A stretch of 64,000 nucleotides of DNA from Albula goreensis. Taxonomy: Eukaryota; Chordata; Actinopteri; Albuliformes; Albulidae. Position numbers and translations under genes: made by a program. Positions 1 to 64,000 of the stretch are shown here, in pieces. The notes under the pieces were generated by a model that worked only from the letters and a program-made list of their open reading frames with translations, was not told the DNA's origin and ran no database searches. Each line of letters starts with the position of its first letter. The stretch's first letter is position 1. The stretch is from NCBI GenBank assembly GCA_022829145.1, contig CM040742.1, forward strand, positions 12,371,131-12,435,130, read 5' to 3'.

Positions 1-3000
1 GTAGTTTTAAATGAAAACGCTATATTTCAACATTTGGATAGGCTGGACTTGTTCTCAGGGACCACCATCTCAGTCAAACTTTGAAGGTTTGCCATTGCTA
101 TTGCTGTTTATTTTGAGATAGCATAAAAAATTGGCATATTGGCCTTTCTGACTGAGAGCTGATCTGGGGCTTATAATATGATTTACCATGTATGATAAAC
201 TGTGAGGTAAAAACTGAATCATCTCATTGAGTGTATGAAAATTAGACGTTAAGGAACATGTTGGGCTGGTTATACCCACATGCCAGGTCAGGAAGTCACA
301 CCTCCTAAGGCTCCTTTGGTTTTTGCAATCCCACAATTCCACCCTCACTTTTTAAAAACCATGTTCCAGTCCTAGCACTTCACATTTAAACAACTCCTGA
401 TGCATCTTGAAGTCCAGTATCACTGGCCTCTGTACGTGCAGAATAATGTGCTCATGAAAGTTTGTGTTGCTGCGTTTGGCTCAGAGAGGCCAGTACTCTG
501 CATTGAAATCTCTGACCCACCAAGCAAGTGTTTCAGACCAGTTTACTTTGTTCTGTTCTGATGATGATAATGTCATATTTTCATTGTTTCATTCAGCTTC
601 ATATACTTAAGTTGAATTAAAATGTTGCTGATTGTTTTTTTATTTATTTTTATATGAAAGTACACCGTACAGTATAACAGTGTTAAATATGTGCTTTGAT
701 TCACTCTGCTTTTTTTTTTTCCCTCCCTTCTCTGTCTGTTCATCTCTGCCATGCTAACCTCCTTCTGCTTGGTCTTGAATTCGCCTTTGTCATCTCGCTG
801 GGTATGGATCTCGGCTTCCTGCCTTGACCCAGAAGATGTCATTGTCTAATGCTTGAATGCTTCCTGTTCAATTCGTGCTGCAGAGCAGCATCTTGGCTAC
901 TCTAAATGGATGGCTCAAATAACTCTTGTCAGTGAGGCTTGCAAATGGAATGTTTTTTCCTTCAATTAAACTGGTGTTGTACCACCTCCTCTGCATTTAC
1001 AGAACTTGTTCCATCACAGAAACATATATAATCAGCACTTGTTTCCTGTTTTGTAGACAGGACTCCATTTCATATTTTGAAAAATACTGCAGTGTATTAG
1101 TAGTATCACAGCAGGGATCAAGTCCATGATTCTGAATTCTGATTGCACCATTGATTGGAATTTTGGGTGGGCACATACTTCTGGTTTAAATAAATAAATA
1201 AATAAATAAACAAACAAATAAATAAATATACAGTAAGGCTGTTGTAGCCATTTAAAAATTTATTTCTGACATGTTACAGTGAAGGATTTTGTTGTAAATC
1301 AATCAATACAAGGGTTATTTGAGCCTGCCTCCTGCACCGTACGTGTGTAACTAACTGCGAGATGAGAGGACTTGGATACCAAAGATTTTGGCAAGCTAAT
1401 CAGCAAGATATGGGATTTACGACTGTCCTTTTCCCCCGACACTGAACCCGACGATCACATTATAGGCCAGCAGTGTGGGGCGTCTGATCTAATTCTCCGG
1501 CATGACCAGCAGCAGGTTCAGCTTATATCAGCCGTTCCAAACTCGGGGATGAAATTTGAAGGGGTGGGGTGCAGTGGAGGTGGGTTTTTGTGTATCTTTA
1601 AAGTATCCCTGAAAACATTTTCTTTTTTATTTAAAATGTGTCTTTATGTCCTGATAAAATAATACAGATTTTGTCTTTATTGACCAACATAACAGGCTAG
1701 TGAGCTAGAATGGCTAATTACTTCAGTGAAGTTCCCTGTAAGAGAACAGATGTTTTGTTTTGAAACAGGTTAATGATTTAAAGTGGCAGATTTCAGCAGT
1801 GCTCAGAGATAAGACGGTCGTGTGGATAACATCACAGTGCTCTGAGAAATGGACCAGTTTCTAAACTGAAACAAAGCAAAGCAACCTGTAGCTTGTGATC
1901 TTGGCAAACTATTTTACTGTGACCTTATGTGCCATTGAGCTAGCTGTCAGTAATGCTGGTGGTAACCTTTGAAATTATGTCCTATATCCTATTGCCAGCC
2001 CCCAGGCTTTCATAGATATAGTTGAGACATTTCTGGTCTGAATACCTTTTTTCCCTGATGAATCAGAGGGAAGAGAAACACACCTCAGACAGATGGAGCA
2101 AATGTTCATGGTAAAATGGTGGCATCAGACCAGTGTCTAAATTTAAGGGCACCTAATGACTTCATTGCTGAGAATTCCCTTGAGGCTTTGACAGTTTTAT
2201 TATTAGCTTGCTGCCTCAGTCTATGTTAATGAGATTAACTTCTTCCATATGTGAAATAGGTGCCTGTCAAATGTAATTGAATATTGTTCCCAAAATAATG
2301 AAATAGTTCTATGATTTAGCTTGCACAAACCATAAAGTTAGATGAGGTACAACCAACCAGGTATTTTTCACTAGTCTGTTTTGGGCACTGAAAACAGAGC
2401 AAGAGACTAGGGACTTGATTTTGGATTTCTCCATGTAATGGATTTCAGATGTAATGAATTTGGTTAAAAAATAAAAAACTGACAATCAAATATGTAAATC
2501 TGTTGAAACTACAGTTTTTATTTTCCACTGGTGTTGATGTTTTGAAAACAAGCGCATTTACTTTGCCTACATTTTTAGACACCAAGGACAACTTTAGCCT
2601 TCCTGATTTGAATGACCATGTTAAAAATGATTAACCAGACCTCCCTAGAAATCTTTCCAAAGTGGTACATCATGTCTTGTATTAAATACAGTACCTGCAT
2701 CAGCAAACCCTTTGCATTGAGCAAATTGGACATTAAAATCACTATGAACTGCCAATTTGATTAAAAAAATTTTTTACATTCATTTACATCTTTTCATTTA
2801 CGCAGACAGATCAGTTGACATGGCTGATCTCACACTGTTGCACTGGGGGGGACATTGTTAAAAAAAGCCACTTTAGCTTTTGTTAGGCTTGGTCCTGCAG
2901 CTTGGTAGTTTTTAAATGAGGACCTGCAGAAGGAAAGCCAGTCCTGTCTGTATGTGAAACAAAAGCAGCGGTTTCCCTCCTCATACTGGGGAAGCTACTG

Positions 3001-3713
3001 CAGTCGTCATGGCGCAGTAATCAATCTAAGTGTCTTAATTCCATTAGCGTGACATTGTTATGGAGCTTAGGGCACAATTTATATTGCATGCTACTATTTT
3101 TGCTCTCCAGGACAGGTTCTTTTTGCTGTTTGAAACCGCCTTTGAGTGATCCAAAATTGAGGGTTGAATACTAATCCTTCTTTTCCCTGTTTGGTTTTGA
3201 GGGGAAGAAGGCAGTGAGCAGTGCAAGGGTGGCTGGCAGTGTTGGCTGGTTTTTGCTTTTTCCGTTCTGGTCATCGGTTGTGTAATAAATTGTTGTTACT
3301 GAGTTAGTCACTAATGCTGAAACAGGCTGTTGAGATTTGAAGGAACCAATGCCTTTTAGAGAGAAAATATGTTGAAGTAGCAACAGCTAGTATAATCCAC
3401 AATTATAGCATGCCCATATAAACTCAGTAATACTTTACTGAGCTATGTGTAGTAGCACATGATGTTGTTTTTTTTTTTTTTTTTTTTTTTGTAAGTTTCA
3501 AACCAAGACATGAAAAAACCAGCCTGTTAATAGGTTGATACATCCTATGGTCAAACCTATTTTTTTCAGATTTGTGTCAGGGCTGGGAGTGGGTGTGTCA
3601 CATTTTAAGTTCCTTTTTAGTGTCAGCAGGCGCCCCCTGCTGGATGTCTGTGATAACAGCTTGTGTTATATGTGCTGTCCTGCTTCTCCTATTCCAACCT
3701 CCCTGCTGCGTAG
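1..3713 (+). other. flot2: flot2 upstream intron (left end of window)
   Basis: No exon is recognisable here. The N-terminal flotillin-2 segment (start MGNC, then the GGWAWAWW stretch) should precede the first exon seen, but I cannot find codons for it, so those exons lie left of the window. The stretch holds A/T-rich sequence, an AAAT-type simple repeat near 1188-1227 and T tracts near 710 and 3468-3490. A less AT-rich block at about 1360-1580 has an open frame of no family I know. Confidence 0.7.
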
Positions 3714-3804
3714 ACTGTCACTGGAGATTATGACCATCCTCTGTCGCTGCGAGAATATCGAAACCTCGGAGGGTGTACCCTTGGATGTCACAGGGGTCGC
3801 TCAG
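3714..3804 (+). CDS. flot2: flot2 alternative exon 'a'
   Basis: 91-nt exon with acceptor tgcgtag and donor gtaatg. It completes an Arg codon and then encodes 30 residues containing [20 protein letters not shown]. It is homologous to the exon at 4474-4564: 19 of 31 residues are identical, counting the shared Arg. From memory it matches the form usual in zebrafish Flot2a. It has an extra Cys (LCRC) that the other version lacks. Confidence 0.93.
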
Positions 3805-3920
3805 GTAATGAAACTGCAAAAAAAAAAAAAAAAAAACCAACCTTGTACCCAATGGGGTCATGTGGGTGGGGCCGAAAAAAACAACAAACAAACAAACACG
3901 AGTCTAACTTTGAGTGCCTC

Positions 3921-3951
<31 letters not shown>

Positions 3952-6900
3952 GTTATTTTTCCTGTCTAACTCATGACTGACTCCCTTCTGCAGCAAAGGG
4001 AGGGACGGACACTTTCACTAACCCTTTCTTGCCTCTTGACTCGGCTCACGCTTTGTTGGCATCTTCACCCCAAGTGCTTTTGGCAACAGGGCCTGGGAAT
4101 GTTTTGCTAGGAAAAAGCCATGGCAATCTAATGCCCTCCACCACCACCAATAATAATAATAAAAAACTATCACACAGATTTACAGAAAATAATGAAGTGA
4201 CAATTGGTGGCACCTCGGCAATGGATTGAGAAGTCTCTGTTTAAAAAAAAAAAAAAATAAATAAAAAAATTCCAGGAGCATTCCATTGTCTTGATCTTGT
4301 TGTGAACGCACTTGGAGGGGACCTCTAAGGTTTTTGGCGTGAAGATTTTTGTTCTTTCTTTCATTCTGATTATTATTTTTTCCCCTTTTAAAGGTAGTCT
4401 TTGGTCCATTTATTTTCTTTAATTTTTTTTTTCACTTTATCTGGAACATGCCAATTTCTTACGTTCTCCACAGGATTACCCTTGAGATAATGACCCTGCA
4501 GCCCAAGTGTGAGGATGTAGAGACAGCGGAGGGGGTAGCTATTACTGTCACTGGGGTGGCTCAGGTAAATCCTCACCTTCTGGGAATGCCTACTTCAGCT
4601 CAGCCGTGCCCAGTCTCCCCACAGACCAGTTAATGGGCGAATGAGGTTTCATGGCAACGGAACCAAATGGGCGGAGCTACTGTACCTTTCCAGCCAGGCT
4701 GGACATATGAAGGTTTCGATGGCTGATGTAACAGATGTGTAAATCTTGTTTCTCACTAGCCCCCAAAACATAGAACAAACACAGCCAAAGAAAGAACAAC
4801 ATGCAATGAAACAACATTAAATCCCAATATAAACTCTTTCTGTGGGAAATCCCGTTACTTAAATGGAGATTAATATGCTATGTGTTGATTAAAACATATA
4901 ATTACCTTGTTTATAACTTTGTGTCTATATAGAGCTTTAATGCCCTCTTAGTGCTTGTCATCTGGTCTTTGGCTGTATTCAGTCAGCATTTCGCAGGCCA
5001 GTGAGAGAAAAATTTTCATATCTGTTATGTCTCTGTCCCAACCTGTATATGTTTGATTTAGGTTACCAGCAAGGTTGACAAACCCTGCCAATGTTTTTGT
5101 TCCACCCATACACTAAACTGGGTGATTCCAGTTCGCTCAACTCTTCATCCAAGTAGGGGAGCTAAGTACAGAAATCAGCTGGATTAGTGCCTGGGTAGAA
5201 CAAAAACATGGTGGTGCGTCTTTTCTCTGATGCCAGGGTTCTCTCACCCCTGGTTTTAAGGACTTGACTGAATGGAAGCAGTCGTTGTATTTTGTCTGAG
5301 GAGAGCAAAACCCTCTTGACTGGTTCAACAGTGTCAGTGTTTGATAGCTCATCCCACCATTTTTGGGATTCATGAAACCTCATTCTACCATCCCTACTAC
5401 AGACCTCCAGGAAATAATTACTGCAGGGGTCCCCTAAACCTAGTCCTGGGGTACCCCTGTGTGTGCTGGTTTTCATTTCAACCAATCTCCTACTCCGTTA
5501 AGGTTTTTTTTTGTTTTTTTTTTTTTCCTTTTCCTCCTTAAATGTATTTTAGACACAAGGTGGCAGGTAGGGTTCACTGGTATTTGTTTTGGCTTTCAAC
5601 TGTTTTAAATAAATAATGGTTAAAACAATGATTTAACAAGGTACAAGTTAACTAGGTATCAGCATTTCAGACTTCACTGATTTCAGCTGTAGGACTATGC
5701 ATAATGAATGCAACCTCTTTGTAAAGGAATCAGTCACCACTGCACCTGACTAAAATGTAATTTCTGTAAACTGATTTAACTGATTAAGAGTCCTGAAATG
5801 AGGAATGTGGAATGTTCATTCTAAGTAATGCTGTTGGTAAATCATCCATCAGTGAACATGTAAAGAAGGTAAAAGCAGTTTCAACAGCTCTTGGTAGTTC
5901 AGGAATTGGGATTATGGTTGTATGGAAAACCAGCATACACAGAGAGTACCTCAAGATTGAGGTTGGTAACCCCTGTCTTATACATAGCGGAATCAGTGTT
6001 TTTCCACATGCGCGCACACACACTCACACACCACAGTAAAGGTAAATTATTCTCCAAAATGCATCATATTCTCAAACTAATCTTTACCTTTGGAAAACCT
6101 TTTAGCAGGGTACTTTGACCTACACTGTATTTGCAAAATGGTAGAGCTGTAGATACAATGTATCATTATTTTAACTGTGAAAATATGTAATATGTAGAAT
6201 GCAGGGTGTGCTGGTAGCCTTTGATCAGCAGTAGCAAATCACACTGATTTTGAATTTTATGTTACCTTTAAAGTTCAATGTGTATGTCCCTGACAAAAAA
6301 ACACAGGAGGTATATGAGAGTTTAAATTGTTGTAATATATGATTTTAAATTACATTGGCATTGATTATTATACTTTTGGGGGATAGGTTTAGTGAGGGAA
6401 CACATTTAAAAATGTCACAATAATGAAATGGCACAGCTTGATTTGGTAAACAGGATGCTGCGAACATGAGTTTCCAGAGTCATTGACCTTCCACACACTT
6501 TGGTTTTTTTTTTTTTTTTTTTTGTTATTCAAAATTTTTTTTTTTTTTTTTCAAGTTCACAATAGTTCACACTTGGATGGCAGGGGAAGGGTAGGATGGA
6601 ACTGGAGGGTCTGAGCTGTGTTTCTGCATCCAAACATTGTATCACCATAATCTCTCCCTATGCTTTTTTGTTGTCCCTGTGCCAAGATTTGCAGTGTGTT
6701 GAAGACAATGAGCCATCTTACTGAAATGATCAAGTTGAAGCACACACTTTTTTTTTGAAAATCAAACTTCTTATATGAGCTATCTTTAGCTACTTAAGGT
6801 ATTAAGTCCTTCTTGCACTGTATCATATTTTCACTCTGAAATAAATTCATACAGACACCTTTTCAGTACCACAAAAATATGATGAATATGTTTAGTGGGT

Positions 6901-9900
6901 TATATGTTGTATGTATTTTCATGGCTTTAAACCAGTGCCACGCCATTCCACACCCCCCCACACCCCAGTGTTTAGTAAAATGAAAATCACCTGATTAAAA
7001 ATCTTCACAGATTGAGGATTGTTTGTAGCAGGTTTTAACTGTGCATTAGGATTAACTTATTCTTGTTCCCAATTCCTTGTTGGTTTGAACATTTAATACT
7101 GTGGTTAATTAGATCTGCTTCTATTGTTCTGCCCTTCCTATACAGAATTAGGGCAGCGACTGAAGCAAGTCACACAATGCTTTGCTCATCAGCAAATCAT
7201 CTTCCTGAGTCTGAATTGTGTCATGTTGATTGCAGAGCTGTCATGGGACAAAGAGCCCTTGTGTAGCATGTAACCGAGGACGTGTTCTCAGTAGAGATGG
7301 CTGTAAATGACCCATCTTTATAACATTGTGAAGGTTTCACTCCCTTACAATCAAAGAGTACATTTACAGACATTTACAGAAATATTTCCAAAAGATTTAC
7401 AGTAAAATCTGCAGTGAAGTGATTCTGAAGTCTTGGACTTATCAGAGAAAAATGTGTCACTCTCATTGGCTGCGAAGAGTTACTCAGAAGAACAATAGTC
7501 AAAAGATGCACTGAAGTCTTGATTTTTTTTTTTCTTTTTCTTTTCCATTTGTATTTACTTTTCATCTGTATATGTTTATTCCTGTCTTGTGTGTGTGGAA
7601 CTTTTCACAGCATGCTGTAAAACAGTTGTGTGTAGTGGAGGAGATGCCGCTGATGTGGAACAGTAGGGGGCGCTCACGAATGCAGCCGTCCCCCATTTTG
7701 CTTGCGTTGATACCGATTTTTTTTTCCTTGTGTTTTTGCTTTTTTTTTTTTTGTATTTGCCCTGGAATTAAAAAGCCACATCCTTTGAGCAGTGTCTACC
7801 CCTTTACTGCATGCTGTGTGTTGCAGTGCTCCTCCACTCCTCTGCTACAGCTCAAGGATCAGCTCACTGTGTTCCCCTACAGGGCGGTGGCCAAATCTTC
7901 ACACACCGGCACCACTTCCATTGCAGGGTAGTGATGGCAGAGTGAGGTGTCAAATTTTAAACTTAAAAAAAAAAAAAAAAATGGGCAAAATAGCATATAC
8001 TATCTGTCACTCACCAGTTTTAACCAATTGTCATTTCACTGTGTGATTGGTTTAAATAGGTGACTGAGAGCTCATTGTAGCTCCGCCCTTATTGAGGTTC
8101 AGGGAACCTCACTTATCCAGCACTGCTGCAGTGATGTTCCAACTGAGTCCAGGGGAACCCTGCTGTGTATGCTGGGTTTTGTTCCAACACAAACTGTAAT
8201 CTCCAAATTACATGTCGCTGTTGATTGGGCGTAATTTCCTTCTTAAGAATGATGTACCTGTTTAAACTCTCATTATCTTATTATGTCATAAATGTTTATG
8301 TCTGCCTTGAAAAATAAATTGTTAATATTAACATCCCTACATTTATAATTAACAAGATCTAGTAATACTTTAATTTTCAATAAAGTGAAATATGACAATG
8401 GATTCCCTTAGAATGAGGTTATGATTTTTAATTGAATACATTATGAAGTAAGCTGACTTTTTGAAAATGAGTCCATTACAGACTAAGTGATAAAATCAAT
8501 GATAATCAAGAGTGAAGTAACAGTGATGGGAGAATATTGGTCTTATGGCACAAGAATGGGTGGAGTGTACCCTATACTGCTAGTGACCTGTATATTTGAA
8601 CCAATCATTGTGTAATGTGAGGAGCAGAATCTTGTGATTGGTACAAATAATTTGGTGATTGACAGCTAACCATAACACCACCCATTTTTCCCCCCATCAA
8701 GTTTAGCCAATGCACCAAAGGAACAGCTCAAATACAGGGGATATGGTAACAAACCAGACCAGCACCATATTAAAGTAAAGGGAAAATTAAATGAATTATC
8801 ACCAGGTTTACTTTTAAAAGCATTTGCTGTGGCAGAAACCAGCATACACAGAGGAGAACAAGGACTGAATTTGTACAAAACTGCACTATTGCACCTTCTC
8901 CCTTTCTGCTCTGGAGGAAGGAGAAACCCCATAACCACACTTACCAATGTCTGATGAGTGACAGGGTTTGGGCTATGTGCAGCACAGTCATGTGCCTTAT
9001 AACCAAAGGTGGGGGAGGGATAACTATATACAGCAAGGGTGTCAAACTCCTAGGGCCACAGTTTCTGCAGGTTTTTAAGTTTTAGTTGTTTTTTTTTTTT
9101 TAAACTTTGCAGCCAGTTTAGGTCTGGCTTATTGTTGAAATGAAACAAAAAGTCAGAAGAGGTTGTGGCTCTTGAAGACTGGGATTTGACAGCTCCTTCT
9201 TTGTTTAGGGAATGGGACTTCTATCAGGTGTCATAGTGAAAGCCCCCTCTCGTCATTTAGAATCAGAGTTGTGTACCACCAGTGATGTGAACTCCATTGC
9301 ATCTGAATATGAAGAACAGTCTATGAGTGTGTGTATGCTGGTTTTGACTCCAACCTCCTCTCACCATAAAGGAATTACTTCTGGTATTTGCTAAATTATG
9401 TATATTTGTTTGGACATAGACATGCATATGAAGGCAAACAATTTAATCGCAACACTTTGCAGATATCCTGTACTTAAAACAGATACATATGGTACACATT
9501 GTTTAACATGTAATGAACCAACGAAGGTGACTGGTTGGAGTGAGAAGCAGCCTGGCCCTCAGTACTGGGTTTGAGACCCCTGTTGTTGGGGGATTTTGTT
9601 TGATAAAAAATCCCCTTATTTATGTATTTAACAATGTCAAGCAACTTTTAGTTATGTAAGATGAAAATGCAATTTTATCACTGTAATTAATGTAATTTTC
9701 ACAATGTGACATTTTATTTGCTATCGATGTACACTCAATTCTTGCACAGCTTAGCTTCTTCAGGAGTTGAGAAGAGATATTTGGATCACATTAATTAGTG
9801 CATTAATAGACCTTCGTCAGTGGCTTTCTGACCTACCAGAATATTTTAAAGTGTGCACATATTAAACATTTCTCATAATGTATGACCTTGCTGTTACAGG

Positions 9901-12900
9901 AAGGTATTATTTGGCTCTTCCTGTAGCTAACCTCACCTAGGAGTAATAGCAGAGTCATTGTCAATGCCATTTCAGACTGCAGTCCTCGAGAGCTGCAGCA
10001 TCTCCTGGTTTTTGGTGTGCTTCTGCATTGAAGTGATTGATGAAAGTCCTCGATTGGCTAAAGCATCCAAACACCCTGTTTCCAACGTCTACATGGGTTG
10101 CTGATTGAAAACTAATCAACAAAAACAAACCTATAGGAACTGCATTCCTCCTGGACTGTATTTTGAGATCTCTGATGTAAAACAGGAGCTGCCAGGCCTG
10201 TTAATATAGGGTGCTGTAGGGTGTGCTGGTTGCTCACCCCTGGTGTAAATGGTGCCCAACACTGCAGGCCCGCAAGACTCTAGTCCCTCTGCACAGTATT
10301 AAACCACTGCATTAGTGTTTTGTGTGAATACCTGATACTCTGAAGTAATGTTTTAAACATGTCATTTAATGGCCTTGGTGGTTACACTGATAATACAAAT
10401 GAATTTCCCCCTTGGAGTGCCATATGTTTAAAAACTAGGCCACACTCTGGAAGAACACTCACTTCAATCAGTCACTTAGCTATATAATAAAACTGTGAAA
10501 CATTAACCTAGATTATTCTGGAAAAATAATCACTTGGAAACAAAACACATGGATGTAGTGGACCAACAACAGCAGAATCCCCCATATTACATATGCTGTG
10601 TAACAGTTCTAAGACTGCAGACTGCAGGATTTGGTTCTTGTTTTTTTTTTCCTTTTCCAGATTTAAGTTTTCATTGCTAATGACCTAGTTTCGTCTCACC
10701 AGGTCAAAGTCATGACGGACCAAGATCTGCTGGGAGTTGCCTGTGAGCAGTTTTTGGGTAAATCTGTGTTGGAGATCAAAAGCGTAGTCCTGCAGACCCT
10801 GGAGGGACATCTGCGCTCCATCCTGGGTGAGCAAATTTCAGCTGAAAACGACCTGCTCTTAAGGCCCCTCCATACTTTAGACAAACCATATTTGCCTGCT
10901 CCAGCCATTTAAACTTATTTTTTGCAGTGCATTGCTCAAGTAATGCCTATTTAAATGCAAGTTGACAATTATTTTAAAGAGGTATGTTGCAAATTCTTTT
11001 GGTTAAAATTTCACGTCAGCTTTCAGACAACCGCCATTCTCGGTGGTGTTAGTGTCTCTGAGGTTCTGCTGTATATCTGTGATGTACTGCAGTACATCGC
11101 TTCCCATATCGGTCTGTAGACTAAGACCTCCTGCTGCAGTTGTGTAGAATTTGGGAAGATCCCCTGACCCTTGACCTATGTTGAATCCAGGCACACTGAC
11201 AGTAGAGCAGATCTACCAGGACAGGGACCAGTTTGCCAGGCTGGTGCGGGAGGTGGCGGCTCCAGACGTGGGCCGGATGGGCATCGAGATCCTCAGCTTC
11301 ACCATCAAGGTATGTGTGGGCGTCACCAAGGAAATGCTAGGCATCCAGCTCCCTGTCGCACTTGGTTCTGGGAGGAGAGAGTGATCAGTCTGTCCTCTTT
11401 CTGTATTTTATCCCCTTAATCCTGTGTTTTTTTAGACGGTAGGAGAGTTTAGAGCATGTTGGATGAAGAGGGAGCAGAGATACATTCACACCCTGACTAT
11501 GCTTGGGATGTGGGAACTGCTTTTTCCCCTTGAATTATGACAAGCTGTTAAATGTATGTAATTTAGCAGCTGTCAACATCTTGGGAGATGATTTACTGTT
11601 AATGATCATTGAATGTGTGCCCTTTGTCCACCTTGCAGGACGTCTATGATAAGGTTGACTACCTGAGCTCACTGGGGAAGACGCAGACGGCCGCAGTCCA
11701 GAGAGATGCTGACATTGGAGTGGCAGAAGCAGAGAGAGATGCAGGAATCCGGGTACGGTAACCACAGGAACAAATCCCAGTATCTCATTGGTCCTGATTA
11801 TTCCAGATTAATTCAGATATACAGATTTTTTGAGACCCTAGATGTCTTAGTCAGAGGCAGAGGACTGAGTACATCATAGTTGTATTGGCTCAGTGAGGTT
11901 TTACATCTGATAAAGATTTATTCCTCTCTTGTCTCCCTTTGTAGGAAGCTGAGTGCAAGAAAGAGATGATGGACGTCAAGTTTAAGGCTGACACCAAGAT
12001 GGCCGATTCCAAGCGAGAACTGGAAATGCAGATAGCCGCCTTCAACCAGGAAGTGAACACCATGGTAACTGAAGTGGGGGAAATAAAAAAAAAACAAAAA
12101 CCCTGTTTAATTTTTACTGTTACCATAAAAAATGAAAATACTATTTAACATTACACTAACATCAAATGTAAGTTAACATGCTCATACACGCACACGCACC
12201 CCGACACACATGTGCAAACACACACACATCAAACCAATGAGTGTGACCCCTGTGCGCTTCCCCTGGCTTACATGCTGATCTATCTCTCGCTCCTGTAACA
12301 GAAAGCTGAGGCCCAGCTTGCCTACGAGCTGCAGGCAGCCAAGGAGCAGCAGAAGATCCGGCAGGAGGAGATTGAGATTGAGGTGGTGCAGAGAAAGAAG
12401 CAGATCACCATTGAGGAGAAGGAGATCCTCAGGACGGACAAGGAGCTGGTGGCAACAGTCAAGCGGCCAGCTGAGGCTGAGGCTTACAAGATGGAGCAGC
12501 TGGCCGAGGGACAGAAGTAGGTTTCCCAGAATGCCTTTCAAAGAACCCATCATAATTACCATGCTAACGTTAGCATTGCGTAGGCTTGCATCTTCCAGCA
12601 GTAAGCCTTTGGGGAAAGCAAAAATGCAAATGCAACCCACCCCCACCCACAGCCTCCAGGGCCAGGTTTTCCCACTCTTGCTTCCTTGCTGCACCCTTCA
12701 AAATTGCACTGGGGTTGAATGAGCCTCTGAAAGGTGTGTGCTGGAGTTGTGTGGTGAAAGATGTATGAATTCCAGTGTATGTTTACTAGATGTCAAATCA
12801 GAGAGTGAACATCTGGAAAACAGACTTTTTTTTGCCAAAGGTTGCCTACGAGCTTATTACCTCCCTTAGATTTCAAAGCAAAGCTGGTTGGCTCAGAAAA

Positions 12901-14175
12901 GTTTAGTCTGCATGTTTTCCAAGAGGACTGCCTTCACATGGAGTCCTGATGAGATGATAACTTCGTCAGAAGTAGTAACTCAGCATTATTTTAGTTGCAA
13001 AGAACATCCCCACAGCAAGGTGGTGTTATGCCTCAATGAAGACAGTAGTTTGTCATAGTTATTGGCCTGTAGTTGTGACATCATAATCCCAAGTTTGAAA
13101 AATGAAGCCAGGAAGAATGTAACCACCTATTAACCCCTCTCCCTCAAATTCCTTTACTCTTCCTGTTTTCACCAGGATAAAGAGGGTGCTGACGGCCCAG
13201 GCCGAGGCGGAGAAGATCCGGAAAATAGGCGAGGCTGAGGCCGAATCCATTGAGGCGGTGGGGAAGGCAGAAGCCGAGAAGATGAGGCTGAAGGCCGAGG
13301 CCTACCAGCAGTATGGCGAGGCAGCCAAGACTGCGCTGGTCCTGGAGGCTCTGCCCAAGGTACTTGGGGCCCTTGTTCCCAATTTTGGCTGCTTATTCAA
13401 AGGAAACTGCATAACCTGATGAAACTAAAGTCCTCCCTGTCTAGTGATAGAGAGCTTGATGCTCTTATTTTAGAGGCAGTTAATTGGCTTTATATACACA
13501 TCTCCAGCTTCACTCTTATTTTAAATCACAGCAAAACATGTCATTTAGGAATGCTAGAGCAGTTTACAGCTGTGATTTGTGACATAAAATGAGGCTTATT
13601 TAAATAACTAAGAGGCATGTACAGTTGTTCTTGGCCAACCCCCTGCCTTAACAGTATCTTGTGGAAGGCCCTGTTAAACCTCAGCTGTGTCCCCACAGAT
13701 TGCGGGCAAGGTGGCAGCACCCCTGGCCAGGACCAACGAGATCGTGATCCTGAGCGGTGAGGGCAGCCGCGTGACTGGAGAGGTGACCCGCCTGCTGGCT
13801 GAGCTGCCCGTGTCTGTCAACGCCCTCACCGGCGTGGACCTGTCCAAGGTGAGAGAGGCTTGGAATCCGCTTCTACACGCACATACTCAAGACAAATGAA
13901 CATGTGCACGCGCGTGCGCACACATACACACACACAGACTCAGTGCTTCATTGGTTCAGGAAATTCTATTGTAATTGTGGTTATGTAGTTTGCTGAAACC
14001 GTGTTGTCTGGTAGCACTGCATTGTTTGTCTTTTCTAAGAGCTTTACGCCATATTTACCCATGAACTAGCTCCACTGATTTCTGTCAAATCCTGTCTCTA
14101 ACCCTCAACCTGTTATTTTTCTTTATAATACAACAGATTCCCTTGCTGCAGAAGATGACCAATCCTCAAGCATGA
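3714..14175 (+). CDS. flot2: flotillin-2 (reggie-1), 3' part of gene; 5' exons off the window
   Basis: Scaffold protein of cholesterol-rich membrane microdomains. It forms hetero-oligomers with flotillin-1 on the cytosolic face of plasma membrane and endosomes. Coding exons seen: 3714-3804 or 4474-4564 (alternatives), 10703-10826, 11191-11309, 11639-11752, 11945-12064, 12302-12516, 13176-13359, 13699-13848, 14137-14175. All introns are GT-AG and phases agree. With one alternative exon the visible part encodes 384 residues; with the 44 upstream residues of the human protein this gives 428, the usual length. The first part is the SPFH/PHB domain ([31 protein letters not shown]). It is followed by the flotillin coiled coil rich in EA/AE pairs ([19 protein letters not shown]) and the end [13 protein letters not shown]-terminal acylation sites are not in view. 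An odd residue is Met at the end of the 11945-12064 exon, where other flotillins have Lys or Thr. The large introns carry MITE-like repeats. Confidence 0.97.
3919..3952. repeat. (TG)n microsatellite between the flot2 alternative exons
   Basis: About 16 TG units with one CG interruption, 115 nt after the exon a donor, on the sense strand of flot2. Confidence 0.95.
4474..4564 (+). CDS. flot2: flot2 alternative exon 'b'
   Basis: 91-nt exon with acceptor ctccacag and donor gtaaat. It has the same phase and length as exon a, 669 nt downstream of it. It encodes [20 protein letters not shown] and then [10 protein letters not shown], close to the mammalian flotillin-2 sequence as I recall it. Including both exons (182 nt) or neither breaks the frame, so each mRNA should carry exactly one. 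Confidence 0.93.
5423..5978. mobile_element. MITE-like element with terminal inverted repeats
   Basis: The left end (5423-5485: gcaggggtcccctaaacc, then gtgtgctggttttcatttca) reappears in reverse complement at the right end (5916-5978). The two ends align over about 60 bp with roughly three quarters of bases equal. The interior has no coding capacity. This fits a non-autonomous DNA transposon; the exact boundaries and target-site duplication were not resolved. Confidence 0.6.
8143..8868. mobile_element. second MITE-like element related to the one at 5.4 kb
   Basis: The left end holds ctgtgtatgctgggttttgt (about 8162-8181). The right end, about 8823-8868, holds the reverse complement (aaaccagcatacacagagg). 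It is non-coding; the interior may be composite. Confidence 0.5.
10703..10826 (+). CDS. flot2: flot2 exon (SPFH domain)
   Basis: Acceptor tctcaccag, donor gtgagc; 124 nt. Encodes [20 protein letters not shown] and on to [10 protein letters not shown], a core part of the SPFH fold. Confidence 0.96.
11191..11309 (+). CDS. flot2: flot2 exon (SPFH domain)
   Basis: Acceptor gaatccag, donor gtatgt; 119 nt. Encodes [18 protein letters not shown] and [20 protein letters not shown]. Confidence 0.96.
11639..11752 (+). CDS. flot2: flot2 exon
   Basis: Acceptor ccttgcag, donor gtacgg; 114 nt = 38 codons, [16 protein letters not shown] to [10 protein letters not shown]. This is the end of the SPFH domain and the start of the helical region. 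Confidence 0.96.
11945..12064 (+). CDS. flot2: flot2 exon (coiled coil)
   Basis: Acceptor ttgtag, donor gtaact; 120 nt = 40 codons, [18 protein letters not shown] to FNQEVNTM. The terminal Met replaces the Lys or Thr seen in relatives. Confidence 0.95.
12302..12516 (+). CDS. flot2: flot2 exon (coiled coil)
   Basis: Acceptor tgtaacag, donor gtaggt inside a Lys codon; 215 nt. Encodes [18 protein letters not shown], then [13 protein letters not shown] and [15 protein letters not shown]. Confidence 0.95.
13176..13359 (+). CDS. flot2: flot2 exon (EA-rich coiled coil)
   Basis: Acceptor ttcaccag, donor gtactt; 184 nt. Encodes [20 protein letters not shown] to ALVLEALPK, including the EAEAE-type repeats that drive flotillin oligomerisation. 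Confidence 0.96.
13699..13848 (+). CDS. flot2: flot2 exon
   Basis: Acceptor ccccacag, donor gtgaga; 150 nt = 50 codons, [18 protein letters not shown] to LTGVDLSK. It is distinctly GC-rich compared with the flanking introns. Confidence 0.96.
14137..14175 (+). CDS. flot2: flot2 terminal coding exon
   Basis: Acceptor atacaacag; encodes [12 protein letters not shown] then TGA at 14173-14175. Confidence 0.95.
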   Translation: MPLLQKMTNPQA

Positions 14176-17100
14176 AAACAATCAACAACCTTTTACTCAA
14201 ATCTGTCTGTTTAATGCACTCACGTCGACTGCCTTCAACCAAAAAAAAACACTTGAAAATTTTTTCTTCTACAGTCAAGTAGATTTTTTTTTCCTTCCTT
14301 TTTTAGACCTCTGGTGCCTTAGTTTCAATAGGACCAGATTTGCATGTACCACTGCTCCTTTAAATATAAGTTTTAATAATTTTTTTTTAAACCACCAGAA
14401 TGGAAAATCCATAGTTTTTTTTCCTTATTGGTGCTTTATTTTAGTCAGTGACTTAAGGCTTGATTGAAGAACCGAATTTAAGTCTTGAATCAAGCGTGCA
14501 GTTTAAGTCATCAAAGAAAGGTCCCACATACTTTAAGCATAAATTGTTGGCTAGTTGAAACCATAAACACCTGCTTACTGGCCCTGCGGGACTGGGGTAG
14601 GAGATCCTTTTCCAGGTGTTTAGATCTACAATCTTTGTCTTCATACAGGGAGATCTTTATATCAGTTAGCTGTTTGTCTTTTGGGTATACAATGCAGCTG
14701 AATAGGATAATCAGTTATATCAGGGGTGAGTAACTCCACTCCTGAAAAAGCTGGTATGTGTGTATCTGGCTTAATTTGATTCTTTTTCAGCTGTAATTCA
14801 GGACCTCATCAAAAACCTTGAGGTCAATTTGATAGAGTGGGCTTGATTACTTCTTTGAGAGCAGAGGATGACATGATGTCCAGAAACCAAGTGACCCCAA
14901 TTCAGCCCTGGTTACTGTAAAAAAATACATTAAGAAATGGTCACAAGACCGCAGTCGTGCCCTTCTCCCCATAAACTTTGTTCTTGTTTGCTTTTACTTG
15001 TTTTCAATGCACAGGTATGCTGTCCTGTACAGGCAGGTGCAGGTGCAAGTACTTTAGTTTTCACCTAGAACTTTAACACCTGAATCATCGAAACAAGGTC
15101 TTGATTGAAGGCCAAGATTACCTGCGTAATAGAGTCAGGTGTTGTGAGTAATGGGGAAGAGCTAAAAGCCTGCAGTGCAGCCACACTGCCTGTGGAACAC
15201 CCGTTTCATTGCCAGGCCAAGCTAACCCGATTCTGACTCCTCTACTCCTGGGGAACAATGCATCATTCATTAACGTTTTGCTTTGCTTGCCTGTCGACAA
15301 AGTAAATCTTCCATTTTTGAATGACAGTAGGTGCCGGATCGACAGTGACCAGTCAATGTGCATTTACCAAAACCTCAGTCTTCTCCTCAACAGGCTTTTT
15401 ATTTTTTAAATATCCTCTCGGTCAGGTTTACAAGACTCAATGCTGCTGCCAGTTGGAAGTTCGTCCCATGTCATGTTTTCCTCTTTGTTTTCCTCTTCTC
15501 TGATAAATCTTGCGCATTATACGGTTACTCTCTTACTCTCATACGGTGATCCCTTGAGATGCAGTGTGATAGAAAATGGTACAAGACTGTTGTGATGTCA
15601 GTTTAGGCAAAGAGCAAAGGGAGAAATTTTGCTGTAAACTGACCTCTGTGATTGGATGAGCTGCTCCCTCTTGACTGTAAATAAGATGATGTCACAACAG
15701 TCGCTGAACTCAAACTCTTGCTTACTGGGAAGCGATGCTGTGTCAGAGAGGGATTGCCGACACAGGAACTGTCGTTCCTCCTGGTGAGGCTTTGATATTA
15801 TATGTGAGTAGCTCTGGTCAGGGCTCAGCCCACAGCCGGAGAGCTGCCACACCCGCCATGGCCTCTGTCATCGCCATCTTACCATTCATACCAGTATACA
15901 TCATACGCAGCAGTCCAATGCATATTTTAATAAATCAATATTCATGTGTAATCTTATATATGCATAAAATATATACATCATTTTGTGTGTGTTTGTGCGT
16001 GTATGCAGATATACTCGCATACAAACACACACAAGCATACATGTACACGCCATGCAAGCCATATCATACAAACTAGCCTTAAAATGAGCCAGGGATTTTT
16101 CAGGCTCTCTGCATACCAGACTCTACCAGAATTAGCTTGCTGTTTGCAAGACTGGAGCTTTACTGCCTTCTAAGGATTTAAATTTCTTTATAGTTGTTGC
16201 AAGATATATTTTTATGCCTTGTAGGTGTTGTGTCAAGAAATAAAAAAAAGTACTACATCACTACTATACTTCTGTATCTTGTTGTAGTTGCTTTGTTTGG
16301 TGTGACACCAGTATAGTGTGAATACAAAGCTGTGTTTAGGTTTAATCACTATCACGTTTTGACTAGGTTTTTCTAGTTGTGCCCTCGGCTGTGTATAGTT
16401 TCAATAGTTGAACAGACTAAGGAGAAATTATATATTGGATGTTGTGGCTGTGCTGTTCTGCAACAGATTTCTGATCAGGGTTTTGTCTTTTTTTTGCTTT
16501 GTGCTTAGTTGTGCAGAAGCTATTTTTTGATGCACATTAGTTTTTATTTATATTTTTATAGTAGCCACTGTTTTTGTCTTGATCATCACATTCCTTGCCA
16601 TGGTTTGTTAATTTTTTTGTTCACAATTTCAGCTCATTTTACAGATAGCAGTGTGTATGGTTTTTTTTTACACATTATTGGGGGAAACTAAAAAGCACCG
16701 ACCTGTGTTTTAAACTAGGGCCCTTCATGTATAGCTCTGGGGAAAAAAAAACTTTTTTAAGCTCTCTTTTTACAATTTACATTCTATGTAGTTTTGCAGA
16801 CAATAGAATGGTCTGTACCAGTTATGTAGAAAGAACTCACTACTTGCCAAACCAAATTGGAAAAATTCTTGCCATGATTCCTCCATTCAGGAGAATCCTT
16901 TCCCACAAACTTTGGTGCTGGTAAAATGAAATATTAAAGTGTACCATTTTAAATCTATGTAACTTGAGTCACAATTTTTTTCTTAACATGAATTAATTTG
17001 GAAAATGCCTAAACCTACCTAAAATCTAAAATATTGACAATATGTACATTAGAAATGTCCAACTTTGACTGACTGAAAATAAAAAAAGTATTTGTTTTCA
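14176..17100 (+). terminator. flot2: flot2 3' UTR with candidate poly(A) signals
   Basis: Non-coding A/T-rich sequence follows the flot2 stop. AATAAA hexamers in the sense direction occur at 15929-15934, 16239-16244 and 17078-17083, with another at 17950-17955. The 16239 site would give a 3' UTR of about 2.1 kb. Which site is used cannot be read from sequence alone. A CA-type run lies at 13918-13937 in the last intron. Confidence 0.5.
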
Positions 17101-19303
17101 ATCAGGATTCATTTTCCACCACTAAGCCTTGTGTTATGTATGTTTCTTTTTTTCCTGTGGTAGTAGTTGAATGGTTCTTTATGGCACTGTCACTGTGAGG
17201 CAGTGACATATGATTCAAGTGTATTTTCCTAATGCAACAAGCACTGTTTAGTTTTAGTTTGTTTTGTACATGTTCAGGTACATTTTACCTTTAACTATTA
17301 TTGTTTAGGAAATGTAGCTTTAGTATTAAGACAAATGTTAAAAAAAAATTATAAGATTTGTTTTAAGGTTTTATTACAGTTGATATTATTGGGTTTGGGC
17401 AAGTTCTATTGCAGTGTGTGTACTCTTAATCACAATTCATTGTTTATTCAACAGCAGAAGAACCATTGTACTAATATGTACTGTATGAATTGTTACTGTT
17501 TTTTATGGGGTTTTTTTTGTATTTTTTTTGTTTTACAATATGCCCCAGTAACTTTGGCTCAACCCTATTGGGTGCCAAAGCAATGCAGAGGATATTGGGA
17601 CGTTTTAGTTGGACAATATTTTCAGCATTCACACAGCAAAATGAAACAACAGCATTTGAAGATTAGAAACCCTTGAGTTCTCACAGAGGGAAGATTTGGG
17701 TAAAGACCAACTTCTTGAAAGCTTTTTTTTTTCTTAGACGAGTATTTGTTTATGTATACATTACACATATATGCGTGTGAAGTATAGCAATGTCAGTCAG
17801 CCCAGAGTCATCACAAAATGTTTCCGTCTGTCCCAGACAGCTGTTATATACTGGAATCGTAAGGACTCCGCATGTGATTCTCTGCATGTGATTTTTTTTC
17901 CCCCCATTCATAGCATTGTGACTTGTTGGAATGTTACTCACATCTAAGTAATAAATGTTCTGTCATCAACCAATCACAAATCTTCGGGCTGATTCTTTCT
18001 GGAACAAGATTGGCTAAAACTTGTGATGGGAGGGGGGACCTGTTTCTTTGAACCATAGTCATGGGTGGGGTATTACATGCAAGTCAGTCATGTAATGATC
18101 AAAACCTGAGTGTAGTTCCACCAAACTAAACCTCATTTCAACTGTCACTAGCTAACACTAGTGATAAGAAATGGAGGTTTCACTAAGAAAAAAAAAATTG
18201 GAGGAGTTGTCATGTTGTATGTGTGGCTAAATAATTGAGACCGACATTTTGAGATGCAACATTTTTGATTTGGTCAAAGTCAATGATTGACAGCTGAGTG
18301 CATCTCCAGACAAAAGGGATTAATAAAATCTCATTCATACACAAATGGCTAATACTGGATTATAGGATGTAGAAGAAATCAAGGACAGCAACAGTGGGCA
18401 GGTGGAAAACCCCAAACTTCAGAAAGTAATTGCTCCACTCATGCAGTAAACCAACTGATTCTAATTAGCAAAAGTCTTCAGCCTTTAGCTACTAACTAAT
18501 GAACTCTACTGGGTCAGTGCATGGGTGGAATAACATGGTTGTGCTTCTACATAGGGTTTGAAGCCAGGGTTTTCTGCTGCTGGGAATGTATGCTCAATCG
18601 TCAAACAATGACCCCTGCTGGTCACACCACAGCCTGTCTGCACAGGAAGTGGCCATGTCTGACACAAGCAATGTATGCTTGTGAGCTGTGGTTTGAAAAG
18701 ACACAGGAGCTGACATCATGAGGGTTGCACTTGCTTGTCTGTGGGATCCTGGTAACTGACATACCAGCAATGAGAATAGCCTGTAAATTTTATGTTCTTG
18801 TTAATATTACTGGGGAAGCATAATGTTATTTATTTTCTGGGAAAACATTTAAATTCACATATTTATTTTTCATCCCTCTTCATTGTAAAAACTTGTTAAA
18901 AGTAGTTTAAACAACCAGAGACACACTTTGAGCTGTAAACAAACTCAAACAGAAAAGAAGGGGAATGGTTATCTAAAATATATACAACTCACAGTTAGCA
19001 GTTGGACTGTTTAACCAATTTAGCAGATTGCAGGTGTCAATATTATCTGAGAAGAGACACATGTTCAAGTCAAAAACGTAATGTATGTGGAGACTATACC
19101 TGCACATGAAAATCCATTCATTTAATCAATCAGTCATTGAGATGTTTTAGTGCTGGAACAGAACAAAAGCCAAACTGGCCCCTCTCAGTGAGCAGTGGAC
19201 ACACCCTGGTGCAGATTGAAGCAGCTGCAGTGTAAACTGATCATTAGAAACAGAGGCCAGCTGGAATGGGGAGTTTCATTCTGACATCACCTCCGCAGCG
19301 CCC
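17101..19303. other. intergenic between convergent flot2 and T-box gene
   Basis: No exon recognised. It includes fragments of the dispersed repeat family (about 18370-18600). Candidate minus-strand poly(A) signals for the T-box gene are TTTATT on the plus strand near 18829 and 18878. The two genes are tail to tail. Confidence 0.5.
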
Positions 19304-19967
19304 TCATTTCCCAGCAAACTCGTTGGCATAGAAGTCGAGAAGGGGTGCTTTGTAAGGGTACTCCATGAGGGATGGAGCCACTCTGGGATCAGCGTGTGTG
19401 TGGCTGTGGCTGTTGTTCTGATATCCCAGCATGCTTTGCAATGGCAGGTACTCGCCACTGGGGTCTGGAGGTGGCTGGTAGGTCTGTGAGAGAAGGGCCT
19501 CCTTGCCCAGCGCCAGGGGTGGCCATCCTGATTGGACCTGTGGATGCTTCCCTGGGCTCCCTTCTCGTCTCCCCCTGATCCGGTTCAAGATGTCCACTAG
19601 GGGGCGGGGCTGTCCACTGGGGTCAGAAGTCGAAGGTGACGACGTCATCTCCAGGCTCCTCAGAGCACTTTCGGTGAAGTGGACCCTGCTGACTTTCGGG
19701 GGGTATGGAAGAGAGTACTCTAGCTGCTGATGGACTTCCTCTTTCTTCGTCGCCACTGCTGCTGCTGCCGCACTGGCCTCCAAGATGGCCGCCGGGAGGC
19801 TGGCTCCAGGCCGCTGTGGTTGACCCTGGGAGTGCAGGCTCTGGGGGAGCCTTGGGAGGCCTCCGCCCAGCTGGCTCTCTGAAGTCTGGCTGTGGGCGGG
19901 CTGTCTGGTTAGAGGCACAATGCCATTCGGGAGGCGTGCAGGCGGCCTGGCTTCATAGTGACCAGAG
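19304..19967 (-). CDS. tbx16: T-box gene terminal exon 9
   Basis: 664 nt; acceptor TTCTTACAG; TGA at 19306-19304. Encodes [19 protein letters not shown], an Ala/Pro/Gln-rich stretch ([15 protein letters not shown]), [17 protein letters not shown], and the C-terminal [14 protein letters not shown]. It is likely the transactivation region. Confidence 0.93.
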
Positions 19968-22900
19968 CTGTAAGAACCAAAAGGACAAGGTTTCTGAGCA
20001 GCAGGCTTTATGTGGGAAAACTCAGGAAGGATAAAACCCCAAGCTCACCTAGCATGGCTAGGATAATACATTTGCTTACTGCAAACAACCAAAAAGGGAT
20101 TCAGAGTAAAGATAACGGGTAGGTCCATACAGAAAACAGCCATTAAAGCAACGACTTCTATTTATTACTGTTACCTTGGCAACAACACTTAAGACCAACA
20201 TATTTTCAAGGTGACCATTCAGTTTCAGTTCACTTGACACTCATTGACATGAAGACAAACATAACCACACAAAAGTGGTTAAACCACTGTTTTAACGGCA
20301 CATTTCATGCTGGTGTCATGTGGTTGCAATTAAGGTCAAGGTGGAAGAAACAATGCAATGTGAAATTTATAACTTAATGAATCCAGCCCTGTTTGGTTTG
20401 ATTTCTTCCACTATAATTTTCAGTAAAAAAAGTACAAACTCAACAGTGGTAATAGTGGTAAATTTGCCCTTAAAAGGCAAAACTGACCCTAGAACAACAG
20501 CCTAATTTATGCCTGTATCCATGAAGAGTCTCAGAGTACGAGGACTGATCTAGGATCAGCCTTGCTTTTCAGCTAATAATGAATTAAATGACAATGAGAA
20601 CAGAGCAAAACTGATCTCAGAAATTCACATGACAAACCAGCACTTTGTCCCCTCCGAACTGAAGTGAAACTTTCCAAACAGATGTGAAACTGATTCCAAG
20701 CTGCACGAGTCACATGTTGCCTAGACCTCTGGAGGACCACAAAGCCCACACTGCAGGCACTGCAACTGTCGAGGGGACAAACGCCCACACACCCAACATG
20801 CACCTCCACTCCATGCCCACTGGAGGCTCCAGAAGCACCTGAGCACAGTGCAGGGCTGGGGTTCTCGTACCTGGTGGAGGGTGTAGTAGGGAGTGTGTCT
20901 TGGCCGTTGGGGTACTTCAGGCCCTCGGCCCACTCTTCCAGGCTGCCGGCCGTATCCGCTGCACCCCGGTTCATGAATGCGGAGATGAAGGGGTTCAGGG
21001 CCGCCTCGATCTCCACCTGATACCCTGACCCATGGGCGTCTCCTGAGCTGGACACTGTGAGGTCTGCCCCATCACCTGTGTCTAACGTTTTTCTTATTGC
21101 TAAATAGAGAGAGAGAGAAAGACAGAGAGAGGAAATAATGAGAATACCCTTCAAAGGCTCATTCTAGCCAAACCTAACTCCTGATTTCACTTGAAGAAAT
21201 GCTCATGAAATGGAAGCAGAGAGTGGTGAGGTTGGAAGTTATTACCCAGTAATCTTACAAGCAGTATAGCTAATTCACATGTGTAATGTAATGTGTGCAC
21301 AGATATGTGTCACGACAGGCGAGGAACCTTTTAGGAAGAAAACTTCTTATGGCCAAAGAACATGCATGAGAGGGGAGAGACCAAAGTTGTGTCTTACTGT
21401 CAAAAATAATGTGCGGTGTACACAACAACTGCTTTCACTATAGAAAGTGACAGATGTCTGCAACTCTACACATGGTACAGGCTGCCATCTGCTGACCTCC
21501 CTGCCCATCACTTTTTATTTTCCCCTGAGGAAAAAGTAGTCAGGATCAATGTCTGGAATCTGTGGGCATCTATCAGACTGCAGGGAGCCAAGGCCAGAAA
21601 AGTCAATGTTTTTCAGATGATATATCAGCTGAGAGACTGAGTGAGTCTCTACATTCAGACTAAGCTATGGACAATCCAGTCACACTTCATCTGCCCTTTA
21701 ATTGTGGATTTACTCAACAGAATCCAACAGCTAAACAGAACAGTCACACATTGGAGAAAATCCAGGTCAAATTCACACTGGGCTGTGGCCTAGCATTGAA
21801 ATGAGAACATTCCCCAAATGTTTTAAAAACACTACACCGTTCTGTCTGGTCTCTGAAGCTCACAGGCAAAGATTCCAGGCCAATGAAATTCACCAAAGAG
21901 TTACCAAGGAAACTGGACTAATGTGTCCCTTTGCCCTAATTCTCTGTTCTGTGAAACAATCTTCCATGAACCATACATTGTTAGCTGGGGTCAGGCACTG
22001 CATATATATTTACTATGATGTCATCAGTCAGTAATTAGCCACTGGGTCCAGCCAAAGGGGCATTCCCAAAGGACGCCATACAGCAGTCCATACACAGGAC
22101 TCCATTAATAGCCTCAGTGCTGTTTTTGGCTAAATGGACAGTACCATCAGGGCTTTTGGGTGCCGTTTCAGGGGGACTTCCTGTAGGCCGTTTACTGCTG
22201 GAGCTCTGGATTGGCCTCTCCCTCTGCCTGTAAAAGAATGAATGAAAACAGTTCAACACCAGAGCCACACATGCAGAACAAGCCACTATAGCTTCTCCCT
22301 GACGTGTTTCATCATGAGCAACTGAAATAAAAATAATTGGTAAACATAAAAAAATGTTAACCCCTAAAATAAGGTGACATATCATTAACATTATATGTAA
22401 ACAAATATCATTGTATTACAATTAGGGAATTATATCTGACTTAAAGGTTTTACTGACATCTTTTGGATGTATTTAATTCACTGTGTATTCCAAACCGTGT
22501 AAAGATAATAAGCATATACATTTATGACTGATGATAACTGATCAAATGACAATTTTTAGTAATTCATCTTATCCAAAATATTTAGCTACATGTATTATTA
22601 TTTTTATTATTTTTTTTAATCAGGGTTCATGTACCCATTTGATTGAACTGGTCAAAAGTAGGACAGTCCATATATGCATGCTACCAAACCCTGTGTCCCC
22701 ACCACTTATTCTTCACTCCAGTGTGAAGAATATCAATGGCCTGAACCAGGATGTAATCCAGGATGTATGAAACACAATGAAACACAATGAAACATAATGA
22801 AACATAATGTGACCTCTTCCACCAGAGGAAACTGCATCGCCTCTTAATTACAGACCAGAGTTCCTGTGATGATATTTCTTCAGTATAAACCATTCCATTT

Positions 22901-25900
22901 TTCAAAATGTATATTACCTCTTACTGTTCAGGCCATTATCACGGAAACCTTTGGCAAATGGGTTGTTGTCTATCTTGAGTTTCGTTATCTAAAAAACATA
23001 AATGCATACATACATGTATGATTATAAGATCAGAATGATTAAAAAAACAGGGTAAGATAATCAGAATGTGAACAAAATGTACAAATTTATGGCTCCAATA
23101 CAACATATTTTATATAATGCTATGTATACAAAGAAACCAGTTCTGTTGACACTGTAAACTTTTATTACCACAGTAAAATATAAAAATTAAAATAAGTTAA
23201 TTTCACACCATGAATTACTGAAAAGACCCTGACCTCAAATCATTTTTGGCCACTAGAGGGCAGTAGATATAAAAGAAAAACTTCTGTGTGAATCTGTTCC
23301 TATGGATTACAGTGCAGGTCCATTATTTAAATGACCAAATACATTCCTTTCTTTGTTTTTTCTTTATGACTACACCTACTCATCTTAACATCAACTTCCT
23401 GCCCATTTCTGTCTGGGCAAGCAGTAAAGTACATTTTTTTTTATTCAGACAGTAGGAAAGCTGAGAGGGTTACAGAAGGGAGGAGGCATGGATGGAAGGG
23501 CTGGAGCCAGCACTTGAGCCCCAGTCTCCCAGAGATTGGTATGTGGATGAGACAGCTGCTCAGCAGACTGAGCTATCAGGTCTCCCCACTTTTAAGGAAA
23601 TGGGCTTGCTAATTTAGAGGCTCTGGGTTTGAATCCCAGGGGGGCACTGACATTGCACCCTCGGGAATGACAGAGAACCTCAATTGCTATCAACTGGTAC
23701 GCATTATAGGCTGGGTTTTGTTTTTAACTGAAATTTCAAAGGAAATTTTGAGCCAAGAAAACAGGTTAGGAGAGTTATCTGTGAAATCAACCATTTTAAT
23801 TGGTAAATTAGGTACTGAATCACACCAAAAAAACAGCATATAATGTTGGGCTCTCCAGGACCAGGACTGAAGACAACCAGTGTGACTAAATGCCAAAGGC
23901 TGCAGTGTGTGCCTGTGCTCCAGTACCTCAGAGTTCTGGTAGGCCGTGACAGCGATGAAAGCCGCCTCAGGGAAGGTGAAGCGTAGGTAGCCCCCAGAGT
24001 GAGGCACACGGGGGTCCGCTGTCTGGACGATGTGCAGCCGGGGCTGGTACTTGTGCATGGAATGGAGGATCACCTGCAACACGTCACACAGTGGCCTTTA
24101 GTAACCGCGGCAACAGCCATAATGATCTACACTTCACTCTATTCAGAATGCTGAAGCTAAGCAGCTACATAATCTCTGTACCATTCTCATGCAAAACCCC
24201 TGAGGCTAAGCAGTCGTAGCAGCCCGTCCCCAGTTCATCTGCTGAAGCTAAGCAGCAATGCTGCCCTTTACCCTAAAGTCAAACTGCTGAAGCTAAAGGT
24301 TTGAGAATCTGGCTTACAGCTCTGTCAGTTTTAATTCCAACATCAAGCACTGCATTACTCTTGAGCAAAGCACTTAATCCACAATTGCTTCAGTAAATAT
24401 CCAGCTGTATAAATGGACTTCATTAAAACAAAACAACACCAATGCAACATGCAAATTACTCCAGACAAAGATGTAAAATGTAAACCCGCTAAATGTGGAT
24501 TGAATTTGCTCAACACAAGTGTACGTTACATTTTGTAATAGTTTTCAGCAAAATGCAACAGTCACATCAATATAAAATAAACAAGATCAAAATTTTATAT
24601 GTGCAGGTGGTGGAAGGAAACCCCCTGGGGACTGCAGACCCTCCATTTTAATCCATTTTGAAAATAAATGAGATGTATCTGCCTGAGTAAAGCCACCAGT
24701 AAATGGCACACAGATAAATCCAGTATCTGTGTGCCCCCTGGCTGCCTTTCTGAGAGAACACAGGTCACTCAAAACTCATGAGTCAGCAGTTTTTCTTTTT
24801 TTCTGATGATAAACACACTGCTTGGCTGCTATGCCAAGCAGAACTGGGTCTAATTATTTAAAATACTTTACAGGCCAACTTGACTTGCAATATATGAGGT
24901 CCTGTAGTTTGAAAATGGTGTGTGTGAACCAATGAATCAAGCCCAAAAATTGACATTTCAGTGAAAATGTGAGTTTTTTGGCCATAAAAGTCCATTTTCC
25001 CAAGTGCCACAATAATTGTTCATATATATATTACAAATGTGCTGTAGCTATACTTTCTGTAAAGTTACTGAGCAAATGATCAAGCAACTACTTCAGTGAA
25101 CTCCTGCATCACCACCTCCTGTTTCCATGTCTCACCATTTCTCTGAGTGAAAGACTAAGATGCACAACCAATGGAACCAGTCACACTCTTATTGTATTTC
25201 AAGGGGTGACGTCACAATCAGTAGAGGACAGTCGTGCACAAGCAGAAGTCTTTTAACTCCCCACCAACACAAAATGACCTCTCAGCCCTCTGTTTGACCT
25301 TGTGACCAGCATGTGCCTGTACAGAGTCACTATCTACAGCTCTGTGACAGACCTCAGAACAAAGAAATAAAAGCAGGTCTTTCTATCAGGTGAGATATTT
25401 CCTGGGTAACGGGATATCGGCGTATTCCCCAGGCTGGGGCCTCGTTTTCCTGCTGATGCTGGCAAGATGGAGGTCCATAACTCACAGGGATTAGTGTCCC
25501 GTCTCTGCGCACGCGCCTCCGCCCTCTCTCTCACCCTCTCACCCTCTGTCTGGATGACAGGAAACTGCGACTTGGTGTTATACTTTCCTGAGGCCTCTTC
25601 TGCAGCTCTAACACTCAGTTCTGTTTGCTCCCCCTCCCCACCCCCTCAGTCCCTGCAGCGTAACAGTGATATAGGGGCTTAATCCAAAAGCTCAGCCCCT
25701 TCAGCTCAAAGCACATTATAACACATTGGCTTCCTTAAAGAAATGCAGACACAAAAAAGCCCCTGTGCAATATGCAGTAAGGTTGGAGCTCTCTGCATTT
25801 AGCTCTCTTACAGAAGTCTTGATAAACAGTATGCTCTGCTGTGGGGTTCAGTTTGTAGGTGAGAAGTACATCAAGCTGCATGTTACTTGGGATCAGTGGA

Positions 25901-28900
25901 GCTGAGTGAAGATGGTTTGGGTGCATGTTGGTGCCCTGTTCAAAACAGGACACCACAGGTCAGTAAAGGTGTCTTCCAGTCTGATTGGTGCCAGCAGATT
26001 TCTGATGGTGGATGGTAGAAATATCAACTACTAATACTACTTAAAGCACCCCTGAAGTATATTACAATTATAAATGATAATTGTATCATTTCTTCTCACT
26101 TCTCTCACTCTTCATTTTCATTTGTTACCTCTCTGGTTTATTTCATATCCCTTACTTATGTGGCTGTTTTATTTTGGAGTGGATCTCTTTTCTTGTTTGG
26201 CTACTTAATATTTGAAATTCAATGTGAAGAATGAATAAATACAGCTGGAAAAGAAAAAGAGTGTTTGTATGAAAATATTGCAATATGAAAATATTGTATG
26301 AAAATATTGCAATATTGTTTAAAAGTAAATAAAAATTAAGGTAAAAAAAACTACATTTCCCAGATGTGAAGTTGAACAAACACCCCTAACTGATTTCACC
26401 AGTCAGTCTATAACTGAATCTTCTAAACTGAGTGATGGGTTTTTGCTTTGTGGGCTGTGGGTGAGGGGAGCACAGCACTCTGGCCTTACCAAGCCGCTGG
26501 TGTTGAGGGTGTTGTTGGTGAGTTTGAGCTTGTGAAAGGACACAGGGTACTGCATCCACCTCTCCCCCAGGGCGGGTGAGTCTGGATGGATGAAGAAGCG
26601 GTTGGGGAGGTGGGGCTCAGTCATACCATTCACCTCCCATCTGTCCCGGGTCCACTGAGGGAGGAGAGAGTTCAGCATCAGACAGAGCACAGGCCCACAC
26701 ACACAGGTATAACACACACTCACACACACACACACAGGTATAACACATACACACACACACACACACACAGGTATAACACACACTCACACACACACAGGTA
26801 TAACACACACTCACACACACAGGTATAACACATACACACACTCACACACACAGGTATAACACACACTCACACACACACAGGAATAACACACACACACACA
26901 CAGGTATAACACACACACACACACACACACAGGTATAACACACACTCACACACATAGGTATAACACATACACACACTCACACACAGGTATAACACACACT
27001 CACACACACAGGTATAACATACACACACACACACACAGGTATAACACACACACACACACAGGTATAACACATACACACACACACACAGGTATAACACACT
27101 CACACACACAGGTATAACACATACACACACACAAAGGTATACACACACACACACAGGTATAACACACACTCACACACACACACATACACACACACAGGTA
27201 TAACACACACTCACACACACAGGTATAACACATACACACACAAAGGTATAACACACACTCACACACACATGTATAACACACACACACACAGGTATAACAC
27301 ACACTCACACACACTAACACATACACACACACAGGTATAACACACACACACACACACAGGTATAACACACACACACACAGGTATAACACACACTCACACA
27401 CACAGGTATAACACATACACACACACACACACAGGTATAACACATACACACACTCACACACACACAGGTATAACACACACTCACACACACACAGGTATAA
27501 CACACACTCACACACACCCACAGGTATAACACATACACACACTCACACACACACACAGGTATAACACACACTCACACACACACAGGTAAAACACACATTC
27601 ACACATGCACACTCAGGTATAACACACACTCACACATGCATTCACACACACTCAGGTATAACACACATGCACGCACATACACACTGAGGTATAACACACA
27701 CACACACACAGGTATAACATACACACTCAGGTATAATACACATACACACACTCAACCACGCACACTCAGGTATAACACACAAACATGCACGCACACGCAT
27801 GCATGCATGCACACACACATGCACACGTGTACCACACACTTACATACACTCAGATATAACATACACTCACATTGAAATTCAGTGCCTGATGTTTTTCTCC
27901 CATTTTTACCTCACTTCATCGCCTACCCCAACCTTCAAAGCAGCAGTCTCAAGCCCCAAACTGAATGAGAACTTACACAAATATGTCGAACAGATTGGCA
28001 AAATCAGACACAGCAGGATACTGAATACAGACATCCAATATAGAAGGAAAGAAATGAAACTACAAAAGGAGGCCAGAGGTAGGATATTCTGAAAACCAGC
28101 TGCACACCACAAGATCTCACAGCGCAAATTGTTATTGACAAAGTGATTCTACTCCCAGGACAGGATGTGATGCCAATTTCACTCCTAAACCTTTTTTTCT
28201 TACGCTGTTTTGGGAGTTTATCGTGCACACACACGTTACCACAGTTCACACTGGTCTGCTGAAAAAGGATTTAGCAGCCTGAGATTTTATTGATCAAGAA
28301 AATAGCAACTACCGACCACCACTCACGCCCGAGATAATCTAGGATACCTTGTATTTGTTGTCATCAAAAGGTACCATGTCCATCATTAGAACATATTTGG
28401 TCTTCGGATTCAGCCCCGTGACGCTGACTTTGCAAGCAGGAAACATTCGCCTACAAAATACAACACACAATATCTCATACTAGGCAATTTTCAGCCGATA
28501 AGGTTCTGCTGTTCATATTTTATTTCTGTCATCCACGTATACCAAGCACCTAGCTGAAAATTAACTCTGATGATTAATAGCCTACTATGAAGAATGATTT
28601 TCTAACCATATCATTAACACCAGTGGTTAACAAAGATGTTCATCAGATAACACATTTATCTATTTGGTTAAAACAGCACGCATATTTTGTAATATAATCG
28701 AATTGCAACTGTGCAGTTTTAAAACGTGACGCAGATGTTAGGTGGCAATTCATCATCAAGCTACAATTCAATCGATTAATGAATCATCTCATTTAGGGCC
28801 CATATCGCTCCACAGAACTGTCTTAAAATAGAATGTTCTACCTCAAAAAAGTATAATAACAAATACAGGTGAGTAATAAAGAGGTTTGGCTGTGGCGTCC

Positions 28901-30012
28901 AAAATGACCCTTTTTGACCCTTGTCCTTGTCTTAGGCCTATTATGGTACATTAATGTTCGAATTTTTTTCCTCAGGTGAAACCTACCTGCCAGATTTTGT
29001 GATTATCATCTCCGTTCCGATGCTACGGAATTTATCCCACAGTTCGCGGCCCTGCAGCGACACTCGGACCTGCTGCGCGCTAAGCTCGGCCTCTGCATCG
29101 ACTTTCAGGACGTCCCGACACTGGCTGCCGAGAACCGTGTCCTTCCATTCTGCAAGACAGAGAAGAAATTTCCACACGCAATTTATGGAGATTACGTGAA
29201 ACATTTACACTTATTGTGTGTTCCAGAATAAAATCGCATAATGCGATCAAACTGTTGCTTCTCTCTGCTGTTCCACCCCAAATTGATTTAGAATTTAAAC
29301 AAATATTAAACGGTTGGATGATTTTCAACAGAACAGGACATAAGGATATGATGAAACGCATTACATATTGGAAAGAGGAGATAACATTACATCAAAGGAT
29401 ATAAATATGCCGAAAACCAACATCACACATAAACTTCTCTCAGGGCACATCATTATTGACAAAATGATTCCACTCCAGATTCAAGACAAGATGCGTGGCA
29501 AATTTCATTCCAAAACCTTTTTTTTTTTTTTTTTTTTGCTCATATAATTTTGGACTAAGGAAAGATCTTACAGAGTTTTCCGGAATAAAATCCCTTTAAT
29601 GGAATCATACTGATATTTCTACCCTCTCTCCTCACTCTCAAACCAGAGACATGGAGAAAGACAGGCATCCAACCTTTTTACTGCGCCTGGTGGAAATATA
29701 AATCTGCATTATGGCTCTGCCCTCCACCACATTATTACTGTAAGAGCACAGTTAGTAACTTCTGGTACTGAGAGACCAGGCCCTCGGGTCAAACAACGGA
29801 CAGCAATGCAAGAGAGAGAAAAAGGGAAATGAATTGGAATCATCTCTCAACGACTATGTTTTGATCAATAGCCAATAAATGTCTCCTGTATTTAAGAGTC
29901 AAGAGGGTGAGAGGGAAATAAACTCACCTGGAGGACAGTATGCGTAGCTGTTGAGCTGAGGGTTAGGGGGCTGGGGGTAGTCAGGGAAACGCCTCTCCTC
30001 ATGCAGAAACAT
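19304..30012 (-). CDS. tbx16: T-box transcription factor, Tbx16/VegT-like
   Basis: DNA-binding regulator of mesoderm and paraxial fate in fish and frogs (family knowledge). Nine minus-strand coding exons: 30012-29928, 29149-28987, 28450-28348, 26654-26490, 24073-23927, 22988-22918, 22227-22145, 21099-20871, 19967-19304. They join in phase to 569 residues. The T-box spans about residues 58-245: [73 protein letters not shown] and [15 protein letters not shown] are all present, so the domain looks intact. The N-terminus before the box is short (about 57 aa). The 324-residue C-terminal region is Ser/Pro-rich, with [11 protein letters not shown] and the end [13 protein letters not shown] favour tbx16 because the box matches my memory of zebrafish Tbx16 best. 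The paralogue tbx16l (old name tbx6) is a real alternative. The ATG was chosen because it opens the only frame that splices into exon 2. Confidence 0.93.
20519..20600. repeat. copy of the CTGATC..GATCAG dispersed repeat
   Basis: 'gagtctcagagtacgaggac', then 'tgatctaggatcagccttgc' and 'ttttcagctaataatgaatt' match the units at 32.6 and 42.9 kb. Confidence 0.6.
20871..21099 (-). CDS. tbx16: T-box gene exon 8
   Basis: 229 nt; acceptor CTATTTAG after a CT-rich run, donor GTACGA. Encodes [34 protein letters not shown] and [15 protein letters not shown]. Confidence 0.9.
22145..22227 (-). CDS. tbx16: T-box gene exon 7
   Basis: 83 nt; acceptor TTTTACAG, donor GTACTG chosen because it gives the phase needed by exon 8 (Ala codon split). 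Encodes [19 protein letters not shown] and ETAPKSPD. If the donor is skipped, the frame stays open to a TAA at 22037-22035. Confidence 0.85.
22768..22812. repeat. short tandem repeat, unit about 10 bp
   Basis: Four to five copies of 'aatgaaacac' or 'aatgaaacat' in the T-box gene intron between exons 6 and 7. Confidence 0.7.
22918..22988 (-). CDS. tbx16: T-box gene exon 6 (end of T-box)
   Basis: 71 nt; acceptor TTTTTTAG, donor GTAATA. Encodes [20 protein letters not shown] and NSK, and begins an Arg codon. Confidence 0.95.
23590..23680 (+). mobile_element. tRNA-like SINE head fragment
   Basis: 'gggcttgctaatttagaggc', then 'gggtttgaatcccagg' and 'ggcactgacattgcaccc' resemble the tRNA-like SINE head with a B-box-like GGTTTGAATCCC. 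It lies in the T-box gene intron between exons 5 and 6. Confidence 0.5.
23927..24073 (-). CDS. tbx16: T-box gene exon 5
   Basis: 147 nt = 49 codons; acceptor GTTGCAG, donor GTACTG. Encodes [18 protein letters not shown] to [16 protein letters not shown], the strongest part of the T-box signature. Confidence 0.97.
24330..24490 (+). mobile_element. SINE body fragment
   Basis: 'cactgcattactcttgagca', 'attgcttcagtaaatatcca' and 'gctgtataaatgg' are the body of the same SINE seen at 35.5 and 42 kb. Confidence 0.5.
26490..26654 (-). CDS. tbx16: T-box gene exon 4
   Basis: 165 nt = 55 codons; acceptor CTCCCTCAG, donor GTAAGG. Encodes [20 protein letters not shown] to NNTLNTSGL. The intron just upstream is occupied by a 1.2-kb CA-rich minisatellite ending about 40 nt from this acceptor. 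Confidence 0.96.
26697..27880. repeat. CA-rich minisatellite with CAGGTATAACAC units
   Basis: About 1.2 kb made of CA runs punctuated by 'caggtataacacacactcac' or 'caggtataacacatacacac'. The units are roughly 20-40 bp and repeat about 35-45 times. The far end (27600 onward) is degraded with 'gcatgcatgc' and 'actcaggtat' variants. It lies in the intron between T-box exons 3 and 4. Open frames read through it ([10 protein letters not shown] on the minus strand) are artefacts of the repeat. Confidence 0.95.
28348..28450 (-). CDS. tbx16: T-box gene exon 3
   Basis: 103 nt; acceptor TTTTGTAG, donor GTATCC. Encodes [20 protein letters not shown] and [12 protein letters not shown]. Confidence 0.96.
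28987..29149 (-). CDS. tbx16: T-box gene exon 2 (start of T-box)
   Basis: 163 nt; acceptor TCTTGCAG, donor GTAGGT. Encodes [13 protein letters not shown] to [20 protein letters not shown]- and CpG-rich. Confidence 0.95.
29928..30012 (-). CDS. tbx16: T-box gene coding exon 1
   Basis: ATG at 30012-30010, then [16 protein letters not shown] to AYCPP; donor GTGAGT. 85 nt, leaving one base that is completed to Glu by exon 2. The larger open frame on the same strand here is in a different phase. Confidence 0.85.
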
Positions 30013-33000
30013 GGCCCTTTGGAGCTCAGCTGTGACAGTCCCAGTCTGAAGGTCTGAGCTTGTAGCAGATGTTGGTGCTGGTATGTTACTCTCCCGTGGT
30101 CATCTGTCTGATTGGATGGATAAATCTGTCGGTCAGGCCTTCTGCCTTGTCGATGAGAGGTGAGGTGGGGGCGTTGGTAGTTGGGGGTGGTGGGGGGGGT
30201 GTTGGTAGTTGGGGGTATGGGGGTAGGGGGATGAAGGGTGTGAGATGGAGCAACAACAACAACTTTCACTTCCCTTTGATCTCTCTTCCCGTCTCTGAGG
30301 GTTTCACTGCTTTTTTTTTGGGGAGCGGCACTTGAGGCCCAGTGGCCTAACATCACAGACGGCGGTCTGGCCCCCCACTTCAAAACCCCACCGTCAGGCG
30401 CTAATCACCCGAGCAGTTGGCCCACCATAACTGCAGGAAGCCACGTAGGCCTGGCTTCCTTTATTTACTGAGTTCACGTATTGCCTAGACAGAAGGCAGC
30501 GGAGTGTGTGAAGGGAGTGCATATTGAGTGAGTTCAGCAGCATGTGTGACACTTTCTGAGGGCACTCTCACTCGCCTTTCCAATATTAATGCTCAGCCAT
30601 ATCTGTCATTTACAAATAAATTAAAGTACATTTTGCCAAGTAACCTTCTTTTAATTCATAAGTGAATATGTGGTTGCCAGATGCTCTCTTCTCCAGCCCT
30701 CATCAGGGCTACTCATCTTTGGTGACTTTACTTGAGATCTGGGGAACATTCATGGGAAGTGGGAATCATTTCCCCTCTGAGAATCCTTGATAAACTGTTT
30801 AATAATTTGAACAAGAGAATAAGAAAAAAAACACAATTGTGTTATTTTTGCATAGAGAACTTTTTTTCTTCTCAAATGCAACCATCATGGAAATACAGTG
30901 GTCTAACTTCACTCAAAAACAAAGTAGGCCTTGGGAACAGAGTAGGCCCGGCACGGTCAAAAGACTCTGGGGTTCCGTAAACGTTAGTTTTAGTTTTTCT
31001 GTGAAGAGCAATGGAATGGTTCCCGCATGGCGCGACAGGTATTTGCGTAAAGTGCTGTAGTTTTTCTGTCTACTGTGAGATGTCTGTAAATTTACATCTA
31101 ATTGGGCCATTAAGAGACTGGAAAGCTTTCATTTTCAGTTAATGGCTGCCTTAAAACACCACTCGCAGTCACACCACACCACCGAGCTGGCTTATCAGAG
31201 AAATTTCAGCTCAGCCAAAGACCCATTTATTCCTGTTATACACAATTAACTGCAATGCAGAATCAGAGGAGGTTTTAAAATATTTTAAATTGGTTCTATA
31301 TCCCATTTTGTTGAATTTTTACATGTCAATGAAAAAATAAAATGTTTGTATAAAACAACAACAGATAACAGTGTTAGTTGTTGTCATTTTGGACTAAGAA
31401 CCACCAAAACAATATGCTAATTGCTAACTTCACAGAGGAGAGAATGTGCATCATATAATTACTAGCATAAAATCATGTTCCCAAACAGTGCCCTTGTATT
31501 TTCAATATTATAATACCAGTTCACAAACAGTATCAGGTTTATATTCCATTTTTAGTCTGGGATTCAGTCTGTTTTGTTTTCACAGATCCTAGGTTTGTCC
31601 CTCAGAAAAGCTAGGGAATGCTGGGGAACTGTCAATTTCAAATAAATATAGCTGTTTTTTTTTTTTTTTTTTTTGCTTGCCCAGTTTATATATTTTTGTA
31701 CCCTTACAAAAGGACTATTTGGTTTCAAAATGTAAAGCTGTTTTTAATTTAATGCTGGGGGCTGTCAATTTTAAATAAATATAACTGGTTACAAAATAAA
31801 TGCAGAGCCTTTTTTGCTTTTACAGTTCTTAAATTTTTTCCATTAGAAAAGACTCGGTTTAGTTGACAAAAATGGCATCGATCAGAGGAGAAAAAAAAAC
31901 TTGGCATTTGTGAAGGTGATAATGCGTTGGAGTGACCCCAGGCCGAAGGGCGGGGGCCCAAAGATAGGCCGTGTCTCCCATTATCTGCGTGCCCGACCCA
32001 ACCGGTCCCACGCCCGACCAAGCCCCCACCCTCGTGCAGGATCCAGGTTTCCATGGCAACAGGAGGTTCTCCAGTGTCATTTGATATAATTCTTACATCA
32101 TGCATTTATATCGTATGTATTTTTCTTGTTAATATTTTTTGTGTATTTTTTAAGGCACCAGTACAAAATAGTCCATATTACAGGGCTTTTCGAAATGGTA
32201 GAATATGCAGGCTGTGCAGATCGGTAGCCAGTGACCTACAATTATGTCCTCATGATTACTGCCATTTTGTTTAGAAACTTGGTCAATATACAAAGTAGAT
32301 ACAATTACCCAGACCTGCTTTTAGCTTTATTTTGTAAACAGTATTATTAAGGCCACTTCATTCCATTGTATTCATACGGTCTTGGAAGTAGGCTATTTTC
32401 AAAGGTTCGCTACAGTGTGCGCCAATGTGTTTCTTACCCAGACTGACACTAATGAGGCACAGAGAACAGTCTTTTGCAAAGAGTGAGCATTTAGCAAAGT
32501 GCATTCCCTAAGAGTGAGGCTGAAGAACAATGAGCTTCAAAAATAACATCCTCCTGTTTTTCATCAACCATGTCTAAATAGTTTTGCCTTTAAGCTCAAA
32601 GGGATGAATCCAGACCTGAATTACAAGCTTCTTTATGATTGTTTATGAATATAGGGGCTTATCGAGGTCATAAGCCTTTTCTTTTGGCTCATAATGGAGA
32701 AGGTCAAGTTAAGGACAGGGGATGAGCACCCCTACTCTCAGATTCTTTATAATACAGACTCTGATCTGGGATCAGTTTTCCCTTTCAGGGCATAATGGAT
32801 AAGGTCAGATTAAGGCCAAGGGAAACCTGATCCTAGATCAGTGCTGCTGTGCTGATACACTTTATGAATATAGGCTTTGGGCTTCCTCGGGCATTAATGC
32901 ATATTGAGAACAATCAGACCTGGGAAGTTTTATTGAATGCACTCAAAGTCAACCAGAGCATTGCCAATACTTCTGCGGGACAGTATTTTTAGAAGCCACT

Positions 33001-33360
33001 TTTCTCTGTGTGCATTTTACAGAGCGAAAGCCCCAGCACTCGCTCAGATGTACGGGTGAGTTCTTCCGCTGACCTCCAGCTAAATTATTCAGCATTCAGC
33101 CGTTGGTCCTTTTCTAATGCGTGTAGGCCTGGGCTGGGCCTGCGGTCACACTCTAAAGAGGTGAGACTATTCGAGCATGGCAGATACACAACATGCTCAG
33201 AAATTCTCCATAAAGCAAAAAAGTATAAAAATAATTAAGAAATAGCTTTTATGTCACTGTGATCTTTCACAAAAGCAGGACTATGCTAAAGGTTAGCTCC
33301 CAAATTATACTGTATGAAAATAAAGGCAATCTGCCAGTAAAGAAATGAACAATTCATCCT
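30013..33360. other. intergenic: T-box gene 5' flank to mir-144/451 promoter
   Basis: No coding exon seen. The T-box gene 5' UTR and promoter should lie just above 30012; I see no clear TATA box. The stretch at 30155-30240 is G-rich (GGGGGTGTTGGTAGTTG repeats). T tracts occur near 31654-31673. Copies of the CTGATC..GATCAG repeat lie at 32640-32880. Confidence 0.5.
32640..32880. repeat. two tandem copies of the CTGATC..GATCAG repeat
   Basis: Two related units of about 110-120 bp: 'tctgatctgggatcagtttt', 'cataatggataaggtcagat', then 'ctgatcctagatcagtgctg' and 'tttatgaatataggc'. Same family as the array at 42.89-43.37 kb. Confidence 0.7.
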
Positions 33361-33394
33361 GGGAGGAACGTGATCTTGAGCAACTGTTTAGAGT

Positions 33395-33605
33395 TAGATA
33401 TTGGGGAGGATTTTCATTGGTCTGAAAGTGAACCAAAGGTCGATAAGGGAAAAAGGGGGAGTGGGGGGGCTCTGAGGTCATCACAATATGCAAATGAGCC
33501 AAAAACATTAAAAGGAGGCCCAGGAGGGAGGTGCTATTTACCAGGGGATCGTGAACAGCATGGAGACGCGGCACTATAAAAAAGAGGGCAATTAAACCAT
33601 TAATT
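33395..33605 (+). promoter_or_regulatory. putative erythroid promoter of pri-mir-144/451
   Basis: TATAAA at 33575-33580 lies about 650 bp before mir-144 on the same strand. Upstream are a GATA site (GATAAG, 33442-33447), an inverted CCAAT (cattgg, 33415-33420), a G-rich CACCC/KLF-like block (gggggagtggggggg, about 33455-33469) and a perfect octamer ATGCAAAT (33488-33495). GATA1 control of this cluster is established in mouse and fish. That these particular sites are used is inference. Confidence 0.65.
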
Positions 33606-34211
33606 AACACCTGCTTCAAGACGACCACAGACACAAAGGTGAGCACTTAACCCAGTCAATATAACTTCTAAAGCTGTCAAAAGGCCTCATTTGCGATGCC
33701 TAATTGTGTGTGGGAAAGTTGTGTCCAAGGGTTTTTTTTTTGAAGAATTGGTGGAAGCTATAAGGCAAGATGTGAATGGCTCATCTGAAACTACGCTTGG
33801 TCAAGGAAATTCTACATGACACTGCAACGTCTTGCAATGCATTGGTAGGAGTAATGATAATGAATAGGTGTTGGATACTAACGTGTAAAGGAACCAGGAC
33901 CGGTTTATTCACGAATAATGCTGTAACAATCAATGCTGAAATATTGTTTTATTTCCCTTTCCTTCTGGGGAAAAAAGCCTTTTTATGACAATAAAAGGTG
34001 TTAAAGTGGAGTGGAATGGAGTTTGTCTCATAGACGTTTTTTGATTGTAAAGATAATTTTTAAAAAGATATTGGACTGAAACTCAGATCCATTGAACGAA
34101 AAATGCATTGATTATTTATGATCCGTGATATTTTTATCATTGTTTTTCTAATTTATATTTCTCTTTGCCACAGGTTAAATTGGATATCCAGCCCTTCTCT
34201 TACATTATTCC

Positions 34212-34297
34212 TTGTGCTCTGGAGAGGATATCATCATATACTGTAAGTTTGTTATAGTGACACTACAGTATAGATGATGTACTATCCAGGGCCACAT
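34212..34297 (+). ncRNA. mir144: microRNA precursor mir-144
   Basis: The 5p arm at 34226-34247 (ggatatcatcatatactgta plus ag) and the 3p arm at 34264-34283 (tacagtatagatgatgtact) match miR-144 as I know it in vertebrates. Flanks tgtgctctgga and tccagggccaca pair to extend the stem. The 16-nt loop is between the arms. Erythroid microRNA; in fish it is reported to act on haemoglobin and klfd-linked targets. Confidence 0.96.
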
Positions 34298-34363
34298 AAG
34301 CACTGCGTACAACGCTTTTAACTCGAAACCCTGACCCTTCAACCCTGAACCTGCAATGGACTA

Positions 34364-34442
34364 GCAGAGAGTGGTGGTCAAACCGTTACCATTACTGAGT
34401 TTTAGTAATGGTAAGGGTTATATTGCCCCTTCTCAATCTCCT
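34364..34442 (+). ncRNA. mir451: microRNA precursor mir-451
   Basis: The mature sequence at 34380-34401 begins aaaccgttaccattactgag and is identical to vertebrate miR-451. It folds back at once onto tagtaatggtaagggttat (34404-34422) with a loop of only about 4 nt. This is the short stem that bypasses Dicer and is sliced by Ago2 (established for miR-451). It starts 96 nt after the miR-144 3p arm, so both are likely one transcript. Required for erythroid maturation. Confidence 0.97.
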
Positions 34443-35474
34443 CTCCATCTGACATCAGGAAAATCACACAAAATGGCAGACAGCTTTGTGTGACGAAAGG
34501 GACGATATCTCCAGTGGATTTCAAGATTTTCAAATAAACTTATGAAGCCATAAATATTTCTGCATTTTTCTTATTCTTTTTTTTTTTTTTTTTTTTTTTT
34601 TTACCAAGACAGCCTACTTATTGCAGTTTATGGAAAGTTAAAAATCATGAGTTGTTAAATATATTTATTTTTCTCCTTTGGAAATGTGACCTCTGGAACA
34701 TATTATGGCTAATGGGGTATTATTTTTAACAGATTGCTTTTACTGTAACTGCTACAGTCCATACACAGATAATATAATGTACTGTGAACTTACAGTACAC
34801 AAAAACTGGGTTTGGTGCATGACAAAGGATACACTATATACAGCAGGGCAAGTATTTAATATCAGAAATTCTGCAACAGCAAATATATTGCATAAACTTA
34901 ATATTGTATTACTCCATCTCACATGCTTGAAATTGTGGTAGAAGGACATCTTGAGAGCAGTGCACCAACCATGCAGGTGCCACATTTGAATGGGCACGTA
35001 AGGTTTAACTGGAACATTCTTTAAGATGAGATGAAAAGGGCTACACAGCACACATTAAATTAACACTCATATCTTACCCAGACAGCTCATAATCAGCCCG
35101 ATGATCCATCTCCCGCATATGAAATACCACTTATATGAAGTTTTATTTTTAAAATATATTATAGTTTTTCATTAAAATGTGTATTTAGGACATAAAATGT
35201 GATTAGTCCTGGGATTGCAGCACAATTAGAAAACCCCATCCACCGAAGATGACCAAGGTTTGAATACATAAACATTGTCCCTTCCCTTACACTCAATAAC
35301 CTAAAAATGAAAATTCTATCAAGAAAGGTAGCTCTCTTATAATACTGTTTGGTCTGTTTTAATCATCTGTAATATATGTTGTTGTCTGTTGAAAAACAAA
35401 TTAAAAAGAATATTCAGAAGGCAGTTCTCTCAGTCACAGAACAGTGAAGTTTGCAAAAAGTGTGGATACTCCCT

Positions 35475-35712
35475 AGCAGCAATATAGCATAATGGTTTAA
35501 GAACTGAGCTGCTCCAGGTTCAGTTACTAGAATAGGGATGATCATTGTACCCTAGTAGTAAGCTAGTACTGGAATTGCTTCAATAAATATCCTGCCGTAT
35601 AAATGCGTATCATGCAATAAAAAAAAAACTAAATAAATGTATGTATATTTATATATTTATAAGCTGTGCAAGTTGCTCTGGATAAAAGCATCTGCTAAAT
35701 GCAATGGTGAGT
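35475..35712 (+). mobile_element. tRNA-derived SINE
   Basis: Head 'tagcataatggtttaagaac' and 'gctccaggttcagttac' (B-box-like); body 'attgcttcaataaatatcct' and 'gccgtataaatgcg'; an A-rich stretch; tail 'gttgctctggataaaagcat' and 'ctgctaaatgc'. The tail motif is the one shared by many fish SINEs and their partner LINEs. Confidence 0.75.
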
Positions 35713-36845
35713 GCAATTTAATGGACTTCTATGGTAATGTAAGGGTAGGACAGTTAATATGAAAATATTTATTGCATTTCTGTCTAATGATGTATTTTTG
35801 AAACACTGCATACTCAGTGTTGATTGTTTTATCCCCAACTCCCGCTAGCAGCCTTTCCTTGCAGCCTCAGGAGGTGAGGGCCAAAAGAATGCAACTCCTC
35901 TAATGCAAGCAAAGGCTTTGAACACTGCAGACTCACCACCAATGACACACTGTTCATGTCGCTGATGGATTAAGAGGCCAGAGGATTCTCGGGTGTGTAT
36001 CTGCAGGTGCCTAGCCTAACCAGGTGAGACTACTATTGACGAGACCAACAGAGCTAGCCGGATTATCCCCTATCATTTCCCAGCAAGGCTGGGTCAGATG
36101 TTTCTTTGCCAGGCACGACGAGCATTCAAACACCTGTTTGATTTTCAGCGCAAACATCTTCACAGCATGAGTCACAGAGATTTGTGCATACTCAGTGCTA
36201 TAGATATTTTTAATGTTAAATCTTTATTTACTGCTTATATTACAGATATTTAGAGCAAAGTGCATCACCATGGTTACTTTGTCATTTTATTTACATCACA
36301 GCAGTTGCCTTTGGTTTGAAGGATGCATAGTATGATGTTGTGTGTTAATTTGATTCTAACAGAATTTATGCAGTTATGTAAAAGGGGTGAAATGTACTCC
36401 GCCAGAGTTGATTTAACACCAACATTTTACTGTGTGGCTTTCAAAACCAAAGATCATCACCTACATCTCTAGATGAAACTACAGCCTGTTCTCAGACATG
36501 AGACAACCTTTTGATGTGTGAGAACTTTAAGAAAACTGTTTTGTGTAATCAAAAAACAAAATGGCTGCCTCTTTCAAAGCTGTATGAACTGGGCTGACAG
36601 CGGCCTGCTCAGACAGTGGAAGCAGCATCGTTCTGGGCCTCCAGCCCCCCGCATTACTCATCAAAACGGCCTTGACTGTGCCTCTGTGAAACTCTGAAAG
36701 GACAAAACTGCCTCCGATCTTGATAATCTGACCCATTTTTGGTTTTTGTGTGTGTGTGCATGTGTGATGGGAGAGGGTGGGGGGCAGGTTGTGTTCCATT
36801 AAGGAAGTAATTTAGTTTGCTTGTGTTTGTAGACAGGCTCTCTGG

Positions 36846-36848
<3 letters not shown>

Positions 36849-36891
<43 letters not shown>
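36849..36891. repeat. (GA)n microsatellite
   Basis: About 21 uninterrupted GA units. Confidence 0.95.
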
Positions 36892-36894
<3 letters not shown>

Positions 36895-37651
36895 GACAGG
36901 GACAAAGAGAAGGGAGGGGTGTAAGGATGGACCCATGGGCCAAAACCCAGTTTATCTGTCAGTGTCCAGGTTAGCGGGACGCTACTGGCATGGGCCCGAT
37001 TCCAAGGGCTGCAGTGGGACTGATAAAAACATTTAAAAAACACCTATTCACTGGCCCAGCCCTCCTCCCCGAAAACCTCCACCCTGTTCCCCCTCCACAC
37101 CCTTCACTCTGCGCTCCCTCCTTCCAACACCCGCCTACCCGCCACAACATTGTTCTGTCTGCCATAAAGTTAAACCATATGAAAATTTTACTCCGTTTCC
37201 TCTATCTGCTCCTCAGTCCACTTTGCTTCCGTCCCTCTCTCTCAGGCAACTTAAACTCAGAGGTAGAGACATGGTTTTAATTAGAGCTGGGGTGAGAGGG
37301 GGGGCCATGAATGAATTATTTCATATTTTATACCCCTTTTACACGTTTCAGGGCTTTGAAAGATGCGAAATCAAAGTCAGAAATGAAAAGCTTGGTGTGT
37401 GTATGAGTGTGTCTTTGTGGAATATATATTACATATATACTGATTAGTTTCTCTTACAGAATTGCTCCCCTTGAGTCTGAAATTGGGCCTTCAGCACACA
37501 CACTGCTCCATTAGATCTGTATTAATGAGGGTGTCCTTCATTAACACTCCAATGCAAAAGTCTAAGAAAAGGCACGATTCTTCAAAAAAAAAAAAAAAAA
37601 AAAAAAAAAAGTCAAAAAAGTCTCTTTAATGTCCTGCCTCCTGCCCGTCCG

Positions 37652-37774
37652 TCATTTCTTGAGCTTCACCGATATCCTCAGCTTGACATCGCACAGGAAA
37701 ACTTTCATCAGGTCCAGCCCTGCTTCCTGAGCGATCTTGGCAACCATCTGCCCAGCCTGTCCAATCAGCATCCT
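37652..37774 (-). CDS. eral1: eral1 terminal exon 11 (KH domain)
   Basis: 123 nt; acceptor GGATCACAG; TGA 37654-37652. [20 protein letters not shown], then [20 protein letters not shown]. The only nearby poly(A)-like hexamer on this strand is ATTAAA (37630-37625), 22 nt past the stop. Confidence 0.95.
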
Positions 37775-40700
37775 CTGTGATCCAAGGGAAATATGTCACG
37801 TTATCTGTCAGTTCATTGGACAGGAGCACTGTCCTCTTTAAAATGTCATTTTAGAGTTAGAGAACGGAATAGAACAGCATAGAATAGAACAGAGTGGAAA
37901 ACAGCAGTAGATCAACCTGAACAGAAGATTTGCACTGTCAACTTCATACTGTCAATGTCTCTTGATTCTGTGTCCAGGAAAGTTTTAGAAAAACACTTAT
38001 GTAATGTACTGGAATAAGGGACAGTCTGACTTCTTACCTCTCAGTTCATGAGACAGCAGCGCTGTGTTGTTTCATTGTTTAAAGGTTTATTTTTACAGTT
38101 AAAGTTTGAACAGAGAATAATGCATGAATAGAAAGGTTACATCATCACCTCTGTGCTTTCAATTTCATGAATATGACTAATAAACTTTTATTAAAAACTC
38201 CATGTAACACACACTTAAGTAATTTGGTGAAATAATTCAATTTGTCTCATTTACTGAGAAGTCATCCTTTTAGAGATATTTTTTAACAACCCAGACAATA
38301 TTATGAAGTAAGAGTTATGTGTCCTCTTTCTGTTCATTTGCCACCAAAGTGATCATATGGCAACAATAAGAATAAACAGGCTCTTTGTTTTACTGGTGCT
38401 TTGCATATCTGAGCTCACTTCCCTCAGGGGGTTCATTTTTAAATGCTTTCCCAGGAACTGTCTGATTAATTTCCTACCTCTGATTCAATACACACATAAA
38501 ATGGCAACCCGTGCAGTAAAATGCTAGGCCGTTTTTCAGCTAAGAAAAAGATCCTGGATGATCTCTTTATGAGTCTAGGCAAATGCTGTCTTTTTCCATT
38601 GCAGTGTCAGGCTTTCATGTCATTACAAAGCTGAATCCATTTTATGTCATTCACGGTCTGTCAAGGGGACGAAATGTAGTATAATGGTTAGGGAGCTGGG
38701 CTTGTAGCTCAGAGGTTACAGTGTAGTATAATGGTTAGGGAGCTGGGGAGCTGGGCAGTGTAGTATAATGGTTAGGGAGCTGGGCAGCTCAGAGGTTACA
38801 GCTGGGCTTGTAGTATAAGTGTAATGGTTAGGGAGCTGGGCTTTGCTCAGAGGTTACAGTGTAGTGTAATGGTTAGGGAGCTGGGCTTGTAGCTCAGAGT
38901 TTACAGTGTAGTATAATGGTTAGGGAGCTGGGCTTGTAGCTCAGGAGTGTAGTATAATGGTTAGCTGGGCCAGTGTACACTGTATAATGGTTAGGGAGCT
39001 GGGCTTGTAGTTCAGAGGTTACAGTGTAGTGTAATAATGGTTAGCTCAGAGCTGGGCCTGTAGCTCAGAGGTTACAGGTAGTATAATGGTTTACAGGTTA
39101 CAGTGTAGTATAATGGTTAGGAAGCTGGGCTTGTAGCTCAGAGGTTACACTGTAGTGTAATGGTTAGGGAGCTGGGCCTGTAGCTCAGAGGTTACACTGT
39201 AGTGTAATTGTTAGGGAGCTGGGCTTTAAAAACAGAAGTTACAGTGTAGTGTATCAAGATCACTGATGCTGTTCCCTTCAGCAAGGGACTTAACCTGAAT
39301 TACTTCAGTAAGTTGCCAACTGCACACATAGATAGTGGAAGCACAACTACCTTCTCGTTCTGAGATAGGGGTTACACAACAACAGCTACCATGGAGAGAA
39401 AACAAATCATCATTGCAGGGCAAGCTGTGTGTGCAGTCTGTAGATAATATCCAAGTAGGTGGTTACACCTCAGGGGATAGCAACCAAAATCATCCCCCCT
39501 AGTCTGTAATATTCCCCCATCTTTCAAACTGTTGCTGGCAGTTAGCTAACCATCCCGTTGCTAGCACCTTGGTCGCTACACGCCAATTTGCTGGGGCAGA
39601 CTTTAAGTGCATTTGTGTGGGCTGAGCCTTGTGAGTGAAGGGAAAATGCATTAACACTGAAGTTTTTTTAGAAAGGTCCACAAGATAACTGGGATGAGCC
39701 TTGTGAGAAAAGGCTTCTTATAATTCTTCTTGTTTTTTCTTGATTTATCAGGAGATCCTAATTTTATGGATTGTAAACATCTCTTTGGCCACTGAGATTT
39801 GACTTTACTGCTGAACATTCTCTTCTGCTATCAGTGGAGAAAGTGTGTAAAAGTAACAGTTAGCCCTCTGACACTTTGGTTGAGATGTTCAGGAAAGGAC
39901 AAAATCAGCAGACACAAAATCAAAGCAGACACTGCAGCCCTCCAGGACTGGAGTTAAAAGACCTGCAGCCCTCCAGGACACTGCAGACAGCCCTCCAGGA
40001 CTGGAGTTAAACCTGCAGACACTGCGGCCCTCCTGCAGCCCTCAGACAGCAGCCTGGAGTTAAACCTGCAGACACTGCAGCCCTCCAGGACTGGAGTTAA
40101 ACCTGCAGACACTGCAGCCCCCAGGACTGGAGTTAAACCTGCAGACACTGCAGCCCTGCAGTGCAGACACTGCAGCCCTCCACTGGAATTAAACTGCAGA
40201 CACTGCAGCCCTCCAGGACTGGAGTTAACCTGCAGACACTGCGGCCCTCCAGCACTGGAGTTACACTTACAGACACTGTGACCCTCCAGGACTGGAGTTA
40301 AACCTGCAGACACTGCAGCCCTCCAGGACTGGAGTTAAACCTGCAGACACTGCGGCATAATTAAATTTTTTTAAATTATGGTGAGCGTGTCTAGTGAGAA
40401 GTTCTCCAACGGGCAAGATTTCTTACCATGTGAGTCTCCTTCTTCACATACAATTTTAATAGTATGTCCAGCTCCCCCTTCTCTCCCTCTTGCCATATCT
40501 CAATAGTCTGCAATACCAAAAAAAAAAAAACAAAAAGTGGTACACAATTAATACTCAGGCCAACCTACTTACTATGCCCTTGTTCCTGCATGAAGCTGAG
40601 AAAACTGGACTAAACAAAGAGGTCTCCGCCATGGGGAGGGAGGGAGAGAATAAACAAGTTAACAATCACTCACAGTGGCGGTTGGTTGTTTTAAATCCCT

Positions 40701-40804
40701 GTAGTCGTTACAGGTTTCAAGCTGTGCTGTGAGATAGCTCTTGACAGTTCAGACATGGGGGGAGAAATGTGTTTTATGTGTACGCGTGTACATGTGTTAG
40801 TGTA

Positions 40805-40835
<31 letters not shown>

Positions 40836-43800
40836 TAAAATGTGAAAAAGTGTGTATGTTCTCACCTGAATCACATTGTAGGGCACCTCCTGGGGAAGGT
40901 ACTCCAGGAGTTTCTCTCTGACAGTGTTGGTGCATATCTCCTGGGGGTTTTGGTCTGTCAGGACCCCACTGTGGTAATGCCAGGACCCAGGCTTGGCATT
41001 CACTACCAGATATCTCTGAGGGACATGAGGATAGGAAACACTGTTAACAACATTAGCCAAACAGCCTGTTAGCCTATTTCAGCAGCTGCCAACTACAGTT
41101 CCTGGAAGGATGATGAGCAGTCAGGTTTTTGTTACCACCAACTACTTACCTTTCTCAGTTAGCTAATTAGCATTATCTAATTAGCTGTGCCACAAATGCT
41201 AGTTCACATGTCAGATTACACTACAGAAAAATTTTCCTTATAGGGACATAAGAGCAGTCTTCATTTGAGAACTTTTTCCAAAAACGCCTAGAGACACTAT
41301 GTATGCAACTTAGACAAAATGTGTGCATGTTACCCATACAAGGTGTGTTAAGGACGCAGGTCTGTTACCTACACTTGGTGGGCTGAAGATAACAGGTATG
41401 TCACCTAGATCAGGTGTGCTGAAGACACAGGTGTAGAATGTGTAGGTACCTTCAAAGCTTCCACATCCTCCACATCCACCGCTGACAGCATGAACACATC
41501 CTTGAAGAGTGGCCAGCCTTGGTGGGTCCTCAGCTCCTTCAGGGCTTCTTTGCTCAGGCTTCCAGCAGTGAGGGGCAGAGGGAGGCTGGGTGGACGTTCA
41601 GCGGTCTCCCCTCCACCTCTTTTGTTCTCATCCCGTTCAGTGGCAGCATTCTTGATGTCTTGACCCTTCTTCTCGGCCAGCGGGGAATCTCTGACCCTGA
41701 TTTTCTTGCCATTGACCACTCCCTCTGTCAGCTTGACTGTGAGGTCCAGAAGCATGTTCTTGCCCTTCAGGAGATCCACCTAGGAGAGGTGACATACTGT
41801 GAGTCCAGCTCATCTTGTGATGAACACCAAATCTCCACACTGCATCATCATCATCATGTTTGTGTCCGTTTTTCCCCTTTTCCTCACCTGAATTTAATTT
41901 ACAATCTATCAACCCCAGCAAGCCACTGTCTCCCACAAGATGTTGCAAATTGATTCTCAGCTAAGACACTGTAGTTGTACACTTAATCAAGGTACTTCAC
42001 CTGAATTGCTTAGGTAAATATCCAATGGTACGAATGATTATGTGTCGTTCTGGATAGGAATGTTTGTTAAATGCTTAAATGTAATGAGGAGAATAGTCCT
42101 TTTAACAAATGAAGGCTTTTTGTTTATATTCATTACACTGAAGAAGTGGTCTTAAACTCAGTGCCATGGATTTCCATGTCTGTGCTGGTTTTTATTCCAC
42201 CATCCGCTGGATCAAAAATTGATCAGATAATTAGACAATTTCATTATTGGCTAAATTAGACCTTTGGGTTTAATTACAAAGTGCATACAAAAAATAAATA
42301 CTTTTTTATATTATCTAAACAACATGTTACTTATACTCCATGCTTTAGCACAGAGTTTCATGAATATGGACTTATGGATATATATCAACGCCAAATTTAC
42401 CTTTAACCAATTTCTACCTCTGCCTCCTTTTTCTGCGGGCTTAACCTGCTTTAGATTTTGAAAACCCTCAATAAAATTCCCACATAGTCTCTTCTTGCTT
42501 CGCTTGAATAAATCACATCACAGAGTAAGGGAAAGGTAGGGATAGGAGAATGATGTTTCACAAACACCATGAGTTGTTTTTTGCTTCTTTGTACAAAATC
42601 TTCGCTTTCTGAATCAAAACTCAACAACTGGTTCATCTCCATCCATTTGCAATGTGCTGAAACCTCACTCTCCCATCACTAGTGAGGGGTTAATATGATG
42701 TTTTAAAGGTGAACGTGAGAATGGAATTCACAGTACCTTATTGAGGACAAGGACTGCTGGGATGTTTGGGTTTTGGGCCAGGCATTTCAGAACCTCAAAA
42801 CCCAATTTATTCCGGGTCCACTTGTCTGAGACATCGACAAGGACTAGCACTGCATTGGAAAGGAGGAAGGACAGTGAACTTCTACATCCGGGTCTGTATT
42901 CACAAAGCAAGCACCTCAGAGCGGGAGTACTGATCTGGTATCAGCTTTGCCTATTAGCTCATAATGAATAAGGTTAGGATATGGAAAGAGAAAATCTGAT
43001 CCTGGATCAGCATTCATACTCTGATATACTCTATGAATACATGCCCTGACGCAAGATCAGTTCTGCCTTTAGCCCATAACATATAAAGCTAGCATATGGC
43101 AAGCTGAAACGTGATTCTACATCTGCACTCCTACAGAGATACTCAAGGAATACGAGCCCTGATCTAAGTTCAGTTTTGCCTTTTAGCTAATCATGGATAA
43201 GGATATAGATAGGGGCAAGCTGATCTTACATTACCACTCCTACTCAGAGATGTTTTTGCCCTAATCTGGGATCGGTTTAGCCTTTTAGCTAATAATGGAT
43301 AAGATGAGGATACGGACAGGGGTAACCTGATCCCAGATCAGCATTCTTTCTGTAAACAAGGTCGCTTGGACTACAGTCTTGATTTTCGCCGGACCAGAGC
43401 TGCTGTTTTTGCCGGAAAGTCGCGGAGGGAGTCTTTACCTAGGTCAGCCTCCTGAACTGAATTCCGAGGATCCACAAGGAAAGACCTCTCCAGCTGGTGC
43501 CTGAAAGAGATTCATAGCATTTTTAGAACAGCCTAATTTTAGGAGTTATATATCATCACAGCCACTGTACCAATCTGTAATGAGCTTGGCCCATAATGGG
43601 AAAAAAAAAGCGAGAGAGAGTAACTGAAGTGACCTTTTCACTTTGGAAGGAGTAGTGAGACCAGGAGTGTCCAGCAAGACCTACAGGAGGGGAAAAAAAG
43701 AGTCAGACAGAGCAACACAAGAGTGCTGCACTCCTCTGGTATAATGATCCAGCAGGTTTAAGCAGGGGTGTCAAACTTCAGTCCTGCAGGGCTGCGACGT

Positions 43801-45700
43801 CAGCAGTATTCTGCGGTTTCCTGTCAATCAGCAGCCAATTCAGGCCTCAGAAACAAGGTGTGTGTGGGACTCTTGAGCCAATGAATGACTTCCATTAAAC
43901 ACTGAGCGCTGAGGCCCACCATAAAACTAGCAGACAATGCAGCTCTCCAAGAGTACAAAGACTCCAAGACTGAAGTCTGATGCAAGTCAGATAAAAGGGA
44001 ACCATGTAATGCACAGATGGGTTGAGTGCTTTATTAAAATCAACTGTAACTCTCTTGTTTTGGTATGTTTTATGGGGTCTGCTAAATTGTAACAAGAGGA
44101 AAAAAATACCATTCAGGCCAAAATATAATTAATGTCAATAATTTTAATAAGTAAACATACAATTTGGGTGTCATCTTCTGTGAGGACTCCCTGAGCTCGG
44201 GACCTGGTCGTGTGAACTTTGTTTGATACAGCAAACACCTGTGGAAAAATAACATTCATTGCTTTGCATTTGAAAACATGAGAACAAGGTTCTGCTTTTA
44301 AACATGCAACTGTTATGCAGAAATGATTAACGGTTGTTTTATGAGTCATTAATCTAAGACAAGACAGAAATTCTGCATGTACTGTGAATAGAATTAAGTG
44401 CACCTTTCTTCCAAGAAGCTGGTTGGACAAAGTTGACTTCCCTGCGTTTGGTAGACCAATGATAGCCACTTTCAATATCTTTGAGTTTTCAGGTTGGTCT
44501 GGATGGTTAACCAGCAACGACATTTGCTCAGCTGAAAAAGAAGCGAGTTTTACTTGGACTTTACATTGCTAGTGGAAAAAAACTGTACAGATCACCGCCG
44601 TTCCAATACTTCATTGTTATTTATTTTTCATTATCAGATATAAATCATGAAGAATTTGTTTCTCTTTGCCACTGTTTTAAATATACATTAATCCAGACGT
44701 AATAACTGTATGCATTCGTATTATGCGAATAAACAATAAGAGTAGAATATTGAACATTTGTATAGGCAATATTGGTAATGAAATACTTTGCATTCCCTCA
44801 AATATGTTAGGATCTGTTGAAAACTGTGATAGATAAATGTGAAAACAAATAACAGCCACGTCCGCTCCTTATGTAGATCAGAGCTGTTCCTCTGAAACAC
44901 CGAGATTACCGTTGTCAGGCGGAACCGAGGCAGGGTAGTGACAAAGGCTGTCATGCGTTTCTGTCGCTTTGCCTTTCAGTAGCATTCCCGAAACCGCCTC
45001 CGATGCAATAAAACAGACCGGAGTGAAGTGAAGACCAATTTGTCCACCCGTCTTCAAACGGCCGACACCACCTCCTGATCCAGAGCAAGACATTGACAAC
45101 AAAAGCAGGTAATGTGATAGTCAGTCACCCACTCTCATAATCTTCTAGATATTGAAGAAGAAAGAAAATTAACAGCAAATTAGAACTAGAACAAAAGGAA
45201 CACCATCATGCATGAAGGGAAGTTAGCTAGATAGCTAGCAAACAAGTAAGCTAGCAGGCACGTGGGTATGCAGTAACCCTATCGACATAATAACACAGCA
45301 AGCTTTGCTGCTTATTTTTGAAATTTCATTAATTTCGTACATACTATTAAATAAAATTCGTTATTAATTTGTTAGTCAGCAAACTATGCAGCAAGTAAAA
45401 TAGAGAATGTGTTCTCAAATATGACTGTCTTGACAGATAGCTATCCTGCTACTTAGCAACTAGCAACAGCATTCCCCCAACGTAGAATAACAGGTAGCTA
45501 ACTGGATAACTAATTTAACACAGTCGTTTTCACAATTTTGCTGTCGACGGCTATACAGCTACTGCTGCCCGTGATTTCAGCAACTGACCTGAGATTGTGT
45601 TGAGCAACCATGACGCATTTTCACCTGGTGCAGCTGTGTGTACTTTAACAGAACATCGCATAGATTGTCGGAGAAAGGTATTGCAAAATCGCAGCGCCAT
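37652..45700 (-). CDS. eral1: ERAL1, mitochondrial Era-like GTPase / 12S rRNA chaperone
   Basis: Binds the 3' end of mitochondrial 12S rRNA and assists small mitoribosomal subunit assembly (family knowledge). Eleven minus-strand coding exons: 45700-45589, 45074-44910, 44531-44404, 44238-44161, 43680-43634, 43500-43439, 42849-42737, 41779-41450, 41015-40866, 40507-40427, 37774-37652. They join in phase to 462 aa (human about 437). An N-terminal Arg-rich, acid-free presequence-like segment ([20 protein letters not shown]) fits mitochondrial import. G1 is GLPNAGKST (118-126), G3 DTPG (165-168), G4 NKVD (234-237, split by an intron). The C-terminal KH domain has the GxxG loop as GQAG (427-430). 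Exon 8 carries a charged insert between ERAL1-typical VVNGKK and [12 protein letters not shown]. The ATG at 45700 was preferred over one at 45093 because it supplies the targeting sequence and joins in the right phase. Confidence 0.95.
38655..39240 (+). repeat. tandem array of a SINE-head unit (about 48 bp, about 12 copies)
   Basis: Units of 'gtgtagtataatggttaggg', then 'agctgggcttgtagctcaga' and 'ggttaca', with internal deletions. It lies in the last eral1 intron. The array runs into a SINE body at 39240-39330 ('cttcagcaagggacttaacc', 'attacttcagtaagttgcc'). Confidence 0.9.
39240..39330 (+). mobile_element. SINE body fragment following the array
   Basis: It continues the expected SINE sequence after the head, so the array above is an internal expansion of one insertion. 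Confidence 0.55.
39926..40356. repeat. 37-bp minisatellite (about 11-12 copies)
   Basis: The unit is 'ctgcagccctccaggactgg' plus 'agttaaacctgcagaca', with shortened variants. Its reverse complement equals the start of the dispersed repeat 'tcaaactccagtcctggagg'. It lies in the last eral1 intron, about 70 bp from exon 10. Confidence 0.92.
40427..40507 (-). CDS. eral1: eral1 exon 10
   Basis: 81 nt = 27 codons; acceptor TATTGCAG, donor [26 protein letters not shown] and VKKETHM; first part of the KH domain. Confidence 0.93.
40803..40829. repeat. (TG)n microsatellite in eral1 intron 9
   Basis: About 12 TG units, some 40 nt past the exon 9 donor. Confidence 0.8.
40866..41015 (-). CDS. eral1: eral1 exon 9
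   Basis: 150 nt = 50 codons; acceptor TGTCCCTCAG, donor [26 protein letters not shown] to [17 protein letters not shown]; the REKLL..L..EVPY block is characteristic of Era just before the KH domain. Confidence 0.96.
41450..41779 (-). CDS. eral1: eral1 exon 8
   Basis: 330 nt = 110 codons; acceptor CTCCTAG, donor [26 protein letters not shown], then a Lys/Glu/Arg-rich insert ([20 protein letters not shown]) and [18 protein letters not shown]. Bacterial Era lacks this insert. Confidence 0.94.
41960..42090 (+). mobile_element. SINE 3' fragment
   Basis: 'cttaatcaaggtacttcacc', 'gaattgcttaggtaaatatc', then the tail 'gttctggataggaatgtttg' and 'ttaaatgcttaaatg'. It lies in eral1 intron 7. Confidence 0.55.
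42737..42849 (-). CDS. eral1: eral1 exon 7 (G4 motif)
   Basis: 113 nt; acceptor AATGCAG, donor [26 protein letters not shown] to [10 protein letters not shown] is completed to NKVD by exon 8. Confidence 0.95.
42890..43375. repeat. tandem array of the CTGATC..GATCAG repeat (about 4 copies)
   Basis: Four diverged units of about 115-120 bp. Each has an imperfect palindrome (tgatctggtatcag, tgatcctggatcag, tgatctgggatcgg, tgatcccagatcag) with 'taatggataag' and 'ctcctac..gagat..tatgaatac' segments. It lies in the eral1 intron between exons 6 and 7. Confidence 0.8.
43439..43500 (-). CDS. eral1: eral1 exon 6
   Basis: 62 nt; acceptor CTTTCAG, donor [26 protein letters not shown]. Confidence 0.93.
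43634..43680 (-). CDS. eral1: eral1 exon 5 (G3 motif)
   Basis: 47 nt; acceptor CCTGTAG, donor GTCACT (weak beyond GT). [15 protein letters not shown] plus the start of an Arg codon; DTPG is G3. Confidence 0.92.
43755..43980 (+). repeat. dispersed fish repeat ('ggggtgtcaaacttcagtcc')
   Basis: 'caggggtgtcaaacttcagt', 'cctgcagggctgcgacgtca', 'ctgcggtttcctgtcaatca' match the repeat whose end was amplified at 39.93-40.36 kb. It lies in an eral1 intron. Confidence 0.6.
44161..44238 (-). CDS. eral1: eral1 exon 4
   Basis: 78 nt = 26 codons; acceptor TTCCACAG, donor [26 protein letters not shown] and EDDTQI; the TTR stretch is the G2/effector region of Era. Confidence 0.95.
44404..44531 (-). CDS. 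eral1: eral1 exon 3 (P-loop)
   Basis: 128 nt; acceptor CTTTTTCAG, donor GTGCAC. Encodes [20 protein letters not shown], then [22 protein letters not shown]. Carries the Walker A/G1 motif. Confidence 0.96.
44910..45074 (-). CDS. eral1: eral1 exon 2
   Basis: 165 nt; acceptor GGATCAG, donor GTAATC. Encodes [15 protein letters not shown] to [10 protein letters not shown]. It is poorly conserved, so its boundaries rest on phase and splice motifs. The same frame contains an upstream ATG at 45093-45091 that could start a shorter, non-mitochondrial form. Confidence 0.75.
45589..45700 (-). CDS. eral1: eral1 exon 1 (mitochondrial targeting sequence)
   Basis: ATG 45700-45698, donor GTCAGT. 112 nt encode [20 protein letters not shown] and then [17 protein letters not shown] plus the first base of Gly. 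Four Arg and one Lys with no acidic residue before position 27 fit a presequence. An alternative donor (GTGAAA after CACCAG) keeps the same phase. Confidence 0.78.
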
Positions 45701-47102
45701 AGTTGAATTTTATTTTAATGCAACGTTCATAAAGCGACCCGATCACGCTATTCTACACGCAAGGTTATTTGAGCTGTCATGTTTTTTTATTTCCACCCTA
45801 CCTATGGGGCGCGGACATCTTGCTTCGACTAAGGAATGACGAACTTGGCTAAGAGCGTCCTAGCAGCAAATTCATAAGAAGGACCTATAAGGAGTGACAT
45901 CTAGCGGACAAGAGGTTGGAATTACAGCAAGACTCTTTGCTGAGTTTTAGAGGGGACGGGCGACACCTGAGGATTTCCTAAAATGGCCACATTACAGTAG
46001 AAATTTTTCATGTAAAATGTATAGAAAACCAACAAATGCCGAGTTTTTTAAGGGATCATAATAGAGTCACATAAACAGAGGGTCTTTGTTTCCTTCGTCA
46101 GATAATTTTTAAGTAACAGTAATGAAACTTGTAAAACTAGAAGGGCCACTTGGAAATAATCAATGAGACCAGTGTGTAATTTGTCTTTGGAAAGTCATCA
46201 ATGAATGTAATGTATAATTCATCCTTTTGAAACTAAGAATTCAGAATGTCTAATAATATATATATATAATAGATTGTGAATGCAATTCATGTCATCGGTT
46301 TTCTACGGGGGGGCGTTGATGGGGGCAGGAAAAAGGCATGGAATTTATGGATGTTATGCAGGCATTCATTGGAAGGACTGTGCTTTTTGGAAAATATACA
46401 GCTTTTACTTCTAAAATGCATTTTTTGTAAAGCCAATCTGATCAATCATTCATTTTGGACCTAGAAAAAAATACTAATAATTAGCCAGCTTTTCCCCCTT
46501 GAAATCTCTGTGGAGCAGTCATTAAGCCAAACTGGCAGGATGTGTGCCCCTGTGCATATGTCTGCAACATGTCTCTCAGTCAGCATGCAACTCTCTGCGT
46601 CAGCTCTGGAAAAGTGGCAGGTTGTTCACTGCAGTTTGAAAGTGGCTGATCCATTAAAAGCCAAATAAAGCACCTTTGAACTGTTGCAATTCCACAGAGG
46701 GAAAAAGGCCTCTGAGCTAACCGTCACACCGATCAGATCCATTAGCTAAATCCCAGTTAGGGTATTTGAGCAAGCCTTTTTCCTCCAGCCGTGATTGGTT
46801 ATGACCTGTTTGGGTTTGTTGTGTTGGAGGTTGTGAGCCACTTCGGTGTACAACCGATCGAGCACAGCGTACGTTATCTGAGGAACCCAGATTCAACATA
46901 CGATCTATTCATGAATGTGCAGGTGCCCAGCTGACCATAGGATGTCACTAGAGAGCAAAGACACTGATTAGTTCATCCAGCTTACACACTGTTTTACCTC
47001 AGCAAGGATTGTTGTGGAACATGACTACAGAACCATGGGATACAGATGCACAATGAACAAGTCCCTATATGCTGTGCAATACTTAAAGGCCCACAAAGAT
47101 GA

Positions 47103-47165
47103 TTTTCCTTTTACATTTACACTCTCCTACAGTCATTTAGCAGATGCTGCCAACCCTAACCATTT
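47103..47165 (-). mobile_element. SINE/LINE tail fragment
   Basis: The reverse complement contains the fish tail motif 'ctgctaaatgactgtaggag'. Confidence 0.5.
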
Positions 47166-47893
47166 ACAAAAGTGTGCACAAAAGAAAAAAGTTTAGGGCA
47201 AAGAGCAGAGACAATACCACGGCAACAGTGTCACAGCCAACAGTTGGAGTCAAAATTTATCAACCTCAGATCAGGTTATGGTAATCAGCCTGAGCAGAGA
47301 ACCCATCTCAAAAATGATATACAGAAACGTTATCTAACATGAGACATGACAACAGCATTGCAAAATGCTTCAGGAAGCACAACTCCAGGGCTGCGCAGAA
47401 AAGCACACACACACAGTGCATAGTAACAGAGAGGGGGGATGTACTTTTAAAGCACGAGATTCAGTAAAAATGCTGGAAGGGAATACAAAAGAAGAATGCT
47501 TAATGAGTTAAATAAAAATGGGGAAGGCAAAGGTTCAAGTGAAAGCCAAAGAGAATGGATTTGTTTTCTTGTTCTTGTCACCTATCGGACATGCTAGCTG
47601 GCAGTACTTTACGACCAGCTTAGAGCCGAACAAATACCTCCTAAGGGAGGGGTGAAGGATATCAGGTGGCTTGCAATCTGTCATGATCCACCTTTGAAAC
47701 AGAAAATGAAAGACCAACCTCACAAAAAAGAAGAAACTGTAATGCAAATGTAGTGAATAGAATTCAAAAAATGAAAGGCCAAGAAAATGGATTTTAGACC
47801 TTTGGGACACACAGATAAGAGAAGAGCTAGATGACTGCCTTCCAATTAAAGGTTTATCTGAAGGATTGTATTTTTTTTTTCCAGGGGAAATTC

Positions 47894-47896
<3 letters not shown>

Positions 47897-47935
<39 letters not shown>

Positions 47936-47938
47936 ACC
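47897..47938. repeat. (CA)n microsatellite
   Basis: About 15 uninterrupted CA units followed by 'ctcacacacc'. Confidence 0.9.
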
Positions 47939-50900
47939 ACATCTAACAGTAGGTATGCTTCTAGGCTCTTAGTTACATGGCCATTGCATGTGTAACATTA
48001 TTAGAGTGCTTTTTGTGGTAATTTGACCGCATTAGCTTCACCCTTCAAACAAGCCAAAATGGCGCACTCCAAAATGAAAGGACTACTTTTGCAGGGGACC
48101 ATTTAATCACACCGTGCCATGGCGATTTTCAGACCCAGATTACAGAGGGGAGCTGGATTAAAAATACATTCATGAAAAAAAGATGTTTCCCCTCAAGTCC
48201 TGTTCCTGTCCACAGAACAGAATGAATTTAAGCTCTTAAAAAAATCACAGCAGCATGATTCAATCAAGCACGATACCCTTTTTACATTTTCCACAATGGA
48301 GACCAGCAATCTGCTCTGAACAAGTACAAGTCTGTGGCACTCTCTTTGTCCACAGCGCCTTTGTAGGCTCCGGAGGAGAGTGGCCACTGTCATGTCTCAT
48401 TTTTCAGCCAGCCTCGTATCTGTCCATTTAAAAGGGCCGCAAATAGATCTGCAGTCAAGCAGCTGCTACAGTACCATTTAAACCTTGCTTGCCGGTGAAG
48501 GAATAACAAAGTTAATGAAATGATAAGCGCTAGACGCGAGCGTGTGACAGAGACCTAGCGGAGTGAGGATCACCACGCCACACAGAACACCCGCTAATCC
48601 ATTTCAGATGACTGCTCACCATAATGCTGGCGGTGCAGCTGGTGCGGCCTTTATCTTGCCTGCTCAAGTGCTTTCAGAAAAATAAATAAATAAATGTACA
48701 AAAAAAATCCTGTGCTCACATTTGTTACTCCGAAACCCAGCCCTCACCTCGACGACCCCCCCCCCCCTTCGCCCCTCTGCCACCTCTACATCAAAAATGA
48801 AGAAAAGAAAAAAAAATACTTATATTCAGTCCAGACATGCAATCAATATGACTTGTCTGTGAAGTGGATCGATAATGCCTTCCTTTGAAATCATCAATCA
48901 CACCCGCATTGAATATAAAAAGCATAATTAGGAACGCTGTTCTTAAACATCCTGTATTGACTTCTTTCAGGGGCTGAAGAAAGACACCATTCTGCATCAT
49001 TAACTTTGTATTATAGCCTGATAGAGCCACTGCAGTGTACTTCCTGCCGCTTCGCTCTGATGCTGTGTGATTGGGGTTTCAAACAGACCTTCTTTTCTCT
49101 TGATGTGCTCTCAAGGAGGAGGTGAAGTGATGGTCCGAAATACAATATGACTACAGACCCCAATGAACCAGCCTGTTTTGGAGAGCAGCCACTCAGTTGC
49201 TTTGGTTTGCCTCCTTTGGTGTGGTAGAGATACAACTGTCTGGAGGATGCTAACGTGTTGCAGCCATATGTATTCATCTGGTGGGGTTCTGGTGGGCTAG
49301 CACACAAAATCCCCTCCTTCGTCATCTGGGGGAATATCTAAGCAGAGTACCATCTTTACTTATCCAATGTCCAGTCACTCAGTGGCCCATGTTGTACCAG
49401 ATATAGCATTTGTTAGCAGCAAAGCATCTAACCAACTCTGCAGCGATTCACTATGCCCTCTCAGCTGACACTTTGTGAGAGGCTTTTGTGTAAGTAATGA
49501 ACAAATGGCACATTTAAAATGGTACACCTCTTTTTAATGGTTTTGTTGAAATAGCTCACCCAGTTAAATTGCTCTGCAGCTCTTTCAAATCCTTCTCATA
49601 ATGGAAAAGTACTCTGTTACCTTCTAGCTTCCAAATAATTGAGACTAAAAATATAATGTTTTTAACCTCATATTATATTGCACAGATTGTAGAGCTCATA
49701 TGATAATTTAGATGCAACTCTCTGGATTATTTGCAACCGGTAAATACAGATGGAAGGCCACATGATACTGAGGGTGAGGTCATTGTATTTGTACTTCCTG
49801 TTTTGGCTTGATATATAATACGGTTATAACACAGTAATAATGCGTGGCTGTATTGTATTCTGCTAATCATCAAACTACACCTAGATACTGCTTGATCTGA
49901 TGGGAATGCTTGAAGTTCACTTCAGAAATGACCTTTCAGTTGTATTAACTGTCTGTCACAGTTATATAGAGGTTCACTGATACTGCTTGCTCTACATAAT
50001 AATAGGGTTCCATGAAAATGGTCTTCATTAGGTTCTTTGTCAATAACAGTAATCAGAAACACTCTGCCACTGTAAATCCAATTCTTTGTACTCCGGAGTA
50101 CAGATATCTACCCCTCCTGTCATCTTAAAAAATATATGTAGGGAAACAAAATACTTTGTCATGCAGGTCTCAATGCTCTGGACCTATATGTTGCAGCTAG
50201 AAAATAAATCAATACTGTAAAAGGAACAGCTGGGTCGGTGTAATTGTGTAATTTATTTCAGTTGTCACAGAAATGAAAGTCCTTGACCAGAGATCCTTGC
50301 AGATCTGACTGCAAAATCAAGCACTATATCAAATCATATGCTATATGACAGAATTGACAATGGGTTTATAGATTGAACTTTGAGACAGCCATTTTGTGGT
50401 GAAACTGGATAATGTCTTATAGCTCCATGGCTGAGGCTCTAGGGGGTGAATAGTGCGGAGTTTTCTTTGCATGCATATTTATGTGTTATGAATACCTCAA
50501 CTGCAGCTGTATGTGGCTTAACTAGTAGAAATCAACAGGCATCAGTTTTGCCAAGGTTGTGCAACTGATCGTAAGTATTACCTCTGAGATGTTCATTTGA
50601 AGCATGAGAGTTGAACAAGCCTTTTTATTTATTTTTTTATTATCTCACTCCACCTTTTAATATTACATAGTACAGCAGAGGCATTATAAACCCCAAGGTC
50701 CCTAATGCGGTGTAGGCAGCCAATGAAAGTAAATGAAAGTGTATGCAAGGAAGAATTCTTCTCTCACTTGTTTGTTCTGAGGATTAAGTGGCTTTTGTAA
50801 TGTGTCACTGAACTATGAACCTAGTGAATGCAGCTATCCAGCATCATCAGTTTCTAATGCTAGATGCCTTCAGACAAGCACTAGCTTTAAACATCATGAT

Positions 50901-51334
50901 CATCCTCTACTAACTGAAAAATTCATAAGTAATTTTGTTGTAAAGACTTAAAATCCTAAATTCAGTCCAACAGTGTAGGTTATGGGGAGTGCAAACCCAA
51001 TCACCAGGATTCCATCTAGTAAATATGCAGAACAGCATATAGGGGAGTGCAGCAGCTCACCAAATACCACCTTCAGGAGAATGAATATTGATTAAGAATT
51101 TGGTCAATAATGCAATATTATACTTAACGGGGATTTAAAGATTAAAGGCATCGTGTTACAGCTTCATGTTCAAACAACGACGCAAGGGATTATCATGAGA
51201 TAAAAGAAATTCTGCATTTCAACTGAACCTCCAGTAAGGATGCAGGTTATGATTTTCGATCAGGCGATAAGCAGACACACTTAAACTGGGATTTTGCGGA
51301 GGGATGCCGAAATTGTGCCTGATTTTGTTGTAAA

Positions 51335-51365
51335 TTTCACGTCTGCGCATGCGCCGGAAGTTGCT
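51335..51365 (+). promoter_or_regulatory. NRF1 and ETS sites in CpG-rich promoter
   Basis: TGCGCATGCGC (51344-51354) is a near-perfect NRF1 palindrome, and it overlaps CCGGAAG (51354-51360), an ETS site. The combination is typical of TATA-less housekeeping promoters. Local CpG density is well above the surroundings. Confidence 0.6.
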
Positions 51366-51369
51366 GCCG

Positions 51370-51481
51370 CAGACAGCAGCAGTGATTCGGCAGCGAACAG
51401 CCAGAGCAGTTGAAAATATCGGTGTTTTGCAATAACCACAGCGATGTTTTAAGCAATGCCCATTACAGTGGTTCATGGAAA
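51370..51481 (+). other. putative non-coding first exon, probably fam222b
   Basis: GC-rich sequence after the NRF1/ETS sites ends at 'catggaaa|gtgagt' (donor at 51482-51483), a consensus splice donor. No open frame of a known protein is present, so it would be 5' UTR. In human, FAM222B lies head to head with ERAL1, as I recall, and has a long first intron. That and the orientation make it the best candidate, but no FAM222B coding sequence is in the window. Confidence 0.35.
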
Positions 51482-54400
51482 GTGAGTATGTCTACTCTTA
51501 TTAAGGTGCTTAGCATTACATTACCAGTCCATTGGTCTTATCTATCCCAAAGCTTGTGGCAGCAACAAAGAAGTAGCCAACGTTAGCTATCTGAGATATC
51601 TTGTAGTGTCAGGGACAGTCGCTGGTACAGCAAGCTAACGTTAGCCAGCATTCAGCACGCACTAGTGTTTCCAGCGACCTAACTTAATGATCAGAAAATC
51701 TCAACGCACTTCTCCATGTCAGAAGCTAATGGATGCTAGCCACATTTATAATTTGCTTACTGTTCTCTTCTTAGGTATTGGCAGTCTTTATAACTATCTG
51801 TTCCGCTGATCAATTAATGTAATTGTAGCTAGCATGTGTATATCGTCTGTTTACAAGATGTGTTTTGCTTGCAAGCTCTTATGATGAACATATATCGTCT
51901 GACTGCTGATGTGCTTTTTGGTCACGAGTGTCAAGCTAGTCCGGCCGATTGCTAGGAGATTAGCTAGCTGATATTGTATGCTAGGTAGGATGATCACCCT
52001 TAGACAATGTTTAGCTTGTTAGTAAACCTGGTAATGTATCTGATTGATTATTAGCCAGCTACTTAGATGGCTTTCTTTCTAGGTGGTTCAGACATTATAG
52101 ATATCTAACTTAAGAATTTGCATGTACAGCCTATTTGATTGGGTAAATGACTGGATAGTATTTGGAGTTATTTGTCGGGCAGGTGGCGTACTCAAATTTC
52201 ATTGCTCGCTTGCCCCGTTTGGGCTGATAAAATGGTGAGCAACATACGAGTGACACGTTGCCATTCGATATGCATATCTTTTCGCACAATTATCCTGTAC
52301 TGCAAACTAGTTGTTGTGTTTCAAAACATCGTACACTTTCTTGCTGAAAGAGGAATGCAGACTTAAATGTTTGGTGGACACAGTCCCTAACAAGTTGGAT
52401 CTCGCTCATGTCGCATTGTAGATATCTGCGGTCCAGTCATAGTTCATTCAGTTAGACAGGTCTGCTGACTGTTTCTCTAGGCTTACTGTGCCAGTTGCGT
52501 CATTGAGAAACGTTGACAAGAATAATGTGAAAGTTAATCCCTGAGAACTACGCAGGTTGATGCTAGGTGTTTGGCTGTCTTAAAATGAATCGAGTTCACC
52601 TGACTGTATTGTTTATACTTTGTTGTTGTAAGTGATCTTGATAAGTGTTTTTGACGTAGCTGGTTTACATGTTCAGGCGTCATCAGAACAAATTGAATAG
52701 GGTTTATGTTTCACATACAATAGATTTTTGCAGTCTTCAGCTTGGGTAGCTATTTATGTAGTTACCATAGTCTTGGGTTTTGAATGTACTGTATGTCTTG
52801 GTGCGTTACATTTCTCTTAGAATCTATGCATTCTACAGCATTCGTTCTCCTGTCGCGATTAATTTCCTTGGAATCCTGTCGTAAGAACTCCATCAAGAGG
52901 GGTCGGCAAGGTAACAAAGGGGGTGACGTCATGCTTTTATATCCGGCTGCATGACCTCGAGTCCGGAATCCCTACCTCTCTTACCAGCAGTTGATTTTCC
53001 GATTGGCTCGGGCATGCCGGTCGAAGCTTTCTGTGTGATCACAAGCCTATCGCCAAGAACCGATGTGCGACTTCCGGGTTGATGTCAGATTTGTGGGCTG
53101 AGTTTGTAGACTATGGGAGGAGGAAACCTTCCTAAGTGTGTCTAAACCAGGGCAGATCTGGTCTGCGGTTATTTTGAGGGTTGGATGTCTATCGTGGCTC
53201 CGATCGGGGAATTTGGAATAATGCATTTTTAGGTAATGGATCAACGCTATACTGACAAGTTCTGTAACTCTCGAATGCTGATTGTTGTAATGATATGCGC
53301 ATGGTAAGATTACATTGGCGGCTTACTTGCTAGCTTCTTTTTTGATATTGCTCGTCAAGCTAAAATTATACAGTATTCTAGACAGGCTGTGTGAGCAGGG
53401 ACGTAACACTGTCGGATGTGGGTCCTACGGAAACATTTCCATCAGGGGTAATTGGGAAAAATTGCTCCAGATTGACAGCGATGTTTGCATTGTTTAAGTT
53501 GTTCTTGGTGTTTATGTATTTATTGTTTAGATCTAATACGTGGTCTAAAGCAACATAATTTCTCACAATTCATGCGTTGCAAGATATCTGCAGTAATAAC
53601 TGGTCTAGCTAGCAAGCTATTGCTGTTCGCCTTCTCAAATATTCGTACTTTTAAACTACGCTGTCAGCTTTAATGGCTTGAAAGAAGAAACACTACAGTA
53701 CTGTTTATTGTACTTAGCATTTCAAGATGCACTATTTTTCTGAAAAGTAAGGAGACCAATTGAGTGGTGAGTTTTGTTGTAGCATGATTTAGTCCCTTTT
53801 GAGAATACATGATTATGGAAGTCATTGGGTCTAACGTTAGGTAGCTAACTATACTTGTAGAAATAAAAAAATGCGTTTTCTTGAGGTTCCCCATTGGATT
53901 TCTTTAATCGGCGTATAGTATAACCAGCTAGCTACGGTTCCCTCACTCGTCGCCCCGATCGCTTTTTAAAAAGTGTCATTTAATCTGAGCAGAGATCAGG
54001 GATTTTGTTTAAATACACACTAGTATCATCTCCATCATTCTCCTTTCCTCCATCACGCTTTCCTCCATCACGCTGCCAAAATGAAACGCTGACATTTGTT
54101 CGTTTGAGTGCAGTTGTATATCGTTGCGCAGTTATTGTCATGCCCTACATTTTCAGAAGGGTGGGTTAATTACATTTCTGCACTTGTTCCCCGAGACGCG
54201 GTGGCTGCTATTCTCGGTGCAATTGTGCGGAGCACTCTGAGTGTCCGTTTCGACGTCTGGGTGTAGCGTTTCCTCATTCAATGAAAACTCATTAAGTGAT
54301 TTTGCGATTACATGTGCAGACGAACTTTTATATCGACATTGCAGACTTTATTTTGTTGTCTGAATTCGGGGTGTAGCGCAGTCAAATTAAATTAAGTGTT

Positions 54401-57400
54401 TTTATTAGCCTGATGTAAATCTTTCCAAATCTGAACACCATTTTAATCTATTCCCGGAGTGTAATTAAATTGTTTGAACTGTGCAAATGCATTTTTTTTT
54501 AAGATTTATGGAATTACAATGGTGTCATAGTCGACTCTCAGGTACTATTCCTAAAAAATATATATATATATGTACAATATAAAAATTGTACATATATGTA
54601 CAACTGGTCGTTAACAAGAATTATTGTGCATAAGAACCATTTAAATGGGCCCTTAGATGAAGGGATTAGTTTTTCTCATCAAAGTCCGCCATGAACATGA
54701 ACAAACCTTTGACAGCAGAGCTTGAAAGCTTTTCATTTCGATGAAAATGATTATTCTTTATTTATATGCAGTATGACGCGGGCAGGTTTCACATTTATTA
54801 GGTATAAAACCAGGTATTCGGGCAAATGTTTGATTACATTTCTAGGCCTGGAGTGATTTGCAATAAACGTAAATGGCAAACGCTTGAAAACTTATGCTCC
54901 TTTTGTCTGTTACTCGCACTTAGCCGGGGGTATTCAATTACCCTAAACTGGTTTCCAGAACTAGCAATGAAATTATGATGGCAGCCTGGTGGGTTAATGT
55001 AGACAGTCTCTTAGTCTGAACTGAAGCGGAAAAAATTTGGTATCGTGCTTTTTTATTCAAAAGCGTCAATATGTTTGTTAACATAGTAATACATGTGCTA
55101 ATTAGATCTGTGGTCTGTCTATCGGCTCATACCTGTTTTTGAAATCAGTTTTATGTTTAATTGATTAACTAACGGTAATCGTGACTGTTGCTCCGGAGGA
55201 AAACACAATACAGTCTGTTTGTTATTGAGTTTTCTTTCTTTTTCTTGGAAAAAAGCGCTGAAGGCCAGCGAATGTGTATACCAGACCTCGTGCAGTTAGA
55301 CCATTGTGACCAAGTGTCAGTTCTGCACTGAGAGATCAATAATCTCGTGCTATATTGGGTAATAATTTTAACCTCCGTTTCCCTTTTAAGCCCTTTTCAC
55401 AAACTGCATGGAAACTGGTGTCTTAAATCTGTGACGTTGAAGCCCTGTCATGTAACATCCAGTAATCCTCTCTTTTGTCTTACAGGAACAAGAAAAAAAA
55501 AAACAAGTTTTAAACAGACGGGCTAGCCTCTGCTTCTGTTGGGTTGCATATCACACGTTATTTAATTGCTGACAGCTTGGGTTTTTAAAGGATTTAAACT
55601 AGAGTTCAAATGACAGAAGTCAAAAGTCCAGGAGCTAATATATACAGCACAGTAGCAAGATATGGATCAAACAACTTTAGCTCCAAGGATTTACTTTGAC
55701 ACATTAGAGGAATGTGGAATAATAAAACAGAATGAAAATTCCAAAATGGTACAGGAAATATTAAATTAAACACAACACCTGCGCTGAAGTGTTTTAGTTC
55801 CATCGTTGGTTCAGTAAAAGCTGGCTTTGACAGCTTTGACACACTGGTGAGACAGAGTAATGATTCAATATTAGTTTTCTGCTGCTGTGTTTTTCATTAT
55901 TTTTGCAAAGCTGCACGCTTGTCTGCCAGAGATTCAAACAGTTTAATTTGAACTCAGACCCGATTTAGCACTGTACTGTCACAAACCTCATGAATCTTTG
56001 AAAGTGTTTCATTTTATACATTTTAGCTTTGCTGTTGTCCTTTATTCTCTCTCTGACAATTTAAATACAACACTTGAATGTTAGAAATTCAGAGTAATTT
56101 AGCTGTCCACTTTTTCCCTACAAAGTAACATGTCTTAATCAGTGAAGGATACTCCGTTCTTAAACGTGACCAGCTATCTTCATTTGTCAATGCAAGTAAC
56201 GTTGAGGGGCTTGAAGCCAGCTGAATCATCCTAAAGCTTTTTGGAGATTTAACAAGATGACAGGCCTTATTTTGACAGTTAAAAACTTGCGGCACAATGG
56301 GGAAAAAAAGACTATTGAATGATTGATGCAGCATTTATTTGAAGGGCCAGATTTGTGTGAGATGTGCGTCAGGGCCAGAGTTCGCTTTATTGCAGTCTGG
56401 AATGTAACCCCTTCAGCAAATGAACTGTCTCATTCTACATGTGTGAAATTTATGCCACATAATTAAAAAAAAAAAAAACACACCAACAATCTCTCAAGGC
56501 TATATACTGCGTGTTGACCATTATGCTATGAATTTGTACCATTAAAATGAAGGAAGGAGACAGGTTGGGTTGGTTGAGGGGAGGGTTGCCAATATTTTCA
56601 ACTAAAACAGTTTACTTGATTGTAGTTGAGGTCTACTATATTATAATTCAGATGTCTGCTGTTTTATGATTGAGCCATTTTTTGGTTTGGCTGTATTGTT
56701 TTTTTCAACTGTTCAGCTGTCAGATTTTTTTGTTTCTGTTTTACGCTTTGGATTTTTGAAGGGATTTTATCGCTTGCTCAATGTCATTTGCACAAAATGA
56801 CAAAAAAACCAAACAAAAGCATAAAATGGTGGCCCGCCTCCTTAAGCTTTTGCAGTCAGACGCCACAAGCAGCCTCAAGCTAAGAGTTTTTTTTTTCTTC
56901 TTCTTCTTTTTTAGTTGAATATTTCAAAAACAAAATGCAAGACTAAGCCCTGTGCATGGCTTTTTCAGCAGGGGTTTCTGAAGGCCCATTTCAGATTGCC
57001 TCCAGGGGGCTTTTAGTAAACTGTTCAGGGCCAGGTAGTGTCGACTCCATTGGTCTTCGTTTTTTTCCATTGACTGTCGTGCATCTGCTGATGCAGGAAC
57101 TTCTTATTGGGTTTTGTGTTTTGCAGTTAGGGGTGTACTAAGTGGAAGCAGTAGGTGAGTTTAGCACTGGAAAGTGTTGTTTAAAAGGTTGTATTACCTT
57201 TGCTCCCTCCCTTCCCTTTCTCCCACATGGAGGAAGTTGTTTCATCCACACTCATGTCTGACAGGAACGTTAGAGAGGACAGGCACAAACTGGTATCTGT
57301 TTATGGCACAAGATAAGGGGGCCGGAATGGAAGGGTGACCTGCTTCTGAACCTCCAGCTTAATGAGTGGTTGCTAGGCAAATTGCATCTCATTGAGTTTA

Positions 57401-58204
57401 ATTCTTAAGATGTCACTTGCAGGTCTGGCCTTTGCGGTGGCACACGCACATGCATGCAGTCTCCCCTTTGGTGTGCCAGGAGTTGTGTGATATAGGGAGT
57501 GAGAGAGGAAGTGGGGGTGGGGGGGACACACTGGACCTCACATCTCAGAGATCAACTGATATGCCATGAACTTCAAAGTCCTTTGGGTCCCCCCGCCCCC
57601 ACCCTCCGGGCCCTCAGATTTGGAACAGTCCAGCCCAGGAGATTAGGAGAGAGAGGTTAATGTTTTCCTGGACAAACGCTTCAGGCCAACGTATAGGAAG
57701 CTGTGGTGTTGTAAGGCCAAATGATTTCAATAACTGAATATTTTCTTTTAAAAGACGCTGCTGATGCTGCAGCGTTTCTTTTTTCTTTTTAGTTGGACTT
57801 TGTCCTTTTTGCCATATTGTAAGAAGCCACTGTAATAATGGCTCAAAGTAGCAGGCAGGAAGATCCTGCTGTCTGACCTGTTTTGGAAGGTGAAGAAGAA
57901 AAATAAATCAATCATTCATGACACGCGTTTTCTGACCAGTCCCTTGAAATGGAGAATAACTGCAAATAATTCAGCGAGTTGCTTAAATGTCTGGTCTCTG
58001 CTCTGAAGCGGTGTCAAACAGCATTCACCACTTCAGTGCTAATCCTTTTGAAGCAGCTGATTTCCTGTGCCATTTCCTGCAATTACCTTTATATTGCATT
58101 CAGATTACAGGCATTGTGCAGCCCCCATTACCCAGAGAAACTTATGCAGATGACATTTTTACACACTGTCCTTTTATATATCTGGATTTGTATCAGTAGC
58201 TTGT

Positions 58205-58312
58205 GAAATACCTTGCTCAGAGGTGCAATGGCCCTGTCCCCATCCACGAATTGAACCTGCAACCTCTGCTTTTCACAAGCCCAGCTCCCTGACCATGATA
58301 TTGTGCTGTTGG
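58205..58312 (-). mobile_element. tRNA-like SINE head, reverse orientation
   Basis: The reverse complement reads 'tatcatggtcagggagctgg', 'gcttgtgaaaagcagaggtt' and 'gcaggttcaattcgtgg' with a B-box-like GGTTCAATTC, then 'ccattgcacctctgagcaag'. It is a better-preserved relative of the units amplified at 38.66-39.24 kb. Confidence 0.75.
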
Positions 58313-60830
58313 CCAATGCAAGTCAGAGACTGTTGTTGACTTGGCCATACAGACATGATTGGCTGATGAATTACATGACGAGGCAAGAGCAACCTCATCC
58401 TGTCTGGTACCACACCGCCCTCCTCTTCATTTGAATAAATAACAAGACGTCCATCAAAATTCGAAGAATGCCCACCATCCAGAGTAGGACAGATTGATTG
58501 CGTTGCCTCCAATATGGAAATCCGGTATTGAGGCTCACTTTTAATTTCAGGTTGGTGTACTCTGTCAGAATTATTGAATATCAATCTTCAACTTTACTGT
58601 TCTCTCTCCCCGTACCAAGGGGTTTGAGATTTATGACACTGAAGGCGAGTTCGGGCAAATTTGAGTGAGATGCCATCATTTAGTGTAGGTTGCACTCTCT
58701 GGGACTTGATTTAGAGATGCATACTTTTATTTATTTATTTATGTATAAATTTGATGTTGCAGCTTTTATTAGACATAGACAAAGGATTTGGATTTGTGGT
58801 AGATGGGGAGAGTTTGATGGTTTGATTGATGGAGCCCTGAGGGCCTATAAGCCCATAAGCACAGGAATGTTGAATGTGTCAGAAAAACCCTACACCATTT
58901 GAATTCTTCACTGAGGGACAGATAATTACTCTTGTTCTGCAACAAAATATTCATTATTAAGAGAAAATTTCATTGTGCATACAGACCATAGCTGTGAGAT
59001 TGCCGAGGCTGCGAGAGACTGTGTCCCCTGTGTGAGTGATGCTGTTGGCTGGGTTTGGGGGAGCATTGGCATCCCACACACACTGAGTAACTTTTGGGGT
59101 GGGGGGGGGTGTAACTTTCAGCTTTACACCTGTTTGTAGTGAATGGATGAAGGTCATTGCGTATAAATGTATTATCAGTGGAATAAAAAATATTTAAAGG
59201 CCTACAACTTTTCAAGAAGTGAGTTGAAACTCTTGTCACATTACATTAGCTAAGTTTTAGTTTAGTTTTAGTTTTAGAATAAACTTTTAGTCACAGAGAC
59301 ATGAAAAATTGGCAGTTTGGCAGTGACAAACTGAAAATGCAATTTAATATTCATGAATCTAAAAATGGAGAGTAAAGGTCTTTCTTGTTAATGACGCAGG
59401 AAATGTATGTAATGAAGATCTTTTTGCGTTCAGTCGTATTTCATCACCCACAACAGGTAAAACATTCACATTTTTAAGGAGCTGTTGGAACCTTGTGTAT
59501 TGAATTTTTGGGCATGGAATGGAGCACTTTGCAGCTGTCTTAAAGGTTCATCTCTTTTACTTTGTATCTGTAAAAAACATCACACCTGTAACATGTAAGA
59601 ATAACATCGCTCTTGTAATATATGTAAGAGTAACATCACACCTCTAACATGTAAGAATGTGTAGTATGGAACACAGGAAGTCATTTTGGGAAGAGATCAA
59701 AGAATTAACTTTTGCAGCCAAAACACTCATGCTCTCACTGACATGCCAGTTTTAAGACTTGGTTCATTGTGCAGAGCCACTTTAAAACTACAGGATGTGA
59801 TATATAAGCTGGAATAAAATTAGTCAGAATCAAGACGGCCTTTTCCATAACAACAGTCATTCATAACAACATTGTATATACTTGTATGATGGGACAAAGG
59901 CCTGCTGGACAGGCCTGCACAAACTGCAGTTTAAGGTGACCATAATCAGACATGGTGTGAGTGTCCCACCTCAGCCCGGTGTTTAAAGCGTGCCCACTGC
60001 CAGGTCATGCTCCAGCCCTTGTTGTTTTTGTAAAATGCTTTATTATTATTTTAATACTTTAAATCTCAGGAATTTGGCAGAAAACAATACTCAAGACCTT
60101 AGTCACGGTTCAGACTGTGCCATGGATTTTTGTAAACCTGCACTTATGTTGTTCACTGCTCAGGAACAGTGATCCCACGTGTGATAAACATTTGGTCATG
60201 TTTTTCATTGGGCCCTCTTCTTCAGTTACGGGCTTTTTGCGGTAACGTTATTGCACAGAATGGCAGGTCTTGCGTACAGGTATTCACTGCTTTTGTCTTT
60301 CACAAACTCTGGGCCTCAGCAGGCAGGTCTGCAGTTCACACTCGAGTGTTAACCCAGGGGAACAATTTAAGTTAAACTTAACTTCGGAATGCTAAATATT
60401 TTGTCTTCATTGGTATACAGATGGGAATACTGGTCAATACCAACGTTAATCATATAGATCTGAGTCCAGTCTCAAAAACAACTTTTAGATGCTTTGTCAT
60501 CATTGAGCCTGTTCGTTCACTCTCTTGAGACTTTCGAGAGGCGTTTGTGAGAGAGAGTTGTTTGTGCATTTGTTGGATTTGTCTTGATGCAGGTTGGAGT
60601 GCTACCTCTTTGCTCTAAGCTTGGGGAAAGCTTTGCTGTTGAGAGTGATAAAATCAAATACTTGTCAGGTTGTGAGCGATATTTCCTAACCCATCATGTC
60701 AGCTCAGTTTGCTTGTGTCTTTGGGGTCTGAGGTCTGAAGCAGTCTGTAGCAAGAACGGCCATGTTTCAACCACGGCTTGCTTCAGAGAGCTGACCTCTG
60801 AGAATCTACCGATGTCTAAGCCTTTACAGC

Positions 60831-60956
<126 letters not shown>

Positions 60957-62643
60957 GGTGGCAATAGTTCATAAAGTAAGTGCTTTTTCCAGACAGTAAG
61001 GCGAGAGCGTTTGAGATCTCTCTGGATCCTACCGTCTGGGTTCCGAAAGCAGTTGTAATGTGATTGAGCTGCCGTCCTCATTGACGTCTTCTATTGTCAG
61101 GTGATCTGGACGCTGGCAGGTTGTTTAAATTCTAAAGCCGGGGGGTGGCCTTGTATCTGTTGGCCTTTGCCATGGGGCTGCTATCGGTTACAGACAGGAG
61201 CGTGAACTTAGACACGCCACCTCACCTGCTGCAGCCTCACCGCTCCTGGAACTTTGTGTTCTTTCTGAATGGATCACTGGCATCTGGAATCAGGTGCTCA
61301 ATGAAAATTTTTGACAATACTTTCTCACTATCAGAGATCTGGATCTTCTCTGGTTGATCAGGATTCAAAAACAAATTTGTCTGTATGAGACTCGGCTACT
61401 TATGACTGGTTCCATCTGGTTCCATCTGTGTACGTACGTGCACAGGTACACACACAGACCATAGGTAGCTATTACACATATGTTTGGCAAATGCGTCTGC
61501 AGCATGTAACATAATAAATTTTGTGTTGATGGGCAGGGAGCCTAATGGATAATATAAAAGCTGATTTAGCTGGTTATGGCCACCATTTGACAAAAATAAA
61601 AATAAAACAAATTTCAGTTGGGTACTGTCTGGTGGGGAAACTCCAGATGTGATCTTTGACCTCTGACCTCGATTGTGATTCATGGTGCAAGTCACATGAC
61701 TTCAGGCTTTATCTATGGTGTTGTACCCTTATTTTACTCTATTGGGATTACCCACATAGCAGTTTAACAATGACCAATCCAAAGTCAGACCAATCCAGAA
61801 ATAAGCCAGACAGTTTACAGACACTTCTCAAAGGTTGTTCTTGAGAGCTTTTAGAAATACAAAAGGCATTCATTTTGATCTTTTGACAATGGCAATGAGC
61901 TTTTTTTTTTTTAAAGTTTTTTATGTTTTTTTTTTTTGATTTTAATTTTTTAAAACATTTAAAAATATTTTTCAACATTTGTAAGCATAGGAGACAGGTT
62001 TCAGTATTGGCCAATGTTTTAAAAAATCGCAGTAATGTTTGGTATTATTATTCTAGTTGAAATAGATGGAGTTTGTGTCTGCTGTGTGTTTGTGGTTTGT
62101 AAGTGGCACTCTCAGAAGATCGTTCGTCCCTGTTTCTCCCTCTTTCTCTCTCTTTTCCTTCCTCAGTACACACCCAGGTTTAGCAGCCAGGTCTCGCGTG
62201 CTCGATTCGGAGTGATAGTGTGGCCAAGCAGCTTCGCCTTGGAACAGCATTTGTTTAAGATAAGAACTATAGAAAGTTCACCGTGGGTGGACAAAACAAT
62301 CGTGCTTGTGTTGTCTTATGCTTAATCTTTTTTATTTTGTGGGACACTCACATGTTTGTCCTGTTTTGTTGCTGTTATTTTGAATGTTTCAGGCGTTATC
62401 TGAGACAGCTAAGAGGTATTGTTTTGGCGGGGTTGAGATGGCGGTGGGGGGATGAGGGCCCGTGAGGTGAAGACACATTGCTAAGATGTCAGTGTGGGGT
62501 GACCTGGTTACTTAACTGTCATAGGATCCTGTCAGTAGAGGGTATGTGCATGTGTGTGTGCGTGTGTGTGTGTGTGTGATGTGACTATGGTTGAATAAGT
62601 GTATAAAAAGTCAGCAACAGTGTACACATGCATCTGTATGAGA

Positions 62644-62644
<1 letters not shown>

Positions 62645-62699
<55 letters not shown>
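62645..62699. repeat. (TG)n microsatellite
   Basis: About 27 TG units followed by GA-rich sequence; a shorter one lies at 62546-62578. Confidence 0.95.
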
Positions 62700-62707
<8 letters not shown>

Positions 62708-64000
62708 AAAAAAGATGGAGGTGAGAGAGAGGGTGTGTGTGAGAGGATGTGTGTGTGAGAGGGTTAGGGAGCACAACTCGAGGTTAGAATGGAAGCCTTT
62801 ATGTGCCGTCAGCCCCTGTCCTTGTTTGGAACCATTGTTAGCGATAGCACTAGCGAATGATATCTCCAGCAGAGGGAAAATAAGCAGATGGCATTCTTCC
62901 AGTCGTAAAATGTAGCTGACATTATTGTAAGGACTGCGGCAAAAGGGTAAATTTTGACCTTCAAAGGCTGAGTCAGAACACATAATAATTTGAATGGTCG
63001 CTATTTTGAAACTTTGAAAGTGCTGATTTGCATAATTCTCTGTGGACAATGGAGCAAAAATATTTTCCTGTGACAATTTAAGGTAGTGAAATTACGATGG
63101 AGATTGAAAAATATGGTGTTTAAAATGTATGATTCATTAGGTATTTATTTTGTGTTTTTTGTTATACTTATGACAACAGAAATTTGGTTTTTGTTTTGTG
63201 TTTGTTGTTACACAGAATACTTGCTTCTATTTCCTTGCATTCTAATTCCTTGCATTCCTTGGTATTATGTGCACCCTAATGATCCAAATTATTCCGAAGG
63301 GAATAATGGAAAGATCTCCATTGTTTGTGCTTCAGAGTCATATCTAAGGTAAGTCAGTTCACTGATATTGTCAGGCAAGGCTATGGAAACGTGAAAGCAA
63401 CCTTGCTCCGAGTCACAGCACCTTACCAGCCTTCAAAAGATCGACATCTCGGCTCTTAAGTACCATGTCTGAAACAACCCAGGCACAATAGGCCTAATTA
63501 CCATTCGGTATTGATGCCGGGGAGTGTGGAGGGGGGGCGCTTTTCTGTAGCTACCGCGCGGAGCGACACGGTACATGCCACAGGGAAGCCTGGCCTGTTT
63601 TGTTTGGCCCCCTTTGTTCGACATCTTTCAGCAATCAATGATTACAGTATCTTTTGCCATTTCCCCCTCCCACCACCACCGCCACCCCTTTCTATTGTAC
63701 GTTAGCGGGGGGGAGCCCCAGAGTGAATAATAAAAATCCTCCATTACGTGAACTCTCAGGCCGCTGCATGTACAACAAAAAAGAGCTGTTTATAAAAGTC
63801 CATTGAAAGGGAAAATGTCAAGTTTTATCTCCGAGCTGTCATCATCTCGGAGGACTTGGGGAAGTGGTAGAAAATGCCCTCCTGAGTTATTTATTTTTTT
63901 TTTTTTTATATGGTTTTTTTTTTTTCATTAATTTTTTTGAGAGTTTTGACAAAACAGTTTTGTGTGAGGTTGAAGTCAGAGCAGACGTGAACTCATGGGT

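Follow-up and report, generated by a model that had tools for sequence, protein, structure and literature searches.

An old tandem exon duplication that appears to give flotillin-2 an either-or splice choice within its SPFH1 domain in the fish Albula goreensis

Tandem-duplicated, mutually exclusive exons have been catalogued in human genes on a considerable scale: one set comprises 236 substitution events (PMC9741552) and another 1,399 MXEs, in which 377 clusters (60%) contain exon lengths that are not divisible by three (Hatje et al., PMC5740500), so that an exon length that imposes exclusivity through the reading frame is a common feature. As to flotillin-2 itself, knockdown of rbfox1 in zebrafish increased the inclusion of a flot2a exon in the heart and led to its almost complete exclusion in whole fish, the exon being left unnamed in the accessible text (PMC4541041); in mouse, a study of Qki-regulated alternative exons lists Flot2 in one of its gene-ontology tables, with no exon pair named in the sections available (PMC6429586); and, in sepsis, human FLOT2 transcripts switch, FLOT2 being filed in the respective table under exon skipping, not under mutually exclusive exons, and here, too, the sections available identify no such pair (PMC9205547).

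The stretch of DNA considered here (the window) comprises 64,000 nucleotides of the Albula goreensis genome (contig 2, 12371131-12435130). The searches covered the whole assembly (932 Mb in 208 contigs) and scored the best candidates only, so that all counts of places given below are lower bounds. In the window, the flot2 gene possesses two versions of its third exon, 3a (3714..3804, plus strand) and 3b (4474..4564, plus strand), each of 91 nt, which are separated by an intron of 669 nt (3805..4473, plus strand, GT...AG). Both exons have GT-AG flanks and equal phase, the first exon base completing a split codon, and both encode residues 45-74; the peptides read from whole codons are identical at 18 of the 30 residues, and the DNA at 58 of the 91 nucleotides. 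That two homologous tandem exons of 91 nt occupy these positions had been put forward in a first-pass annotation of the sequence and stands as to coordinates, lengths, flanks and phase, and its count of 19 identical residues among 31 is reproduced once the common split codon is included. This codon, which had been taken for Arg, is in fact Lys in the window gene (AAA with 3a, AAG with 3b), as exon 2 ends with ...CAA AA. By simple counts over a small sample of 30 codons, the two exons differ by 14 synonymous changes at 22.3 sites (pS 0.63) and by 18 nonsynonymous changes at 67.7 sites (pN 0.27), the lower nonsynonymous proportion indicating constraint on the protein even between 3a and 3b. The proposed gain of a cysteine by form a is borne out and falls on position 54, form a having Leu53-Cys54 and form b Gln53-Pro54. 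Elsewhere, the window contains a mir-144 precursor (34216-34294, plus strand, 92.3 bits), the sole Rfam family reaching its gathering score in the window, as well as, on the minus strand (44116-44568), an open frame with a GTPase-like stretch, which we presume might be ERAL1.

The 5' end of flot2 lies outside the window, exons 1 and 2 being located at L002:1382-1430 and L002:9169-9250, where L002 is the 10 kb directly upstream of it. Exon 4, with the acceptor common to 3a and 3b, is at 10703..10826 and is followed in the joined gene model by exons 5 (11191..11309), 6 (11639..11752), 7 (11945..12064), 8 (12302..12516), 9 (13176..13359) and 10 (13699..13848), all on the plus strand; exon 11 (14137..14175, plus strand), coding to the stop, was recognised as a pattern after an AG and was read alone, unjoined to the others. 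Exons 1-10, when joined in silico with either 3a or 3b, give 416 open codons, to which exon 11 would add 12 residues and the stop, for a total of 428 residues. The N-terminus reads MGNC, and a query of 155 N-terminal residues scores 126 bits against flotillin-1 chains but reaches 305 and 288 bits with the two longer chains of flotillin-2. The initial suggestion that the pair is frame-exclusive proves correct in silico: a single 3a or 3b preserves the flotillin-2 frame, whereas 3a and 3b together run into a stop at codon 78, inside 3b, and the absence of both leads to a stop at codon 48, in exon 4. In the joined list of exons, these stops are 958 and 866 nt, respectively, upstream of the last junction. 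Transcripts with a stop well upstream of the last junction are, as a rule, subject to decay, so that, at these distances, decay of the joint and skip products is to be expected.

The frame dictates which products would be useful and does not by itself explain how the choice would be made. Steric exclusion appears unlikely, given the length of the intron between 3a and 3b. The nearest upstream AG is 54 and 76 nt away for the two exons, neither distance being unusual. The donors score 7.7 (3a) and 9.1 (3b) on a rough scale based on a frequency matrix; both values are within the range of the nine other donors of the gene (5.6-10.6), and the difference between them was discarded as an explanation. 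A poly-U tract upstream of 3a (3468-3490) and a poly-A tract downstream of it (3818-3836) can pair (first-listed arms of 28 nt, 89%), and the segment 3460-3850 folds with a z of -3.57 (0 of 100 shuffles as good), but, with the homopolymers left out (3491-3817), z is -0.73 and 28 of 100 shuffles are as good; the fold signal thus comes from the homopolymers, and an RNA structure around 3a was rejected. The sequence motifs of splicing factors were given no weight either: ACTAAC, which we take to be the Quaking core, occurs once in the 3a-3b intron, at 4017, and in none of the four other stretches scanned; the 11 TGTGTG matches in the same intron all belong to one TG repeat; and GCATG, presumably the Rbfox core, shows no enrichment over the window (122 on both strands versus 156 expected). 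Comparison of the exon 2-exon 4 region with that of the other flot2 gene in this genome (see below) yields five matches: one each at exon 2, 3b and exon 4, one that pairs 3a with 3b, and an intronic one; the 3b match reaches about 58 nt into the acceptor region, the sole intronic match is weak (E 0.14), and nothing there accounts for exclusivity.

Thus, no device enforcing exclusivity was found in the intron length, the upstream AGs, the RNA folding or the GT-AG ends of the splice sites. With crowding unlikely, ordinary GT-AG ends and AGs nearby, what is left is a regulated choice by splicing factors combined with decay of the wrong products. The same lack of a mechanical device speaks for an alternative that we consider possible, if not likely, namely that 3a and 3b are independently regulated cassettes and that exclusivity is only the outcome of the decay of all other combinations; the zebrafish result, in which one flot2a exon is either included or excluded (PMC4541041), points the same way. 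However, of the 377 human clusters that contain exon lengths other than a multiple of three, only 83 (22%) had joining reads (Hatje et al., PMC5740500), which argues against independent use of such exons.

A mutually exclusive pair has to be judged also by the proteins it would specify. In a protein search against PDB chains, 3a is closest to 9bq2_A and 3b to 1win_A and 9l3g_a, all of which are named flotillin-2. The chains 9bq2_A and 9l3g_a, which are deposited chains and not proteins of this fish, are identical over residues 1-402 except inside 45-74, that is, within the exon 3 segment, and correspond to form a and form b, respectively; the 9l3g_a sequence is, we assume, that of human flotillin-2. 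The like-with-like identity is 28/30 for 3a with 9bq2_A and 27/30 for 3b with the 9l3g_a/1win_A segment, as compared to cross-form identities of 21/30 (fish a and 9l3g_a), 17/30 (fish b and 9bq2_A) and 20/30 (9bq2_A and 9l3g_a). Eight of the 12 differences between the fish forms are class-diagnostic (a/b: L/I45, I/L52, L/Q53, C/P54, N/D58, I/V59, S/A62 and P/A66), being shared with the two PDB chains; the clusters of differences described earlier need correcting in that the K at position 55, the I at 67 and the D at 68 do not set the two classes apart. Fish and PDB forms of what is the same protein depart from each other, within a class, at fish residues 46, 49, 55, 67 and 68, and the split codon is Lys in the window flot2 and Arg in both PDB chains; the comparison over residues 45-74 is one of fish exons with protein chains. 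As for the provenance of form a, the source of 9BQ2 was HEK293 GnTl- cells without exogenous genes expressed, and the atomic model is said to hold 'except for the SPFH1 domains' (PMC11260169), so that the form-a letters in 9BQ2 may stem from a database record and not from the density; neither 'isoform' nor 'splice' occurs in the main text of that paper.

Since an independent origin of the two forms would need to repeat eight states, the simple reading of the comparison of the fish genes with the PDB chains is that the exon duplication probably predates the split between the ray-finned fish and the tetrapod (mammalian) lineages, and the either-or splice choice would then appear to be old and conserved, not a fish novelty. 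The class-specific conservation also bears on the possibility that the frame-breaking length of the exons is an expression switch, with joint and skip transcripts decaying and thereby lowering flot2, besides or instead of any choice of isoform. The stops at codons 78 and 48, as far upstream of the last junction as they are, would suit such a switch; but both peptides are conserved according to their class, which suggests that the residues themselves are important, whereas a pure poison exon could do without such conservation, and we find this explanation rather improbable.

Returning to the mutually exclusive pair, we can ask how it is distributed over the genome. As a query, exon 3a retrieves at least five scored places with E<=10, namely its own position, 3b (E 1.1e-4), a flot2 gene on contig 11 (E 1.1e-4) and two more places, on contigs 3 and 20 (E 3.4 and 7.1), with flotillin-1-like translations; exon 3b retrieves the same five (again, at least five). 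The likeness of 3a and 3b is not due to chance. No third copy of exon 3 was found in the window or in the 30 kb upstream of it, the next best match (E 0.038) being 40% identical and containing an in-frame stop, and each of the two flotillin-1-like exons is the only one of its kind found within the 3-kb stretch around it. The second flot2 gene, on the minus strand of contig 11 at 17.68 Mb, matches 10 of the 11 coding exons in order, with no exon 11 among the matches listed. It has a single exon 3, of type b, which is identical to the window 3b in 30/30 residues and 81/91 nucleotides: the whole codons differ by 9 synonymous changes and by no nonsynonymous one, in addition to one change in the split codon, which is Arg on contig 11 and Lys in the window. 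In the 30 kb examined around this gene, there is no recognisable form a, the best other match (E 0.16) being a simple repeat. As both types are older, to judge from the PDB chains, we read this as a loss of 3a in the contig-11 copy, and, with b present and no a to be found there, the either-or choice appears to be confined to one gene copy in this fish.

In the seven exons compared between the two flot2 genes, pS ranges from 0.29 to 0.81 per exon, two exons being saturated. Pieces of a T-box gene, recognised by eye, are located at 19307-24097 of the window on the minus strand, and one T-box exon (contig 2, 12395057-12395203), used as a query, has at least 29 scored places, three of these on contig 11 (2.7, 9.48 and 9.52 Mb). 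None is near 17.68 Mb, so the idea that the contig-11 flot2 could be recognised by its T-box neighbour as a copy from the teleost whole-genome duplication was dropped, and it is the divergence that has to date the flot2 gene duplication.

The absence of a findable 3a from the contig-11 flot2 suggests that 3a is dispensable in at least one copy and might, therefore, be taken to mean that one of the two exons in the window has fallen out of use and is a duplicate in decay. This is very unlikely: both exons retain GT-AG sites and open frames, each is at least 90% identical to its PDB counterpart (27/30 and 28/30), and the nonsynonymous proportion between 3a and 3b is below the synonymous one. The weakest proposal starts from the remark in the first-pass annotation that form b resembles the mammalian sequence and form a the usual fish one; it holds that the exons encode a mammal-type and a fish-type flotillin-2, the second exon being recent in fish, and can practically be dismissed, given that both forms are found in PDB flotillin-2 chains otherwise identical over 1-402, that the like-with-like identity (27-28/30) is far above the 18/30 between the fish forms, and that the other flot2 of the same genome has 3b with no 3a found.

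Taking all these data into account, we are highly confident that 3a and 3b go back to an ancient tandem duplication and form a mutually exclusive exon pair in flotillin-2, and the most likely role of this pair would be to tune the membrane-facing SPFH1 domain, the exclusive use at the RNA level being what we infer from the gene. Against this reading stand the filing of human FLOT2 under exon skipping (PMC9205547) and the zebrafish data, which concern the inclusion or exclusion of one exon (PMC4541041). The scenario would be as follows. Either 3a or 3b would be joined to exon 2 on one side and to exon 4 on the other, resulting in two predicted isoforms of equal length that would differ only in SPFH1 residues 45-74. 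Splicing in this fish would be exclusive, with double-inclusion and skip products removed by nonsense-mediated decay, and the choice would be made by tissue-specific splicing factors, Rbfox and Quaking being candidates suggested by the papers cited above, in which the exon is not named. The switch between Leu53-Cys54 in form a and Gln53-Pro54 in form b might then tune the membrane face of the flotillin cage.

The SPFH1 domains enter one membrane leaflet and bear hydrophobic and cysteine residues, some of which are palmitoylated (PMC11260169), and, with domains that penetrate a leaflet, an effect of splicing on membrane contact is plausible. It is therefore a fair guess that the 3a/3b switch alters membrane contact or lipidation. 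Going further, it can be speculated, although we regard this as doubtful, that the position of the flotillin cage in the membrane depends on which exon is used, with Leu53-Cys54 replacing Gln53-Pro54 and Cys54 as a further candidate for lipidation, and that one flot2 of this fish keeps the choice while the other is fixed on b. If so, splicing would allow cells to adjust membrane contact or curvature, and 9BQ2 and 9L3G would represent different flotillin-2 isoforms. More generally, flotillin-2 is perhaps being studied as if its gene gave a single protein: should both isoforms be made across vertebrates, the outcome of knock-down, tagging and structural studies would depend on the exon present. 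The eight class-defining residues, being few, are positions at which a role in membrane attachment or assembly could readily be tested.

The two protein forms of flotillin-2 as such are not a discovery of this work because they are already in deposited sequences. In a literature search that covered main texts, none of the papers listed dealt with mutually exclusive exons of flotillin-2 as such; neither 'FLOT' nor 'flotillin' occurs in the main texts of PMC9741552 and PMC5740500, and the accessible portions of PMC12155273, PMC9457691 and PMC10078796 contain nothing on the flot2 3a/3b pair. Nor did this search turn up a description of the fish exon pair or of the apparent loss of 3a in the second gene.

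The kind of system, by comparison, is an ordinary one, in which exons duplicated in tandem long ago are spliced in an either-or manner. The human tandem-duplicated mutually exclusive exons (PMC9741552, PMC5740500) are likewise adjacent and homologous, of equal length and phase, and located within a folded domain; the flot2 pair resembles them in these features, its length of 91 nt not being a multiple of three, and its exclusivity is here predicted from the genomic sequence.
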